NCBI RefSeq assembly: GCF_003544935.1
Contig: NZ_CP032098.1
Span: forward strand, 2,356,001 to 2,420,000
DNA from: Malaciobacter molluscorum LMG 25693
GTDB lineage: Bacteria; Campylobacterota; Campylobacteria; Campylobacterales; Arcobacteraceae
Length of the DNA: 64,000 nucleotides
Direction: 5' to 3'
The notes beneath the pieces were generated by a model, which had not been told where the DNA came from, did not search any database, and worked only from the letters and a program-made list of their open reading frames with translations. This document shows positions 1-64,000 of this stretch, one piece after another (position 1 is the stretch's first letter; the number at the start of each line of letters is the position of its first letter). A program made the translations under genes and the position numbers.

Positions 1-2
1 AA

Positions 3-887
3 ATAACAACTCTTTCATATAATGAAAAGATATGGTTATTTTTGGCATTTCTTGCTGCATTTGCAATAAAAATTCCTATTTTCCCTCTTCATACATGGAT
101 TATGGAAACATATAAGAATGCTCCAACAGGTGCAGTATTCTTATTATCTTCAATTATGGCAAAACTTGGTGTTTATGCTATTGTAAGATTTATGATTCCA
201 ATTTTTCCAGATATTTATGTTGAATTCTCAACATGGTTTGTAATCTTTGGATTATTTGGCCTTGTATATTTTGGAATTGCAGCACTTATGCAAGATGATA
301 TAAAAAGAATGTTTGCTTACTCATCAGCTTCACACTTAAGTTTAATATCAGCAGGTATTTTTTCTTTAAATGAGTATGGTATAAATGGTGCGTTATACTT
401 AATAATTGCACATGCAATTGCAACTGGTGCACTATTCTTATTAGTAGGGATTATTCATGATGAGACAGGAACAAAATCTATTAAAAAACTTGGTGGATTA
501 GCAAAAACTGCTCCAATATTTACAGTAGTATTTGCAATTATGTTATTTGCTAATATCGGTCTTCCTGGAACAAATGGATTTGTTTCTGAATTATTAATTA
601 TTTTTGGTATTTATGAATTTAATCATACATTAGGTTATATCTCAGCTATTACAGTAATTATTGGTGCTTCATATATGTTATGGATGTTTCAAAGAGCAAT
701 ATTACAAAATAGAGATGGTAAATCACTAAATATGCGAGATTTAAAAATCAAAGAGATAATTGGATTAGCTCCATGGGTAGTTTTAGTATTCATTATGGGT
801 ATTTATCCAGATATTTTTATTGATAAATTTGAGCCAACAGTAACTCACTATATCAATGACATTTTAAAAATTGGAGTAATGAAATGA
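3..887 (+). CDS. nuoM: NADH-quinone oxidoreductase subunit M, C-terminal part (5' end outside window)
   Basis: This is the C-terminal portion of an antiporter-like membrane subunit of respiratory complex I, which couples quinone reduction to proton transport across the inner membrane. The frame is open to the left edge of the window, so the real start lies upstream. A TTG at 42 is only an internal codon. The visible part holds the family's typical segments, including a loop with PLHTW and a K-bearing [13 protein letters not shown] stretch near the centre, followed by several hydrophobic helices. The stop overlaps the nuoN start by 4 bases (ATGA), as expected for translational coupling at the 3' end of a nuo operon. 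The assignment as NuoM rather than NuoL rests on its position directly before nuoN and on the sequence. Confidence 0.93.
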
Positions 888-2386
888 ATCAATTAATATT
901 TTTAATGCCAATTTTAACGGTTTTAGTAGCTAGTATTGTTTTAATGCTATTAAGTATGTATGATAGATTTAGTACAAAATATTTCATTGCTTTATCTTCT
1001 ATATTTTTAATTATTGCACTTGGTTTTTCAATAGGAACACTTACAAATGAATATTCAATAAAAGTATATAATGATATATTCAATAATGCTTTAATTTTTG
1101 ATTCATTCTCTAATTTCTTTACAATATTATTAATTGCTGGTACGTTGTTAACTATACTAATTGGTGAACACTATTTTCTTCATAGAAAATATTTTAGAGG
1201 TGAATTCTTTACTATTTTAATGTTTGCACTATTTGGTATGATTTTATTAGGAAATGCGAATGAATTAGTTACTGCTTTTATTGCATTAGAAATCGCATCT
1301 TTTTCTATTTACGTGATGGTTGGATACAATAGTGATGATGGTAAAAGAGTTGAAGCAATTTTTAAATATCTAGTATTAGGTTCTTTTATTGGAGCATTTT
1401 ATTTATTAGGAACTGTTTTAATATATGGTGCTACTCAAACAACAAATTTAACAGAAATCTCAACATATATTTCTACACATTCCGGAAATGATTTAGCATT
1501 AGTTTATATTGGAATAACGTTGATTTTATTTACTTTTCTTTTTAAAATTGCAGCATTCCCATTCCAATCTTGGTTACTTGATGTTTATCGAGGTGCACCA
1601 ATGATTATTACTGCATATATGGCATCTGTATTTAAAATTGCTATTTTCTCTTTCTTCTTAAGAGTATTTTTACAAGATATAACATCAATAATTGATTTTT
1701 GGGATTCAATTATGTATGTAATTGTAATCTTAACTTTAGTATTTGGTACTTGGTTGGCAATTACACAAAAAATAGTAAAAAGAATGCTTGCTGCATCATC
1801 AATAGTTCATACTGGATATTTACTACTTGCATTTTTAGCAGTGGGTCAAAATTCACAAGCAGCTTATGCAACTATGTTTTATTTAATTGCATATTTATTA
1901 TCAGCTATTGGATCTTTTGGTTTAGTTTCACATATTAACTCAGAAACAAGAGTTAGAGTTACATATGATGATTTTAAAGGATTATCAAAAGAGAGACCTT
2001 TTCTTGCAGCAATGATGACAATATTCCTTTTAAGTTTAGCAGGTATTCCTTCAACTATTGGATTTATTGGTAAGTTTTATGTATTTACTGAAGCAATTGA
2101 TGCTGGTTTTACAAGTTTAGCTGTACTAGCAATTATTGCAACTATTATTTCAGTTTACTACTATTTTAAGCTTATAGCTGTAATGTACTTTTACCCAGCA
2201 AATGCATCTTGTGAAAGTGAAGGATTTAATGATAAAAGAGTTTCAACTTACGCAATTGCATTTATTGCAATATTAACTGTTTTAGGTGGTATTGGTAGTG
2301 CAATCGTATTTTTTATACCTATTCCTGGAATTGACACAATGATAGAAATTGCACAAATGTCTGTTCAATCACTTATGATGAAATAA
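884..2386 (+). CDS. nuoN: NADH-quinone oxidoreductase subunit N
   Basis: 500-residue polytopic inner-membrane subunit of complex I, last gene of the nuo operon here. It has about 14 predicted hydrophobic segments and the conserved antiporter-family features, for example an early glutamate in a membrane helix ([15 protein letters not shown], about residues 133-147), a lysine-bearing helix ([11 protein letters not shown], about 220-230), and a K-R-M-L-A-ASS loop near 302. Length matches the family (480-500). The start ATG lies inside the end of nuoM. A good intrinsic terminator follows 65 bases downstream. No oddities were seen. Confidence 0.95.
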
Positions 2387-2450
2387 AATGTGTGATTACG
2401 TAACAAAACAGGTATAACAATTTAAAATTATATAATTCTTATTCTTTTTT

Positions 2451-2476
2451 AAAAAGCCCTTATTAAAGGGCTTTTT
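2451..2476 (+). terminator. Intrinsic terminator of the nuo operon
   Basis: Perfect 11-bp inverted repeat (AAAAAGCCCTT / AAGGGCTTTTT) with an ATTA loop, running straight into a T-tract. It lies 65 bases after the nuoN stop and before the frdC promoter region, so it separates the nuo and frd transcription units. Confidence 0.88.
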
Positions 2477-2494
2477 TTATACATTTTTTCTTTT

Positions 2495-2513
2495 TTTGTA
2501 CAACATTTGTACA
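2495..2513. promoter_or_regulatory. Direct repeat TTTGTACA x2 upstream of frdC
   Basis: Two exact copies of TTTGTACA (2495-2502 and 2506-2513) start 11 bases apart, about one helical turn. They lie roughly 100 bases upstream of frdC and just above a TATAAT at 2531-2536 that could be the -10 box. The spacing suits a tandem protein-binding site. No regulator is identified, and in such AT-rich DNA a chance origin is possible. Confidence 0.25.
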
Positions 2514-2610
2514 TTCTGCTAAAATTATTTTATAATTATTTCTGAAGAACAGTTTTGATATTATTGCGCTACAATTAAAAGATTAGTAATATCACTAGAA
2601 AGGATGTAAA

Positions 2611-3393
2611 ATGAGTGACCTAATAGAAGGTTATATTGGTACTACTACGGAAAGAAAGAAGAGTCGTCTTCCAGCTAAACTTGATTATCTTCAAAGTGCA
2701 ACTGGATTATTTCTTGCTCTTTTCATGTGGGCTCATATGCTATTAGTATCTTCGATATTAATTAGCAAAGATTTTATGTATGGGGTTACAAAGGCTTTAG
2801 AAGGAAGCTTTATTGTTGAAGGGGGGAATCCAATTTTTGTTTCAATAGTAGTGGCTGTTATTTTTGTTATTTTCATTACACATGCTGCATTAGGGATGAG
2901 AAAACTACCTGGTAATTTTAAACAATACCAAGTAATTAAAGCTCACTCAAAAAATATGGGGCATGATGATACAAAACTTTGGTTTATTCAAGCATTTACT
3001 GGTTTTGCTATGTTCTTCTTAGGTTCTGTACACTTATACATTATGTTAAGTCATCCAGGAGATATTGGTCCATATGCAAGTTCTGATAGAGTTGTAAGTG
3101 ATTGGATGTGGCCTTTATATATTCTATTATTATTAGCAGTAGAATTTCATGGTACAATTGGTTTATATAGACTATGTGTGAAATGGGGTTGGTTTGATGG
3201 GAATAACCCTAAAGAGACTAGAAAAGCATTAAAAAAAGTAAAATGGGCATTAACAGTATTTTTCTTAGTATTAGGTTTTGCTACTCTTGCTGCATATATC
3301 AAAATTGGTTTAGAGCATAAAGCTGACTATGGAAAAAGATATGTTCCAACTGCACAAGTTTTAAAAATTGATAACAATGGGAGGCTAGCTTAA
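2611..3393 (+). CDS. frdC: Fumarate reductase (quinol) cytochrome b subunit
   Basis: 260-residue dihaem membrane anchor of quinol:fumarate reductase. It matches the Wolinella succinogenes FrdC type (about 256 residues, five helices). The four haem-ligand histidines are visible at H42, H91, H141 and H180, a constant offset of two from the known ligands H44/H93/H143/H182. The two functional glutamates are also kept: E64 (quinol-site Glu66 in Wolinella) and E178 (E-pathway Glu180). The start ATG has an AAAGGATG-like ribosome site. frdA begins one base after the stop, so frdC-frdA-frdB form one operon. In Arcobacter-type organisms this enzyme may run in either direction (fumarate reduction or succinate oxidation); the sequence cannot decide. 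Confidence 0.95.
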
Positions 3394-3394
3394 T

Positions 3395-5380
3395 ATGAAA
3401 ATTAATTACTGTGATGCATTAGTAATAGGTGGTGGATTAGCAGGTCTTAGAGCTGCTGTTGCTGCACAAAAAAAAGGACTTAGTACAATAGTTTTAAGTT
3501 TAGTTCCAGTAAAAAGATCTCATAGTGCTGCTGCACAAGGTGGTATGCAAGCAAGTTTAGGTAACTCTAAAATGTCTGATGGGGATAATGAAGATTTACA
3601 CTTTGCTGATACAGTAAAAGGTTCTGACTGGGGATGTGATCAAGAAGTTGCAAGAATGTTCGTTACAACTGCTCCAAAAGCGATTAGAGAGTTAGCAGCA
3701 TGGGGTGTGCCTTGGTCTAGAGTAAAAGCAGGAACAAGAGAAGCTGTTATCAATGCAAAAAAAACAACAATTACTGAAGATGAAGATAGACATGGTCTAA
3801 TTACTTCAAGAGACTTTGGTGGTACTAAAAAATGGAGAACATGTTATACAGCTGATGCAACTGGACATACAATGTTATTTGGTGTTGCAAATGAAGCTTT
3901 AAAACATGATGTTGATATTAGAGATAGAAAAGAAGCAATCAGATTAATCCATGAAGATGGAAGATGTTATGGTACTGTTGTAAGAGATTTAATTACAGGT
4001 GAACTTGAAGCTTATGTTGCAAAAGGTACATGTATTGCAACTGGTGGATATGGAAGAGTATTTAAACAAACAACGAATGCAGTTATTTGTGAAGGTATTG
4101 GTGCAGCAATTGCCCTTGAAACAGGTGTTGCAACTTTATCAAATATGGAAGCTGTACAATTCCATCCAACTCCAATCGTTCCATCTGGTATTTTATTAAC
4201 AGAAGGTTGTAGAGGTGATGGTGGTATCTTAAGAGATGTTGACGGTCATAGATTTATGCCAGATTATGAACCTGAGAAAAAAGAACTTGCTTCAAGAGAC
4301 GTTGTATCAAGAAGAATGATTGAACATATTAGAAATGGTAAAGGTGTTCCTTCACCTTATGGTTATCATGTATGGTTAGATATTTCTATTTTAGGTAGAG
4401 AGCATATTGAAAGAAACTTAAGAGATGTACAAGAAATTTGTCAAATCTTTAATGGTATTGATCCAGCTGATGAAGGACCAAAAGGTTGGGCTCCAGTTCT
4501 TCCAATGCAACACTACTCAATGGGTGGTATTAGAACAAAACCAACAGGAGAAGCAACAAGATTAAAAGGTCTTTTCTCTTGTGGTGAAGCTGCTTGTTGG
4601 GATATGCATGGATTTAATAGACTTGGAGGAAACTCAGTTTCTGAAACAGTTGTTGCTGGTATGATTGTAGGTAACTATTTTGCAGACTTTTGTTTAGAAA
4701 ATGATATAACAATTCCTACTGCAACTATTCAAAAATTTGTTGATGAAGAAGATGCATATTTAGATGAAATTTTATCTTATAACGGTTCTGAAAGTATTTT
4801 CAAAATCAAAAATAGAATGAAAGACATTATGCATGATAAAGTTGGTATTTTTAGAGATGGTCCACACCTAGAAGAAGCAGTAGAAGAATTAAAAGAACTT
4901 TTAGTTAAAACAAAACAAATTACTGTTAAATCAAAAGAAAGAGCTGGTAACCCAGAACTTGAAGAAGCATATAGAGTTCCCAAAATGTTAAAAATTGCAC
5001 TTTGTGTTGCTAAAGGTGCAAGAGATAGAACTGAATCAAGAGGTGCGCACTCAAGAGAAGATTACACAAAAAGAGATGATGCAAACTGGTTAAATAGAAC
5101 ACTTTGCACATGGCCTAACCCTACAGATATAGAACCAACAATTGAATATGCTCCATTAGATATTATGAAAATGGAAATGCCTCCAGCATTTAGAGGTTAT
5201 GGTGCTAAGGGTATGATTATTGAACATCCAGATTCTGCAAAAAGACAAGCTGAAGTTGATGAATTAAGAGAAAAAATGGAAGCTGAAGGTAAAGATAGAC
5301 ATGAAATTCAAGATGCATTAATGCACTTTGATTTACCAATGAATTATAAAGAAAGAAATGAAAGAGCAGGAGATAAATAA
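3395..5380 (+). CDS. frdA: Fumarate reductase flavoprotein subunit
   Basis: 661-residue catalytic subunit carrying covalent FAD. It faces the cytoplasm and interconverts fumarate and succinate. The N-terminal dinucleotide-binding motif IGGGLAGL is at about residues 11-18. The FAD-linking histidine is H43 in [11 protein letters not shown]257 (in FHPTP) and the catalytic arginine R301 (in SRDVVSRR) fall at the same numbers as in the Wolinella enzyme. Further active-site motifs QHYSMGG and NRLGGNS follow. Length fits the epsilonproteobacterial family (about 656). It starts one base after frdC and its stop overlaps the frdB start by one base. Confidence 0.96.
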
Positions 5381-6114
5381 TGAGTAATGAACAAAAAGGT
5401 AGAGAAATAACTATTTCAGTTCTTAAATTTAATCCAAGAAGTAAGGTTTCAAAACCTCACTTTGTAGATTATAAAATAGAAGAGACACCAGGTATGACTC
5501 TTTTCATTGCACTAAACTATATAAGAGAAAACTTAGACCCTGATTTATCTTTTGACTTTGTATGTAGAGCAGGTATTTGTGGTTCTTGTGGTATGGTAAT
5601 AAATGGAAAACCTGCATTGGCTTGTAGAACATTAACTTCAAGTTATCCAGAAGGAAAATTAAAATTAATGCCAATGCCAGCATTTGAATTAATCAAAGAT
5701 TTATCAGTAAATACTGGTAAATGGATGGATAAAATGTCAAAAAGAGTTGAATCGTGGATTCATTCTAATAAAGAAGTTGATATTTCTAAAATGGAAGAAA
5801 GAATTGATCCTGAAGTTGCAAATGATACATTTGAATTAGATAGATGTATTGAGTGTGGTATTTGTGTTGCTTCTTGTGGTACTATGCTTATGAGACCAGA
5901 TTTTGTTGGTCCTGTAGGTTTAAATAGAGTAGCAAGATTTGAAGTTGATCCACATGACAATAGAACTGCTGAAGATTACTATGAATTAGTAGGTGATGAT
6001 GATGGTATTTTTGGTTGTATGTCATTAATGGCTTGTGAAGATCATTGTCCAAAACACTTACCTCTTCAAAATAAAATAGCTTATCTAAGAAGAAAATTAG
6101 TATCATTACGATAA
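5380..6114 (+). CDS. frdB: Fumarate reductase iron-sulfur subunit
   Basis: 244-residue electron-transfer subunit linking FrdA to the FrdC haems. The [2Fe-2S] ligands appear as C62-x4-C67-x2-C70-x11-C82. The [4Fe-4S] set is [11 protein letters not shown] near residue 156, and the [3Fe-4S] region contains [16 protein letters not shown] near 210-225. Length matches the Wolinella protein (about 239). The start overlaps the frdA stop (TAATG). A strong hairpin terminator follows, so the operon ends here although the dynamin-like genes lie close behind. Confidence 0.96.
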
Positions 6115-6123
6115 TTAAATAAA

Positions 6124-6148
6124 TTGTGAAGAGTTTTTCTCTTCACAA
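6124..6148. repeat. Inverted repeat after frdB
   Basis: Perfect 10-bp stem (TTGTGAAGAG / CTCTTCACAA) with a 5-base TTTTT loop directly behind the frdB stop. It lacks a T-tract on the plus strand (A's follow), so it is more likely an mRNA 3'-end stabiliser or half of a two-hairpin terminator than a terminator by itself. Confidence 0.5.
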
Positions 6149-6166
6149 GAAAAAAAATCAAAAATA

Positions 6167-6205
6167 AAAAAGTTAATTACCATTTAATGTGGTAATTAAC
6201 TTTTT
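6167..6205 (+). terminator. Intrinsic terminator between frdCAB and the dynamin-like genes
   Basis: Perfect 16-bp inverted repeat (6167-6182 with 6190-6205), 7-base loop, five T's on the right arm and more T-rich DNA after it. It ends 25 bases before the next start codon. It would end frd transcription, or act as an attenuator leaving low read-through into the GTPase pair. Confidence 0.85.
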
Positions 6206-6229
6206 CTATTTTATAAGTACGGAGATAAA

Positions 6230-8560
6230 ATGAATTTAGCAAATGATTACTTTTTACTTTACCATGGTAGTCAAGTAAAAAAAGAGATTTCTTATGAAAT
6301 CATGAATATAAAAGAAGCTGAATTTTACGAAGTTGCTGCATTAATTTTAAGTGCAACAAGAAAAAATTATGAAAAATATTTTCCTTTAAAATCTTTTAAT
6401 AAACTTTGTAAAATTATAACAGATAAAACTCCTACAACAATTAATGAACTATATCAATTACAATATAACTTAATAGAAATAATTTCAAAAAATAATAATA
6501 AAGATGATATTGAAAAATTACATAGCACTTTTGAATATTTAAAAAATGAAAATATATTAAATAATGCAGATAATGAAAAATTAATTTCATTATTTGATCC
6601 AAGTGAACTAGTTGTTGAAGAAGAAAAAACTAATGATGTTGCAATTGACAATAATCTAACATTCCAAGAACATAAAGAAGATATTGACGATACAATAAAA
6701 CAATTAAAAGAACTTTTTAATAAAGAAGAATTAAAAAAAGAGTTAGATGAAACAATTGATTATATTAATAATCAAAAATTTTCTATTGGTATTACAGGTG
6801 TTATGAACGCAGGAAAATCTACTATGCTTAATGCTTTAATGGGTAAAGAGATTTTAGGAAGTGCAGTTGTTCCTGAAACTGCGAATTTAACAATTGTAAA
6901 ATATGATAAAACACCAAGTGCAAATGTTTTTTATTGGAATAAACAAGAATGGGAAAAAATAGAAAATAGTGCATCTGATATAAAATCAATAAAAGAGTTT
7001 ATTGATGAAACAAAATCTATTTTTAAAGATGATCTATATAATTACATTAAAGAAGAATCAAGAAGTGAGAGTGTTGATATAAATAACTTAGCAGCATTTA
7101 CTTCAGCAGAAGCAAGTGGTAAAAAGTGTAATTTAGTTAAATATGTTGAATTAAAATCAAATTTAGAATTTTTAGAAGATGGTATTGAAATTGTTGATAC
7201 ACCAGGTCTTGATGATCCTGTTATTCAAAGAGAAGAGATAACAAAAGAGTATTTATCAACTTGTGATATGATGTTACACCTTATGAACGTAAGTCAAAGT
7301 GCCACATTAAAAGATGTTGAATTTATTATAGATGCACTGCTTTATCAAAATATATCAAAACTTTTAATAGTTATTACAAGAGCTGATACTGTATCAAAAG
7401 AGCAATTACAAGAAGTAATTGATTACACAAAAACTTCAATAAAAAAACAATTAAAATCTTTAAATAAAGATAGTAAACTTGATTATATTTTAAAAACTAT
7501 TAAGTTTATTCCAATATCTGGAAGAATGGCACTATTACATAGAACTGGTAGAGAAGAAGAGGCTTTAAAAGCTGGTTTTAAAATAGAAGATACAGGTATC
7601 ATTGAAATAGAAGATTATTTAAATGATTCATTATTTGGTAAAAATAGTTCAAAAAGTGAATTAATTATAAAAAGTGCTAAAACACAAATTATGAGAACTA
7701 TTGATAAGCAAACTTCTGCTTTAAATTATGAATTAAGATTATTATCAAAATCAAAAGAAGAATTAGAACTTGAATTATCAGAATTTAATAAAAAGAAATC
7801 TGCTAATGAGAAAATCTTTCAAGCAATGAAAGAGGACATTTTATATTATAAAGATGATACAAAAAACTATATAAAATCTCTACAAACATTTTTAAGTTCA
7901 GAATTAATTGAATTACAAACATTAATTAAACAAAGAGTAATAAGTGATGTTAGATATACATATGAAAAAGAAAAGAAAAAACCAGAAGAAATAAGAACTA
8001 AAAGTATCATTCAAACTGCAATAAAAGATGGAATTATTGATGTAGTTAGAGATTATAGATATAAATTTATCAAAAAGTCTCAAAGTATTGGAGAAATATG
8101 TGAACAAAAATATCATGATTTTGGTTTTATAATTGGACATAATAATGATAATTTTGACGCAAGAGGATTCTTTCAAGAAGATTTTAAAAGTGGTTTTTTA
8201 ACAACATCAAATGATATTTTAATTTCTAAAATTGTAAATGCAGTTAATAAATCTAAATCTAATAGATTAGAAGAACTAGATTCAAAAATAGAACAATTTT
8301 TAAAAGAAGAATTTATTAATATTGAAGAAAATATTACTACAAAAGCAAATGAAATATCACAAATATTAATTGATAATTTCTTTGATGCATTAAATGCTCC
8401 ATTAAAAAACTTTGAAGATAGATTAAAAAGTGATGAAGAAATACTTCAAAAACAATTAAAATCTTTTGAAGAAAATGATAAAAATAGAGATACATTATCT
8501 CTACAAATACATAAAAACTTAAAAAAATTAGAAACAATAAAAGAGGGTTGTAAAAAATGA
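6230..8560 (+). CDS. Dynamin-like GTPase, larger partner (DLP1-like)
   Basis: 776-residue dynamin-superfamily GTPase. The G1 P-loop GVMNAGKST is at about residues 191-199, the G3 motif DTPGLDD near 323 and the G4 motif TRAD near 382. A long helical stalk-like region with coiled-coil character follows (KSKEELELELSEF and after). About 190 residues precede the GTPase domain, unusual for classical dynamins but seen in the Campylobacter DLP1 type. Position directly after frdCAB and overlap with a second GTPase gene match Cj0411/Cj0412 of Campylobacter jejuni, whose products form a membrane-tethering heterotetramer. Role inferred: membrane binding, remodelling or tethering. A GGAG ribosome site precedes the ATG. 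Confidence 0.85.
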   Translation: MNLANDYFLLYHGSQVKKEISYEIMNIKEAEFYEVAALILSATRKNYEKYFPLKSFNKLCKIITDKTPTTINELYQLQYNLIEIISKNNNKDDIEKLHSTFEYLKNENILNNADNEKLISLFDPSELVVEEEKTNDVAIDNNLTFQEHKEDIDDTIKQLKELFNKEELKKELDETIDYINNQKFSIGITGVMNAGKSTMLNALMGKEILGSAVVPETANLTIVKYDKTPSANVFYWNKQEWEKIENSASDIKSIKEFIDETKSIFKDDLYNYIKEESRSESVDINNLAAFTSAEASGKKCNLVKYVELKSNLEFLEDGIEIVDTPGLDDPVIQREEITKEYLSTCDMMLHLMNVSQSATLKDVEFIIDALLYQNISKLLIVITRADTVSKEQLQEVIDYTKTSIKKQLKSLNKDSKLDYILKTIKFIPISGRMALLHRTGREEEALKAGFKIEDTGIIEIEDYLNDSLFGKNSSKSELIIKSAKTQIMRTIDKQTSALNYELRLLSKSKEELELELSEFNKKKSANEKIFQAMKEDILYYKDDTKNYIKSLQTFLSSELIELQTLIKQRVISDVRYTYEKEKKKPEEIRTKSIIQTAIKDGIIDVVRDYRYKFIKKSQSIGEICEQKYHDFGFIIGHNNDNFDARGFFQEDFKSGFLTTSNDILISKIVNAVNKSKSNRLEELDSKIEQFLKEEFINIEENITTKANEISQILIDNFFDALNAPLKNFEDRLKSDEEILQKQLKSFEENDKNRDTLSLQIHKNLKKLETIKEGCKK

Positions 8561-10578
8561 AACTATTACAACAATTTATAAATGAATATAAAACAGCCTA
8601 TGAAAAAAAAGAAATAGTTTATGAAGATAGTATTGTAGGTGAAATAAATAGAGTAAAAGATTTATTATTAGATGATTATTTTTTGCCATCAGTACAGTTA
8701 AAATCAATATTAGACAAATTTAATAGAAAAGCTAGATACCCAATGGAGATTGCAATTACAGGTCAATTTTCAGCTGGTAAATCAACTTTTTTAAATGCAT
8801 TATTATCAAGAAATATTTTGCCAACAGGAATTACACCTGTAACATCAAAGGTAAATTTTATAAACTATGGTGAAGAGTATAAATTAAAAATAACATATAA
8901 ATCTGGTGCAGAAGAGTATCATAGTATCGATGCAATAGCTGATTTTACAGATCAAAGAAAAGATGAATTAGATGATGTAAAATACTTAACTTTATATGCA
9001 CCTATGGATATTTTAAAAGATATATCTTTTGTGGATACTCCAGGACTTAATTCTCAAAGTCAAAGTGATACAGAAACAACAAGAAGAGTTTTAAGAGATG
9101 TTGGTGGAATAATATGGTTGACACTAATTGATAATGCAGGAAAAATGAGTGAAGCAGAAGTTCTTGAAGAGTATATGCAACATTTTAAAAATAAATCTTT
9201 ATGCGTATTAAATCAAAAAGATAAATTTACACAAGAACAAATTAAGACAACAACAAATTATATAAAAACTAAGTTTGCTAAATATTTTGCAGAAGTTGTA
9301 CCAATTTCAGCAAAACAAGCACTTGATTCACGACAGCATCAAAAAAATATATTACTTGAATCTGTTTATACACAAATAACAAATGAGTTTAAAACTAAGC
9401 TAAGTGAAAATTTAGAAGTAAATTCAATAAACTTTTTTGAAAAAGAATTTGAAGAATTTAAGAAAGAAGTTCATACAATCAATTCAAAAGATGATACACA
9501 AGATTTAAAATTATTAGAAGAATCAAATATAAATAAAGTATTAGAATTTATAGAAAATACAATTAGACCTCAAGCAAAAGAAGCAAAAGAGTTCTCTATA
9601 AAAAATGACTTAAAAGGTGTTTGTGATATTTTAATAAAAGAATATGAAACAATAATAGGTTCTTATAACTCATTAGAAGATATTTTAAAAAATACAGAAA
9701 ATAAAGTATTAGAAGCTTTTGAAGATATTTATAAAAAATATTCTAAAGATTTATATAATATATATAATTCATTAGAAATTATTATGGAAAAAATAGCAAA
9801 TGAGACTTTTAAAAATATCAAAAGAGTAGAATCTACAAGATTCCAAGAGACTAAAGGTAACTTCTTAACTGGAACAAAAATACAAAAAGTAGAATATAGC
9901 ACTTTTTGGATAGATAGTGATAATGTTTACAAAAATCTTTTTTATGATGATCAAACAATTGATAAAATGTTTAAACGTTCTATTAAAATGCTTAAAAACA
10001 ATGAGTTACAAACAGATGAAGCTTTTAGAGAAGTTTATAGAAAGTTAGAATCTGAAGTTCATAAATGGCAAGAAGCCTATGAAAAAATTAGAAAACACAG
10101 AGAAATTGCATCTGATTTAGAGTTTTCAAATACAAGACACTTTGCAGCAAAAGTACATGAAAATGTTTTAAAAGAGTATCAAAAAGCAATTTTAGAAAAT
10201 ATTTCAGCTTTAAGAAAGAAATTTGCATATTTTAATGGTGCATTATCATATTCATATATTCAAACAACACAAGCCACAATTGCTCACTTTGAACAACAAA
10301 TTAAAGAATCAGAAGATTTATATAAAAAAGAACCTACTAAATTTAGTATTCATCACCCAAGAGAAGATGAAATACTTTCTAAATTAAGAGCAAACTTTGC
10401 ATTTGAAAAAATTGAAGATTTTTTAACTTCAAAAAGAAATTATTTATTTAAAATAATAAAATATTCAAAAGAACAATATTTAGAAATAAATAAAGATAGA
10501 ATAAAATTTGTAGAATCGAAAAAACAAAATTTTGATAAGAAAATAGAGAAATTAAAAGAAATAAAAGAGAGTATTTAA
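8557..10578 (+). CDS. Dynamin-like GTPase, smaller partner (DLP2-like)
   Basis: 673-residue dynamin-superfamily GTPase starting inside the last codons of the upstream GTPase gene (ATGA overlap), so the two are translationally coupled. The G1 motif GQFSAGKST is at about residues 69-77, the G3 motif DTPGLN near 160 and the G4 motif NQKDK near 219. Long charged helices follow. The short N-terminus before the GTPase domain and the gene order fit the DLP2 partner of the Campylobacter Cj0411/Cj0412 pair. It is expected to associate with the inner membrane together with its partner. Convergent with the glycerate kinase gene, sharing a terminator hairpin. Confidence 0.84.
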   Translation: MKLLQQFINEYKTAYEKKEIVYEDSIVGEINRVKDLLLDDYFLPSVQLKSILDKFNRKARYPMEIAITGQFSAGKSTFLNALLSRNILPTGITPVTSKVNFINYGEEYKLKITYKSGAEEYHSIDAIADFTDQRKDELDDVKYLTLYAPMDILKDISFVDTPGLNSQSQSDTETTRRVLRDVGGIIWLTLIDNAGKMSEAEVLEEYMQHFKNKSLCVLNQKDKFTQEQIKTTTNYIKTKFAKYFAEVVPISAKQALDSRQHQKNILLESVYTQITNEFKTKLSENLEVNSINFFEKEFEEFKKEVHTINSKDDTQDLKLLEESNINKVLEFIENTIRPQAKEAKEFSIKNDLKGVCDILIKEYETIIGSYNSLEDILKNTENKVLEAFEDIYKKYSKDLYNIYNSLEIIMEKIANETFKNIKRVESTRFQETKGNFLTGTKIQKVEYSTFWIDSDNVYKNLFYDDQTIDKMFKRSIKMLKNNELQTDEAFREVYRKLESEVHKWQEAYEKIRKHREIASDLEFSNTRHFAAKVHENVLKEYQKAILENISALRKKFAYFNGALSYSYIQTTQATIAHFEQQIKESEDLYKKEPTKFSIHHPREDEILSKLRANFAFEKIEDFLTSKRNYLFKIIKYSKEQYLEINKDRIKFVESKKQNFDKKIEKLKEIKESI

Positions 10579-10590
10579 CTCCTTTTATTT
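10559..10590. terminator. Shared convergent terminator hairpin
   Basis: Stem AAATAAAAG / CTTTTATTT, then GAGT / ACTC after a one-base bulge, with a 5-base loop. It overlaps the stop codons of both converging genes (DLP2 and glycerate kinase) and has A/T-rich flanks in both directions, so it may serve both strands. Confidence 0.6.
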
Positions 10591-11730
10591 CAAACTTATA
10601 GACATAGTATTAGCAATTGCATAAGATGTTGCTATTAAATTTTTTTCTGTTTTTAAAAGTAAATCTTCAAGAGGTAAATTAGAAGGAGTAATATCAAAAA
10701 TTGATGTTGCACCATAAGAATATAACTTTTCATATCCTTTATCTAAAGCTCCAGCAAGAATAATTACAGGCTTATTATATTTCTTAGCAATATTTAAAAC
10801 ACCCATTATTGTTTTTCCATAAACTGTTTGTTCATCAACTCGACCTTCACCAGTAATAATCAAATCAGACTCTTTAATTTTTTCTTCTAAATTTATAAAC
10901 TCTATTACAGTTTCTATTCCACTTCTACTTTTTGCATTTAAAAAAGCTTGCAGTGCAAATCCTACCCCACCAGCAGCGCCACTTCCTTTTTCATTATGAA
11001 TCTTTTTTTGTAGTTTTCTCTCACAAACACTTGAAAATTTAATAATACTTTGTTCTAAAAATTCAATTTCATTACTTTTTGCTCCTTTTTGTTTCGCAAA
11101 AGTATATGTTGCACCATTTTTTCCATACAAAATATTTTCCACATCACAAGCAATTAGAATTTTTACATCTCTTAAACTTCGTAAAGCTGAAATATCAAAA
11201 TTATCTATTTGAGAAATATCTTTTGCAGTAAGTATATGTTGGTGACTTATTTCTTCATTTTTATCATTATAAAATTTTACACCTAATGCTTGAAGCATAC
11301 CAATTCCAACATCATTTGTTGCACTACTTCCAATTGTAAGAATAAGCTTTTTAGAACCATTTTTTATTGCATCTGAAATTTGTTGACCAAAACCAAAAGA
11401 TGTAGAATTAATAACATCTCTTTTAGATTCATTAACTAACTCTATTCCTGTTGATTTTGCCATTTCTATTATGGCAGTATTATCATCAGTTAAAATATAT
11501 TTTGCTTTTATTTTTTCTTCAATTGGATTTAATACATCAACTTCTATCTCTTTATAGTTTTTAATAACATTTTTTAAACTGTCAATAGTCCCTTCTCCTC
11601 CATCAGCCAAAGGAACTTTTTCATAAATAAAATCATCAAATACTCTTTTAAAACCAATTTCAATAGCATTTGCTACATGTTGTGAAGATAATGCATTTTT
11701 ATATGAATCACTAGCTATTAATATTTTCAT
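10585..11730 (-). CDS. Glycerate kinase (GarK/GlxK family)
   Basis: 381-residue type I glycerate kinase, which phosphorylates D-glycerate to 2-phosphoglycerate (or 3-phosphoglycerate, depending on subfamily). The family's N-terminal signature is visible (IASDSYKNALSS at residues 4-15, then PLADGGEGT near 41-49), as are LTIGSSATND near 136, GAAGGVGFA near 248 and ITGEGRVDEQT near 290. Length matches the usual 375-385. An AGGAG ribosome site precedes the ATG. No partner genes of glyoxylate or glucarate metabolism sit next to it, so the source of glycerate is not shown. Confidence 0.9.
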   Translation of the reverse strand: MKILIASDSYKNALSSQHVANAIEIGFKRVFDDFIYEKVPLADGGEGTIDSLKNVIKNYKEIEVDVLNPIEEKIKAKYILTDDNTAIIEMAKSTGIELVNESKRDVINSTSFGFGQQISDAIKNGSKKLILTIGSSATNDVGIGMLQALGVKFYNDKNEEISHQHILTAKDISQIDNFDISALRSLRDVKILIACDVENILYGKNGATYTFAKQKGAKSNEIEFLEQSIIKFSSVCERKLQKKIHNEKGSGAAGGVGFALQAFLNAKSRSGIETVIEFINLEEKIKESDLIITGEGRVDEQTVYGKTIMGVLNIAKKYNKPVIILAGALDKGYEKLYSYGATSIFDITPSNLPLEDLLLKTEKNLIATSYAIANTMSISLK

Positions 11731-11834
11731 TTTTACTCCTAGTTAATCATATAATTATAAAATAATTAGCTTTATATAAACTTTTCATATGTTATATAAA
11801 GATTGTAAGTTCTAAATAAATTTAGAAATAATTT

Positions 11835-12269
11835 TTAGTTATTATTTAAAAATCTCCACTTTGTAGATTTATGAGTTAATATAATCTCTCTTACTTTTTG
11901 ATAATAAGTAACATTTTTAAAACCTAACTCTTTTAGAGCTCTTTTATATCTATATTTGATATTTTCCCAGTTTATATCATTTTCATCTTTATTTAGTTGG
12001 TTCTCAATCCATTTTATTTCAGTATCTAAGTCTAAAATTTTACTACTTACAGATTTTGGATAATCATTTTCAAAAGAGACTTCAAAATATATTTTATTAT
12101 TATTTTTATTTACCCAAACAATATCATCTCTTGTTAATAGATTTTCTACCTCATCAAAAAGCGTTTCATCTTTTTGTAAAATATCTATTACATCATCCAT
12201 ATTATCTGTAATATTTGTAATTCTACTTGAAACTATAACTTCAGAAATTTCTTTAGCTAAATCTTCCAC
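11835..12269 (-). CDS. Hypothetical protein, 144 residues
   Basis: I do not recognise this family. The predicted start is GTG at 12269, preceded by AAGGTG. The protein is soluble, with an acidic N-terminal half (MEDLAKEISEVIV, then D/E-rich stretches) and a basic C-terminal end. No signal peptide, membrane helix or metal motif is seen. It stands alone between the glycerate kinase gene and the divergent ClC gene, with a TATAAT-type box upstream on its strand. Composition and codon use are like its neighbours, so it is likely a real gene of this lineage. Confidence 0.6.
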   Translation of the reverse strand: MEDLAKEISEVIVSSRITNITDNMDDVIDILQKDETLFDEVENLLTRDDIVWVNKNNNKIYFEVSFENDYPKSVSSKILDLDTEIKWIENQLNKDENDINWENIKYRYKRALKELGFKNVTYYQKVREIILTHKSTKWRFLNNN

Positions 12270-12468
12270 TATTCACCTTTTTTTATAATATGTATATATA
12301 TTATAGCTAAATTTAAGGTATTTTATGGTTGATTTTTATATTTTTTTCAATATTTATTTTTAAAGTACCAAAATATAGGCTTTAAAATTATGAAATTTTT
12401 GTTTTTTATTATCTTAAATTCATATTAATTTTGTTAAAATCAAAGAAAACTAATTATTAAGTGCTTAC

Positions 12469-13854
12469 ATGAAGAAACATATTATTGAACAATTAATCAT
12501 ATTTTTTAGTGTTACTAAATGGGTATTATTATCTTCTTTTATTGGTGTTACTATTGGTTTTGTTATTACTTTTTTTCTAAACTCAATTCATGCTGCTGAA
12601 AACAGTAGAAGTTTACTTCCATTTCATTATTATTATTTATTACCATTTGCATTAATGCTAAGTGTATTTTTAGTAAAAAAATTTGCTCCAAATGCAAAAG
12701 GACATGGAACAGAAAAAGTTATAGAAGCCGTACATAAAAAAGATGGTAAAATTGAAGTTGCTGTTATTCCTGTTAAATTAGTTGCTACTATTTTAACTCT
12801 ATTTGCAGGTGGTTCAGCAGGTAAAGAAGGTCCTGGTGCACAAATTGGTGCAGGAAGTGCCTCTTTAATTTCTGATATATTTAAATTTTCTAAAGCTGAT
12901 AGAAAGAAACTAGTTATTTGTGGTATCAGTGCAGGTTTTGCATCTGTATTTGGTACACCAATATCTGGTGCTATTTTTGGTATTGAAGTTTTAATTGTTG
13001 GTATTATAATGTATGATGTTTTATTACCTTCATTTATTTCAGGTTTTGCTGCTTATACTACTGCAAAAATATTAGGTGTGAATTATACATATTTTAATCT
13101 ACATTTTGCTCAAACAATTCCAATAGAAATTACTCTAATCTTTCAAGTTATTATTGCTGGTTTATTTTTTGGTATTGTGTCTGATTTTTTAGTAACTGCT
13201 TTTAAAAAATCAGACTACTATATAAAAAGAATAGATATAAATCTTTATTTAAAAGCTTTCTTAGGTGGTTTAATTTTAGTTATTCTTTCATTTTTTGTAG
13301 GAGATAGATATTTTGGTTTAGGATTAGACACAATTTCAGATATATTATATTCAGATCCTTCAGTTTCAGGTATAGATGTTCCTTGGTATTCATTTATTAT
13401 GAAAACTATTTTTACATCAATTACTCTTTCTTCTGGAGGTAGTGGTGGAGTTATTACTCCAATTTTTTATATTGGAGCAACTAGTGGACATTTTTTAGGA
13501 ACTATATTTGGGGATCATTTAGCATTATTTGCTGCTTTAGGTTTTACAAGTGTATTAGCAGGTGCTGCAAATGCACCAATTGCTGCAACTATTATGGCAG
13601 TAGAACTTTTTGGAGTTGAAATAGCCCATTATGCTGCAATAAGTGCTGTTATAAGTTTTCTTATTACTGGACATAGAAGTGTTTATGCTTCACAAATATT
13701 AAAAATGAAAAAATCTGATTTATTGAGTATTGAGTTTGGTAAAAATTTAGAACATAATGAAATAAATCTATCTGAAAAAAGCAAAGAAAAAATTGTTATT
13801 ATGAGAAGAAAATTAAAAAATATAAGAAGAAGAGATAATAAAGAAGAGGATTAA
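12469..13854 (+). CDS. ClC-family chloride channel or H+/Cl- antiporter
   Basis: 461-residue polytopic membrane protein of the ClC family. The second family signature is visible as GKEGPGAQIG, with the gating glutamate at E120. FGTPISGAIFGIE follows near 160, and GGSGGVITPIFYIGA near 322 is the third signature. The first signature, normally GSGIP, reads GHGTE (about residues 78-82), so the serine and proline of the anion-binding loop are replaced. This is seen in divergent ClC branches and leaves ion preference uncertain (chloride, fluoride or another anion). No cytoplasmic CBS domains. The ribosome site before the ATG is weak. Confidence 0.87.
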   Translation: MKKHIIEQLIIFFSVTKWVLLSSFIGVTIGFVITFFLNSIHAAENSRSLLPFHYYYLLPFALMLSVFLVKKFAPNAKGHGTEKVIEAVHKKDGKIEVAVIPVKLVATILTLFAGGSAGKEGPGAQIGAGSASLISDIFKFSKADRKKLVICGISAGFASVFGTPISGAIFGIEVLIVGIIMYDVLLPSFISGFAAYTTAKILGVNYTYFNLHFAQTIPIEITLIFQVIIAGLFFGIVSDFLVTAFKKSDYYIKRIDINLYLKAFLGGLILVILSFFVGDRYFGLGLDTISDILYSDPSVSGIDVPWYSFIMKTIFTSITLSSGGSGGVITPIFYIGATSGHFLGTIFGDHLALFAALGFTSVLAGAANAPIAATIMAVELFGVEIAHYAAISAVISFLITGHRSVYASQILKMKKSDLLSIEFGKNLEHNEINLSEKSKEKIVIMRRKLKNIRRRDNKEED

Positions 13855-13866
13855 AATTTCCTCTTC
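13843..13866. terminator. Convergent hairpin between the ClC and sulfite/nitrite reductase genes
   Basis: 8-bp stem GAAGAGGA / TCCTCTTC with an 8-base loop overlapping the ClC stop codon. The reductase stop lies 8 bases beyond. Short, and with limited T-tracts, so a modest call. Confidence 0.45.
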
Positions 13867-13873
13867 AATTATA

Positions 13874-15436
13874 TTATGATATTTCTACTTTTGTTAAATA
13901 CTCTTTAAAATTAGCTGTTCCTAAACTATCACTTTCATAATCATTAATTAATTTTTCTAAAAATGAAGGAACTTCTGTTGCAGGAACTTTAACTTTTGTT
14001 GATATAGCAATTTTACTTTTTTGTGTACCTTGTAAATGTCCACCCAGCTGAATATCATATGCATCAACTCTTTCACCATCAACTCTTGTTTTACATCCTA
14101 CTAATCCAATATCAGCAACTTGAGGATGAGAACAAGCATTACCACATCCAGATACAGAAATCATTACATATTCTTTAAAATCTGGAAATTTAGTTTCTAA
14201 ATGTTTTATTAATTTATTTGCATAAGTTTTTGTCTCTGTAATACCAAATTTACAGAACTCTCTACCAGTACAACTTTGAGTTCTTGCTCTAAATGTATTT
14301 GGTTTATAAGCATATCCTATACTTTCAAATTCATTTGCTAACTCTTCTACAACATCATCTTTTACACCATACACAATAAAATTTTGTCTTGTTGTAAGTC
14401 TTATACCTTTTGCATCATATTTTTCAATTATTTCTGCAATTTTTACAAAATCTTCTCCAGGAATTCTACCTGCAATAGTAGCAAAACCAACGAAGCTCTC
14501 ATCCTCTATTTTTGATTTATTTATTCCAAAATGATTTCTATTTTCTATTGGAGTAATTTCTGGTTCTTCTAAACCTTCTTCTAATTTGTAACCTAATTTT
14601 TCTTCAATCGCATTTACAAACTTTTCTAGCCCCCATTCATTTACTAAATGTCTAACTCTTGCTTTATTTCTATTATGTCTATTCCCATTATCTCTAAAAA
14701 TTTCTGCAACTGCAACAGCAACATCTCTTACTTGTTCTTCTTTTACATATCTATTAGCTCTATATGCAATTTGTTTTGATTTTGATAAACCACCAGCTAA
14801 AGTTAAATCAAATAAAACTTCTTCACCTCTTTTAAATGCAGTAAATGCAATATCTTGAATTTCATGACCACAGCAATGACATGAACATCCACTTATTGAC
14901 ATTTTATATTTTCTAGGAAAATTACAGAACTCATCTTCATTTTTATCAAAATAACTATCTACATCTTTTACAAGATTAGTTACATCAAAAATTTCATCAG
15001 CAGCAATTCCACTTACAGGACATGTAACAATTGGTCTTGGTCCATCACCAGATGCCATTCTTGATGTTAATCCAACTGATGCTAATAAATCGAAAATTTT
15101 AGGTAAATCTTTTATTTGAATATAATGAAACTGAACATTTTCTCTTGTTGTAAAATCTACTAAACCTTGAGCATAATCTTTTGCAATTTTTCCCATTACT
15201 TTTAACTGTTCAAGATTCATTGATGCATCAACAAGTTTTACTCTTTTCATAAAGTATTTTTTATCCTCTTTATTTTCACTATTAATATGAGGATACATAC
15301 CATACCATTTAAGCAAACCTATATAATCTTCACTTAAAGCTATACCTTCATTTGCTTCTTTATAAATATCATCAATTACTCTTAATGGATTTCTTGATGC
15401 TTTTAATTGTTCTAATTTTGATAACTCTTTTTCCAT
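13874..15436 (-). CDS. Sirohaem nitrite/sulfite reductase (ferredoxin-type)
   Basis: 520-residue sirohaem and [4Fe-4S] enzyme reducing sulfite to sulfide or nitrite to ammonium in assimilation. The cluster ligands are visible in the C-terminal half as C-TGREF-C (about residues 389-395) and C-GNA-C (about 429-433). Two related half-domains are present, as in the family: an early RENVQFHYIQI near 100 and TTRQNFIVYG near 345. In the first half a cysteine-rich SGCSCHCCGH (about residues 183-192) stands where many homologues have fewer cysteines. Sulfite versus nitrite cannot be told from sequence alone, and no cysH/cysND or nitrate genes adjoin it. Confidence 0.88.
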   Translation of the reverse strand: MEKELSKLEQLKASRNPLRVIDDIYKEANEGIALSEDYIGLLKWYGMYPHINSENKEDKKYFMKRVKLVDASMNLEQLKVMGKIAKDYAQGLVDFTTRENVQFHYIQIKDLPKIFDLLASVGLTSRMASGDGPRPIVTCPVSGIAADEIFDVTNLVKDVDSYFDKNEDEFCNFPRKYKMSISGCSCHCCGHEIQDIAFTAFKRGEEVLFDLTLAGGLSKSKQIAYRANRYVKEEQVRDVAVAVAEIFRDNGNRHNRNKARVRHLVNEWGLEKFVNAIEEKLGYKLEEGLEEPEITPIENRNHFGINKSKIEDESFVGFATIAGRIPGEDFVKIAEIIEKYDAKGIRLTTRQNFIVYGVKDDVVEELANEFESIGYAYKPNTFRARTQSCTGREFCKFGITETKTYANKLIKHLETKFPDFKEYVMISVSGCGNACSHPQVADIGLVGCKTRVDGERVDAYDIQLGGHLQGTQKSKIAISTKVKVPATEVPSFLEKLINDYESDSLGTANFKEYLTKVEIS

Positions 15437-15896
15437 AATTTTCCTATTAATACATATATTAAATTTATTTATTTTTATTATAAGTATAATATATTATATT
15501 CTTTTAGCTTATAAAAAACCTAAATGAGAAATTTACACTTTTAATAGTACAAAAAGAAATTATTTTATTAAATAATTATTTTCTTTTTAAACTAAATAAA
15601 CAATTTTTGTAGAAAAAAGTAACATTATATGTTAAAATTACAAAAATTAAATTATTATAAAAGTAAAATGCCCTATTTATGGTATTTCTAGTGACTTTTT
15701 CATTTATATAATGAAATTTACTTATTATGATATATATTTTTTATACTAAAAACCATACTTTTTTGTTTATTTCATATACATTTGTATTCAAAAAGAATTA
15801 CGAATAGAAAGTATATTAAAGGTTTAATTTCAATTTAAAACATTTTGTGGGAAACTAACACAAATGTTAATTTTAAATCAATAATTTGGAGATAAG
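15437..15896. other. 460-base divergent intergenic region
   Basis: Long AT-rich gap between the sirohaem reductase gene (minus) and the acetolactate-synthase-like gene (plus). No convincing gene or structured RNA was found. It holds candidate -10 boxes (for example TATAAT at 15707-15712), a weak A/T hairpin near 15551-15590, and close to the plus-strand gene the dyad at 15839-15868 listed separately. Confidence 0.5.
15839..15868. promoter_or_regulatory. Interrupted palindrome in the leader of the acetolactate-synthase-like gene
   Basis: AACATT(T)TGTG and CACAAATGTT are complementary over 10 bp with one bulged T and a 9-base spacer. The element sits 19 bases upstream of the GGAG ribosome site (15888-15891). 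It could be an operator or an mRNA hairpin controlling the two-gene operon. Confidence 0.35.
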
Positions 15897-17561
15897 ATGA
15901 AAGCATCTGATTTATTTATCAAAGCTTTAGAAAATGAAGGTGTAGAATACATTTTTGGTATTCCTGGTGAAGAGAATCTAGACTTACTAGAATCATTAAG
16001 GAGTTCTAAGATTAAATTAATTCTAACAAGACATGAACAAGGTGCAGGTTTTATGGCTGCAACATATGGAAGATTAACAGGAAAGGTTGGTGTATGTTTA
16101 TCAACTCTTGGCCCTGGTGCTACGAACTTTGCAACAAGTGCAGCTTATGCACAACTTGGTGCAATGCCAATGATGATGATAACTGGTCAAAAACCAATTA
16201 AAAAATCAAAACAAGGTAGATTCCAAATCATAGATATTGTAAGAATGATGAGACCAATGACAAAATATGCAAAACAAGTTGTTAATGGTAATAATATCTC
16301 TTCTATGGTTAGAGATGCTTTCAAAATTGCTACAACTGAAAGACCAGGAGCAGTGCATATTGAATTACCTGAAGATATAGCAGCAGAAGATGCAGATGAT
16401 AGTGTATATCCAGTAAGAAATGTAAGAATTCCAAAAGCAGATAGCACTACAATTAATGAAGCAGTTAAAATGATTGAAGAGGCAAATAGACCTCTTATTT
16501 TAATTGGTGCAGGGGCAAATAGAAACAGAATTGGCAATGCATTAACTGATTTTGTAAATGATACAGGAATTCCATTTTTTACTACACAAATGGGTAAAGG
16601 TGTAGTTGATGATAACCATGAATTATGTTTAGGTACAGCAGCATTATCAGCTGACGATTTTATTCATGGTGCAATTTCAAAAGCAGATTTAATAATTAAT
16701 GTTGGTCATGATGTAATTGAGAAACCACCATTCTTTATGAAAGAAGGTCCAGATGCAACAAAAGTTATTCATGTTAACTTTTTCCCATCAGAAGTAGATC
16801 CTACTTACTTCCCTCATTTAGATGTTGTTGGTGATATTGCAACTGGTATTAATGATTTAAATAGAGCATTATCTCCACAAGCTCATTGGGATTTTGATTT
16901 TTACAAATTGATTATAAAAACAATAAATAAAAGATTAACAAAATATTTTGGTGATATGAGATTCCCTATTTTACCACAAAGAGCAGTTAAAACTATTAGA
17001 GATATTTTAGGACCTGATGATATTTTAACTTTAGATAATGGTGTATATAAAATTTGGTTTGCTAGAAATTATAAATGTGCAAAACCAAATACATTATTAT
17101 TAGATAATGCACTTGCAACAATGGGAGCTGGTCTTCCTTCAGCAATTGCAGCAAAAATGGTAAATCCAGATAGAAAAGTTGTAACTGTTTGTGGTGATGG
17201 TGGATTTATGATGAATTCACAAGAGATTGAAACAGCTGTAAGATTAGGATTAGATATTACTGTTGTTATTTTAAATGACAATGCATATGGAATGATTAAA
17301 TGGAAACAAACAGGTATGGGATTTGAAACATTTGGTCTTGACTATTCTAACCCTGATTTTGTAAAATATGCTGAAGCTTATGGAGCAACAGGTCATAGAC
17401 CACAATCTTGTGAAGAATTTACTGAAACATTAAATAAATGTGTAAATTCAAAAGGTGTTCATATTATTGATTTAGCAGTTGATTACTCTTTAAATCACTC
17501 AATTTTAAATGACCTTGTGAAAAATGCTGAAACATTATTAGAAGAAGAAGGAGAAGAATAA
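15897..17561 (+). CDS. Acetolactate-synthase-like thiamine diphosphate enzyme
   Basis: 554-residue ThDP-dependent enzyme of the acetohydroxyacid synthase family. The N-terminal domain has FGIPGEEN (about 20-27) and the catalytic-type glutamate in RHEQGA (about 45-50). GPGATN follows near 78, and the C-terminal ThDP/Mg motif GDGGFMMN starts at about 433, ending in LNDNAYGMIKW. No small regulatory subunit (ilvN) follows; the next gene, overlapping by one base, is an aldehyde dehydrogenase. This points away from branched-chain biosynthesis toward a catabolic AlsS-like role or another 2-oxo acid decarboxylation/ligation. Substrate uncertain. Confidence 0.8.
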   Translation: MKASDLFIKALENEGVEYIFGIPGEENLDLLESLRSSKIKLILTRHEQGAGFMAATYGRLTGKVGVCLSTLGPGATNFATSAAYAQLGAMPMMMITGQKPIKKSKQGRFQIIDIVRMMRPMTKYAKQVVNGNNISSMVRDAFKIATTERPGAVHIELPEDIAAEDADDSVYPVRNVRIPKADSTTINEAVKMIEEANRPLILIGAGANRNRIGNALTDFVNDTGIPFFTTQMGKGVVDDNHELCLGTAALSADDFIHGAISKADLIINVGHDVIEKPPFFMKEGPDATKVIHVNFFPSEVDPTYFPHLDVVGDIATGINDLNRALSPQAHWDFDFYKLIIKTINKRLTKYFGDMRFPILPQRAVKTIRDILGPDDILTLDNGVYKIWFARNYKCAKPNTLLLDNALATMGAGLPSAIAAKMVNPDRKVVTVCGDGGFMMNSQEIETAVRLGLDITVVILNDNAYGMIKWKQTGMGFETFGLDYSNPDFVKYAEAYGATGHRPQSCEEFTETLNKCVNSKGVHIIDLAVDYSLNHSILNDLVKNAETLLEEEGEE

Positions 17562-18955
17562 TGAGTAAAATGATAAATGTTACATCACCGTTTGATGATA
17601 GCGTAGTTGGGGAAGTTCCTTTTAGTACACAAGAAGAAGTAGAGGCAGCTTTAAACTTAGCTCACTCTACTTTTCTTGATAGAAGAAACTGGCTTCCAAA
17701 ATATAAAAGAATTGAAATTTTAGAAAAATTAGCTCAAATTATGTCTTCACAAGTTGAAGATTTAACTAAACTTTGTGCAAGTGAAGGTGGTAAACCTTAC
17801 ATGGATTCAAAAGTTGAAGTTTTAAGAGCAATCAATAGTGTTAAACTTGCTATTGAACATTTAGGTGTATATGAAGGAAAAGAAGTTGCAATGGGCCAAA
17901 CTCCAACTTCTGCAAATAGAATAGCATATACACTAAAAGAACCTATTGGTGTTGCAGTTGCAATTTCTGCATTTAACCACCCATTTAACTTAGCAATCGG
18001 ACAAGTTATTCCAGCAGTTGCAGTTGGTTGTCCTGTGATTATTAGACCTGCAACACAAACTCCAATGTCTGCATTAAAAGTAGTTGCAATGCTTGAAGAA
18101 GCAGGATTACCAAAAGGTTGGGCACAAGGTATTGTTTGTGATAGACATGGTAGTGAATTTTTAGCTACTTCTCCTAAAACTTCATTCTTAACATTTATTG
18201 GTTCTGCTTCTGTTGGTTGGTATTTAAGTTCAAAAGTAGCTCCAGGAACTAGAGTTGCATTAGAACATGGTGGTGTTGCACCAGTTATTGTTGCAAAAGA
18301 TGCAGATATTGATACAATGATTCCTGATTTAGCAAAAGGTGGTTTTTATCACGCTGGTCAAGTATGCGTATCAGTACAAAGAGTTTATGTTGAAGAATCA
18401 ATTTGTGAAGAAGTTGCTACTAAATTAGCAGATGCTGCATCTAAACTTGTAGTAGGAAACCAATTAGATCCTAAAACTGAAGTTGGACCACTAATTAATA
18501 ATGGTGAAGTTGATAGAGTTGAAGAGTGGGTAAATGATGCAATAGAAAAAGGTGCAAAAGTATTAGTTGGTGGAAAAAGAATTTCAGCTTCTTGTTTTGA
18601 ACCAACAGTATTATTAAATCCATCAGAAGATTCATTAGTATCTCAAAAAGAAGTATTTGGACCTGTAGTTTGTGTTTACTCTTATAAAGATATTGATGAA
18701 GCAATTGCAAAAGCAAACTCTTTGGATGTTTCTTTCCAAGCAGCTGTATTTAGTAAAAATATTGATACTTGTTTTAAATGTGTTAAAGAATTAAATGGTA
18801 CTGCTGTTATGGTAAATGATCATACTGCATTTAGAGTTGACTGGATGCCATTTGGTGGTGCAAAAGAGAGTGGTATCGGTGTTGGTGGAATATCTCATGT
18901 AATGGATGAGATGTCAAATGAAAAAATGATGGTTATCAAATCACCTGTATTATAA
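17561..18955 (+). CDS. NAD(P)-dependent aldehyde dehydrogenase
   Basis: 464-residue member of the aldehyde dehydrogenase superfamily, oxidising an aldehyde to the acid. The general-base glutamate is E235 in LEHGGVAP (usual LELGG), the catalytic cysteine C269 in GQVCVSVQR, and the cofactor loop GSASVGWYL lies about 25 residues earlier. The C-terminal motif FGPVVCVYSY is near 366. Length and motifs are closest to lactaldehyde/succinate-semialdehyde-type enzymes. It overlaps the ThDP enzyme stop by one base (TAATG), so the two proteins likely act on linked substrates, for instance an aldehyde produced or consumed by the upstream enzyme. A terminator follows. Confidence 0.85.
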   Translation: MSKMINVTSPFDDSVVGEVPFSTQEEVEAALNLAHSTFLDRRNWLPKYKRIEILEKLAQIMSSQVEDLTKLCASEGGKPYMDSKVEVLRAINSVKLAIEHLGVYEGKEVAMGQTPTSANRIAYTLKEPIGVAVAISAFNHPFNLAIGQVIPAVAVGCPVIIRPATQTPMSALKVVAMLEEAGLPKGWAQGIVCDRHGSEFLATSPKTSFLTFIGSASVGWYLSSKVAPGTRVALEHGGVAPVIVAKDADIDTMIPDLAKGGFYHAGQVCVSVQRVYVEESICEEVATKLADAASKLVVGNQLDPKTEVGPLINNGEVDRVEEWVNDAIEKGAKVLVGGKRISASCFEPTVLLNPSEDSLVSQKEVFGPVVCVYSYKDIDEAIAKANSLDVSFQAAVFSKNIDTCFKCVKELNGTAVMVNDHTAFRVDWMPFGGAKESGIGVGGISHVMDEMSNEKMMVIKSPVL

Positions 18956-18960
18956 TCTAC

Positions 18961-18994
18961 AAAAAGAATAAAAGTTAATCTTTTATTCTTTTTT
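18961..18994 (+). terminator. Intrinsic terminator after the aldehyde dehydrogenase gene
   Basis: Perfect 14-bp inverted repeat AAAAAGAATAAAAG / CTTTTATTCTTTTT with a 5-base loop, starting 6 bases after the stop and ending in a T-tract. Confidence 0.85.
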
Positions 18995-19052
18995 CTTCCA
19001 AATAACAATTCATAACTTCTCACACAATAGCTAAGTATTAATATTTTTTTGT

Positions 19053-19058
19053 TATTAT
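19053..19058 (+). promoter_or_regulatory. Candidate -10 box placing the start site at the small ORF's ATG
   Basis: TATTAT ends 7 bases before the ATG at 19066. If used as a -10 box, transcription would begin at or next to that A. There is no purine-rich ribosome site in between (TTAGCCCA). This fits a leaderless mRNA, but is inference from spacing alone. Confidence 0.3.
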
Positions 19059-19065
19059 TAGCCCA

Positions 19066-19263
19066 ATGAAAGAAAAAGAAATAAAATTACATGAAGAATA
19101 TATACACTATAAAAATCTCAAAACTTATATTCCAGTAAATTTTTGCAAAATACAAAAAGACGATATTTGGGTTGAGGCTATTATATATAAAGCAGACGAT
19201 CAAAGCTTATACGTAAGAGACAAAGAAGAATTTATAAATAAATTTTCTTTAAAATCAGAGTAA
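19066..19263 (+). CDS. Small hypothetical protein upstream of sucC
   Basis: 65-residue soluble protein, charged, of unknown family. Its middle (VNFCKIQKDDIWVEAIIYKADDQ, about residues 24-46 in part) resembles a small beta-strand domain. It has no ribosome site, and a -10-like box lies 7 bases before the ATG. It is co-directional with sucC, 28 bases upstream, and may be carried on the same transcript. The codon pattern is consistent with coding, but the protein is short, so the call is moderate. Confidence 0.6.
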   Translation: MKEKEIKLHEEYIHYKNLKTYIPVNFCKIQKDDIWVEAIIYKADDQSLYVRDKEEFINKFSLKSE

Positions 19264-19291
19264 TAAAAGCTTTTAATTATGGAGAAATTAA

Positions 19292-20458
19292 ATGAATTTA
19301 CATGAATATCAAGCAAAAAATCTATTTAGAAAATATAATATTCCTACTACTTGTGGAAAACTTTTAACTCATAGTTCACAACTTGATGATATTTTTGAAA
19401 CATTAGGTGAAGAAAACTTAGTGATAAAAGCACAAGTTCATGCAGGTGGAAGAGGAAAAGCTGGTGGAGTTGTACTTACTAAAAATAAAAAAGAAGCAAA
19501 AGAAGTTACAAATAGATTACTTGGAAGTAGATTAGTAACTTATCAAACATCAAAAGAGGGACAACCAGTAAACTCTTTATATATAGAAAAACCTTGTGAA
19601 TTTGACAAACAACTATATTTAGCTTTTGTAATAGATAGAAGTAGTCAAAGAATAACTATTATGACTTCTGCTGAAGGTGGAATTGAAATAGAAGAAGTTG
19701 CAAAAAATGACCCTAAAAAGATTCTAAAAAGTAAGATAAATCCAGTTGTTGGAATTATGCCTTATCAATGTAGACAAATTGCATTTGATTTAGGTTTAGA
19801 TGACCACCAAGTAAAACAGATGATTCCACTTTTACAAAATATGTATAAAATGTTTTTAAATAATGATTTATCACTAATAGAAGTAAACCCTTTAGTTATC
19901 ACAAAACATGGTGATTTAGTATGTTTAGATGGAAAAGTTCAAGTTGATAATTCAGCACTTTTTAGACAAAAAAAATTAAATGAAATTAGAGATGAAACAC
20001 AAGAAGATGCAAGAGAACTTCAAGCAGAAAAGATGCAATTAAATTATGTTTCACTTGATGGAAATATCGGTTGTATGGTTAATGGTGCAGGTTTAGCAAT
20101 GGCAACAATGGATTTAATCAAAACATATGGAGGAGAGCCTGCAAACTTTTTAGATGTGGGTGGTAGTACAAATGAACAAAGAGTTATTGAAGCATTTAAA
20201 ATTATACTTTCAGATAAAAAAGTAAATGGTATTCTAATTAATATATTTGGTGGAATTGTAAGATGTGATGTAATTGCTAATGGTATTATTGCAGCTGTTG
20301 ACAAAATGGATATGAATATTCCACTTGTAGTTAGACTTGAAGGTACAAATGCAAAAGAGGGTCTTAAACTAATAAGAGAATCTGGATTAAATATTGTTGA
20401 AGAGCAAGATTTAGATAAAGCAACTAAAAAAATTATTGAATTAACAAAAGGGAACTAA
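19292..20458 (+). CDS. sucC: Succinate-CoA ligase (ADP-forming) beta subunit
   Basis: 388-residue beta subunit of succinyl-CoA synthetase, interconverting succinyl-CoA and succinate with ADP/ATP in the TCA cycle. It opens with the standard MNLHEYQAK, followed by the ATP-grasp region with [15 protein letters not shown] (about 46-60) and, near the C-terminus, the FGGIVRCD motif at about 320-327. Length equals the family norm (386-389). A GGAG site precedes the ATG. sucD begins two bases after the stop. Confidence 0.97.
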
Positions 20459-20460
20459 TT

Positions 20461-21333
20461 ATGGCTATTTTACTTGATGAAAATACAAAAATTATGTGTC
20501 AAGGTATGACAGGTACACAAGGTAGTTTTCATACACAAAAAGCACTTGAATATGGCACAAATATGGTTTGTGGTGTTGTTCCTAAAAAAAGAGGTTTAAC
20601 TCATCTTGGTCTTCCTATGTACAATAGTGTTAGATGTGGAATTGATTTAACAGGAGCAAATGCAAGTGTTATATATGTTCCTGCTCCTTTTTGTAAAGAC
20701 TCCATAATTGAAGCTGCAGAAAATGGTATTGAATTAATAGTTTGTATCACAGAAGGAATTCCAGTAAAAGATATGCTTGATGCAAAAGCTGCAGTTGATG
20801 CAAATGGTGCAAGATTAATAGGACCAAATTGTCCAGGTGTTATTACTCCAGGAATTGGGAAAATGGGTATTATGCCAGGAGAAATTCACAAAGTAGGAAG
20901 TGTTGGTATTGTATCTAGATCTGGGACATTAACATATGAAGCTGTTAATCAATCAACTTTAGCAGGACTTGGACAAAGTACGTGTGTTGGTATTGGTGGA
21001 GATCCTATTCCAGGAAGTGATTTTATTGATATATTAAAACTATTTGAAGAAGATAAACAAACTGAATCTATAGTTTTAATTGGTGAAATTGGTGGAACAA
21101 AAGAAGAACAAGCAGCAGAATATATTAAAAAATATATAACTAAACCTGTTGTTTCTTATATTGCTGGTGTAACGGCACCAAAAGGTAAAAGAATGGGGCA
21201 TGCAGGAGCAATTATTGATGGTGGCAGTGGAAAAGCTGAAGATAAATATAAAGCATTAGAAGCAGCTGGAGTAACTACTGTTAAAACTATTACACATATA
21301 AAAGATGCACTTTTAGAAGTTACAAAAAAATGA
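20461..21333 (+). CDS. sucD: Succinate-CoA ligase alpha subunit
   Basis: 290-residue alpha subunit which binds CoA and carries the phosphohistidine intermediate. N-terminal [12 protein letters not shown] (about 14-25) and GPNCPGVI (near 121) are CoA-domain signatures. The phosphorylated histidine is in [11 protein letters not shown] near residue 247. Length fits the family. Its stop overlaps by 4 bases (ATGA) the start of a dioxygenase-like gene, an unusual companion for sucCD. Confidence 0.97.
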
Positions 21334-22070
21334 AACTAACACAAGAACAAATTGAACAATTTAATAAAGATGGTTTTTTACTTATTAGAAACTTTGCAAA
21401 TAAAGAACTTTGTGATGAGATTTTGCAAAAAGCCAAAATTCATCTTGAAAATAAAGTAGAACCAATAGAGAGTGAGCAAGAGTATCAAAGAGTACAAGAC
21501 ACTACGGTTACAGTTAGAAGATTAAGACAAGTATATGATAGAGAAAAAGTATTTCAAGATTGGATGACAAATAAAGAGATTAGACCAATGTTAAAACAAC
21601 TATTAAATGATACTCCTGTTTTGACTCTAGCACACCACAATTCTATTATGACAAAAATGCCAAAAGATAGCACTAGAACTACATGGCATCAAGATAGAAG
21701 ATATTGGAATTTTGAAAATGATGATTTAATTAGTGTTTGGCTTAGCTTAGATGAAGAGTATTTAGAAAATGGTCTTTTAGAATTTATTCCAGGTTCACAT
21801 AAAATTGATTTAAAAAAAGAACAATTTGATGAAACTATAAGCTTTAAAGATGATTTACCAGAGAATAAAGAACTAATAAAAAATGCAGTTCATTATAATT
21901 TAAATAAAGGTGATATTGTTTTATTTCATTGTAAAACACTACATCATGCAAATAAAAATGAAACTAATAACGCTAAAATATCATTTGTTTATACAGTAAA
22001 AGCACAAAATAACAAATTTATAAAAAATACAAGAAGTGATTTTAAAGAAATTATATTAGAAGAGGATTAA
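21330..22070 (+). CDS. Phytanoyl-CoA dioxygenase (PhyH) family protein
   Basis: 246-residue putative Fe(II)/2-oxoglutarate-dependent oxygenase. The facial triad is partly visible: H120 and D122 in [10 protein letters not shown], and a distal histidine (H205 or H206) in [14 protein letters not shown] near 155-160 is typical of the family. Where 2-oxoglutarate-binding arginine is usual after the distal histidine, this protein has NNAKISF, so a lysine may take that role or the co-substrate site is changed. It is translationally coupled to sucD (4-base overlap). That is suggestive because these enzymes make succinate from 2-oxoglutarate, but the substrate is unknown. Confidence 0.78.
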
Positions 22071-22089
22071 AGAGTAATTCTCTTTAATC
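22065..22089. terminator. Convergent terminator hairpin (PhyH / thioesterase)
   Basis: Perfect 10-bp stem GATTAAAGAG / CTCTTTAATC, 5-base loop, overlapping the stop codons of both converging genes. Confidence 0.6.
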
Positions 22090-22449
22090 TGGCTCTGGAA
22101 GTCCATGAGGAGTTGGTTGTTTATTATAATCTAAATTAACCATTATAACTTCATCTACAGTTACAATTACTTTATCTGTTGTTTTATTTCTTAGTTCACA
22201 CTTAACAGTAATTGATGTTCTTCCTATTTTCACAAGTTCAGTTCCAATAACTAGAATATCTCCAATATTAGCAGGATTTTCAAATCTAACTTCACTCATT
22301 TTTACTAAAGCAAGTCTTGTTGTTCCTAGTTTATTTGCAGAAAATATAATTACTTCTTCATCAATCCAAGCTAATGCTTGCCCCCCAAATAATATACCAG
22401 CTGCATTTAGATGTGGATACATAACTAATCTTTGTGTTCCATATTCCAT
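22084..22449 (-). CDS. Acyl-CoA thioesterase, hotdog fold (YciA-like)
   Basis: 121-residue single-domain hotdog thioesterase of the YciA/acyl-CoA hydrolase group, hydrolysing acyl-CoA to free acid and CoA. The family signature N-AAGILFGGQALAWIDE (about 15-31) contains the catalytic-type aspartate. RFENPANIGDILV and IGRTSITV follow as expected. The protein is slightly short of typical YciA (about 130). A GAGG ribosome site precedes the ATG. It stands apart from the NUDIX gene by 90 bases. Confidence 0.85.
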   Translation of the reverse strand: MEYGTQRLVMYPHLNAAGILFGGQALAWIDEEVIIFSANKLGTTRLALVKMSEVRFENPANIGDILVIGTELVKIGRTSITVKCELRNKTTDKVIVTVDEVIMVNLDYNKQPTPHGLPEPD

Positions 22450-22539
22450 TTTATTAACCTCATATTTAATTGGTCTATTTATATCACTTATATATTAAAT
22501 AAAAGATAAAATCTATATACTTTTAAGCTAAATTTCTAG

Positions 22540-23316
22540 TTAGATATTTTGTTGTTTAGGAAAGAATAATTCATAATCTTTTTTAAGATTTTTAAATGAC
22601 TCTAATTTTTTTGGGAAAAATCCATTATTACTTAGTGCTGCATAAATAATTTTTTTATTATATTCAAACACGTTATCATCTTGTAAAAACTCAAATACAT
22701 CTACCCATTTTGCATCTTCAATTTCAGCAGTATCTTTTATACTAATTTCATAAGTTAAAGGCTTTGCACTACATAATACATATAAATTTGACTGATCAAA
22801 TTGATGTGGATAAAAATGCCCAATACTTATAATTGAATCAAACTCTACTTTTACACCTGTTTCTTCAAAGGCTTCTCTTACAGCTGCATTTGAAATTAAT
22901 TCACCATTATCAATATGCCCACCAGGAAGCTTATATCCAACTCGTGAAACTCTCTCTTTAATAACTAAAATTTCATTAGCTTCATTTATAACTACAACAC
23001 CAACACCTAATGTATGATTTACAGCTGTTGGTATAATTGCATCATCAACTAATCTTTTTACCATAAAAACATAATCTTTTTCACAAGTATGAAATTCAAA
23101 ATTATGTTTTACAGCAGTTGGAATTAAATAGGATTTATCTATATCAATAGTTATCCAAATAAGTCTTCTTTTTTTGTTTTTTGAAATATTAATAAGATTT
23201 ATTAAATTTTTCTCAAACTCTGCATTATCAAAAGGAACTGTATCTTTTGAAATTGTTATTCCACTATATGGATCTAAAACAACTTCAAAACAACCTACAT
23301 TTTCTATATAATCCAT
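22540..23316 (-). CDS. NUDIX hydrolase with N-terminal pre-NUDIX domain
   Basis: 258-residue protein hydrolysing a nucleoside-diphosphate-linked substrate (unknown). A complete NUDIX box is visible at about residues 133-155, from GHIDNGE to REAFEETGV, with all consensus residues. About 100 residues precede it, and the arrangement with LGVGVVVINEANEILVIKE resembles the NUDT6/GFG group that carries a pre-NUDIX domain. It is the last gene of a minus-strand run with the LysE/ArgO exporter 10 bases upstream. Confidence 0.85.
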   Translation of the reverse strand: MDYIENVGCFEVVLDPYSGITISKDTVPFDNAEFEKNLINLINISKNKKRRLIWITIDIDKSYLIPTAVKHNFEFHTCEKDYVFMVKRLVDDAIIPTAVNHTLGVGVVVINEANEILVIKERVSRVGYKLPGGHIDNGELISNAAVREAFEETGVKVEFDSIISIGHFYPHQFDQSNLYVLCSAKPLTYEISIKDTAEIEDAKWVDVFEFLQDDNVFEYNKKIIYAALSNNGFFPKKLESFKNLKKDYELFFPKQQNI

Positions 23317-23326
23317 AATAAGTCAC

Positions 23327-23941
23327 TTAAAATTTAACTAAATCAACTAATGAGTAAGCAATATAAAGCATCAATATACCAATTAAAATATCTAATATTT
23401 TCCATGTAATTGGTTTCTTAAATATTGGGATTAAAAGTCTTGAAAAATATCCCAAAGATAAAAACCAAACAGCAGAAGCAGCAGAAGTTCCTAATATAAA
23501 AAATATTTTTAAATCATTTTCAATATTTGCACCAATTCCACCAATTAATAATACAGTATCTAAATAAACATGTGGATTTAGAAATGTAAACATAAAAAGC
23601 ATTGCAAATATTTTTTTTACTGGATTTGTTTTTACTTCATTATCTATTTTTAAACTCTCATTCTTAAACGCACTCTTAAAAGACAAAAATGCATAAGCAG
23701 AAAGAAAAACAATTCCAAAAATTGTAATTGCATTTATTAAAATTTGATTATCTTTTATAAAAAAACCTAAGCCTAAAACACCAACAGAAATTAAAAGAAC
23801 ATCTGAAATAATACAAAACATCACTGCTTTAAATATATGTTGTTTTAAAAGACCTAATTTTAGAATATAAGCATTTTGTGAGCCTATAGCAACAATTAAA
23901 CTAATTCCAATAAGAAATCCATGTATAAATACATCTATCAT
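23327..23941 (-). CDS. LysE/ArgO-type amino acid exporter
   Basis: 204-residue inner-membrane protein with about six hydrophobic helices. The N-terminus FLIGISLIVAIGSQNAYILK is diagnostic of the LysE/ArgO branch (export of lysine or arginine). FLNPHVYLDTVLLIGG near 120 is another family motif. The start overlaps the MarC stop by 4 bases. It lies in one run with a polar amino acid importer, so amino acid uptake and efflux genes are clustered here. Confidence 0.88.
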   Translation of the reverse strand: MIDVFIHGFLIGISLIVAIGSQNAYILKLGLLKQHIFKAVMFCIISDVLLISVGVLGLGFFIKDNQILINAITIFGIVFLSAYAFLSFKSAFKNESLKIDNEVKTNPVKKIFAMLFMFTFLNPHVYLDTVLLIGGIGANIENDLKIFFILGTSAASAVWFLSLGYFSRLLIPIFKKPITWKILDILIGILMLYIAYSLVDLVKF

Positions 23942-24561
23942 AAATAAACCTTTGTAAGACTAATAATACCTGATATAATAAATTGTATTGATAATGCACC
24001 TACTATTAAGCCCATTAATTTTGTAATTATATTTTGTCCAGTAACTCCTAACAATTTTTTTATATGAATAGAATTTTTAAAAATCAAATAAAAAATAACT
24101 GCGTTTAAACAATAAGCTAAAGAAATAGAAAAAAGATCTAAAAAAGTTTTTGCTTCATGTTTAAAAATAATAATTGTAGAGAAAAGTCCTGTCCCAAATA
24201 CAATAGGAATTGCAATAGGAATAATTGCTAATTCTTCATTTTGTTTAGCATCTTCTTCAGCTTTAAACTTTGTATTACCACTTATCATAGAAAGTGCCAT
24301 AAGTAATAAAACTAATCCACCCATAACTTTTAATGAATTAATATCTAATCCAAATACTTTTAATACAAATTCACCAGCAATTATAACTACAAAAAAAGCA
24401 ATAACTATAGTTATTGTAGTTCTTGATGCTACTTTATTTATTTCATTTTTTGTGATATTTGTACTAAGTATAGATAAAGCAAGAGCACTAATTCCAATTG
24501 GATCCATAATTGCAAAGAAAGTAATCGCTTCTTGCAAAAAAGTTGAGATAAAATCTTGCAC
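23938..24561 (-). CDS. MarC-family integral membrane protein (UPF0056)
   Basis: 207-residue membrane protein with six hydrophobic segments. The start region FFAIMDPIGISALALS (about 15-30) and the mid-region GGLVLLLMALSMISG (about 81-95) are characteristic of the MarC/YchE family. IAIPIVFGTGLFSTII near 115 corresponds to the family's P-x-x-x-GPG region in variant form. Function in the family is not settled; some members are linked to amino acid transport, which agrees with the neighbours. It begins directly behind the ABC permease stop. Confidence 0.87.
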   Translation of the reverse strand: MQDFISTFLQEAITFFAIMDPIGISALALSILSTNITKNEINKVASRTTITIVIAFFVVIIAGEFVLKVFGLDINSLKVMGGLVLLLMALSMISGNTKFKAEEDAKQNEELAIIPIAIPIVFGTGLFSTIIIFKHEAKTFLDLFSISLAYCLNAVIFYLIFKNSIHIKKLLGVTGQNIITKLMGLIVGALSIQFIISGIISLTKVYL

Positions 24562-25527
24562 CTAAGCAATCCCACCTTTTTTACTAAATTTTTTTTCTAA
24601 ATTATGACCTAAATAACTTAAAATTGATGTAATTGATAAATAAACAAGAGCTATAATTATCCAAGTTTCAAATGGAGAAAATGTATTAGCAACAATTTCT
24701 CTCCCTACTTTTGTTAAATCTGTTATTGAAATAGCAGAGACTAAAGATGAATCTTTTATTAATGCAATCATTTCACCAACTAATGTAGGTAATACTCTTT
24801 TTAAAGCTTGCGGAAATATAATATATCTCATTGCTTGGAAATGAGATATACCTAAAGAGTTAGCAGCTTCTAATTGACCTTTATCAATTGATTGAATAGC
24901 TCCTCTTAAAATCTCTGCCATATATGCACCAAAGAATATTCCAAGAGATAATACCCCAGCAATAAACCTATCTAATTCAAATATATTTGCTACAATAAAA
25001 TAAAATAGAAATATTTGTACAAGTAAAGGAGTCCCCCTTACAATAGTAATATAAACTGTTGCTATATCTCTTAAAAATACATATGATGAAAGTTTCATTA
25101 ATGCAGTGATTATTCCTATTAAATAAGTAAGAATTGCTGCAAAAAAGGAGATTTTTAATGTTACCCATAAACCCCATAAAACAGGTCCTGTTTTTGTAAC
25201 AGTTTTAGATGCAATAAAATCAAACTCATAAATATCAGAACCTAATTTATACTCAAGTTTGTATGAATCATCAATATTTAAAAATGTTTTACCATCATCA
25301 TTTTGAATATAATATTTGCCATCTTCTTTTTTTAATACTCCTCCAACAGGAGCAGTTATATTTTGTGTATCAGTATAAACAAAATATTTAGGAATTGATG
25401 TCCATTTCCATTCATAGTTCATATTTGTAGCAGCTGTATATAAGAAATACCCCACAGCTATATAAAACATAAAGGCAATAATATGCCCTAATGTTTTATT
25501 TTGTGCAAACGATTGTTTTTTACTCAT
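24562..25527 (-). CDS. Polar amino acid ABC transporter permease
   Basis: 321-residue HisM/GlnP-type permease. About 110 N-terminal residues (one helix plus a probably periplasmic segment rich in K, D and Y) precede the conserved five-helix permease core, which starts near GLWVTLKISFFAAILTYL. The coupling loop with E-AANSLGIS-x-FQAMRYIIFPQAL lies near 220-240, matching the EAA motif that docks the ATPase. It is followed by the MarC gene with no gap and preceded by the binding protein by 3 bases. Confidence 0.92.
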   Translation of the reverse strand: MSKKQSFAQNKTLGHIIAFMFYIAVGYFLYTAATNMNYEWKWTSIPKYFVYTDTQNITAPVGGVLKKEDGKYYIQNDDGKTFLNIDDSYKLEYKLGSDIYEFDFIASKTVTKTGPVLWGLWVTLKISFFAAILTYLIGIITALMKLSSYVFLRDIATVYITIVRGTPLLVQIFLFYFIVANIFELDRFIAGVLSLGIFFGAYMAEILRGAIQSIDKGQLEAANSLGISHFQAMRYIIFPQALKRVLPTLVGEMIALIKDSSLVSAISITDLTKVGREIVANTFSPFETWIIIALVYLSITSILSYLGHNLEKKFSKKGGIA

Positions 25528-25530
25528 TAT

Positions 25531-26346
25531 TTATTGAACTCTTTTTAACCAGTCTGTATTAATAAACCATTTTTCATACAGTTTTTCTTGTATATTCAAT
25601 AATTTATCATTTTTAATTTGTTTTAGAAAATTATTTAACCAGTTTAAAAAGTCTGGATCACCTTTTTTAATACCAAATGCTAAAGGCTCATAAGTTAAAG
25701 GTTTATCTAAATGAATTAATTTATTTTTACCTTTTCCATCCATAAAAATTGCATTATAAGGTTTATCATTTACAAAAGCATCTGCTCTGCCGTTTAAAAC
25801 TTCTGAAACTGCATCTACTTCCGTATCAAAAGTATTAATTTTTGCATTTTTAAAGAATTTTCTTGCAACAATCTCACCTGTTTGTCCAAGTTTTGCAGTA
25901 ATAGTGTATTTTTTATTATTTAGTTGTTTTGCATCTTTAATTTCATTTGCTAATTTTTTATTTAAAAGAACAGTTTGTCCAACTACAATATATGAATCAG
26001 AGAAATTTATTTTTAAATTTCTTTCTTGTGTAATAGTCATTCCTGCAATAATAATATCAAATTTATCAGTTAAAAGACCTGCAATAATTCCATCAAATCC
26101 TGTAGGAACAATTTTTAATTTAACACCCATTGATTTTGCCATAAATCTTGCAATATCAATATCATAACCAATTAATCTACCTTTTTTATCTTTCATCTCA
26201 AAAGGCATATATCCTGGATCTAATCCAACTCTTAATTCACCTCTTTGAATTATTTTATTTAATGTAGAGTCCTTCCATAAATCTAAATCAGCAGCAAATA
26301 CTGTAGAAGCTAAAAAAACTAACATTGTTAAAAGTATTTTCTTCAT
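25531..26346 (-). CDS. Amino acid ABC transporter periplasmic binding protein
   Basis: 271-residue family 3 solute-binding protein. It begins with a signal peptide (MKKILLTMLVFLASTVFA, cleavage near residue 18). The fold signatures RVGLDPGYMPFEMKDKKG and GYDIDIARFMAKSMGVKL (about 38-77) and FDIIIAGMTIT (near 95) are typical. Ligand probably a polar or acidic amino acid; specificity not readable. GGAG ribosome site. It lies between the ATPase and permease genes of the same importer. Confidence 0.92.
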   Translation of the reverse strand: MKKILLTMLVFLASTVFAADLDLWKDSTLNKIIQRGELRVGLDPGYMPFEMKDKKGRLIGYDIDIARFMAKSMGVKLKIVPTGFDGIIAGLLTDKFDIIIAGMTITQERNLKINFSDSYIVVGQTVLLNKKLANEIKDAKQLNNKKYTITAKLGQTGEIVARKFFKNAKINTFDTEVDAVSEVLNGRADAFVNDKPYNAIFMDGKGKNKLIHLDKPLTYEPLAFGIKKGDPDFLNWLNNFLKQIKNDKLLNIQEKLYEKWFINTDWLKRVQ

Positions 26347-26364
26347 TATCTCTCCTTATTGTGT

Positions 26365-27108
26365 TTAGTGTACTAATATTTCATTTAAAAATTTTTTTGC
26401 CCTTTGGCTTTTGGGGTTTTTAAAAAATTCTAGAGGAGTATTTTCTTCAACAATTACTCCTTGGTCCATAAATACAATTCTATCCCCTACTTCTTTTGCA
26501 AAACCCATTTCATGAGTAACACAAACTAAAGTAAAATTCTCTTTTGCCAAATCTTTCATAACAGAAAGTACATCTCCAATAGTTTCAGGGTCAAGTGCAG
26601 ATGTAGGTTCATCAAATAAAATCACTTTGGGTTTCATAGCTAGACTTCTTGCGATGGCAACTCTTTGTTTTTGACCACCACTTAAATCAGCAGGATAAGA
26701 ATTTGCTTTATCTTCAAGTTTTACTTTTCTTAAAAGCTCCATTGCAATATTTTTAGCATCACTTTTTGATATATTTTTTACTAATGTTGGAGCTATTGTA
26801 ATATTTTCTAAAATTGTAAGATGAGGGAAAAGATTAAAATGTTGAAAAACCATCCCTACTTCACTTCTTATTGCTTTTAAATTTTTTTTATTATCATGAA
26901 TATGTAAACTATCAACTATAATTTCTCCATCATCGATCTCTTCTAAACCATTTATACAACGAATTAAAGTTGATTTTCCAGAACCAGAAGGTCCGCAAAC
27001 TACAACTATTTCACCTTGTTCTACACTAAAATCAATATTTTTTAGAACATGGAAATCATCATAGTATTTATTGATTTTTTTCATCTGTATTATGTGATTG
27101 TTATGCAT
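26365..27108 (-). CDS. Amino acid ABC transporter ATP-binding protein (GlnQ-like)
   Basis: 247-residue ATPase subunit of the polar amino acid importer. Walker [10 protein letters not shown] (about 38-46), Q-loop [10 protein letters not shown] (near 87), signature [14 protein letters not shown] (near 143), Walker [14 protein letters not shown] (near 164) and switch histidine in [10 protein letters not shown] are all present. First gene of the minus-strand unit running through the binding protein, permease, MarC, exporter and NUDIX genes. Confidence 0.94.
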
Positions 27109-27283
27109 TAGCTCTCTTTTTAGAAAAATAGAAACTTATATAATATTATATTATCATTTAAAGGCTAATTAATATGTGATTTTTATATAAATAATATACA
27201 ATTTTTTATTAAGTAAATTTTATGCTTTTTTTATGCAACTATTTAGTTATATAATAATTAGCAAACTAAACAAAGGAGGCGGT

Positions 27284-28396
27284 ATGAAAAATTTTTTATA
27301 TATAACTGATCAAGACGAATACACAGACCATAGTTTTATTGGTGCATTTTTTGAGAAATATTTAGGTAAATATTTAAACGTAAATATCCTATATTTTTCT
27401 CAATTTAAAACAGATTTTGAAAGAAAAGATAATCAAAGATTTATTTTACCTTTTAAATTAAGAAAAAATCTAATAGAAGAACTTGAAAAAAATCAAGTTG
27501 ATGTAAATGCTTATGATTTTATTGTTGTAAGAAATGATATTGAACTTTTGAAATATATTCTAAAGACAAAAATAAGATATAACTACAAAGTTGGATTTAG
27601 ATTATCGTTTCCAAAAAGAATTGCAAAATTACAAGAAAATGAAGCAAATAATAGTTCTACCTTTTTTGATATAATTGGAGATAAAATACAATCATATAAA
27701 GAGACAACGTTAATAAATGAATGTGATATTTTTCTTCCATCATCGAATAAGATGAAAGATGAATTTTTCCCTTCAATTAATATAAAAACATACCCTATTC
27801 CAACAGGAATTGATCCTGAAGTTTTACATAAAAATATCCAACATGTAGAAGATTTCAAAAGATTTATATATGCAGGAACACTTGACAATTTAAGAAAGTT
27901 TGAAACTATATTGGAAGCTTTTAGTGAAATTAATAATAATCTTTTTAGAATAATGATTTCAACAAAAGATCCAGAGTATGCAAAAAAGATGTTAGATAAA
28001 TATCCAAATTTAAAAAATTGTATTGAAATTTATAATGCAAAAAATAAAAATGAATTATTAGAACTAATAGCTAAAGCTGATATTGGATTATCTATTTTAC
28101 CAAATATTGCAATATTTAATACTTCTACTTCTATTAAAATTATTGATTATTATTCTAGTGCTGTTCCTTGTATTATGACAAATAATGCAAAAAACAATAC
28201 TCTTTTTAAAGATAATGAAGAGGCTTGGTTTTGTGATTTTGATAAAGATTCAATCAAATCAAAAATTGAAGAATTATTAACATTATCAAAAGATGAGATT
28301 GCAAATGTAGGAGTTAATGGACAAAAAAAACTTTTAGAAATTAGAAATTATGAAAAAATTGCACAAGATTTCGCAACTGAATTAAATCTATTATAA
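27284..28396 (+). CDS. Glycosyltransferase, GT4-like (GT-B fold)
   Basis: 370-residue probable glycosyltransferase. The ATG at 27284 is chosen because an AAAGGAGG ribosome site lies at 27272-27279; an in-frame start 51 bases upstream has none. The C-terminal half shows the GT4 pattern: PTGIDPEVL near 185, FIYAGTLDNLRKFETILEAF near 203, and STSIKIIDYYSSAVPCI near 287 where nucleotide-sugar donors bind. No signal peptide or membrane helix. Acceptor and sugar unknown; no polysaccharide cluster surrounds it, so it may act alone on a lipid or protein. Confidence 0.72.
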   Translation: MKNFLYITDQDEYTDHSFIGAFFEKYLGKYLNVNILYFSQFKTDFERKDNQRFILPFKLRKNLIEELEKNQVDVNAYDFIVVRNDIELLKYILKTKIRYNYKVGFRLSFPKRIAKLQENEANNSSTFFDIIGDKIQSYKETTLINECDIFLPSSNKMKDEFFPSINIKTYPIPTGIDPEVLHKNIQHVEDFKRFIYAGTLDNLRKFETILEAFSEINNNLFRIMISTKDPEYAKKMLDKYPNLKNCIEIYNAKNKNELLELIAKADIGLSILPNIAIFNTSTSIKIIDYYSSAVPCIMTNNAKNNTLFKDNEEAWFCDFDKDSIKSKIEELLTLSKDEIANVGVNGQKKLLEIRNYEKIAQDFATELNLL

Positions 28397-28416
28397 GAAG
28401 GGTTAATCCTTCTTAT
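28393..28416. terminator. Convergent terminator hairpin (glycosyltransferase / methyltransferase)
   Basis: 9-bp stem ATAAGAAGG / CCTTCTTAT with a 6-base loop, overlapping both stop codons. Confidence 0.5.
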
Positions 28417-29197
28417 TCCAAGAAATCATAGCCCATTGAACATACTCTTCTTTATCTTTTTGTTCATTTGTTAAACTATCATAATATATTTCTAAATTTT
28501 TTATTTCATCTTCACTTAAACTACCTATACTCCAAGAAATTGATTGAATAAATCTTTCTTTAGATGAATAAATAGTATTTCTTCCCTCACTATTAATAAA
28601 ATCTATTTTTGCATAAATTCCAAGAGAATATAATATATTTAAAATATAGATATAATCTGGTTTTTTAACAATATCTTTTTTTAAAGCATCTAATATCTCA
28701 TTACTTACGAATGAACCACCTTTTTTATAAGTAATTACGACTTTTTTATTTGCTTTTTTATTTAACTTAAGCAATGCTTCTTTCATATCTTTTACTTCCA
28801 TAGACCTAGAAGCAATAACTAAATCAGCATTTGGAACATCATCCCAATCATCATACCAAGACTTATTTATAGTAGTTATATTATTTATATTTTGTTTTTT
28901 TGCATTATCTATTAGTAACTCTAACATTTTAGAAGAGTAATCTAATGAATAAACTTTATGTAATTTTTTTGCTAATTTTAAAGATAAATTTCCAACACCA
29001 CAACCCACGTCTAATAAAGTATCAACTCCATTTAAATCTAATCTATTTAAAAACTCATCATTGTAAATAGAAGAGTGAACTCTTTCATTCATTGATGGTG
29101 CTTTATTATTCCAATCTTCACTACTTTTAGGTTTAAAAGTTGTTTTTTCTTTTTGTTTTTTATACATTTCATTAAAATCAATATCTTCAAACTTCAT
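28403..29197 (-). CDS. SAM-dependent methyltransferase
   Basis: 264-residue class I methyltransferase. Motif I LLDVGCGVGNLSLKLAKKL is at about 61-79, followed by YSLDYSSKML (motif II) and ADLVIASRS (motif IV). A 60-residue N-terminal extension (MKFEDIDFNEMYKKQ...) precedes the core. Substrate unknown. It lies 3 bases behind the BASS-family transporter gene, so the two are co-transcribed, though no functional link is evident. Confidence 0.8.
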   Translation of the reverse strand: MKFEDIDFNEMYKKQKEKTTFKPKSSEDWNNKAPSMNERVHSSIYNDEFLNRLDLNGVDTLLDVGCGVGNLSLKLAKKLHKVYSLDYSSKMLELLIDNAKKQNINNITTINKSWYDDWDDVPNADLVIASRSMEVKDMKEALLKLNKKANKKVVITYKKGGSFVSNEILDALKKDIVKKPDYIYILNILYSLGIYAKIDFINSEGRNTIYSSKERFIQSISWSIGSLSEDEIKNLEIYYDSLTNEQKDKEEYVQWAMISWNKKD

Positions 29198-29200
29198 AAA

Positions 29201-30109
29201 TTAATCCTTCTGTTTTGACCAATATCCTGCAAGAATAGAACCTGAAATATTATGCCAAATACTAAAAATTGCTCCAGGTAAAGCACTTAGTGCGGAAAAA
29301 TATTTTGTTGCTAAAACAACAGCAAGACCTGAGTTTTGCATTCCAACTTCAATAGCCACTGTTTTACACTCTTTTTTATTATAACCAAAAGATTTGCAAA
29401 CAATATAACCTCCAAATAAACCTATTAAATTATGACAAATAATTGCCAACATTAAAGGCGTTGCAATTAAAGAGATTTTATTTTCATTTATTCCTATTAT
29501 TATTCCTATAATAAATACTATGCTAATAATAGAAAAAAGTGCAAATATATCTTGTCTTTTATCTATATATTTATGAAAAAAATGATTTAAAATAATTCCT
29601 ACTATTACTGGAATAAACACAACTTTAAATATGCTCAATAACATACTATTAACAGGTACCTGTACCGTATGACCTATATAAAATAGAGTTAAATAAGGTG
29701 TAATTATAATTGATAATAAAGTTGACACAATTGTCATACTAATTGATAAAGCAACATCTGCTTTTGCTAAATATGCAATTACATTTGATGCTGTTCCACC
29801 TGAAACTGCTCCAACTAAAACCATACCAACTAAAAGTTCTGTTGATAAATTAAAAATCTTTGATACTATATATGCAGCTAAAGGCATAAGTAAGAACTGT
29901 AAAATAGTGGTCAAAGCTATAATTTTAGGTTTTTTTAAAACTCTTTTAAAATCATCAATTTTTAATGTTATTCCCATACAAAACATTATAAACATCAATA
30001 AAGGAATAATCAAATTTTTAAATCCAATTACTAAATCTGGAAATATATAACAAACCGAAGAAAATATTATTGCCCACAAAGGAAAAAGAATTGTTATAAG
30101 TTTAATCAT
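29201..30109 (-). CDS. Bile acid:sodium symporter (BASS) family transporter
   Basis: 302-residue membrane protein with about nine hydrophobic helices. LLMFIMFCMGITLKIDDF near 36-53, FLLMPLAAYIVSK near 72, GAVSGGTASNVIAYLAKAD near 100-118 (sodium-site region) and EVGMQNSGLAVVLA near 250 are hallmarks of the BASS/ACR3-like fold, most like the BASS group. The transported compound is probably a sodium-coupled organic anion such as pantoate or a keto acid; not decidable here. Confidence 0.88.
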   Translation of the reverse strand: MIKLITILFPLWAIIFSSVCYIFPDLVIGFKNLIIPLLMFIMFCMGITLKIDDFKRVLKKPKIIALTTILQFLLMPLAAYIVSKIFNLSTELLVGMVLVGAVSGGTASNVIAYLAKADVALSISMTIVSTLLSIIITPYLTLFYIGHTVQVPVNSMLLSIFKVVFIPVIVGIILNHFFHKYIDKRQDIFALFSIISIVFIIGIIIGINENKISLIATPLMLAIICHNLIGLFGGYIVCKSFGYNKKECKTVAIEVGMQNSGLAVVLATKYFSALSALPGAIFSIWHNISGSILAGYWSKQKD

Positions 30110-30175
30110 TATTTATCCATCATAAAAATTTATTTCATAAAATATTATTTATCGCTTTTTAATATTATTTTTAGT

Positions 30176-30181
30176 TATAAT
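30176..30181 (+). promoter_or_regulatory. -10 box of the ankyrin-repeat operon
   Basis: Perfect TATAAT, 28 bases before the first ankyrin gene's ATG at 30209. An AGAAAGG ribosome site follows at 30193-30199. No clear -35, as is common in Campylobacterota. The same region must also hold the promoter of the divergent transporter gene. Confidence 0.55.
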
Positions 30182-30208
30182 CTATACTTTTTAGAAAGGT
30201 TAATAAAA

Positions 30209-33200
30209 ATGCAATTAAAAAATATATTCCCTTTAAATAATGATGAAAATTTAAATACATTAATAAAAAAAGGGAAAATTAATAAGATTATAAAATATTT
30301 AGATAAAAATAGTATTAATATAAATGACAATATTGAAGAATATTTATCTTTAGCAATAAAAAGTGACAATTCAAATTTTCTAGAGTATCTAAGTAATCTA
30401 AATATTAAAATTCCTAAAAATATTGATAATTTAAATATTTTATCTTTTACTTTAAATAAAACTACAAATCTTGATATTATTTCATATATTATAAAAAATA
30501 ATTTATTTTCAAAAGAGTATGAATATGGACTTAGTCCATTTGAAACAGCACTTGAAATAAATGCAGATTTCAAAATATTCAAACTTTTAATAGACAATAA
30601 TATTTTACAAAATAGTATATCAAAACTACCAATTATTCATCAATTAGTTGAAAATGATTATATAACATACCAATTAAAAATTGATACAATAACTTATTTA
30701 TTAAGAAATAAACAAATAGATTTAAATGAAGAGATTATAGGACAAAAATCTCTTTTAGAAAAAGCCTATGATATACAAAATAAATATTTAATTGAACTAT
30801 TTTTATCTTATAAAGCATCTGTTAAACCAATATACGAAGTTTATGGAAATATCTTTCTAAATGAAAAAGAGATAAGCAAAATGTCATCGGTTTTATTAGA
30901 AAACCAACCATTTAAAGATTATAAATATTTTTCGAGGTATTTAACATTTAAAGATTTCAAATCACTTCTTTTTAAATTTGATGATATAAAAAATATGGAA
31001 ATTTTGATTTTAATTTGCAAAAATGTATTAATATTAAATAATGAAAAAATTGAACTTTTCAAAATTGCACTAGAAAAAGGTTGTGATATAAATGAAATAA
31101 GCGATGATATATACCAATATACAGCTTTACAATATTATTGTACAAATTATAAAATTAGAAATGATTTTTCTTTTATTGATTTTTTATTTGATAATGGAGC
31201 TGTTTTTAATTTTAATAATAACTCACCTCTTGCAGATTGTATATATTTAAATCAAATTAATCTAATAAAATATTTAGTTAAAGAAAAAAATATAGATATT
31301 AATGAACTCAATCGTTCAGGTATAGGAGCAATAAATGGTCTTATAGGTTTTGATTTTTTAGAAAATACAAACGATAAAATCAAAATGTTAGAACTATTAG
31401 TTAAACTAGGACTGGATATTAATCAAAAAGTTATATCAAGTAAAAAGCAAGAATATCCTAAAAGTTCCATAATTGATATTCTTATAAAAGATAAAAGAAA
31501 CCATGAATTTTTAGAATATATATTAAAAACATATAAAGATTTAAAAATTGAAGATGAAATTAGTTATATGTTTGCTTTTGAACCTAACGACGTATTATGT
31601 AAACTTTTAATAGAAAAAAATCCATACTATACAAGCGATTTTTATTATTCTAAAAAAATTGATAATAAAGAGTATAAATTTAGTGCTCAAGCTCTAGATA
31701 TGGCAATAGATTGGAAAAGGCATGAACTTGCACAATATCTAATAGAAAAATATCCAAATATGAAAACATACACAGAACATAGCTCATTAATAGATACAGC
31801 ATTTACCAACTCTTTTAGTATTGAATTTATTAAAAAATTAATAGATAAAGATCCAAATTTAGATAGACTCTACTATAAAACTAAAATATATCCATCAACA
31901 AAGGAAGAAGTTACAACAAAAGAGACTTCATTAATCTCGATACTTTCTCATTTGAAGAATATCTCTTTTTCAGTTGATAAAATTACTGAAATTGTAGATT
32001 ATCTATTAGAAAATAATGCAAATGCAAATATTCCTCTTATTAAAGAAGGCTTAGGACATAGTGCAATAAAAGAAGAGCATGCACTGTTATATGCAGCAAA
32101 AGAAAATATGGAAAAAAAACTACTTGATACTTTAATAGATAAAGGAAATATTGATTTAAATGAGAAAAGAAGTGGACGAAATGAATCCTTAGTTAATTCT
32201 TATTTATCAATTCGTACCTTAAGTGATGATTCAATATTAGATCATCTAAAATATTTTAGTAAAAAATGTAAAATAGATTTAGAACAACAAGATATTGAAG
32301 GAAATACTTTATTTCTAAAAGCTTCTTCAAATTGTCTGCCAAAATGCCTTCAATATTTAATAGAACTTGGAAGCAATATAGATATTATAGGGGGATTTGA
32401 TAATTCACCCGCAATTCATAAAGCAATTTCAAATTACCCACATTTAGATAAAACAAAAAGAGCCCAAACAGTAAAAGTATTAATTGATGCAGGTGTCGAT
32501 TTAGAACAATTTGACTCTGAACAATTAACTGCTTTAATGAGTGCTTCTAAATATGGTTGTTTTGAATCTTTAGTTACTCTTTTAGAAAATGGTGCTAACC
32601 CTAATAGTAAAAATGAAACTAATGCTAATGCTGCTAATGTATTAATTCCTAGTGATGTTTATACTAAAAATTACAGTTACGATGATAAAGAAAATTTTGA
32701 AGAGAACAAATCAAAAATCTTAGCAGTTCTAAAAGATTATGGTTGTGATTTAGATAATGTTCCTCTTGAAGGTTCTACTATTTTAAACAATGCCATTGGT
32801 TACAATTTGAAAACTATATTTAATACTCTTTTACAACTTGACATTGATATTAATAAACCTGATAGAAATGGTACTACACCTATTATGGTTGCTATTGAAT
32901 TTGGTGATATTTATTTTGTAAACTCTTTACTTCAAAACCCTAATATTAATCTTCTTGTGGAAGACAATGCTGGTGAAAATCTTATTTATAAAGCTATTAA
33001 AAGAGAAAATGATTCTAAAGTTATTGATTTAATTGATTATCTTGTTGAAAATGGTGTTCCTATTAAAAATCTTGAAAATGGTATGAATCCTCTTATTTTT
33101 GCTTCATATTTCTCTCATTTCAATCTTTTTGAATATCTTCTTAATTTTGTTGATGATATAAATACAAAAGATAGTTTTGGTTTATCTGCTATTTCTTGGA

Positions 33201-33352
33201 CTTTACAATCTAATCTTAACATACCTTTGGAGCAAAGACTTGAAGCTATTAAAACTTTAGTCGCTTTAAATGCAGATAAACAAGAAGTAATAGAAATTGC
33301 AAAAAGAATTGAGGATAATTATGAAATAATGCAATTATTAGAATCTATATAA
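30209..33352 (+). CDS. Large ankyrin-repeat protein 1
   Basis: 1047-residue repeat protein made almost entirely of degenerate ankyrin repeats. Typical units read as NGTTPIMVAIEFGDIYFVNSLL, or as LTALMSASKYGCFESLVTLLENGANPN read in parts. No signal peptide, membrane helix, catalytic or metal motif is visible, so it is probably cytoplasmic and binds other proteins. The N-terminal 130 residues are closely related to those of the next gene. Residues about 700-1023 are almost identical to that protein and encoded by a near-identical DNA block (32310-33278). Behind that block the protein ends early with a short helical cap (KQEVIEIAKRIEDNYEIMQ), while gene 2 continues about 100 residues. First gene of a four-gene run. 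Function unknown. Confidence 0.85.
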   Translation: MQLKNIFPLNNDENLNTLIKKGKINKIIKYLDKNSININDNIEEYLSLAIKSDNSNFLEYLSNLNIKIPKNIDNLNILSFTLNKTTNLDIISYIIKNNLFSKEYEYGLSPFETALEINADFKIFKLLIDNNILQNSISKLPIIHQLVENDYITYQLKIDTITYLLRNKQIDLNEEIIGQKSLLEKAYDIQNKYLIELFLSYKASVKPIYEVYGNIFLNEKEISKMSSVLLENQPFKDYKYFSRYLTFKDFKSLLFKFDDIKNMEILILICKNVLILNNEKIELFKIALEKGCDINEISDDIYQYTALQYYCTNYKIRNDFSFIDFLFDNGAVFNFNNNSPLADCIYLNQINLIKYLVKEKNIDINELNRSGIGAINGLIGFDFLENTNDKIKMLELLVKLGLDINQKVISSKKQEYPKSSIIDILIKDKRNHEFLEYILKTYKDLKIEDEISYMFAFEPNDVLCKLLIEKNPYYTSDFYYSKKIDNKEYKFSAQALDMAIDWKRHELAQYLIEKYPNMKTYTEHSSLIDTAFTNSFSIEFIKKLIDKDPNLDRLYYKTKIYPSTKEEVTTKETSLISILSHLKNISFSVDKITEIVDYLLENNANANIPLIKEGLGHSAIKEEHALLYAAKENMEKKLLDTLIDKGNIDLNEKRSGRNESLVNSYLSIRTLSDDSILDHLKYFSKKCKIDLEQQDIEGNTLFLKASSNCLPKCLQYLIELGSNIDIIGGFDNSPAIHKAISNYPHLDKTKRAQTVKVLIDAGVDLEQFDSEQLTALMSASKYGCFESLVTLLENGANPNSKNETNANAANVLIPSDVYTKNYSYDDKENFEENKSKILAVLKDYGCDLDNVPLEGSTILNNAIGYNLKTIFNTLLQLDIDINKPDRNGTTPIMVAIEFGDIYFVNSLLQNPNINLLVEDNAGENLIYKAIKRENDSKVIDLIDYLVENGVPIKNLENGMNPLIFASYFSHFNLFEYLLNFVDDINTKDSFGLSAISWTLQSNLNIPLEQRLEAIKTLVALNADKQEVIEIAKRIEDNYEIMQLLESI
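32310..33278 (+). repeat. Near-identical mosaic block, copy A (in ankyrin gene 1)
   Basis: Three tracts match ankyrin gene 2: 32310-32373 with 35465-35528 (64 of 64), 32447-32641 with 35602-35796 (195 of 195), and 32681-33278 with 35842-36439 (598 bases with a single A/G difference seen). Two divergent patches interrupt them, 32374-32446 and 32642-32680. Identity includes synonymous sites, whereas flanking DNA of the two genes differs throughout. Codons inside the third tract favour ATT, CTT, ACT and GGT, unlike the ATA/TTA-rich flanks. Confidence 0.9.
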
Positions 33353-33378
33353 AATCTATAAATAAAAAAAGGATATAC

Positions 33379-36300
33379 GTGATATTAAAAAATTTACTTA
33401 AAAAAAATAAAGAAAATAATATTGACTCTTTAATAAAAGAAGGAAAAATTAATAAAATAATAAAATATTTAGAAAAAAACAATATTAATATTGAAGAAAA
33501 TTTAGAAGAATATTTAACACTTGCTATAAAATCTAAAAATACAGATTTTCTAAAGTATTTACAAACTCTAAATTTAAAATTTCCAGAAACAATAGATAAT
33601 TTAAATATTTTATCTTTTGCTTTGAGTATAACTTCAAATCTTGATATTATCTCACTTATTATAAAAAGTGAGTTATTCTCAAAAGAGTATAAATATGGAT
33701 TAACACCTTGTGAAATGGCTTTAGAAAAGAATTATGATTATGAATTATTTAAAGTATTAATTGATAATGATATTTTAGAAAATAGCCCATCAAGACTTCC
33801 TTTTCTTCATCAACTAATTGAAAGTAATGAAATAGAAGATACAACAAGAGGAGCAATTTTTGTCTATTTATTAGAAAAAAAGAAAGATGTAGATTTAAAT
33901 CAAGAAGCATTAAATACAGATCCTTTAATTGTAAAAGCATACAAAAAAGAAGAATATACTCTTTTATCTCTTTTCTTAGTTTTTGGAGCAAGATTAAAAT
34001 TTATTGCAAATGAGTATGAAGAAATTTTTGATCAAAAAGATATGAAAGCACTTTCTAGTGTTTTACTTGAAAAACAACCAAAAGAAGATTATAAATACTT
34101 TGTACCATATTTAAATTATGAAGATTTAGAAACTTTTATTAATTCATTACAAAGTACAAAAGATATGCAAATTCTTTTATATATTGCAAAAAATATTTTG
34201 CTTAATAATGCACAAAAAATTAATATCTTTAAACTTGCATTAGAAAAAGGTTGTGATATAAATGAAACAAGTGATGATATAGAAGAAGAAAATGTAATTC
34301 AATATATTTGTAGAAGTTTTGTTTTTGGAAAGAATTTAGAAGTTGTAAAATTTTTATTTGAGGAAGGTGCAATTTTTAATTTAAATAAAAAACAACCATT
34401 AGTTTTTTGTATAAATGGAAATGAAACGCACTTAATAAAATATCTAGTAGAAGAACAAAATATAAATATTAATGAACTTAATCATGCAGGTGAAGGTGCG
34501 ATAAATGGTTTCATTGATTATACATATTTAGATACAGTAGATAAACAAATAGAAATGTTTGAATTATTAGTTGAGTTAGGATTAGATATTAATCAAAAAG
34601 TAATAGGTAAAAATACAGATGAGTATCCAAAATCTTCAATCATAGATATTTTAATGCCAGATAAAAACAATCATGCTTTATTAAAATATATTTTAAAAAA
34701 TCATACAAACTTAGAAATATCTCAATCTATCAGCTTTATGTTTAAAAACGAGCTTGATGATGAGACTTGCAAAATAATTATTGATAAGAATCCAACTTAT
34801 GAAATTGAATCATATTTTGAAAAAGAATTTAATAAAAATAGTTATAAATACAATGCAGAATTTTTAGATATGGCAATAGATTGGCAAAGATATGAAGTTG
34901 CTCAATATATATTAGACAATTACCCTCAAATAAAAGGCTACAATGAAAATATCTCTTTAATCTTTCTTGCATTTAATAAAGAATTTTCACTTGAATTTAT
35001 AAAAAAATTAATTTTAAAAGATCCAAACCTTAACAGAGAGTATAAAAGTGAAGATAAATTTGGTACAACTATTACACAAACATCACTAATTCAAGTATTA
35101 AGATATACAATAAAAAATGAACAAATAGATTATGTATATAAAATAATTGAGTTTCTAATTGAAAATGGTGCTGATGCAAGTATTCCTTTAAGAAAACATA
35201 ATATTGCAGATTATTATTTAGATGAAGAAGGTGCACTAATTTGTGGAGTTCTTTTTGATGAAATTCCTTTTAAACTTTTTGATCTTTTAATCGAAAAAGG
35301 GAATATAAATCCAAATAAACCTGTTTCTAATCTAAATCAAACACAAATTCAAAGTTTATTATATTCAAGAGATATACAAGATGAACATAAATTTGAAGCT
35401 TTAAAATATTTTCATAATAAATGCGGTTTAGATTTACAACATCTAGATAGAAAGGGTTATAATCTATTTCTAAAAGCTTCTTCAAATTGTCTGCCAAAAT
35501 GCCTTCAATATTTAATAGAACTTGGAAGTGATATTCATATAGTTGGAGGGGAAGATAATTCTCCTGCTATTCATAAAGCAATCTCTAACTATTACTTTGT
35601 TGATAAAACAAAAAGAGCCCAAACAGTAAAAGTATTAATTGATGCAGGTGTCGATTTAGAACAATTTGACTCTGAACAATTAACTGCTTTAATGAGTGCT
35701 TCTAAATATGGTTGTTTTGAATCTTTAGTTACTCTTTTAGAAAATGGTGCTAACCCTAATAGTAAAAATGAAACTAATGCTAATGCTGCTAATGTACTTA
35801 TTACAGAAGATTATCAAAGAACTGAGCATTTTTATAGCTATGATGATAAAGAAAATTTTGAAGAGAACAAATCAAAAATCTTAGCAGTTCTAAAAGATTA
35901 TGGTTGTGATTTAGATAATGTTCCTCTTGAAGGTTCTACTATTTTAAACAATGCCATTGGTTACAATTTGAAAACTATATTTAATACTCTTTTACAACTT
36001 GACATTGATATTAATAAACCTGATAAAAATGGTACTACACCTATTATGGTTGCTATTGAATTTGGTGATATTTATTTTGTAAACTCTTTACTTCAAAACC
36101 CTAATATTAATCTTCTTGTGGAAGACAATGCTGGTGAAAATCTTATTTATAAAGCTATTAAAAGAGAAAATGATTCTAAAGTTATTGATTTAATTGATTA
36201 TCTTGTTGAAAATGGTGTTCCTATTAAAAATCTTGAAAATGGTATGAATCCTCTTATTTTTGCTTCATATTTCTCTCATTTCAATCTTTTTGAATATCTT

Positions 36301-36750
36301 CTTAATTTTGTTGATGATATAAATACAAAAGATAGTTTTGGTTTATCTGCTATTTCTTGGACTTTACAATCTAATCTTAACATACCTTTGGAGCAAAGAC
36401 TTGAAGCTATTAAAACTTTAGTCGCTTTAAATGCAGATATTAATGACTTTGATACTCACGGTAGAACTGCATTTCATTATTGTGTTTACACACATAATGA
36501 TTTAGTATTTGATTATTTAATAAAAGAGAAAAAACAAATAGATATAAATAAAAAAGATGCAGAAGGTAATTCACCAATAACTTTATTAATATTAAATTAT
36601 TTTAATAACATTTATAAAGATAATATTGACTTTTTCGAATATTTCTTTACAAAATTAGTTTCAAATGGTGCAGATATACAAGATGCAAAACTTTTTATTG
36701 AAAAATATGAAGATGACGATTATTTAAAATCATTTGTGGAGTCTTTTTAA
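33379..36750 (+). CDS. Large ankyrin-repeat protein 2
   Basis: 1123-residue ankyrin-repeat protein. The start is GTG at 33379 (reading M-ILKNLLKKN), 8 bases after AAAGGA; the gap from gene 1 is 26 bases. Tandem degenerate ankyrin units occupy most of the chain, with no signal peptide or enzyme motif seen. The N-terminus (LIKEGKINKIIKYLEKNNINIEE in parts) parallels gene 1. About 325 residues from 697 on are shared almost exactly with gene 1, then two further repeats (DTHGRTAFHYCVY and DAEGNSPITLL) precede a C-terminal helical cap ending ESF. The stop overlaps the next start by one base (TAATG). Function unknown; a protein-interaction scaffold is inferred. Confidence 0.85.
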   Translation: MILKNLLKKNKENNIDSLIKEGKINKIIKYLEKNNINIEENLEEYLTLAIKSKNTDFLKYLQTLNLKFPETIDNLNILSFALSITSNLDIISLIIKSELFSKEYKYGLTPCEMALEKNYDYELFKVLIDNDILENSPSRLPFLHQLIESNEIEDTTRGAIFVYLLEKKKDVDLNQEALNTDPLIVKAYKKEEYTLLSLFLVFGARLKFIANEYEEIFDQKDMKALSSVLLEKQPKEDYKYFVPYLNYEDLETFINSLQSTKDMQILLYIAKNILLNNAQKINIFKLALEKGCDINETSDDIEEENVIQYICRSFVFGKNLEVVKFLFEEGAIFNLNKKQPLVFCINGNETHLIKYLVEEQNININELNHAGEGAINGFIDYTYLDTVDKQIEMFELLVELGLDINQKVIGKNTDEYPKSSIIDILMPDKNNHALLKYILKNHTNLEISQSISFMFKNELDDETCKIIIDKNPTYEIESYFEKEFNKNSYKYNAEFLDMAIDWQRYEVAQYILDNYPQIKGYNENISLIFLAFNKEFSLEFIKKLILKDPNLNREYKSEDKFGTTITQTSLIQVLRYTIKNEQIDYVYKIIEFLIENGADASIPLRKHNIADYYLDEEGALICGVLFDEIPFKLFDLLIEKGNINPNKPVSNLNQTQIQSLLYSRDIQDEHKFEALKYFHNKCGLDLQHLDRKGYNLFLKASSNCLPKCLQYLIELGSDIHIVGGEDNSPAIHKAISNYYFVDKTKRAQTVKVLIDAGVDLEQFDSEQLTALMSASKYGCFESLVTLLENGANPNSKNETNANAANVLITEDYQRTEHFYSYDDKENFEENKSKILAVLKDYGCDLDNVPLEGSTILNNAIGYNLKTIFNTLLQLDIDINKPDKNGTTPIMVAIEFGDIYFVNSLLQNPNINLLVEDNAGENLIYKAIKRENDSKVIDLIDYLVENGVPIKNLENGMNPLIFASYFSHFNLFEYLLNFVDDINTKDSFGLSAISWTLQSNLNIPLEQRLEAIKTLVALNADINDFDTHGRTAFHYCVYTHNDLVFDYLIKEKKQIDINKKDAEGNSPITLLILNYFNNIYKDNIDFFEYFFTKLVSNGADIQDAKLFIEKYEDDDYLKSFVESF
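35465..36439 (+). repeat. Near-identical mosaic block, copy B (in ankyrin gene 2)
   Basis: Partner of the block at 32310-33278. It is 6 bases longer because the second divergent patch (35797-35841) has two more codons than its counterpart in gene 1. The borders of the identical tracts are abrupt in both directions. Confidence 0.9.
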
Positions 36751-39700
36751 TGTCTTTTCTAGATAAAATTCTAAATAATAAAAAAGATGATAAAAATTCA
36801 AATGAGTTCTTTTTTGCTAAGAAAAAAAAGAACTCAGAAATAGAAGAATTGATAAAAGAAGAGAATATTGAAGAGTTAAAAAAACTTATTACAACACAAA
36901 ATGTAAATGAAAAAGAATTAAATTCTCATTATGCTCTTTATTATGCAGTTATTTATAATAAAAAACAAATTGTTGATTATCTTTTTTCTTTAGGAGCAAA
37001 GGTTGATACTGCAAAACAAAATATCACTGATAATGTAACAGAACTTTTAATTGATATAAACAATTATGAAATATTAGACTCTTTTTTAAATCAAAAAATG
37101 ATACTTCCTAGACTTATTTCGAATGTTCCTTTATTACATTATGCCCTAGAAAAAAAAGTAAGTTTTAAATTTATAAAATTACTTTTAGAGAATAAAGTAC
37201 AAATAGAAGAGTTTAAAGAAAAAACAGCTCTTCAAAAAGCGTTGGAAGTAAATAGTGATTTTAATACAATTCAATATTTAATTAAAATAGATACACAAAA
37301 TATTAGTATTTTTAATAATGATAAAAATATTTTAGAAGATATTATATTATCACCTTTAGATAATTTAAAAAAAATAGAAATAATAAAAGAGTTAAAAAAA
37401 CAAACAAATATAACTTTAAATCAAACTACAAAAGATAATAAAGAGACAATTTTAGAACTAGCTATAAGACTCAAACAAAATATGGTAGCAAAAGAATTAA
37501 TCCTTTTAGGTGCTGATTTTTCTACAATAAAAAATGAATTAAATTCTCTTTTTGAAAAAGGTGATTTAGAAGATATAACAAACTATATAAAATCAGAAAA
37601 CTTAGACTTTATTAACTATTGTTCCATTTTAACATATGAAGAGATTTGTGAATATTTTGATAGTTGTGATAACTTAGAAAACTCTACAGTAATATTAAAT
37701 ATCATAGAAAATCCAAAATTAAATCTTATTCAAAAAAAGCAATTAATATCTTTAGCAGTAAGCAAAAAAGCAAATGTAAATGAGATCGATGAAAGAGTTA
37801 ATACTACTGCTTTATTAAATTACTCAAAATTAATAAAACAAACTACTTATATAGATTTAATTCAATTACTTCTTGAGTTAGGTGCAAAAATAGAAATATG
37901 TGGACAAAGTGCATTTTTATATGCTATAAAAAGTTATAATTTAGAAATATTAAACTTATTTATAAAATACAATGCTAATGTCAATTTTGTAACTAAAGAT
38001 AACCAAAGTATTGCTAATTATATAGTTGAAGATGAGTTTATCAAAAAAGATGAAAATAAAATAGTTGAATTATTGAAGATATCTATTAAAAATGGTTTAG
38101 ATTTAAATACAAAATCAACTTTCTTTATAGACGAAGAAGAAGAAATACTTGATATTTTCAGTATTTTTATATGCGAAAGAAAAGAAAATACTATTGAATT
38201 CTTACTAAATAAAGATCTTCCTTTAAATGATGATAGCAATTATATATATTATGCAATTAGATACTTAAATACAGACTCATTGCAAAAAAGAATTATTGAT
38301 TTAAATCCAGAATATGAATACAAAAACTTTTATATAATAGGCAAACAAACAGATAGTGCTCAAGCTTTAGGAATGGCAATTGAGTATAAAAAAGAAAACC
38401 TAGTAAAACTAATTTTAGAATCATACCCTAATATGAAAAGTTATTGTACTATTAAAGAAACATTATTAGATTTAATAGAAAATAAATTTGAAATATCTAC
38501 AATAAAAGAACTCATAAAAAAAGATCCAGATATAAATAGAAAATATACAATACTAACATCACAACCTTATACTTCTACAATACTTTTAATGTGCATAAAA
38601 AGAATCAATGATATAAAATATAACAAAAAAGAAAAATATATTCAAATTTTAGAGTTTTTATTACAAAATAAAGCAGATCCAAATATACAAGAAGTATATG
38701 AAAATGAAAAAATAGACTCTTCTACTATTTTTGACTTATTAGTAAATGAAAATAGTTTAAATAAACAGATACTAGATATGATTATAAAATATGGTGCAGA
38801 TTTAAATATTAGAACTGTAGTTTATAAAAATAGTATTATACATAATATTATAAATAATTCATTATACATATCAGATGATATAGTTATATCATATTTAGAA
38901 TATTTTGATAAAAAAATAGGAATTAATCTTGAAGATAAAAATAAAGAAGGCCTTACTTTACTTTTATGTGCTTGCTGGGTATGTAAATCAAAAGTAGTAA
39001 GATGGCTTCTTGAAAAAGGTGCTAATATTCATGTTAAAGGTGGAAGTTTAAATGTAAATACTTTATATACTACACTTTGTACAAATAGAGATGTAAAAGC
39101 AATTGAAAGATTAAACACTATAAAAGTTCTAATTGAATATGGCGCAGATATAGAAGAATTATCAAATAATTTAACTGCTTTGATGGCATCTTGCTTTTAT
39201 GGTACATATATTTGTACAGAGTATTTATTACAAATAGGTGCAAAAGTAAATAATAAAAATAAAGATAATAATACAGCAGTAAATTATTGTGTACAAGGAA
39301 ATGTGGGATATGATACACCTAGTAGTGTTGAAAGTATAAAAGGTAGAACTTTATTATTACTTCATAAATATGAAGCAGATTTAGATAATATCCCCGATAT
39401 AAATAAAAGCGCACTTGTTACAACAATCTTAGATAATAAAAAAGAATTATTTGATCATTTATTACAACTAAAAGTTGATATTAATAAAAAAGATAAAAAT
39501 TCTATAACTGCTTTAATGTATGCTGTAACTGAAGGCTCAATCTATTTTATTAATAGACTTTTAGATGAAGAAAGTTTAAATATAAATGAAGTTAATAAAT
39601 ATAATGCAAATGCTCTTTTTTTTACTCTTTATAGAAATAATACAAATGAAGCTATTACAATATTTGAAAAATTAATAAAAAATGATATTAAAGAAACATT

Positions 39701-40361
39701 ACTAGAAGATCAAAGAACTCTGCTTCACAAAGCTTGTGAAATAGGAAATATTGAAATTATTCCTTCAATATTAGATTTTACAAAACATGATATTAATAAT
39801 GTTGATGAATTTGGAACAACTGCACTTTTAAGTTCAATAATATCTAATCAAAATTATGAATTTAGAACAATTAAAATAGTAAAACTTTTAGTGCAAAAAG
39901 GTGCAAATATAAATATTATTGATAAAGAGGATAATCATGCACTTACAAGTGCTATAAAACTTAAACAAATAAATTTAGTTAAAACACTACTTGAATTGCA
40001 AGCAGATATTAATGTAGTTTCAAGAGAAGGCAAAACTGCAATTCATTTCTTATTAGATACAAATTACACAATAAATGAATTAGAAATTTATCTAAAACTA
40101 TTTGACGATTATGGAATCGATATAAATTATAATAAAAATATAGATTGTGCACTATTATATTATATAAAAAGTATGGATTTCTCATCTAATCGTTCAATGG
40201 GATTTTTACAAGAAGATATAAAAATCAAAAAAGAAGAAGATAATATAGTAAATCTTCTTATTAAATATAAAGCCAACATCAAAGAAGCTATAAATCAAGC
40301 AATAGAAAATAATGAATCAAAAGACATTATTGACTATTTAAAAGAAAAAGGAAATATGTGA
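36750..40361 (+). CDS. Large ankyrin-repeat protein 3
   Basis: 1203-residue ankyrin-repeat protein, third of the set. It begins with a short lysine-rich segment (DKILNNKKDDKNSNEFFF), then repeats such as LNSHYALYYAVIYNKKQIVDYLFSLGA in parts, and many later units (NSITALMYAVTEGSIYFINRLL). It is homologous to genes 1 and 2 along its length (for example LTALMASCFYG corresponds to LTALMSASKYG) but diverged, and does not share the recent identical DNA block. It ends with a similar helical cap (KEAINQAIENNESKDIIDYL). No signal peptide. Start overlaps the gene 2 stop (1 base) and its stop overlaps the next start (4 bases), so expression is coupled. Function unknown. Confidence 0.85.
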   Translation: MSFLDKILNNKKDDKNSNEFFFAKKKKNSEIEELIKEENIEELKKLITTQNVNEKELNSHYALYYAVIYNKKQIVDYLFSLGAKVDTAKQNITDNVTELLIDINNYEILDSFLNQKMILPRLISNVPLLHYALEKKVSFKFIKLLLENKVQIEEFKEKTALQKALEVNSDFNTIQYLIKIDTQNISIFNNDKNILEDIILSPLDNLKKIEIIKELKKQTNITLNQTTKDNKETILELAIRLKQNMVAKELILLGADFSTIKNELNSLFEKGDLEDITNYIKSENLDFINYCSILTYEEICEYFDSCDNLENSTVILNIIENPKLNLIQKKQLISLAVSKKANVNEIDERVNTTALLNYSKLIKQTTYIDLIQLLLELGAKIEICGQSAFLYAIKSYNLEILNLFIKYNANVNFVTKDNQSIANYIVEDEFIKKDENKIVELLKISIKNGLDLNTKSTFFIDEEEEILDIFSIFICERKENTIEFLLNKDLPLNDDSNYIYYAIRYLNTDSLQKRIIDLNPEYEYKNFYIIGKQTDSAQALGMAIEYKKENLVKLILESYPNMKSYCTIKETLLDLIENKFEISTIKELIKKDPDINRKYTILTSQPYTSTILLMCIKRINDIKYNKKEKYIQILEFLLQNKADPNIQEVYENEKIDSSTIFDLLVNENSLNKQILDMIIKYGADLNIRTVVYKNSIIHNIINNSLYISDDIVISYLEYFDKKIGINLEDKNKEGLTLLLCACWVCKSKVVRWLLEKGANIHVKGGSLNVNTLYTTLCTNRDVKAIERLNTIKVLIEYGADIEELSNNLTALMASCFYGTYICTEYLLQIGAKVNNKNKDNNTAVNYCVQGNVGYDTPSSVESIKGRTLLLLHKYEADLDNIPDINKSALVTTILDNKKELFDHLLQLKVDINKKDKNSITALMYAVTEGSIYFINRLLDEESLNINEVNKYNANALFFTLYRNNTNEAITIFEKLIKNDIKETLLEDQRTLLHKACEIGNIEIIPSILDFTKHDINNVDEFGTTALLSSIISNQNYEFRTIKIVKLLVQKGANINIIDKEDNHALTSAIKLKQINLVKTLLELQADINVVSREGKTAIHFLLDTNYTINELEIYLKLFDDYGIDINYNKNIDCALLYYIKSMDFSSNRSMGFLQEDIKIKKEEDNIVNLLIKYKANIKEAINQAIENNESKDIIDYLKEKGNM

Positions 40362-42424
40362 AATATCTATATATAATACTTATACTTTTTTTAACAAATA
40401 CAAATTTAATATCAAACGAAAGTAATTCAAAAGAAGATCTTATTAAGAAAGCTAAAAAAGCTAATATCCAAGCAATAATGGATCTTAATAAATATTACTA
40501 TTTTCCAGAAACAAAAGAGGGTTTTGAATACTTTAAAAAATGGTATCCAATAGTATTAAAAGAAGCAAATGCACAAGATTTATATAAATTTGCAATGCTT
40601 TTTAAAAAATATAATGATATGTTTATAAATGGGCATGAAAAATATAGAGAGCTTTTAAAAATGTCTTTAAAAAAAGGTAATAAAAAAGCTAGAATTGAAC
40701 TTATGAAAACCTATTATTTTCAATATAAAAAAAGAATAGATATAAAAAATGATATTTTAAAAGATGGGACAAAAGAAGAAATAGAACAAGCTTACAAAAT
40801 TTTTAATAACCAATATGAAAGTTCAATAGCAGATGAGATTAAAAAAGTTTTAATAAAAAAAGGTTCTGAAGAAAAACAAAACAATTATCTAAAAGATTTA
40901 AAAAAGACATTTTATAAATCAAAAAAACAGACAAATAATCTTATAAAGAAGATTTATGAAACCAATAATCTACAAACTTTATATGAAACAGCTAAATATC
41001 TTCAAACAAAAAGAAGAAGAAATGATGCTATAAAACTTTTTGAAAAAGCTTTAAGCTTAAAACCAACTATTGATATAAAAAAAGATATTCTAAGTGAACT
41101 TGGAATAAGTTATCAAAGAATTGATTTTAATAAATCTTTAGAATATCTACAAGAAGCTACAAAATTGTATAGCAAGTCTGCTGCAAACTATATCTTAACT
41201 CTATATAGAGCTAATAAAAAATATTTTGACAAATATATACAATTAAAAAATACTCTTCTAAAAACATCCGAAGGAAAAAAAATATTAGCAGATTTTGCTT
41301 ATACAACATATTCAAAATATTATGCATATGAATTATATGAGCAGTTAGCAAAACAAGAAGATAAAGATTCTATTATAAAATTGACGACTGAAAGATTTAA
41401 GTTTAGTGAGTATTCATTCTCTCCTGAAGTTTATTTAATATCTAAAAAATGGGAAAAATATATTTTTGAAACAAAAAATAGAGATTTATTACTTTTATTA
41501 AAAGATAAATTATCAAACAAATACTCAAAGGATGCAAAAGAACTATCATCAAAAATCACACAAATACTTTCTTCAAAAGATAATATTTTAGCTTTAAGAA
41601 AAAAATATGAAGATAATTATTATGATGATAAAGCAAAAGAATACCTAAATAAAGCATATGAACTAGGAGATACTTATAGTGCTTTTAAACTTGCAGATTT
41701 ATATATTCAAGAAAGACAACTTCCTAAAGCTATAAAAATCTATGAAGATCTAATAAATAAAAAAGATTTATATGCTTCAGTAGCACTTGCAAATTTATAT
41801 ATTGAAAATTACAAAAATTATGATAAAGCAATAACTTATTTAAAAGCATCAGCAAATAAAGGATACATTCAAGCTATTAAAAAGTTAGGATATATTTATG
41901 CCTTTAGTGACAAACAAAATATACAAAAAGCAAAAACTTATTTAACTAAAGCAATAAACAAAGGAGAAATATATTCGCTATATTATATGGGAACTATATC
42001 TTTGAAAGAAAAAAATCTAAAAGATGCAGTAAGATATTATCAAGAAGCTATTAAATATAAAATAGATGATGCATTTTATCCTTTGGCTTCATTATATTCA
42101 AATAGATTTGGAGAATATTTATATAAATTAGATAATAAAAAAGCTTTTAACTATTTAAAAGAAGCAGAAAAAATATATAAAAATGCAGCATTATGTTATC
42201 AGTTAGCAGATTTTTATCAAAATGCAATAGGTGTAAAAAAAGATATAAAAAAAGCTTTAAATTATTATGAACAAGCATACAGATATGACAAAAAGCCTAA
42301 AGTAGCCTATCTTATTGCAACAATTTATGAAAAAAACAATGATATACCAAAAGCAAAAAACTGGTATTCAAAAGCAAATACAAAAGAAGCACTAAAAAAA
42401 TTAGAAGAATTAAATAAAAAATAA
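40358..42424 (+). CDS. Exported TPR/Sel1-like repeat protein
   Basis: 688-residue protein starting with GTG (GTGA overlap with the upstream stop). Residues 1 to about 19 form a signal peptide (MKYLYIILILFLTNTNLIS) without a lipobox cysteine, so the product is probably periplasmic or surface-associated. The rest is alpha-helical repeats of TPR/Sel1 character, clearest at the C-terminus (KKDIKKALNYYEQAYRYDKK and DIPKAKNWYSKANTKEALKKL). Lysine-rich and without enzyme motifs. It is the last gene of the ankyrin run and the only member predicted to cross the inner membrane. A partner or sensor role is inference only. No good plus-strand terminator was seen behind it. Confidence 0.8.
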   Translation: MKYLYIILILFLTNTNLISNESNSKEDLIKKAKKANIQAIMDLNKYYYFPETKEGFEYFKKWYPIVLKEANAQDLYKFAMLFKKYNDMFINGHEKYRELLKMSLKKGNKKARIELMKTYYFQYKKRIDIKNDILKDGTKEEIEQAYKIFNNQYESSIADEIKKVLIKKGSEEKQNNYLKDLKKTFYKSKKQTNNLIKKIYETNNLQTLYETAKYLQTKRRRNDAIKLFEKALSLKPTIDIKKDILSELGISYQRIDFNKSLEYLQEATKLYSKSAANYILTLYRANKKYFDKYIQLKNTLLKTSEGKKILADFAYTTYSKYYAYELYEQLAKQEDKDSIIKLTTERFKFSEYSFSPEVYLISKKWEKYIFETKNRDLLLLLKDKLSNKYSKDAKELSSKITQILSSKDNILALRKKYEDNYYDDKAKEYLNKAYELGDTYSAFKLADLYIQERQLPKAIKIYEDLINKKDLYASVALANLYIENYKNYDKAITYLKASANKGYIQAIKKLGYIYAFSDKQNIQKAKTYLTKAINKGEIYSLYYMGTISLKEKNLKDAVRYYQEAIKYKIDDAFYPLASLYSNRFGEYLYKLDNKKAFNYLKEAEKIYKNAALCYQLADFYQNAIGVKKDIKKALNYYEQAYRYDKKPKVAYLIATIYEKNNDIPKAKNWYSKANTKEALKKLEELNKK

Positions 42425-42430
42425 GAACTT

Positions 42431-42461
42431 AAAAAAGGGAATCAAAAAAGCATTGATTCCC
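42431..42461 (-). terminator. Terminator of the thyA-folA operon
   Basis: 9-bp stem GGGAATCAA / TTGATTCCC with a 7-base loop (42437-42461). On the minus strand it is followed by TTTTTT (complement of 42431-42436), 17 bases behind the folA stop. The T-tract lies on the minus-strand side only, so it does not look like a terminator for the ankyrin run. Confidence 0.7.
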
Positions 42462-42477
42462 ACAAATAAAAGTAAAA

Positions 42478-42981
42478 TTAATCTCTTTTTTCATAAACTT
42501 TAAATTTCCAAGCTGGACTTTTTAGTTTTCCATCTTCAAAAATTGCTTCATAATCTTTTTGTTCAGTCAAATCCCAATTTGTAAAGTCAATTTCTTCTAA
42601 AAAAGCATCTGCTTCACCTTCAAAATCAACTTCACTTAAATACATTTTATCAACATAATTAAATAGTGTTTTATAAATATTTGCACCACCAATTATAAAA
42701 AGTTCTTCTTCTGTATTTCTTCTTGCAAAATCAAAAGCCTCTTTTTCATCACTAAATGTATAAACCTCATCATGCTTAAATCCACTCTTACTTAAAACTA
42801 AAGATGTTCTATTTGGAAGAGCTTTTCCTATAGATTCAAATGTTTTTCTACCCATTAGAATATGATGACCTGAAGTTATTTTTTTAAAGTTTTTAAAATC
42901 TTCAGATATATGCCATAACATTTGATTATCTAAACCAATTTCCCAATTCTTTCCATATGCTACAATCATTGAAATTTTCAT
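42478..42981 (-). CDS. folA: Dihydrofolate reductase
   Basis: 167-residue enzyme reducing dihydrofolate to tetrahydrofolate with NADPH. MIVAYGKNWEIGLDNQMLWHISEDF (start region, read in parts) has the conserved W and the active-site acid. GRKTFESIGKALPNR near 44-58 and FIIGGANIYKTL near 95 are family motifs. The start overlaps the thyA stop by one base, so thymidylate synthesis and folate recycling are coupled. Length fits the family. Confidence 0.95.
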   Translation of the reverse strand: MKISMIVAYGKNWEIGLDNQMLWHISEDFKNFKKITSGHHILMGRKTFESIGKALPNRTSLVLSKSGFKHDEVYTFSDEKEAFDFARRNTEEELFIIGGANIYKTLFNYVDKMYLSEVDFEGEADAFLEEIDFTNWDLTEQKDYEAIFEDGKLKSPAWKFKVYEKRD

Positions 42982-43844
42982 TATACTGCCATCTTTGCTT
43001 TTATTGGTTCATGACATTTATAGTCACAAAGTTCAAAATCTTCCATTTTAAAATCATCTATATTTTTTACATTTGGATTGATTTTCATTGTTGGTTTTTC
43101 AAAAGGAGTTCTAGTAAGTTGTAACTTAACTTGTTCCATATGATTTGAATAAATATGTGCATCACCAAAAGTATGCACAAAATCTCCTACTTCTAGATCA
43201 CAAACTTGTGCAATCATCATAGTTAAAAGTGCATATGAAGCTATATTAAAAGGAACTCCCAAAAATACATCTGCACTTCTTTGGTATAACTGGCAAGATA
43301 ATTTTTTATCTACTACATAAAATTGAAAAAATGTATGACAAGGAGGAAGTGCCATATTATCTATCTCTGCTGCATTCCAAGCATTCAATATCAATCTTCT
43401 ACTATCTGGATTTGTTTTTATTTGCTCTATTAATTGTGCTAATTGATCAACTTTTTTTGAGTTTGCACCTTCCCAACTTCTCCACTGTGCACCATAAACA
43501 GGACCTAATTCTTTAATAGTATCAGTATTTGTATAACCTAAGTCTTTCCCTTGTGCATCTGCATTTGCAGTCCATACAGTTTTTTTATCAATTAGATTTT
43601 CTCTTTTATCACCAAAATGTATTTCAGCAAGTCTTCTTTCATCTGTACTTCCCTCAATAAACCATAATAGTTCAGAAATAATAGCTTTTAAATGAGTTTT
43701 TTTTGTCGTAACTAAGGGAAAACCTTCACTTAAATCAAACCGCATTTGATAACCAAAAACTGAAGTTGTTCCTGTACCTGTTCTATCTTCTTTTAATGTT
43801 CCGTTATCTAATATATGTTGTAATAAATCTAAATATTGTTTCAA
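42981..43844 (-). CDS. thyA: Thymidylate synthase (ThyA type)
   Basis: 287-residue folate-dependent thymidylate synthase converting dUMP to dTMP. The start codon is TTG at 43844: it gives the family's normal beginning MKQYLDLL, and AGAGGA lies 8 bases upstream. The nucleophilic cysteine is in [13 protein letters not shown] near 168. [18 protein letters not shown] near 22 and RRLILNAWN near 148 are standard. folA follows with a one-base overlap. A flavin-dependent ThyX is common in Campylobacterota, so a ThyA/FolA pair is informative about folate metabolism in this strain. Confidence 0.95.
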
Positions 43845-43984
43845 GTGATTTCCTCTTTTCTTATTTTAAATTTATATATTATATTCAAAATTAAGTGAGA
43901 TATGTCTAAAAAAATCATTAAATATTTTATATACTTGTAAAGCATATTTAGATATAACAAAAAAAATTAAAATAAAGAGATGTA

Positions 43985-45694
43985 ATGACATTTTATAAAA
44001 GAATAAAAGAACAATTTACAAAAGAAGTTTTTTCAAGATTTCCAGCTACATTTATTTTTATGCCACTTGCAATAATATCTACATTTGCTAATAAATATTA
44101 TAATTATTTAGATTTATCAAAATTCTTTATTTATGCAATGATTATTTCTATAACTATTCATCTTTTTATTTATAAAAAAAATATATCAATACCATTTAAA
44201 ATAATCATTTGGGTTTTAGGATTTATTACTATATTTTTATCAAATTACTTTCATGATACACAATATTTTTACTGGTTAAGTCTTTTACTATTTTTAAGTT
44301 TTTCTAGTTTTCTTATGAAAAAAACATCAAATATAGAAATATTAAATTTTAATCTATTTTGTTTATATGCAATTAGTTTTGCATTTTTTAGTTCTGTAAT
44401 ACTATATATTGGTGTATTAAGTATATACTCAACAGTAAAATATCTATTTGATATAAAAATCTTAACTGATAACATTTTAAAAGATATTGCAACAATTACA
44501 TTTTTAGGACTATTTCCTATTTTGTTCTTAAATAAAATTATAAAAAGTGATTTTGATTATAAAGAAAAAATCAATGAACACTTTTATTCAGTAATATTAA
44601 AATATATTTTATCTCCTTTAGTTTTTGTATATACAATTATTTTATATATATATTTTGCAAAAATAACTATTTTACAAGAACTTCCAAAAGGTAACTTAGC
44701 ATTAATCATTTGCATATTTTTTACTATAGTTATATTAGTAAAAAGTTTATTGACTGGTTTAGCAAAACATAATAAACTAACTAACTTTATACTTAGATTT
44801 TCAACTTATTTTTCAATTATCCCAATAATATTTTTATCTATATCAATATATACAAGAGTTTCACAATATGGTATAACTTCTTCAAGATATGTACTTATTG
44901 CTTGTGCTATTTGGTTTATATATTTATTAATTTATGAATTAATATATAAACAATTTAATATAAAAAATGCTCTTATATCTCTTTTTATTATTACTTTATT
45001 TAGTGGATTAACACCATTTAATGCTCACTATATATCTGTTTATTCACAAGCTGATAGATTAAAAAATATTTTTATAAAAAATGATATGTATATAAATTCA
45101 AAAGTAATTCCTGCAAAAAAAGAACTACCTGGAAAACAAAGAATAGAAATAACATCTATTATAAATTATCTTGAAAATAGTATAAAAGGTAGAGAGGAAT
45201 TAAAAAAACTATTAAAAATAGAGATAAATACAAATTTTTACAATAATGTATTCAAGCATCTAAATATAGAATATACAACAAAATATACAATAAAACAAAG
45301 AAAATATCTTACTGGTTTTAAACTTAATGATATTGCAATAAATTCTAAAAACTATAACTATTCATTTTCTATTTTTTTCTCAGATTCTATGAAAAAAGCA
45401 TATTATGGAAATAAATATTTTACATATTGGTTAGAGAAATATTCAATATTAAACCTTAAAATAGAAAATAAACTTTTTCAACTTGATTTAAGACATATTT
45501 TAGAAAAACTAAAAAAAGAAAAAATCAAAGTTATTGATAAAACAAACTATAAAAAAATGGTTTTTAAAATAAAACATAAAAATCTAATAATCAAATTATT
45601 TATTAAAGATATTTATTTTTCAAACAAAGATAATAAAATAGAAATTTATTCTGCTAATGGACTACTTTTATTTAATATAGAAAATAGAAAATAA
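43985..45694 (+). CDS. DUF4153-like multi-pass membrane protein
   Basis: 569-residue protein. The first 370 residues carry about ten hydrophobic helices, and the last 200 form a lysine-rich, probably cytoplasmic or periplasmic, domain. The run SQYGITSSRYVLIACAIW near 297-314, then FSGLTPFNAHYISVYSQADRLKN near 342-364 (in parts), is what I associate with DUF4153 proteins. Function unknown. A ribosome-like AAAGAGATG precedes the ATG. Two small membrane genes follow 1 base and then overlapping, suggesting a three-gene unit. Confidence 0.7.
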   Translation: MTFYKRIKEQFTKEVFSRFPATFIFMPLAIISTFANKYYNYLDLSKFFIYAMIISITIHLFIYKKNISIPFKIIIWVLGFITIFLSNYFHDTQYFYWLSLLLFLSFSSFLMKKTSNIEILNFNLFCLYAISFAFFSSVILYIGVLSIYSTVKYLFDIKILTDNILKDIATITFLGLFPILFLNKIIKSDFDYKEKINEHFYSVILKYILSPLVFVYTIILYIYFAKITILQELPKGNLALIICIFFTIVILVKSLLTGLAKHNKLTNFILRFSTYFSIIPIIFLSISIYTRVSQYGITSSRYVLIACAIWFIYLLIYELIYKQFNIKNALISLFIITLFSGLTPFNAHYISVYSQADRLKNIFIKNDMYINSKVIPAKKELPGKQRIEITSIINYLENSIKGREELKKLLKIEINTNFYNNVFKHLNIEYTTKYTIKQRKYLTGFKLNDIAINSKNYNYSFSIFFSDSMKKAYYGNKYFTYWLEKYSILNLKIENKLFQLDLRHILEKLKKEKIKVIDKTNYKKMVFKIKHKNLIIKLFIKDIYFSNKDNKIEIYSANGLLLFNIENRK

Positions 45695-45695
45695 T

Positions 45696-45932
45696 ATGAA
45701 AAAAGTAGTTTTATTTATTTGTATAATTATGAGTTTATTTGGATATTTATTTAGTTGTTTTTTAGCTAAAATTGGTGGTGATTTGCCTTTAGTGATGACA
45801 AAAGAGAGTTATAAATATATATTTTTAAATCCCTTAGCAATATCTTTTTCATTGATAGGATTTTTTATAGGAGTAATACTTTGTTTATTAATCATCAAAA
45901 TAATTAATAAATTTAGATATGAAGTTAAATGA
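45696..45932 (+). CDS. Small hypothetical membrane protein
   Basis: 78 residues with two hydrophobic segments (about 4-25 and 46-70) and a short polar middle. No recognised family. It begins one base after the upstream stop and overlaps the next gene by 4 bases, which supports it being translated. Confidence 0.6.
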   Translation: MKKVVLFICIIMSLFGYLFSCFLAKIGGDLPLVMTKESYKYIFLNPLAISFSLIGFFIGVILCLLIIKIINKFRYEVK

Positions 45933-46258
45933 ACGACAAAAATAAACAGATAAAATTAAAAAAATATGCCCTTGGAAATCTATTTTGCTGGTTTTTTATG
46001 ATTGTTATTTCAATCATTTTTTCAAAAGAGTATGGTAGAACAATTCTTTTTACAATTATTCCTATATATTCGGTTTTTTATATTTTTATATATCATAAAA
46101 TAACTAGAAGTTACAAAGACCCAAATAAAAGACTACTTGCATTTGGTATAATTGCTAGAGGTACATTAACAGGAGCAATGTATTATTTATCTATTTTTAT
46201 AGTTATAATAATATGTAGCTTGTTATTTTTAACTCTTTATACTTTATATATAAAATAA
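45929..46258 (+). CDS. Small hypothetical membrane protein
   Basis: 109 residues with a basic N-terminus (NDKNKQIKLKKYALG) and three hydrophobic segments (about 17-30, 36-53 and 80-108). No recognised family. Coupled to the upstream gene by an ATGA overlap; probable last gene of the DUF4153 unit. Confidence 0.6.
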   Translation: MNDKNKQIKLKKYALGNLFCWFFMIVISIIFSKEYGRTILFTIIPIYSVFYIFIYHKITRSYKDPNKRLLAFGIIARGTLTGAMYYLSIFIVIIICSLLFLTLYTLYIK

Positions 46259-46360
46259 TATTTTTATTTATTTTCATAACATCCTTTATATAGTAAAAAA
46301 TCTGCAATAATTCTTTTTCAAATCTTACAAAATAATTAAATAATCTAAGTATGATTAAAA

Positions 46361-46366
46361 TATAAT
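46361..46366 (+). promoter_or_regulatory. -10 box of the lipoprotein gene
   Basis: TATAAT 24 bases before the ATG at 46390, with an AAGGA ribosome site at 46380-46384. Confidence 0.55.
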
Positions 46367-46389
46367 ATCAAAAATTTTTAAGGAAAAAA

Positions 46390-46938
46390 ATGAAAAAAAG
46401 TGTAATAATACTTACAAGTTTACTTGTAGTATTTTTATTTAGTGGTTGTGCAAATAAAGTGTATGACTATTCTATATCTACAGATAATATTCTTACTTTA
46501 AAATCTTTTGCAAAAGATGGACAAACAATAAATCTTGGTGATTTTGTAGATAATAATAATGAATCTACATTAATGTGCAGACTTGCAACTCCTGTGGGAA
46601 CTGCAAAAGGATCTACTTTTATCTCTTATATTAAAGATGCTTTCAAAAAAGAATTAGTTGTTTCAGATTTACTTGATAATGATGCAAAGACAACTATAGG
46701 AATGAATTTAAATGATATATACGGAAGCACTCTATTTGGCAATGCATATTGGAAATTTGATGTAACAGTTAACTCATCAAATGGAGAAAAAATGTCTGTA
46801 ATATCAAGATATGATTATGAATCTAGTTACTTAGCAACTTCTGCTTGTTCTGAAATGCAAAGAAGTTTTGTTCCAGCAGTACAAAAACTAATTGGTGAAA
46901 TTATTAAAAATCATAAATTTAAAGACCTTCTAAAATAA
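46390..46938 (+). CDS. Hypothetical lipoprotein
   Basis: 182-residue protein with a lipoprotein signal peptide: hydrophobic segment followed by the lipobox LFSGC, modified cysteine C20. The mature part has no known motif that I recognise, though it includes two further cysteines (C54 region LMCRLATP and the late TSACSEMQ). It probably attaches to the inner or outer membrane on the periplasmic side. Own promoter and a hairpin behind it indicate a single-gene unit. Confidence 0.72.
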   Translation: MKKSVIILTSLLVVFLFSGCANKVYDYSISTDNILTLKSFAKDGQTINLGDFVDNNNESTLMCRLATPVGTAKGSTFISYIKDAFKKELVVSDLLDNDAKTTIGMNLNDIYGSTLFGNAYWKFDVTVNSSNGEKMSVISRYDYESSYLATSACSEMQRSFVPAVQKLIGEIIKNHKFKDLLK

Positions 46939-46940
46939 AA

Positions 46941-46963
46941 AGAGCGAAGTATAACTTCGTTCT
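46941..46963 (+). terminator. Hairpin terminator after the lipoprotein gene
   Basis: 10-bp stem AGAGCGAAGT / ACTTCGTTCT with one G-T pair and a 3-base loop, 3 bases after the stop. The T-tract is poor, so confidence is moderate. Confidence 0.55.
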
Positions 46964-47087
46964 TGTACTTCTTCACTATTCTTCAATCAATCTAACATCT
47001 CACTTATTATAGTTCAAATAAAAAATTACAAAATTTAAATAATATTTTTGTAATATAAACACCAATATTATATTTTAAAGAGTTATT

Positions 47088-48677
47088 ATGGAATTGGTTT
47101 ATTTATGGGTAGAAAAATATAAAAATATAGAAAAGCAAGGTTTTAATTTTTCTCCTAGGTTTAAGTGTGAATATGATGGAAAAACAAATGAATTGACTAT
47201 TGATGAAAACAAAGAGTATGTAAGTATCTTTCCTGAAAATATAAATATCACTGCTGTTGTTGGGGAAAATGGGAGCGGGAAAAGTACGATTTGTGAATGT
47301 TTTTATGATGACCCTGATTTAAAAAATATTAGAGCAATATATTTTAAAAACAATAAATTTTATTCAAATTTTGAATTTAAAATAAAAGAAGAAATAGAAA
47401 TAATAGATTTAGACTCTTTTGATATTTCTAATAATCTTAATTATTATAATTCAAGTAGAGATTCCGTTGATGCAAGTGATGAAGAAATAAAAATTAAATT
47501 TAATTCAATGTTTTTTGAATTATTAAAAGATGATATATCCTTTTTTAATTTTTTAGATAATAATTACTACTTTGATTCATACCTATTTGAGATTGATGAA
47601 AACAAATTTTATGATTTAACTTTTAATACTAAAAAAATAAATCTATCTAATTATACATTTCATAAAAACTATTTATTTAAAGTTATTATTGTTGATATAC
47701 TTTTGGTAATATATGGGAAGGATATTGATAAAAAAGTTCCTAATAATATATTCGAAAGACTAAGCAAGAATGACTTTTTTATTGATGACTTTTTACAAAT
47801 TATTAATTTTTGTAAAAAAGAAAAAAAACTTGTTATTTATAAATATTTAACAATAAAAAATTTAGAAATATTAGAAATTTTTTTTAAAATGGCTAATTAT
47901 TCTTTAAAGTCAGACTACATATATTTAGATAAAAAAATAGATTTTAAAAATGAATTAATAGAATATTTATATTATGAAATGAATATTTTAAACATAAATT
48001 TCTGCAATAGCAAAAAAAATATAGAATTTAATTCTTTAAGTGAGGGAGAAAGAACACAATTAATGTTATTTACAAAAATAACAAATAATTTAAAAAGTAA
48101 TATAGGAGATAACAATAGGTTATATTTTTTAGATGAACCTGATTTATCCTTGCATCCTAATTGGCAAAGAAGATTAATTAATAACATAAATATTGTACAT
48201 AAAAAATTAAAATATACAAATGTAAATATTCATTTTATTATTACTTCTCATTCACCATTCATACTTTCAGACTTACCAAAAGAAAATGTAATATTTTTAG
48301 AAAAAGGGAAACAAGTTCATCCTTTTGAAAAGAATCAACAAACATTTGGAGCAAATATACATACACTACTTTCACATGGTTTCTTTATGCAAAATGGACT
48401 TATGGGTGAATTTGCAAAGAGTAAAATCTCAAAAATATTAAAATTTTTAAATGGGGAAAAGAGATTTATCGACTTAGAAGTTAAAATTTTGCCTCCATTA
48501 AAAATACAAAATAACTTTTTTGAAAAAAATTTAAGACCTATTATAGAATTTATTGGAGAAGATTTTTTAAAAGAAAAACTTTTAAGAATGTATGAAATTA
48601 AATTTCCAAAATCTAATGAAGCAAAAATAAAAGAATTAGAAAATGAAATAAAAAGATTAAAAAATGCTACAAATTAA
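47088..48677 (+). CDS. ptuA: Septu-type ATPase (PtuA-like)
   Basis: 529-residue ABC/SMC-like ATPase of the type paired with HNH nucleases in Septu anti-phage systems. Walker A GENGSGKST is at residues 59-67, the signature LSEGERTQL near 318, Walker B YFLDEPDLSLHP near 345 and the switch histidine in TSHSPF near 386. The region between Walker A and the signature (about 250 residues) is an insertion without known motifs. The C-terminus ends in a short charged helix. The stop overlaps the nuclease start by 14 bases. Role inferred: senses infection and controls the partner nuclease. Confidence 0.82.
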   Translation: MELVYLWVEKYKNIEKQGFNFSPRFKCEYDGKTNELTIDENKEYVSIFPENINITAVVGENGSGKSTICECFYDDPDLKNIRAIYFKNNKFYSNFEFKIKEEIEIIDLDSFDISNNLNYYNSSRDSVDASDEEIKIKFNSMFFELLKDDISFFNFLDNNYYFDSYLFEIDENKFYDLTFNTKKINLSNYTFHKNYLFKVIIVDILLVIYGKDIDKKVPNNIFERLSKNDFFIDDFLQIINFCKKEKKLVIYKYLTIKNLEILEIFFKMANYSLKSDYIYLDKKIDFKNELIEYLYYEMNILNINFCNSKKNIEFNSLSEGERTQLMLFTKITNNLKSNIGDNNRLYFLDEPDLSLHPNWQRRLINNINIVHKKLKYTNVNIHFIITSHSPFILSDLPKENVIFLEKGKQVHPFEKNQQTFGANIHTLLSHGFFMQNGLMGEFAKSKISKILKFLNGEKRFIDLEVKILPPLKIQNNFFEKNLRPIIEFIGEDFLKEKLLRMYEIKFPKSNEAKIKELENEIKRLKNATN

Positions 48678-49587
48678 ATTTAATAAAACACTTTTTGATA
48701 TTCATATCAAAAAAATATCTAAATCAATAAAAAGCTCTATTGAAAAACAATTAATGAAAAATCTAGAGCAAAAAGAAATAGATTGCTTAGAATATATAAA
48801 AGACAATTTAATTTTTATTTTAGAAGCTAACAACTCCAAAATGAAAGAATATATAAAATATTTTAAAAACAATTTTCCTAATAGCATTGGTAAAATAAAT
48901 ACAAAAGAAAAGAATTGGAAAAGAATATATAAAATACTAAGAAAAGATATTTTTGAAAAAGAGTATAACAATTGGACAAAAAGAGCAGAGTATGGTGCAT
49001 ATAAGTTTGTAAAAGAATTAGATTTAAAATCTTGTCCTTATTGTAATAGAAATTATACTTTTATAATAGATGAAAAAAATGGAAAGTTAAGACCAGAGAT
49101 AGACCACTTTTATCCAAAATCAATTTATCCTTTTTTAGCAATGAGTTTTTATAATCTTATACCAAGTTGTTCTATTTGTAACCATACAAAAAAAGATAAA
49201 GTAAATTTAAAGTTACTTAATCCTTATGAAATAAAAGAAAATGATTTTAAACTAACTTATACACCAAATGATATTAATTTCTTTAATATAGAAAAAGAAA
49301 AATATGATTTTGATAGTTTTGAAATAAATTTTGTATCAACAAATAAAAATATAGAAATATTTAAACTAAAAGAATTATACAAACAACATAAAGATATAGT
49401 TTTAGAACTTTTAATAAAAAAAGCTTATTATCCAAAAAATTATATAGAAGAACTAAAAGGTTTTGGCTTTAGTGAAGATGATATTTATAGATATTTACTT
49501 GGTAATTATCAAAAAAATGAAGACTTACACAAACGCCCTCTTTCAAAACTTATAAAAGATATAAGTGAAGAGTTGGACTTGATTTAA
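48664..49587 (+). CDS. ptuB: Septu-type HNH endonuclease (PtuB-like)
   Basis: 307-residue nuclease. The zinc-supported HNH fold is visible: C124-PY-C127, then EIDHFYPKS with D147 and H148, N164 in SFYNLIPS, and C169-SI-C172 followed by N173 and H174. This is the TIGR02646-type HNH arrangement seen in PtuB and in retron Ec78 effectors. It starts inside the ATPase gene (14-base overlap). No reverse transcriptase or retron RNA is nearby, so this looks like a stand-alone Septu pair that cleaves nucleic acid upon phage attack (inference from the family). Confidence 0.83.
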   Translation: MLQIKFNKTLFDIHIKKISKSIKSSIEKQLMKNLEQKEIDCLEYIKDNLIFILEANNSKMKEYIKYFKNNFPNSIGKINTKEKNWKRIYKILRKDIFEKEYNNWTKRAEYGAYKFVKELDLKSCPYCNRNYTFIIDEKNGKLRPEIDHFYPKSIYPFLAMSFYNLIPSCSICNHTKKDKVNLKLLNPYEIKENDFKLTYTPNDINFFNIEKEKYDFDSFEINFVSTNKNIEIFKLKELYKQHKDIVLELLIKKAYYPKNYIEELKGFGFSEDDIYRYLLGNYQKNEDLHKRPLSKLIKDISEELDLI

Positions 49588-49593
49588 TACTTA

Positions 49594-49624
49594 TAAATAA
49601 ATATGCAAAAAGCATATTTATTTA
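49594..49624. terminator. Convergent terminator (Septu pair / LysE-family gene)
   Basis: Perfect 13-bp stem TAAATAAATATGC / GCATATTTATTTA with an AAAAA loop, 6 bases after the nuclease stop and overlapping the exporter's stop codon. Confidence 0.65.
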
Positions 49625-50247
49625 CTAAACGCTACTTTCAATCCAAGAGCGATTAAAATAGCACCAACTGTTCTATCAAACCAAACACCAAATTTACTAA
49701 AAAATCCTCTTACTTTGTTTTGACTCAAAACCAAAGATAAAAAAGTAAACCAAACAATAGTAGCAAATATACAAAATAACCCATAAAATCCTTGAATATA
49801 AAGTGGAGTATGTATATCTATCACAACTGTAAACATTGATAAGAAAAATAGTGTTGCTTTAGGGTTCAGTGCATTACACAAAAATCCAGAAGTAAAAGAC
49901 TTCAAATCACTAATCTCTTTATTAGTTGATTTGTTTTTATCATCTAGTTTTATTCCTTTTGATTTTAAACTTTGTATTCCTAGATATATTAAATAAACTG
50001 CACCAATATACTTAATAATATTAAACAGTATTATTGACTTAGAGATGATAAGCCCTATTCCTAAAATTGAGTATATTATATGAACTGAAATTCCAAGTCC
50101 TATTCCAATACTTGTAAAAATAGAACTTCTTTTTCCATATGTGATACTTTGTTTAACTATCATCGCAAAATCAGGCCCAGGAGATAAAAGCGCTAAAAAC
50201 ATTGCACCAGCAAGTATTATAAATTGATGTAAATATATTGCTTCCAT
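49618..50247 (-). CDS. LysE/RhtB-family exporter
   Basis: 209-residue membrane protein with about six helices. FLALLSPGPDFAMIVKQSITYGKR (about 17-40, in parts) and GIGLGISVHIIYSILGIG (near 48) are diagnostic of the RhtB branch (homoserine, threonine or other amino acids). FLCNALNPKATLFFLSMFTVV near 121 is the other family motif. It starts one base after the DNA-binding protein gene, so the two form a unit. Confidence 0.88.
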   Translation of the reverse strand: MEAIYLHQFIILAGAMFLALLSPGPDFAMIVKQSITYGKRSSIFTSIGIGLGISVHIIYSILGIGLIISKSIILFNIIKYIGAVYLIYLGIQSLKSKGIKLDDKNKSTNKEISDLKSFTSGFLCNALNPKATLFFLSMFTVVIDIHTPLYIQGFYGLFCIFATIVWFTFLSLVLSQNKVRGFFSKFGVWFDRTVGAILIALGLKVAFSK

Positions 50248-50248
50248 A

Positions 50249-51226
50249 TTAGTTTCTTCTTTGTCCTGGTTTTGGAGGAGTTACCTCTTTTTGTAAATCA
50301 ACTGATAAGTTATGATAAAAAAGTTCACCATAATCAGTCATTCTATTTATTGTCTCATAAGCTTGTGCCAAAGTATTATTGTACTTTAATGCATCTTGTA
50401 AAATCTTAATAATTTTTACAGATTCCAAAAAGTTAACATGACTTGGTGCTTCAATAGGAGAAGAGTAATATCTATGCATTCTTTCTACTAAGTTTCTATT
50501 TCTTATTTCGATAAATACAGATTCTATTGGTGATTTAAAGAAAAGTATTTTTTGTTTTACATTTATTGAGATATATGTTGTTTCCATTCCATATATTTTT
50601 CTTGAAAAAGAATCAAATAAAAAAAGCTTCTTATTATAGTTGTTATTAAATAGTTCATAAATAAGCTCTAATATTTTAATTTTCTCTTCACGTGTAAAAA
50701 AGTTACCAATTTTTGCATAACAAAAGCTAAGGATTGATTTTATTGAGTACCACTCTGTTGTATCATAATCATATCTAAGCATTTGGTCAATTCTTTTTTG
50801 TTTCAACTCTTCAATATTTTTATCAGTTCTATTTCTAAAAACTCTTTGAACTGCCGTATCTCTATACATAGGTCCTGGAAACTGTGCTTGTATTACAAAT
50901 CTTCTATTCTTTTCCACATCCATTATGTATTTTAATCTACCTTGATAATCTTCATCTATTATTCGAACCTCTTTTTGAGGAATTTGAGTAATTGATTTTA
51001 AAAACTCATCATCAGTACATCCAGACTCCCAAATATAATCAGGATACCTAAACAAACTACATATTCTTTTTTTTACTTCTTCATTTGGTTCTACATCTGT
51101 TAAGCCATCAACCCACGAAGTTACAGTTCTTCTATCCTTTTGAATTAATGATGAAAATTTTGATATACTTAGATGAGATCTTTTATATATTTCAATAATC
51201 TTTTCTATTCCTGTTTTAAATGACAT
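50249..51226 (-). CDS. Putative DNA-binding regulator divergent from prpBC-acnD-prpF
   Basis: 325-residue protein that I cannot place in a named family. Residues about 15-45 (SISKFSSLIQKDRRTVTSWVDG) read like a helix-turn-helix of the XRE/Cro-like kind. The rest is a mixed alpha/beta domain without recognised motifs. Its place directly divergent from the methylcitrate operon, with the whole regulatory region shared, suggests it controls that operon. Many other bacteria use PrpR or a GntR regulator here, which this is not visibly related to. A GGGAAG ribosome site precedes the ATG. Confidence 0.55.
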   Translation of the reverse strand: MSFKTGIEKIIEIYKRSHLSISKFSSLIQKDRRTVTSWVDGLTDVEPNEEVKKRICSLFRYPDYIWESGCTDDEFLKSITQIPQKEVRIIDEDYQGRLKYIMDVEKNRRFVIQAQFPGPMYRDTAVQRVFRNRTDKNIEELKQKRIDQMLRYDYDTTEWYSIKSILSFCYAKIGNFFTREEKIKILELIYELFNNNYNKKLFLFDSFSRKIYGMETTYISINVKQKILFFKSPIESVFIEIRNRNLVERMHRYYSSPIEAPSHVNFLESVKIIKILQDALKYNNTLAQAYETINRMTDYGELFYHNLSVDLQKEVTPPKPGQRRN

Positions 51227-51257
51227 CTAACTTCCCTTAAACAAATTTTATTCTTTA

Positions 51258-51293
51258 TTGTACTATTTCTAAACATAAAAACAAATCTTGTAC
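51258..51293. promoter_or_regulatory. Paired TTGTAC sites in the regulator-prpB divergent region
   Basis: TTGTAC occurs at 51258-51263 and 51288-51293, 30 bases apart (about three helical turns), between the divergent regulator and prpB genes. ACAAAT also recurs (51241 and 51281). Candidate operator; chance cannot be excluded. Confidence 0.25.
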
Positions 51294-51367
51294 ATTTTTA
51301 TTTATTTTGTAAAAAAGTTGGGTTTTTCTTTTCAATAATTATACAATCTTTGATTTTCTCTTTGATG

Positions 51368-51373
51368 TATAAT
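51368..51373 (+). promoter_or_regulatory. -10 box of the prp operon
   Basis: TATAAT, preceded directly by TG, 33 bases before the prpB ATG. A strong AAGGAAGGG ribosome site lies just upstream of that ATG. Confidence 0.55.
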
Positions 51374-51405
51374 GATTTCTAGAAAAACAAAAGGAAGGGA
51401 CTATT

Positions 51406-52284
51406 ATGAGCGCAGGAAAAAAATTTAGAGAAGCTTTAAAAGAAGAATCACCACTACAAATTGTAGGAACAATCAATGCTTACCAAGCATTACAAGCTAC
51501 AAAAGTAGGATTTAAAGCTATTTATATCTCTGGAGGTGGAGTTGCAAATGCATCTTATGGTTTACCAGACTTAGGTATGACAATGATTGAAGATGTATGT
51601 ATAGATATTAGAAGAATTACTTCAATTTGTGATACTCCATTAATCGTAGATGCTGATACAGGTTGGGGACATGCATTTAATGTTGCTAGAACTGTTAAAG
51701 AGTTTATTAGAGCTGGAGCTGCTGGTTTACATTTAGAAGACCAAGTTGCTGCTAAAAGATGTGGACATAGACCAAATAAAGAGTTAGTATCGACAGAAGA
51801 GATGTGTGACAGAATTAGAGCTGCTGTGGATGCGAAAAAAAATTTAGATCCTGATTTTTATATTATTGCAAGAACAGATGCACATGCAAGTGAAGGTCAA
51901 GAATCTGCAATTTCAAGAGCAAAAGCTTATGTAGAAGCAGGTGCAGATGCAATTTTTGCAGAAGCTATTCATACTTTAAAAGAGTACCAAGAATTTACAA
52001 ATGCAATAAATGTACCAGTATTAGCAAATATTACTGAATTTGGTGCAACACCAATGTTTACAGTAGAAGAGCTTGGAAGTGTAGGTATTGCTATGGTACT
52101 TTATCCATTATCTGCATTTAGAGCGATGAATAAAGCTGCTTTAAATGTTTATCAAGAATTAAGAGAAAAAGGAACACAAGAGGGAGTTCTTGATACGATG
52201 CAAACAAGAATGGAGCTTTATGATATGTTAGGTTACCACGAATATGAACAAAAAATGGACGAACTTTTTGCTAGAAGCAAATAA
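51406..52284 (+). CDS. prpB: Methylisocitrate lyase
   Basis: 292-residue enzyme cleaving 2-methylisocitrate to pyruvate and succinate, last step of the methylcitrate cycle. The family catalytic motif KRCGH is at residues 117-121 with the nucleophilic-type cysteine C119. Metal-binding VDADTGWG is near 81-88, and ARTDAHA and [15 protein letters not shown] follow the PrpB pattern rather than isocitrate lyase. Length typical (about 295). First gene of a prpB-prpC-acnD-prpF series; spacing to prpC is 36 bases. Confidence 0.95.
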
Positions 52285-52320
52285 CTATATCAAATAATTA
52301 CACTAGATTAAGGAGAAAAA

Positions 52321-53466
52321 ATGAGCACTACAACAGGATTTAAACCAAAAAAATCAGTTGCTTTATCAGGTCACGCTGCAGGAAATACTGCAATCTGTAC
52401 AGTAGGGAAAACAGGAAATGACTTACATTATAGAGGGTATGATATTTTAGAATTTGCTGATAAATCTGAGTTTGAAGAGATTGCATATTTAATAGTACAT
52501 GAAAAACTACCTAATAAAGAAGAGTTAAAAGCATATAAAGAAAAACTAAAAAGGATGAGAGATTTACCAGAAGGTGTTAAAGTTGCTTTAGAACAACTAC
52601 CAAAAACTTCTCACCCAATGGATGTTATGAGAACAGGATGTTCAGTTCTTGGAGCTATTATGTCTGAAGATGAATCACATCCAAAAGAAGAAGCTCAAAA
52701 TATAGTTGATAAATTAATGGCTTGTTTTGGTTCTATGCTAACTTATTGGTATCACTATGCATTTAATGGAAAAAGAATTGATGTAGTAACTGATGATGAT
52801 ACAATTGGAGGACATTTCTTACATCTATTACATGGGGAAAAACCAAGAGAATCATGGGTAAAAGCTATGCATACTTCACTTATTTTATATGCAGAGCATG
52901 AATTTAATGCATCTACATTTACTTCAAGAGTAATTGCAGGAACAAACTCAGATATGTTCTCATGTATTACAGGAGCAATTGGAGCATTAAGAGGTCCTAA
53001 ACATGGTGGAGCTAATGAAGTTGCATTTAGAATTCAAGAGAGATACTCAAGTGCAAATGAAGCAGAAAAAGACATCAAAGAAAGAATGGCAAGAAAAGAG
53101 ATTATTATTGGATTTGGACACCCAGTTTATACTACAAGTGATCCAAGAAATGTAGTAATCAAAGAAGTTGCTAGAAGATTATCAGAAGAAAACAATGATA
53201 TGTTGATGTTCGATGTAGCAGCAAGATTAGAAGAAGTAATGTGGAATGAGAAAAAAATGTTCCCTAACCTAGATTGGTTCTCAGCAGTTTCTTATAATCA
53301 AATGGGAATTCCAACAGATATGTTTACTCCTATATTTGTTATTTCAAGAGTTACTGGATGGGGTGCACATGTAATTGAACAAAGAGAAGATGGTAAAATC
53401 ATCAGACCTTCTGCAAATTACACTGGTCCTGAAAACTTAAAATTTGTTCCTTTAGAAGAGAGATAA
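52321..53466 (+). CDS. prpC: 2-Methylcitrate synthase
   Basis: 381-residue citrate-synthase-fold enzyme condensing propionyl-CoA and oxaloacetate. The active-site histidine segments are [14 protein letters not shown] near 221 and [14 protein letters not shown] near 263; the P and T-T-SDPRN form is typical of PrpC rather than GltA. Length matches PrpC (about 380) and lacks the N-terminal extension of type II citrate synthases. The neighbours prpB, acnD and prpF support the call. Confidence 0.94.
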
Positions 53467-53474
53467 AAATTATA

Positions 53475-53500
53475 TTTTAGTGAAAAAATATTCACTAAAA
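53475..53500. repeat. Inverted repeat behind prpC
   Basis: Perfect 10-bp stem TTTTAGTGAA / TTCACTAAAA with a 6-base loop, 8 bases after the prpC stop. Followed by a further small palindrome (TGCTAAGTTTAGCA, 53507-53520). Confidence 0.5.
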
Positions 53501-53527
53501 GTATAATGCTAAGTTTAGCAAAATAAG

Positions 53528-53558
53528 GGATTGTCTATTTCTTATAGGCAATCCTTTT
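53528..53558 (+). terminator. Terminator-like hairpin between prpC and acnD
   Basis: 11-bp stem GGATTGTCTAT / ATAGGCAATCC with one G-T pair, a 5-base loop and TTTT behind it. It lies inside an apparent operon, 25 bases before the acnD ATG, so it may lower downstream expression or mark the end of a prpBC unit with acnD-prpF transcribed separately. Confidence 0.6.
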
Positions 53559-53582
53559 AAATTTAAAATAGGATATATTAAT

Positions 53583-56174
53583 ATGAATAATGAAAAATAT
53601 CTTAAACAATTAGATAATTTAGATGTAAAATATTATGACGTGAAAAGTGCTGTTGAAGATATAAAAGAGGGTTCTTTTGAGAAATTAAATTATACTTCAA
53701 GAATTTTAGCAGAAAACTTAATTAGAAAATGCCCAAGCGAAGATTTAAAAGAGTCTTTAATTCAATTAATTGAAAAAAGAACAGACAAAGACTTCCCTTG
53801 GTATCCAAGTAGAGTTATCTGTCATGATATTTTAGGTTTAACAGCTTTTGTTGATCTTGCAGGACTTAGAGAAGCAGTTGCTGCAAAAGGTGGAAATCCA
53901 GATAAAGTAAATCCAGTTGTTCCTACTCAACTTATAGTTGACCACTCACTAGCGGTTGAATGTGGTGGATATGACCCAGATGCATTTCAAAAAAATAGAG
54001 ATATTGAAGATAGAAGAAATGCTGATAGATTTCACTTCATAAACTGGACAAAAGAAGCATTTAATAATGTAGATGTTATTCCTCCAGGGAATGGAATTAT
54101 GCACCAAATAAACCTAGAAAAAATGTCTCCAGTTGTACATTTAAATGATGGTATTGCAAGTCCTGATACATTAGTAGGAACTGATTCACATACTCCACAT
54201 GTTGATGCACTTGGGGTAATTGCAGTTGGTGTTGGTGGATTAGAAGCTGAAAATGTTATGCTTGGAAATCCATCTTTTATGAGAGTTCCTGAAATTATTG
54301 GTGTTGAAATTATTGGGAAAAGAGCTGCTGGTATAACTGCAACTGATATTGCACTTTCTTTAACTTCATTTTTAAGAGAACAAGGTGTAATTTCTGCATA
54401 TTTAGAGTTCTTTGGTGAAGGTGTAAAATACCTAAACTTAGGAGATAGAGCAACTATTTCTAATATGACTCCAGAATATGGTGCAAGTGCAGCAATGTTC
54501 GCAATTGATGAGCAAACAATTGATTACCTAAAATTAACAGGTAGAGAACCAAAACAAGTTGAATTGGTTGAAAAATATGCAAAAGCAAATGGCTTATGGG
54601 CAGATGCTTTTGAAAATGCAACATATGCAAAAACTTTAACTTTTGACCTAAGTTCTGTATCAAGAAGTTTAGCTGGTCCATCAAAACCACATAAATTAGT
54701 ACCTACTTCAACTTTAAAACAAGAAGGGATTATAAAAGATTTTGTTCAAGAAGGTGACAAAATGCCAGATGGTGCAATCTTAATTGCAGCAATTACTTCA
54801 TGTACAAATACATCAAATCCTAGAAATGTTGTAGCAGCTGGATTATTAGCTAAAAAAGCTAATAAATTGGGATTAAGTAGAAAACCTTGGGTTAAATCTT
54901 CACTTGCACCTGGTTCAAAAGTTGCACAAACATATTTAAAAGAAGCAGGATTATTACCTGAACTTGAAAAGCTTGGATTTGGTATTGTTGGATTTGCTTG
55001 TACTACTTGTAATGGTATGAGTGGAGCACTTGACCCAACTATTCAAAAAGAAGCGGTTGACAATGATATTTATACAACAGCTGTATTATCAGGAAATAGA
55101 AACTTTGATGGAAGAATTCATCCATATGTAAAAGAAGCATTTTTAGCTTCACCTCCATTAGTAATTGCATATGCTCTTGCTGGAAGTATTAGATTTGATA
55201 TTGAAAATGGTACTTTAGGTAAAGATAAAGATGGTAATAACATCAAATTAAAAGATTTATGGCCAAGTGATGAAGAAATTGATGCAGTTATTGAATCATC
55301 TGTAAAACCTGAAATGTTTACAGAAGTTTATGACCCAATGTTTGCAAGAAATCCATTGGAAGATATAAAAGTTGAGCCATTTTATAAATGGAACTCAAAA
55401 TCAACATATATTCAAAAACCACCATATTGGGAAGATGAGTTTATGAGTATGCCAGCTCTTAAAGATTTAAGACCTTTAGGTGTATTCCCAGATAATATTA
55501 CAACAGACCATTTATCTCCTTCAAATGCAATTTTACCAGATAGTGCATCGGGTGAATATTGTATTAAAATGGGATTACCAATTGAAGACTTGAACTCTTA
55601 TGCAACACATAGAGGTGATCATAATACTGCTTCAAGAGCTACATTAGCAAATCCAAAACTATTTAATGAAATGGTTAAAGATGAAGATGGAAATGTAAAA
55701 CAAGGAAGCTTAACTAAGATTATGCCAGAAGGTGTTGAGTCTAGAATGTGGGAAGCAATAGAAACTTACAGAAATAGAAAACAAGGTCTTATTATTATTG
55801 CAGGTACAAACTATGGACAAGGAAGTTCAAGGGATTGGGCAGCAAAAGGTGTAAGACTTGCAGGTGTTGAAGTTGTTATTGCAGAATCAATTGAAAGAAT
55901 ACACAGAACAAATTTAGTTGGAATGGGTGTTTTACCATTACAATTTAAAGATGGGAATACAAGACATAGTTACAATATAGAAGGAACTGAAACTTTCGAA
56001 GTTGTTGGAGAAATCACACCTAGATGTGATTTAACAGTTGTAATGACTAAAGCAAATGGTGTAAAAGTTGAAATTCCTGTTACTTGTAGATTAGATACAA
56101 GTGCTGAAGTTGAAGTTTATAAAGCAGGTGGTATTTTACAAAAATTTGCTAAAGATGTAATCGCAAGTAAATAG
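53583..56174 (+). CDS. acnD: 2-Methylisocitrate dehydratase, Fe/S-dependent
   Basis: 863-residue aconitase-family enzyme dehydrating 2-methylcitrate to 2-methyl-trans-aconitate. [4Fe-4S] ligands are visible at about C406 (ITSCTNTSNP) and C473/C476 (GFACTTCNGMSG). The C-terminal swivel domain carries AGTNYGQGSSRDWAAKG near 740. Length and the prpF gene 10 bases downstream identify the AcnD type, which needs PrpF to make a substrate usable by a standard aconitase. Preceded by a 117-base gap with three hairpins. Confidence 0.94.
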   Translation: MNNEKYLKQLDNLDVKYYDVKSAVEDIKEGSFEKLNYTSRILAENLIRKCPSEDLKESLIQLIEKRTDKDFPWYPSRVICHDILGLTAFVDLAGLREAVAAKGGNPDKVNPVVPTQLIVDHSLAVECGGYDPDAFQKNRDIEDRRNADRFHFINWTKEAFNNVDVIPPGNGIMHQINLEKMSPVVHLNDGIASPDTLVGTDSHTPHVDALGVIAVGVGGLEAENVMLGNPSFMRVPEIIGVEIIGKRAAGITATDIALSLTSFLREQGVISAYLEFFGEGVKYLNLGDRATISNMTPEYGASAAMFAIDEQTIDYLKLTGREPKQVELVEKYAKANGLWADAFENATYAKTLTFDLSSVSRSLAGPSKPHKLVPTSTLKQEGIIKDFVQEGDKMPDGAILIAAITSCTNTSNPRNVVAAGLLAKKANKLGLSRKPWVKSSLAPGSKVAQTYLKEAGLLPELEKLGFGIVGFACTTCNGMSGALDPTIQKEAVDNDIYTTAVLSGNRNFDGRIHPYVKEAFLASPPLVIAYALAGSIRFDIENGTLGKDKDGNNIKLKDLWPSDEEIDAVIESSVKPEMFTEVYDPMFARNPLEDIKVEPFYKWNSKSTYIQKPPYWEDEFMSMPALKDLRPLGVFPDNITTDHLSPSNAILPDSASGEYCIKMGLPIEDLNSYATHRGDHNTASRATLANPKLFNEMVKDEDGNVKQGSLTKIMPEGVESRMWEAIETYRNRKQGLIIIAGTNYGQGSSRDWAAKGVRLAGVEVVIAESIERIHRTNLVGMGVLPLQFKDGNTRHSYNIEGTETFEVVGEITPRCDLTVVMTKANGVKVEIPVTCRLDTSAEVEVYKAGGILQKFAKDVIASK

Positions 56175-56184
56175 AGGAATAATT

Positions 56185-57360
56185 ATGAGTTATGAACCAC
56201 AAATTACTGTAAGAGCTACGTATATGCGTGGTGGTACAAGTAAAGGTACATTTTTTAATATAAAAGATTTACCACTTGAAGCACAAAATAATCAAGAGGC
56301 AAAAGACAAACTTTTATTAAGAGTTGTTGGTAGCCCAGACCCATACAAAAAACAAATTGATGGTATGGGTGGAGCCACATCAAGCACTTCTAAAACTGTT
56401 TTAGTAGGAAAAAGTGAAAAACATGACCATGATGTTGATTATTACTTTGGTCAAGTATCAATTGATAAACCATTTATGGATTGGTCAGGAAATTGTGGAA
56501 ACTTATCAAGTGCAGTTGGACCATTTGCAATAAAAAGTGGTTTAGTTGATAATGTTCCTCAAGATGGTATTTGTTGTGTTAGAATTTGGCAAGCAAATAT
56601 CAAAAAAACAATTCTTTGTTATGTTCCTATAAAAAACGGAGTTGTACAAGAGATTGGTGATTATGAAATTGATGGTGTTGCATTTGCAGCTGCAGAGATC
56701 AAACTAGAATTTGTAGAACCTGTTGATCCAAGTGAAGAACTTTTCCCAACTGGTAATTTAGTTGATGATTTAGAAGTTCCAGGAGTTGGAACTTTTAAAG
56801 CAACTATGATTACAGCTGGTATTCCTACAATCTTTTTAAATGCAGATGAATTAGGATACAAAGGAACAGAACTACAACCTGATATTAACTCAGATGAAGA
56901 TGCTCTAACTAAATTTGAAACAATTAGAGCTTATGGTGCTATAAAAATGGGATTGATTTCTGATATAAAAGAAGCACAAACAAGAGCACATACTCCAAAG
57001 ATTGCTTTTGTTTCTAAACCTCAAGAATACACAGCATCAAGTGGTAAACAAATTACTACATCTGATATTGATTTAAATGTTAGAGCTTTATCTATGGGAC
57101 AATTACATCATGCTATGATGGGTACAGCTTCAGTTGCAATTGGTGTTGCAGCTTGTGTTCCTGGAACTTTAGTAAATATAGCAGCAGGTGGAGGAGAAAA
57201 AGATAATGTAACTTTTGGACATCCATCTGGAACGTTAAAAGTTGGTGCAATATTGAGCCAACAAGATGATAAATACAAAGTAGAAAAAGCAAGTATGAGT
57301 AGAAGTGCAAGAGTAATAATGGATGGTTTCGTTCATGTGCCTGCTGATACAATGAAATAA
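56185..57360 (+). CDS. prpF: 2-Methylaconitate cis-trans isomerase
   Basis: 391-residue PrpF-family protein isomerising the AcnD product 2-methyl-trans-aconitate to the cis form. The family's RATYMRGGTSKGTFF is at about 9-23, DWSGNCGNLSSAVGPFA near 92-108 and a late FGHPSGTLKVGA near 342. Length matches the family (390-397). It closes the prp gene set; no propionyl-CoA synthetase gene is in the window. A long hairpin terminator follows. Confidence 0.95.
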   Translation: MSYEPQITVRATYMRGGTSKGTFFNIKDLPLEAQNNQEAKDKLLLRVVGSPDPYKKQIDGMGGATSSTSKTVLVGKSEKHDHDVDYYFGQVSIDKPFMDWSGNCGNLSSAVGPFAIKSGLVDNVPQDGICCVRIWQANIKKTILCYVPIKNGVVQEIGDYEIDGVAFAAAEIKLEFVEPVDPSEELFPTGNLVDDLEVPGVGTFKATMITAGIPTIFLNADELGYKGTELQPDINSDEDALTKFETIRAYGAIKMGLISDIKEAQTRAHTPKIAFVSKPQEYTASSGKQITTSDIDLNVRALSMGQLHHAMMGTASVAIGVAACVPGTLVNIAAGGGEKDNVTFGHPSGTLKVGAILSQQDDKYKVEKASMSRSARVIMDGFVHVPADTMK

Positions 57361-57368
57361 TCTTTTAT

Positions 57369-57400
57369 ATAAAAGTAGTGAAAATATTCACTACTTTTAT
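57369..57400 (+). terminator. Intrinsic terminator of the prp genes
   Basis: 14-bp perfect stem ATAAAAGTAGTGAA / TTCACTACTTTTAT with a 4-base loop, 8 bases after the prpF stop and ending T-rich. Confidence 0.8.
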
Positions 57401-57413
57401 TGACTTCAATCAA
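57400..57413 (+). promoter_or_regulatory. FNR/CRP-family box upstream of the NnrS gene
   Basis: TTGAC-TTCA-ATCAA differs from the FNR consensus TTGAT-N4-ATCAA at one base. It is centred 32 bases upstream of a CATACT hexamer (57436-57441) that would be the -10 box, the classic class II activator position near -41.5. The ATG is at 57465. NnrS genes in other bacteria are controlled by NO-responsive FNR/CRP-type regulators, which fits. Confidence 0.55.
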
Positions 57414-57464
57414 TGATACAAATTTTTGTTTATGTCATACTTTGCAAAAAATTTAGGATGACAT

Positions 57465-58631
57465 ATGCAATTTTCAACATTACCTAATCAACCCATAATT
57501 GAAAAAACTTGGTGGAAAAGATTTACTTCTCAACCTCATCAAATATTTTTCTCTGCTGCAATATTTTTTGCACTTATTGTTATGACTTTAACTCTATTTA
57601 CATTTGTAAATATTGGAAACTTCGATTTTAGTTTAATACATGGGTTTGGATTAAATTTTGGTGTATTTACAAATGCCTTTTTAGGCTTTTTAATAACAGT
57701 AATACCAAAATATACTTCATCAAATGTTATCCCTAAAAACAGATATTTATATGCTTGGGTAGTTTATCAATTAGGAGTTTTAATAGCTCTATTTATAAAT
57801 ACATTTAGTGGAAAAGTGCTTATTAGTTTTACTCTATTTTATTTTATTAAAATATTTTTTGAAACAATAAAAACAGGAAAAGCAGTAAACAAAGATGATA
57901 GTTTATATATAAATTTTATCTTAATAATTGGAGCAACTCTATTATTTATAGAAGCCTCTACATCTACAAACCTATCTACTCTTATATTCTTTTCGTATCT
58001 TCTTTCTATGGTATTTATTATTGCACTTAAAATGGTTCCAGCTTTCTTTTTTACATTTACAAAAGTTTCATTTAAAACTTTACCAAAATATACAAAACAA
58101 ATCTCTATTCTTTTATTGATTTTAACTGGTATATCTTTACAGTTTCAATTAAATTATTTAACTATAATTATTTCATTTATTAGTTCTATATTTTTTGGTT
58201 TTATTATATTTAAATTAAATATATTAAAACAAGTGCCTGCTATTTTATTTATACTAACAATAGGTCTAGTTTGGTTTGAGATAGCTTATATTTGTCTATT
58301 TTTAGAATCAATATTTATTACTTATAGTTTTAAATTAGCATTTCATATTTTTGCTTTAGGATTTGTAACTACACTTCTTATTGGATTTGGTTCAAGAGTT
58401 TGTTTAGGACATGCAGTTCCTGCTCAACCAATAATTGTAGATTCATTTACTGAATTACTTTTTCTTTTAACTCAAATTATTCTATTATTAAGAATAATGA
58501 CATCAATTGGTTTTATTTTAAATAGCAATATTTATACTATATTTTTACACTTAAGTTCTACTCTTTGGATTTTACTATTTATATTATGGTTATTTAAATT
58601 TGGTAAATATTTATTAAGAATCAAATCTTAA
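57465..58631 (+). CDS. NnrS-family membrane protein
   Basis: 388-residue polytopic protein with about twelve hydrophobic helices. QPHQIFFSAAIF near 23-34, LIHGFGLNFGVFTNAFLGFLITVIPKYTSS near 58-87 (in parts) and RVCLGHAVPAQP near 309-320 mark the NnrS family, haem- and copper-containing membrane proteins linked to nitric oxide stress and denitrification. Histidines in these motifs are candidate metal ligands. No nitric oxide or nitrite reductase gene is adjacent. An FNR-like box lies upstream. Confidence 0.85.
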   Translation: MQFSTLPNQPIIEKTWWKRFTSQPHQIFFSAAIFFALIVMTLTLFTFVNIGNFDFSLIHGFGLNFGVFTNAFLGFLITVIPKYTSSNVIPKNRYLYAWVVYQLGVLIALFINTFSGKVLISFTLFYFIKIFFETIKTGKAVNKDDSLYINFILIIGATLLFIEASTSTNLSTLIFFSYLLSMVFIIALKMVPAFFFTFTKVSFKTLPKYTKQISILLLILTGISLQFQLNYLTIIISFISSIFFGFIIFKLNILKQVPAILFILTIGLVWFEIAYICLFLESIFITYSFKLAFHIFALGFVTTLLIGFGSRVCLGHAVPAQPIIVDSFTELLFLLTQIILLLRIMTSIGFILNSNIYTIFLHLSSTLWILLFILWLFKFGKYLLRIKS

Positions 58632-58666
58632 AGTTAGAAAATAGATTACTCTATTTTACTAACTTT
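58630..58666. terminator. Convergent terminator (NnrS / isochorismatase-family gene)
   Basis: 16-bp stem (58630-58645 with 58650-58666) with one bulged A and a 4-base loop, overlapping both stop codons. Confidence 0.65.
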
Positions 58667-59193
58667 GAAATCTCTTTAAATACAGGATGTTTAGCATTTA
58701 CTGTTAGTTCAAATAAAATTGATTCATAAGTTGTAGGAATTACACCTGCTTGAATCAATCTATTAATAGCAACTTTTGTATCTTTATCTTTTCTAGAACC
58801 AACACAATCAGTAACTAATACAGGTTGTAATCCAGATTCTAATAAATCAATACAAGTTTGTAATACACAAACATGTGTTTCAATACCTGCAACTATAACA
58901 AACTTTCTTTTTAATTGTTTTATTGCTTCAAATGTTGGTTCATTTTTACAACAAGAAAAAGTAGTTTTTTCAAAATGGGGATAAGACTCAACTAGTTCAT
59001 TTAAACTTGGTATTGTCTCACCTATTCCTTTTTTATACTGTTCATTAACTATAAAAGGTATTTCATGTAATTGTAAACCTTTTACCAATGTTAAAAGATT
59101 TTTTTCTAATTGTTCAAAATCTTTTATATGTGGAAATAATCTTTCTTGTACATCCACTAAACAAAATAGTGCGTCATTTGCATGAATTCTCAT
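58651..59193 (-). CDS. Isochorismatase-family cysteine hydrolase
   Basis: 180-residue cysteine hydrolase of the isochorismatase-like superfamily. The catalytic triad reads D14 (CLVDVQERL), K76 (FEKTTFS) and C109 (GIETHVCVLQT). A preceding cis-peptide region AGIE is typical. Closest in form to the YcaC/hydrolase group rather than a true isochorismatase. Substrate unknown. Upstream of it lies hemC, 41 bases away on the same strand. Confidence 0.85.
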   Translation of the reverse strand: MRIHANDALFCLVDVQERLFPHIKDFEQLEKNLLTLVKGLQLHEIPFIVNEQYKKGIGETIPSLNELVESYPHFEKTTFSCCKNEPTFEAIKQLKRKFVIVAGIETHVCVLQTCIDLLESGLQPVLVTDCVGSRKDKDTKVAINRLIQAGVIPTTYESILFELTVNAKHPVFKEISKLVK

Positions 59194-59234
59194 ATGGCTC
59201 TCCTACTTTAAGATGTACACTAATTATACACAAT

Positions 59235-60176
59235 TTATTGAAAAGCTACCTTTTCTGCTTTTGCTAATAACTCTTTTGCACCTTTTGCTATGAATTTTTG
59301 TGCCATTTCTTTACCAACTGTTTCAAATTTACCTATTTCAACAGTTGTACTATCTTGTATATATTCACTTGCATCTGGCATTCCAACTATTGCATCAACT
59401 TTTACAGTTTGATTATCTTCGCTAATTGTTGCTTTTACACCAATTGGAACTTGACAACCACCTTCTAAAACTCTCACAAAGTCTCTTTCAATTGTAGCTT
59501 CAATATGAGCGTCTTTATCATGTAATGCTGATAAAAGCTCAATTAATTCTGGATTATCTAAAGTTTCAATTCCTAAAATTGCTTGTCCCATTGATGGAGT
59601 CATTTTATCTGTTGAGATTGGAGCAAAATATTTAACTTCATCTTCGATTTGAAGTTTTTGTACTCCTGTTGCTGCTAAAATAATTGCATCATATTCACCT
59701 GCTTTTAATTTGGCAATTCTAGTATTTATGTTACCTCTTAAATCTTTTAGATTTATATCAGGTCTTAACATTTTTATTTCCATTCTTCTTCTAAGACTTG
59801 TTGTTCCTACAACTGCACCTTGCGGAAGTTCATCTATACTTGAATATTTTTCACTTAAAAATGCATCTCTTGGATCAAATCTTTTTGTAACAGCTGCAAG
59901 TTTAAATCCTTCTTCAAACTCAACTGGTACATCTTTTAAACTATGAACTGCAATATCAGCTTCTTTATTTAATAAAGCTATTTCTAACTCTTTTGTAAAT
60001 AGACCTTTCCCACCAATTTTTGCTAAAGGTACATCTAATATCTTATCAGCCCTTGTTGCTATTTCATTTAATTCAATAGTCATATTTGGATATAATTCTA
60101 AAAGTCTCTCTTTGATATATTCACTTTGCCATAATGCTAATTTACTTCTTCTTGTGGCGATAACTATTCTTTCCAT
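59235..60176 (-). CDS. hemC: Hydroxymethylbilane synthase (porphobilinogen deaminase)
   Basis: 313-residue haem-pathway enzyme polymerising four porphobilinogens. The dipyrromethane cofactor cysteine is C241 in EGGCQVPIGV, the catalytic aspartate D82 in HSLKDVPVE, and RGNINTRIAKL at 147-157 is diagnostic. Length typical. It begins 3 bases behind the DsbC-like gene stop, so the two are co-transcribed. Relevant locally, as FrdC, the sirohaem enzyme and NnrS all need tetrapyrroles. Confidence 0.96.
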   Translation of the reverse strand: MERIVIATRRSKLALWQSEYIKERLLELYPNMTIELNEIATRADKILDVPLAKIGGKGLFTKELEIALLNKEADIAVHSLKDVPVEFEEGFKLAAVTKRFDPRDAFLSEKYSSIDELPQGAVVGTTSLRRRMEIKMLRPDINLKDLRGNINTRIAKLKAGEYDAIILAATGVQKLQIEDEVKYFAPISTDKMTPSMGQAILGIETLDNPELIELLSALHDKDAHIEATIERDFVRVLEGGCQVPIGVKATISEDNQTVKVDAIVGMPDASEYIQDSTTVEIGKFETVGKEMAQKFIAKGAKELLAKAEKVAFQ

Positions 60177-60179
60177 ATA

Positions 60180-61019
60180 CTATTTTCCTAACATTTCATA
60201 TTCTAATTTTGTTTTATCTTGTTTTCCATTTACAAATATTGTTGGTGTACCTTCAACCATTACATTTTCACCCATATTTATATCTGTAAAAACTTCTTCA
60301 TCAATTGCTTTATTATTTAATTCACTAAGTTTAATATCTGTATTTAGAAGTTTATTAAATACTTTTAAGATTTTATTTTTATCTTTTTCTTCTGCATCTA
60401 CTTGTTTAGCAAAGTTTGCTTTATAAACTTTTAGTTCTACATCTTTTATACCTTTTTGTTTAGCAACAAGCATTGCTTCTACTATTGTTTTTGATGCAGG
60501 ATGAAGTTGTAAAAGTGGGAAATGATAATAATATAAAGCTATATCATCATGTTTTTTTACATATTCAATTACATTTGGTATATACTCGATACAAAACGGA
60601 CATAAAGGATCAGAAAATACAACAAGTTTATCTTTTGCATTATCGTTTCCTGCAATTAATCTTTTTTTACTATAATAAATACTTGTTAATTCAGGAGTCA
60701 TTAAATCTTTAAATGATTTTCCTGTTTTCATATTTACTAATTCAGGAGCAACAACTTCTCCATTTGAAAAAAGAATATCTTTTGCATTCAAATTTTTATT
60801 TGCTATTTGTGCATTCACATCAATAACAAATCCATACCAACCTTTTAATGGTAATTCTTTTTTCATACTAATTGATAAATCTTTTATCTCCACTCTTTTG
60901 TTACTTGAAAATCTTTTTTTTTCAAAACTTATTATTTTATCATCTAAACTATTTGCATATATACTACTAAAAAGAAGTGAACTTATAAGTAGTGTCTTTG
61001 TAGTTAAAGACATAATCAT
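60180..61019 (-). CDS. Periplasmic thiol-disulfide protein, DsbC/DsbG-like
   Basis: 279-residue exported thioredoxin-fold protein. A signal peptide ends near residue 22 (LISSLLFSSIYA), followed by an N-terminal dimerisation-type domain of about 100 residues. The redox motif C140-PF-C143 stands in VVFSDPLCPFC, and the cis-proline loop is GTPTIFVNG near 260. The CPFC centre and domain order resemble DsbC/DsbG-type isomerases or related DsbA-like oxidases found in Campylobacterota. An internal ATG two codons later is an alternative start. Confidence 0.83.
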   Translation of the reverse strand: MIMSLTTKTLLISSLLFSSIYANSLDDKIISFEKKRFSSNKRVEIKDLSISMKKELPLKGWYGFVIDVNAQIANKNLNAKDILFSNGEVVAPELVNMKTGKSFKDLMTPELTSIYYSKKRLIAGNDNAKDKLVVFSDPLCPFCIEYIPNVIEYVKKHDDIALYYYHFPLLQLHPASKTIVEAMLVAKQKGIKDVELKVYKANFAKQVDAEEKDKNKILKVFNKLLNTDIKLSELNNKAIDEEVFTDINMGENVMVEGTPTIFVNGKQDKTKLEYEMLGK

Positions 61020-61057
61020 TTCTCCTTACTTAAATTTATTGAACATTATATTCAAAC

Positions 61058-61092
61058 AAGACTTAAATGCCTAAAAACTGGTTTTAAGTCTT
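61058..61092 (-). terminator. Weak hairpin behind dnaX
   Basis: 10-bp inverted repeat AAGACTTAAA / TTTAAGTCTT with a 15-base loop overlapping the dnaX stop. Only a short T-rich run (GTTTG) follows on the minus strand. Confidence 0.35.
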
Positions 61093-63216
61093 TGTTTTTA
61101 CTGTTATTTTTTTTATATCAAAAAGCTCTTTTGCTTTATTTAACATCTTAGAGTTTAATATATCGTTTATTTCTAATTCTTGTTGAGAGGGCGTAGGTTT
61201 TGCACTATTGTGCATAGTTGCAACACAACCAGATCCCCCTTGTAAGTCATCTTCTATTGCTTGAGGTTCACTAAATTGCTCTTGTGTTTTAGAAGAAGAT
61301 AACTCTTTTTGATTATTTTCTGTATTATCTTCTACTTTAGATTTTTTTTTTTGATTTGATGAAGATTCATCTTTAATAAAATCTAATTCAGTTTCACTAC
61401 CAAATAAATCATATATAAAAGTTTTTAGTATTCCAAAATGTTTAAATAGAAATTTTCTCTCATCTCCTTGTGCATAAGAGATAATTTCAAGTTTATTATT
61501 TTCATAACTATTAAATACAAAGTTATCTTCAAAACATTCACCCAGTCTTACATCTCTATCATAAACTCTATTTATCACTTTTTCATATAATTCAAAAGCT
61601 GGATCTTTTTCTTGTTCTAAATGAGAAGATAATGCATCATTTAATGCATCTTGACTATCTTCATTATCAAAATTATTTTGTTTTTCTTCAACTACGTCTT
61701 CAACTTTTTTCGTTTCCTGAACAACAGGTTCTTCTAGCATATTATTTTGTGTTTGAACTTCTTGTATTTGTTCATTTGAATCAAATTGTGTATCTTCAAA
61801 CTCTTCATCAAATGGTGTAGCATATTCAATTGCATCAATTGCATTTAAATCGAAATTATTATCATTGCTCATTACAACATCTGCTACATTTACTTCTTCA
61901 ATTTTTGTCTCAGATTGTGTATCAAAAGGTGTTTCAAAAGGGTTTGAATTTGGATTTATCTCTTCTTGTGACTTAGTTTTTAAAGTCTCTAGATTTTCTT
62001 CAACTTTTTGTTTAATATCTTCTTTTGAAACTTCTTGTATTTTTATCTCTTCTTTTTCTATTTGACTATATATATTATTTGTATCTTCTTTTGCATCTTC
62101 TAAAACTTTTTGAGTAGATATAACTTCTTTTACTGCTGGTTGAACTTCCACTTGTTCAACTTGATTTATAATATCTTGAATTGATTTTAAATTTGTAGCT
62201 TCTTGCATTTTTAATAAACTTAATATTAAAACAAAACTAGAATCAGAATTTAAAGCTAAAAGATGTTTAGCATCACCTAAAATTCTAAAAAATCTATCAA
62301 ATAATAATAAATCAAATTTTGCATCTTTATCTATCATTTTTTGTTTTAGATAAATTGTCATCTCATCACAAACTTGTGATACTTCATAATTCTCAAGTTT
62401 TTTTATTAAAGGAGTAATATCTTTTTTATTTAAAACAATATCAAATATTTCATCCATTACTTTTGGTTCAATTAAACCTAACATCTCAACTACAGCTATA
62501 GTATTTACTTTACCTTTTGAATAGATAATTGCTTGATCAAGTAATGTTAATGTATCTCTTAAACTTCCTTGCCCACTTCTTGCTAAAATTTCTAATGCTT
62601 CTGTTTCATACTCAACATCTTCTTCTATTAATATATGTGCTAAATGATGAACAACATCAGAATTTGAAATTTTATTAAATCTAAAATGTTGAGTTCTACT
62701 TAATATTGTTGCAGGTAATTTTAAAGGGTCAGTTGTTGCTAGAATAAATTTTACAAAACTTGGCGGTTCTTCTAATGTTTTTAACAAAGCATTAAAAGCT
62801 TGAGTTGTAAGCATATGAACTTCATCAATTATAAATACTTTAAATCTTGCACTACTTGGCTTATATTTTGTATGTTCAATTAAATCTTTAATATCATCAA
62901 TCCCTCTATTACTAGCAGCATCCATTTCTATAATATCTAGGTGTCTATTTGAATTTGCACTTTGACAATTTTCACAAACTTCACAAGGTTTTGATGTTGG
63001 ACCATTTGAACATAAAAGAGCTTTTGCCATAATTCTAGCTGTACTTGTTTTTCCACTTCCTCTTAATCCACTAAAAAGATATGCATGTGATAATCTATTT
63101 GAATCCAAAGCTAAAGATAATGTTTGAGAAATTGTGCTTTGACCTACTAAATCTTCAAATCTCTTTGGTCTATATTTTAATGCTAAAACTTTTTTATCTG
63201 TTAGTGTTTCACTCAT
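61084..63216 (-). CDS. dnaX: DNA polymerase III subunits gamma/tau
   Basis: 710-residue clamp-loader ATPase. Walker A GLRGSGKT is at 50-57, zinc ligands C69, C78, C81 and C84, IDEVHML near 128, and the SRC-like SRTQHF near 176. Residues about 360-530 form a long acidic low-complexity linker rich in E, V, D and Q. A domain like the tau alpha-binding region follows (about 535-615). The coding strand has eleven consecutive A's at 61342-61352 (residues 622-625, Q-K-K-K); gain or loss of one A leads to a stop within five codons, so a shorter gamma-like product is possible. The start overlaps the murI stop by 4 bases. Confidence 0.95.
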   Translation of the reverse strand: MSETLTDKKVLALKYRPKRFEDLVGQSTISQTLSLALDSNRLSHAYLFSGLRGSGKTSTARIMAKALLCSNGPTSKPCEVCENCQSANSNRHLDIIEMDAASNRGIDDIKDLIEHTKYKPSSARFKVFIIDEVHMLTTQAFNALLKTLEEPPSFVKFILATTDPLKLPATILSRTQHFRFNKISNSDVVHHLAHILIEEDVEYETEALEILARSGQGSLRDTLTLLDQAIIYSKGKVNTIAVVEMLGLIEPKVMDEIFDIVLNKKDITPLIKKLENYEVSQVCDEMTIYLKQKMIDKDAKFDLLLFDRFFRILGDAKHLLALNSDSSFVLILSLLKMQEATNLKSIQDIINQVEQVEVQPAVKEVISTQKVLEDAKEDTNNIYSQIEKEEIKIQEVSKEDIKQKVEENLETLKTKSQEEINPNSNPFETPFDTQSETKIEEVNVADVVMSNDNNFDLNAIDAIEYATPFDEEFEDTQFDSNEQIQEVQTQNNMLEEPVVQETKKVEDVVEEKQNNFDNEDSQDALNDALSSHLEQEKDPAFELYEKVINRVYDRDVRLGECFEDNFVFNSYENNKLEIISYAQGDERKFLFKHFGILKTFIYDLFGSETELDFIKDESSSNQKKKSKVEDNTENNQKELSSSKTQEQFSEPQAIEDDLQGGSGCVATMHNSAKPTPSQQELEINDILNSKMLNKAKELFDIKKITVKTKT
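61342..61352 (-). repeat. A11 homopolymer in dnaX (possible slippage site)
   Basis: Eleven A's on the coding strand. With 12 A's the frame reads ATC then TAA; with 10 A's it reads CTA, AAG, TAG. Either shift ends translation at once and removes about 85 C-terminal residues. In Thermus thermophilus an A9 tract in dnaX is used for programmed transcriptional slippage. Confidence 0.5.
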
Positions 63217-64000
63217 ATCTTACAATTCCTTACTTCAATCTTATTATTATAATCTTTAAAAATTTTATTTATCATACTTCTATTAATTTTTCCTGTATAT
63301 CCAATTGATATATTTAAAGGTTTATCCTCATTATGCCCTCGTAAAGAACTCAAATAAATTAATCTATTTGCAATTGCTTCACCTGTTTCAATTAAATTTA
63401 TTTTATTTCCCATAATATCTCTTATTACTTCACTAACTAAAGGATAATGAGTACAACCTAAAACAATTGTATCTACATTTTTTTCTTTCATAGGTAAAAG
63501 CCAATTTTTTAACATATTATAAGTTACAGATGAATTAATTTCACCTTTTTCTATTTGTTCTACTAATCCAACACAAGCTTGTTCATATAATGTTATATCT
63601 TTGTCTTTAGACAAATTCTCAACTAACTGTTGATACTTTTCACCTCTTAAAGTAGCCTTTGTTGCTAAAACTGCAACTTTTGATGATTTTGTTAAATTAA
63701 TTGCTGGTTTAATTCCAGGTTCTGTTCCTATTACAATCAAATCTTTATACACATCTCTTAAATATTTAATTGCAGCAGATGTTGCTGTATTACAAGCAAC
63801 AATTATGGCTTCTATATTAAAAGAATAAATCAAAAATTCAGTAATTTGAATACACCTATTTTTTATCTCTTCTTGAGTTTTATCACCATATGGAGCATAT
63901 GCTGTATCAGCTATATAAAAAATATCTGCACCTTTAAAGCGTTCACTAATTGCTTTTACAACAGTTAATCCTCCAAGCCCAGAATCAAATACACCTATTT
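63213..64000 (-). CDS. murI: Glutamate racemase (about two N-terminal codons outside window)
   Basis: Enzyme converting L- to D-glutamate for peptidoglycan. The frame continues past a TTG at 63833 to the window end, where it reads IGVFDSGLGGLTVVKAI, the normal N-terminus of MurI, so only about two codons are missing. The two catalytic cysteines are in IVACNTATSA and VLGCTHYPLV. ADTAYAPYGDK near the N-terminus is also typical. The stop overlaps the dnaX start by 4 bases (ATGA). Confidence 0.95.
   Translation of the reverse strand, partial: IGVFDSGLGGLTVVKAISERFKGADIFYIADTAYAPYGDKTQEEIKNRCIQITEFLIYSFNIEAIIVACNTATSAAIKYLRDVYKDLIVIGTEPGIKPAINLTKSSKVAVLATKATLRGEKYQQLVENLSKDKDITLYEQACVGLVEQIEKGEINSSVTYNMLKNWLLPMKEKNVDTIVLGCTHYPLVSEVIRDIMGNKINLIETGEAIANRLIYLSSLRGHNEDKPLNISIGYTGKINRSMINKIFKDYNNKIEVRNCKI

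Follow-up and report, generated by a model that had tools for sequence, protein, structure and literature searches.

Do the four adjacent genes that encode three giant ankyrin proteins and one TPR/Sel1 protein in Malaciobacter molluscorum LMG 25693 form a single system, and what might such a system do? The genes lie in a 64,000-nucleotide stretch of contig NZ_CP032098.1 (the window; all positions given here are window positions). Four open reading frames (ORFs) were found on the plus strand with the lengths and spacings (+26, -1, and -4 bp) that the earlier note had claimed, and the ORF coordinates agreed. An SBF transporter gene flanked the ORFs on one side, and folA and thyA, which were identified from sequence, flanked them on the other. 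No tRNA gene was found within the window, which left the idea of a tRNA-linked island without support. The features of the locus were as follows.

30176 to 30181, plus strand: putative operon promoter, -10 box TATAAT (identical in G005; TACAAT in G002)
30209 to 33352, plus strand: ank1, an AnkA-type giant all-ankyrin protein of 1047 amino acids (aa) without a signal peptide
32247 to 33278, plus strand: 3' tract of ank1 homogenized with ank2 by gene conversion (413 nucleotides [nt] exact from 32866)
33379 to 36750, plus strand: ank2, a second AnkA-type protein of 1123 aa, with a GTG start and extra C-terminal repeats relative to ank1
35402 to 36439, plus strand: 3' tract of ank2 homogenized with ank1 by gene conversion
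36750 to 40361, plus strand: ank3, an AnkB-type giant all-ankyrin protein of 1203 aa with the N terminus MSFLDK
40358 to 42424, plus strand: gene 4, a putatively exported TPR/Sel1 solenoid protein of 688 aa, a lineage-specific addition outside the conserved unit
42437 to 42461, minus strand: hairpin resembling an intrinsic terminator for the opposing folA/thyA strand, inside a segment missing from sister genomes

The TATAAT at 30176 had been proposed to drive the genes. As a bare 6-mer, it was uninformative, since the AT-rich window contained 162 copies and 197 were expected by chance, and on its own the motif was dropped as promoter evidence. It was later restored by its conservation. Specifically, G005 kept the ATTATTTTTAGNTATAATCT block upstream of ank1, as did G002 with TACAAT, and the -10 boxes of both genomes sat inside a ATTATTTTTAG-TATAATCT block. 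Because the TATAAT block was conserved in sister species within an otherwise divergent spacer, a promoter upstream of ank1 was supported.

A Pfam profile search bore out the repeat assignments of all four proteins. Ankyrin repeats were detected in ank1, ank2, and ank3 (E values of 1e-42 to 1e-52; Ank_2 at 143 to 175 bits versus a cut-off of 27), and gene 4 matched TPR_2 (52 bits) and Sel1 (48 bits), both above the cut-off. Orthologs of ank1 to ank3 were under purifying selection (dN/dS of 0.18 to 0.33), which indicated that these are real genes. For ank1, dN/dS was 0.24 and was lower in the C-terminal part (0.13) than in the N-terminal part (0.26); overall, it exceeded that of the flanking genes.

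The conserved unit consisted of the ankyrin genes alone: AnkA in one or two copies (ank1 and ank2), followed by AnkB (ank3). The co-occurrence in other genomes raised by the earlier note was indeed observed for these genes. Full-length relatives were adjacent in the same A-B order, at different chromosomal sites, in six of the six Malaciobacter species searched, and the AnkA stop codon overlapped the AnkB start codon as TAATG in 8 of 8 Malaciobacter copies. The orthologs of ank1 and ank2 were 73% and 72% identical in G005 and 61% and 65% identical in G002. A relative of the unit, also in A-B order, was present in two Fulvivirga species (Bacteroidota), with identities of 46 to 50% for AnkA and 37 to 41% for AnkB. 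Carriers outside Malaciobacter numbered 1 of 98 other Arcobacteraceae and 1 of 395 Bacteroidota, and the Campylobacterota phylum sample held no carriers other than Malaciobacter. The distribution beyond these two phyla was gauged by a single scan that used two short peptide patterns, and further carriers are possible. Retention of a copy in all Malaciobacter species would fit a housekeeping scaffold, too.

The surroundings of the unit varied. Sites homologous to the window locus had different gene content in G001, G003, and G004, and no neighbor was consistently linked to the unit in the loci read. As far as they were scanned, locus A, locus B, the G001, G003, and G004 loci, and the Fulvivirga loci had no recognizable toxin or secretion gene beside the unit. 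A viral origin was rejected: short peptide patterns found no relatives in viral contigs, and phages and plasmids gave generic ankyrin matches only.

The ankyrin genes of the metagenome-assembled genome (MAG) HF-Din13 (G1091), which belongs to another Arcobacteraceae genus, were 97 to 99% identical to those of Malaciobacter G002 at a homologous site (99.1% for the AnkB protein and 96.6% for AnkA1). In contrast, the flanking genes were only 77 to 88% identical (88% for folA and thyA), and nucleotide identity was about 84% just upstream of ank1 and about 67 to 92% past the ankB stop codon. Because the block was so much more similar than its flanks, we concluded that ank1-ank2-ank3 moves horizontally as a unit and is exchanged among marine bacteria, even between genera.

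A second kind of exchange, absent from the earlier note, occurred within the block. The two AnkA genes shared a 1.04-kb 3' tract that was 93.7% identical and included 413 exact nt. In the core of this tract, ank1 and ank2 of the window were 99 to 100% identical, whereas identity between species was mostly 78 to 90%. In trees of the N-terminal part, sequences from different species clustered into an ank1 group and an ank2 group, which ruled out a plain recent duplication; in trees of the C-terminal part, the two copies within G005 and within G002 clustered together. Gene conversion has homogenized the 3' portions of the two AnkA genes, independently in three species. AnkA was best conserved in its C-terminal half and diverged in its N-terminal half.

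An AlphaFold model of the Fulvivirga AnkA (mean pLDDT of 87 and pTM of only 0.55) consisted of about 30 ankyrin repeats in one unbroken solenoid, with helix pairs throughout. Its best PDB matches were the membrane-binding domains of human ankyrin-1 and ankyrin-B (Z of 28). Given their 31 to 32% identity to the modeled protein, ank1 and ank2 of the window are probably also helix-pair solenoids without other domains. No enzymatic domain was found in the ankyrin proteins, and the Fulvivirga model showed none. As for AnkB, its N-terminal peptide MSFLDK was invariant, and, compared with the locus-B AnkB, ank3 carried an insertion of roughly 140 residues. The hydrophobic moment of the N-terminal helix, which bears on the idea of an amphipathic membrane anchor, was high in some members, and others had unremarkable values.

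These findings suggested how the block might work. AnkA and AnkB would be produced in fixed proportion and would jointly function as a protein-binding complex in the cytoplasm. The C-terminal half of AnkA, which is constant, may provide a shared interface with AnkB or with a common cell component, and the divergent N-terminal halves may give each copy a separate ligand range. The invariant AnkB peptide would dock on a membrane or a common partner. Such a complex would most likely capture and block foreign or competing proteins in an immunity- or defense-like manner, without catalysis, and gene 4 would have been recruited later as an accessory binding protein that is exported. There is precedent for ankyrin proteins as neutralizers in Imm-Ank (PMC3482391), in Tli bound to its lipase (PMC11470151), and in Bdellovibrio self-protection (PMC4686830). 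We are highly confident in the evolutionary and structural part of this explanation, and we hold the explanation as a whole tentatively, as finely balanced but leaning slightly toward doubt.

The conflict function that the earlier note had suggested is possible, and both the horizontal exchange of the block and the gene conversion are in keeping with it. On the other side, the loci read had no adjacent toxin or secretion gene, and VipA, a marker of the type VI secretion system (T6SS), was missing in two carriers. With no toxin, effector, or consistent neighbor in those loci, nothing linked the block to any one enemy. A role in conflict or neutralization seemed possible, with rather more doubt than assurance. 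A further version, a new type of mobile bacterial conflict system built only of giant ankyrin solenoids, in which a translationally coupled AnkA-AnkB complex has diversifying ligand-binding N-terminal halves and a C-terminal interface kept uniform by gene conversion and is passed between genera and phyla, must be called unlikely.

The strongest alternative was that the giant ankyrins, comparable in form to the membrane-binding solenoid of ankyrin, organize proteins of the cell itself (at the membrane, for instance) and are encoded by ordinary beneficial genes that are incidentally mobile. Carriage by every Malaciobacter species searched, purifying selection on all three genes, the ankyrin-1 and ankyrin-B scaffolds as nearest folds, and an AnkB peptide that suggests a fixed docking point all fit an endogenous scaffold. 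However, the unit was rare elsewhere, and allelic block exchange and varying sites would be unusual for a core scaffold, and we judged this alternative unlikely, though deserving of serious weight.

An orphan array of Imm-Ank-type immunity proteins against polymorphic toxins or T6SS effectors seemed improbable. Ankyrin proteins are predicted to confer immunity next to Tox-REase-7 effectors in a Campylobacter jejuni T6SS region (PMC8285248), genes for Tle6 lipases always come with genes for ankyrin immunity proteins (PMC11470151), VipA was present in five of the six Malaciobacter species, and the tandem duplication and the exchange are consistent with polyimmunity loci. Nevertheless, a toxin adjoined no copy in the loci read, the carriers that lacked VipA were G001 and Fulvivirga G060, and the giant ankyrins are 3 to 4 times as large as the C. 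jejuni candidates (241 to 317 aa; PMC8285248). No support was found for toxin or T6SS linkage. Known Imm-Ank proteins are small with an adjacent toxin, an observation that also counts against the conflict explanation.

Also quite improbable was secretion of the proteins as effectors against a eukaryotic host or grazer, such as shellfish or protists. Ankyrin proteins are common as host-directed effectors and enriched in host-associated bacteria (PMC3932732), Malaciobacter is found in shellfish (PMC11597588), and there were weak NCBIfam matches to Dot/Icm Ank effectors. Yet these matches (40 to 76 bits versus cut-offs of 500 to 1400) rested on generic repeats, the ankyrin proteins had neither a signal peptide nor a detectable enzymatic domain, and the T6SS, the sole secretion system examined (by its VipA marker), was not common to all carriers.

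The proposal that all four genes form one cytoplasm-plus-periplasm system was not supported. Gene 4 has a hydrophobic N terminus (VKYLYIILILFL), a candidate signal peptide judged by eye, and a confident fold that resembles the Sel1-like/TPR solenoids HcpC, LpnE, and c5321. Its full-length homologs were 31 to 36% identical, none of them a close ortholog, and were located elsewhere, beside nuo genes and apart from ankyrins. In three relatives (G005, G002, and HF-Din13), the ankyrin unit was present without gene 4, and ank3 ran directly into folA. Gene 4 was also absent beside the second copies at locus B in Malaciobacter and beside the Fulvivirga copies. By parsimony, it joined the operon only in this lineage. 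A genuine four-gene system from which relatives lost gene 4 is highly improbable, despite the 4-bp overlap with ank3, the common strand, and the same presumed promoter.

Ankyrin proteins from bacteria are generally treated either as effectors aimed at hosts or as small immunity proteins. In this case, two all-ankyrin proteins, each exceeding the human ankyrin binding domain in repeat number, form a conserved gene pair that travels between genera as a block, is present in two phyla, and undergoes repeated gene conversion. In a conflict role, the pair would rely on binding only; in a scaffold role, it would be a mobile equivalent of ankyrin in bacteria. On either reading, the AnkA-AnkB pair is small and well defined and lends itself to direct testing.

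The earlier note knew of no described system of such composition, and we also found none that matched the ankyrin unit in the family libraries or open-access literature searched. That literature contained no paper joining "ankyrin repeat" and "Malaciobacter" and no description of such an AnkA-AnkB pair. The Dot/Icm effectors AnkH, AnkY, and AnkG share ankyrin repeats with the ank proteins, which lack an effector domain and scored at most 76 bits against the NCBIfam models (curated cut-offs of 500 to 1400). The MzaA model of the MZA anti-phage system gave 30 to 32 bits against a cut-off of 800, and the PADLOC candidate PDC-M72A gave 82 to 166 bits over ankyrin stretches only, a match expected for other ankyrin proteins, too. 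Gene 4 shares its fold with HcpC, LpnE, and c5321 but is longer (688 aa), and it lacks the lipobox of its Malaciobacter relatives. Like ank1 to ank3, Imm-Ank proteins (PMC3482391, PMC8285248, and PMC11470151) are bacterial, consist of ankyrin repeats only, and are sometimes arrayed in tandem, but the ank proteins are 1047 to 1203 aa long, adjoin no toxin in the loci read, and occur in genomes without the T6SS marker. The Bdellovibrio self-protection protein (PMC4686830), another bacterial ankyrin protein, is reported to bind and inhibit enzymes; its targets are peptidoglycan endopeptidases, none of which were seen near the ankyrin block. The ZU5, UPA, and death domains of eukaryotic ankyrins had no Pfam match in ank1 to ank3. 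The closest structural likeness was to the membrane-binding domain of ankyrin-1 and ankyrin-B (24 ankyrin repeats), a long superhelical ankyrin solenoid like AnkA, whereas AnkA is a stand-alone bacterial protein with about 30 repeats and only 16 to 21% identity.

The coordinates, lengths, and gaps of the four ORFs described in the earlier note were all reproduced, and Pfam agreed with the assigned repeat types: ankyrin repeats in ORFs 1 to 3 (ank1, ank2, and ank3) and TPR/Sel1 repeats in ORF 4 (gene 4). The TATAAT proposed as their promoter at 30176 was at chance level as a motif alone, but the surrounding block was kept in two sister species. In the sister comparison, dN/dS was 0.18 to 0.33 for ank1 to ank3 versus 0.04 to 0.15 for flanking genes; thus, the ankyrin genes are functional and evolve faster than their flanks.

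The idea that the four genes form one unit was not borne out, as the conserved unit comprised the ankyrin genes only. The ankyrin triple was found at the same place (locus A, between an SBF transporter gene and folA/thyA) in two sister Malaciobacter genomes, G005 (proteins 72 to 74% identical) and G002 (61 to 65%). In both, and in HF-Din13 (G1091), a MAG of another Arcobacteraceae genus, gene 4 was missing between ank3 and folA, and the end of ank3 directly abutted folA. Given this junction, gene 4 either was inserted in this lineage or was lost at least twice; a single insertion is simpler. Its relatives were ~800-aa Sel1/TPR lipoproteins of Arcobacteraceae (31 to 36% identity) adjoining the nuo region, often as two around a 508-aa protein, and three tandem genes (661 to 692 aa; 25 to 29%) in genome G023. 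None of these loci had an ankyrin gene. The AlphaFold2 model of gene 4 (pLDDT 88) was an all-helical TPR/Sel1 solenoid behind a low-confidence signal region, and its nearest structures in a fold search were Sel1 repeat proteins. One such three-gene cluster (L030:8116-14468; G000:C1:2668115-2674467) encoded two ~800-aa Sel1/TPR lipoproteins around an exported 508-aa protein with no Pfam family above cut-off. Three Malaciobacter species shared this cluster next to their nuo genes, and others had a single lipoprotein gene.

AnkA-AnkB units were present in all six Malaciobacter genomes searched. The 2.8-Mb source genome, of which the window covers positions 2,356,001 to 2,420,000, carried AnkA, AnkA, and AnkB (ank1 to ank3) at locus A and AnkA and AnkB at locus B, between transporter and MutS2 genes. 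G002 had locus A plus a three-gene locus B on the opposite side of MutS2; the extra AnkA there (L014:12605-15817) was fast-diverging (~40% to other locus-B AnkA) and is a possible further ligand variant. G001, G003, and G004 each had a single pair at another site, with isochorismatase and other genes at the locus A site. Near the AnkB gene of G001 lay a 4,088-aa RTX/cadherin-like giant adhesin-type gene (L065:1277-13543), with duplicated 212- to 213-aa genes in between; in other species, no such giant gene was observed next to the pair. A TAATG overlap joined the AnkA stop and AnkB start in every Malaciobacter copy. AnkA and AnkB were homologous across ~1,000 residues (27 to 28% identity), which makes an old duplication the probable origin of the pair. 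Two more ankyrin proteins per genome (~630 to 660 aa; L020:5138-7075 and L021:6074-7966) were encoded at other loci and were apparently widespread across Arcobacteraceae.

Carriers numbered 7 of 104 Arcobacteraceae, 1 of 395 Bacteroidota, and 2 of 15 Fulvivirga, with no match outside Malaciobacter in a phylum sample of 347 genomes. The A-B order also held in two species of Bacteroidota, Fulvivirga sediminis and a second Fulvivirga, where three more genes, two with ankyrin repeats, came after the pair. In the second species, a 389-aa ankyrin gene 3' of AnkB was broken into 159- and 216-aa ORFs (L070:15970-17140), which suggests that it is decaying while the pair is intact. Fulvivirga AnkA was 46 to 50% identical to most Malaciobacter locus-B-type AnkA versus only 31 to 32% to locus A, and the tree placed Fulvivirga AnkA and AnkB both beside the locus-B type.

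The ankyrin genes of HF-Din13, whose locus A was divided between two contig ends, were much closer to those of G002 (AnkB, 99.1%; AnkA1, 96.6%) than were folA and thyA (88%), and its SBF transporter was 77 to 80% identical to those of the window and G005. Nucleotide identity fell from 98 to 99% to about 67 to 92% past the ankB stop; at the other edge, immediately 5' of ank1, it fell from 95 to 99% to about 84%. The ankyrin genes thus passed from one genus to another as a single block, with recombination in the flanking DNA as the probable mechanism. Misbinned Malaciobacter DNA is a possible caveat with a MAG, but the flanking genes on these contigs were at between-genus identity, which argues against it. 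The thyA flank itself is a variable region: HF-Din13 had an AAA ATPase/HNH-like pair next to its thyA, and G004 also had a similar one. The related, Septu-like pair in the window (47088-49587, + strand) matched the PADLOC candidate defense system PDC-M62A/B (341 and 231 bits).

Within locus A, window positions 32247-33278 and 35402-36439 shared 93.7% identity, including an exact match of 413 nt. When ank1 and ank2 of one genome were compared, their core 3' tracts were 92 to 100% identical in each of three species versus mostly 72 to 90% between species. In trees, the N-terminal 640 residues clustered by gene, and residues 700 to 1000 clustered by genome in G005 and G002. Gene conversion has homogenized these 3' tracts. 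The homogenized part coincided with the region of AnkA that is best conserved between phyla, with a lower dN/dS (0.13 versus 0.26 for the ank1 N-terminal part), and with the best-matching region in the fold search (residues 652 to 1072).

The AlphaFold2 model of Fulvivirga AnkA (mean pLDDT 87) had ~60 paired helices along its whole length, a few short hairpins, a low-confidence stretch in the first 14 residues, and no domain other than the ankyrin solenoid; its best PDB matches were the ankyrin-1 and ankyrin-B solenoids. Based on homology and Pfam, AnkB is predicted to share this fold. The unit combines overlapping genes, ankyrin proteins with no recognized catalytic domain, constant and diverging halves, and horizontal exchange. 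We propose that AnkA and AnkB would form a fixed-ratio complex in which the constant half may be the shared interface, the divergent half may bind ligand, and the AnkB N terminus MSFLDK (invariant in 9/9 sequences) may be a docking peptide. Because exchange was patchy and block-wise, a role in conflict is favored over a scaffold role, which stays a live alternative given that the block was in all Malaciobacter. Immunity to T6SS is a weak candidate, since no toxin was adjacent to the block and the T6SS marker VipA was absent from two carrier genomes.

The repeats of ank1 to ank3 are of a known kind. A giant ankyrin pair like AnkA-AnkB was not described in the open-access literature searched; Imm-Ank (PMC3482391), the Campylobacter jejuni T6SS ankyrins (PMC8285248), the Tle6-linked Tli (PMC11470151), and a Bdellovibrio ankyrin protein (PMC4686830) are each tied to a target.
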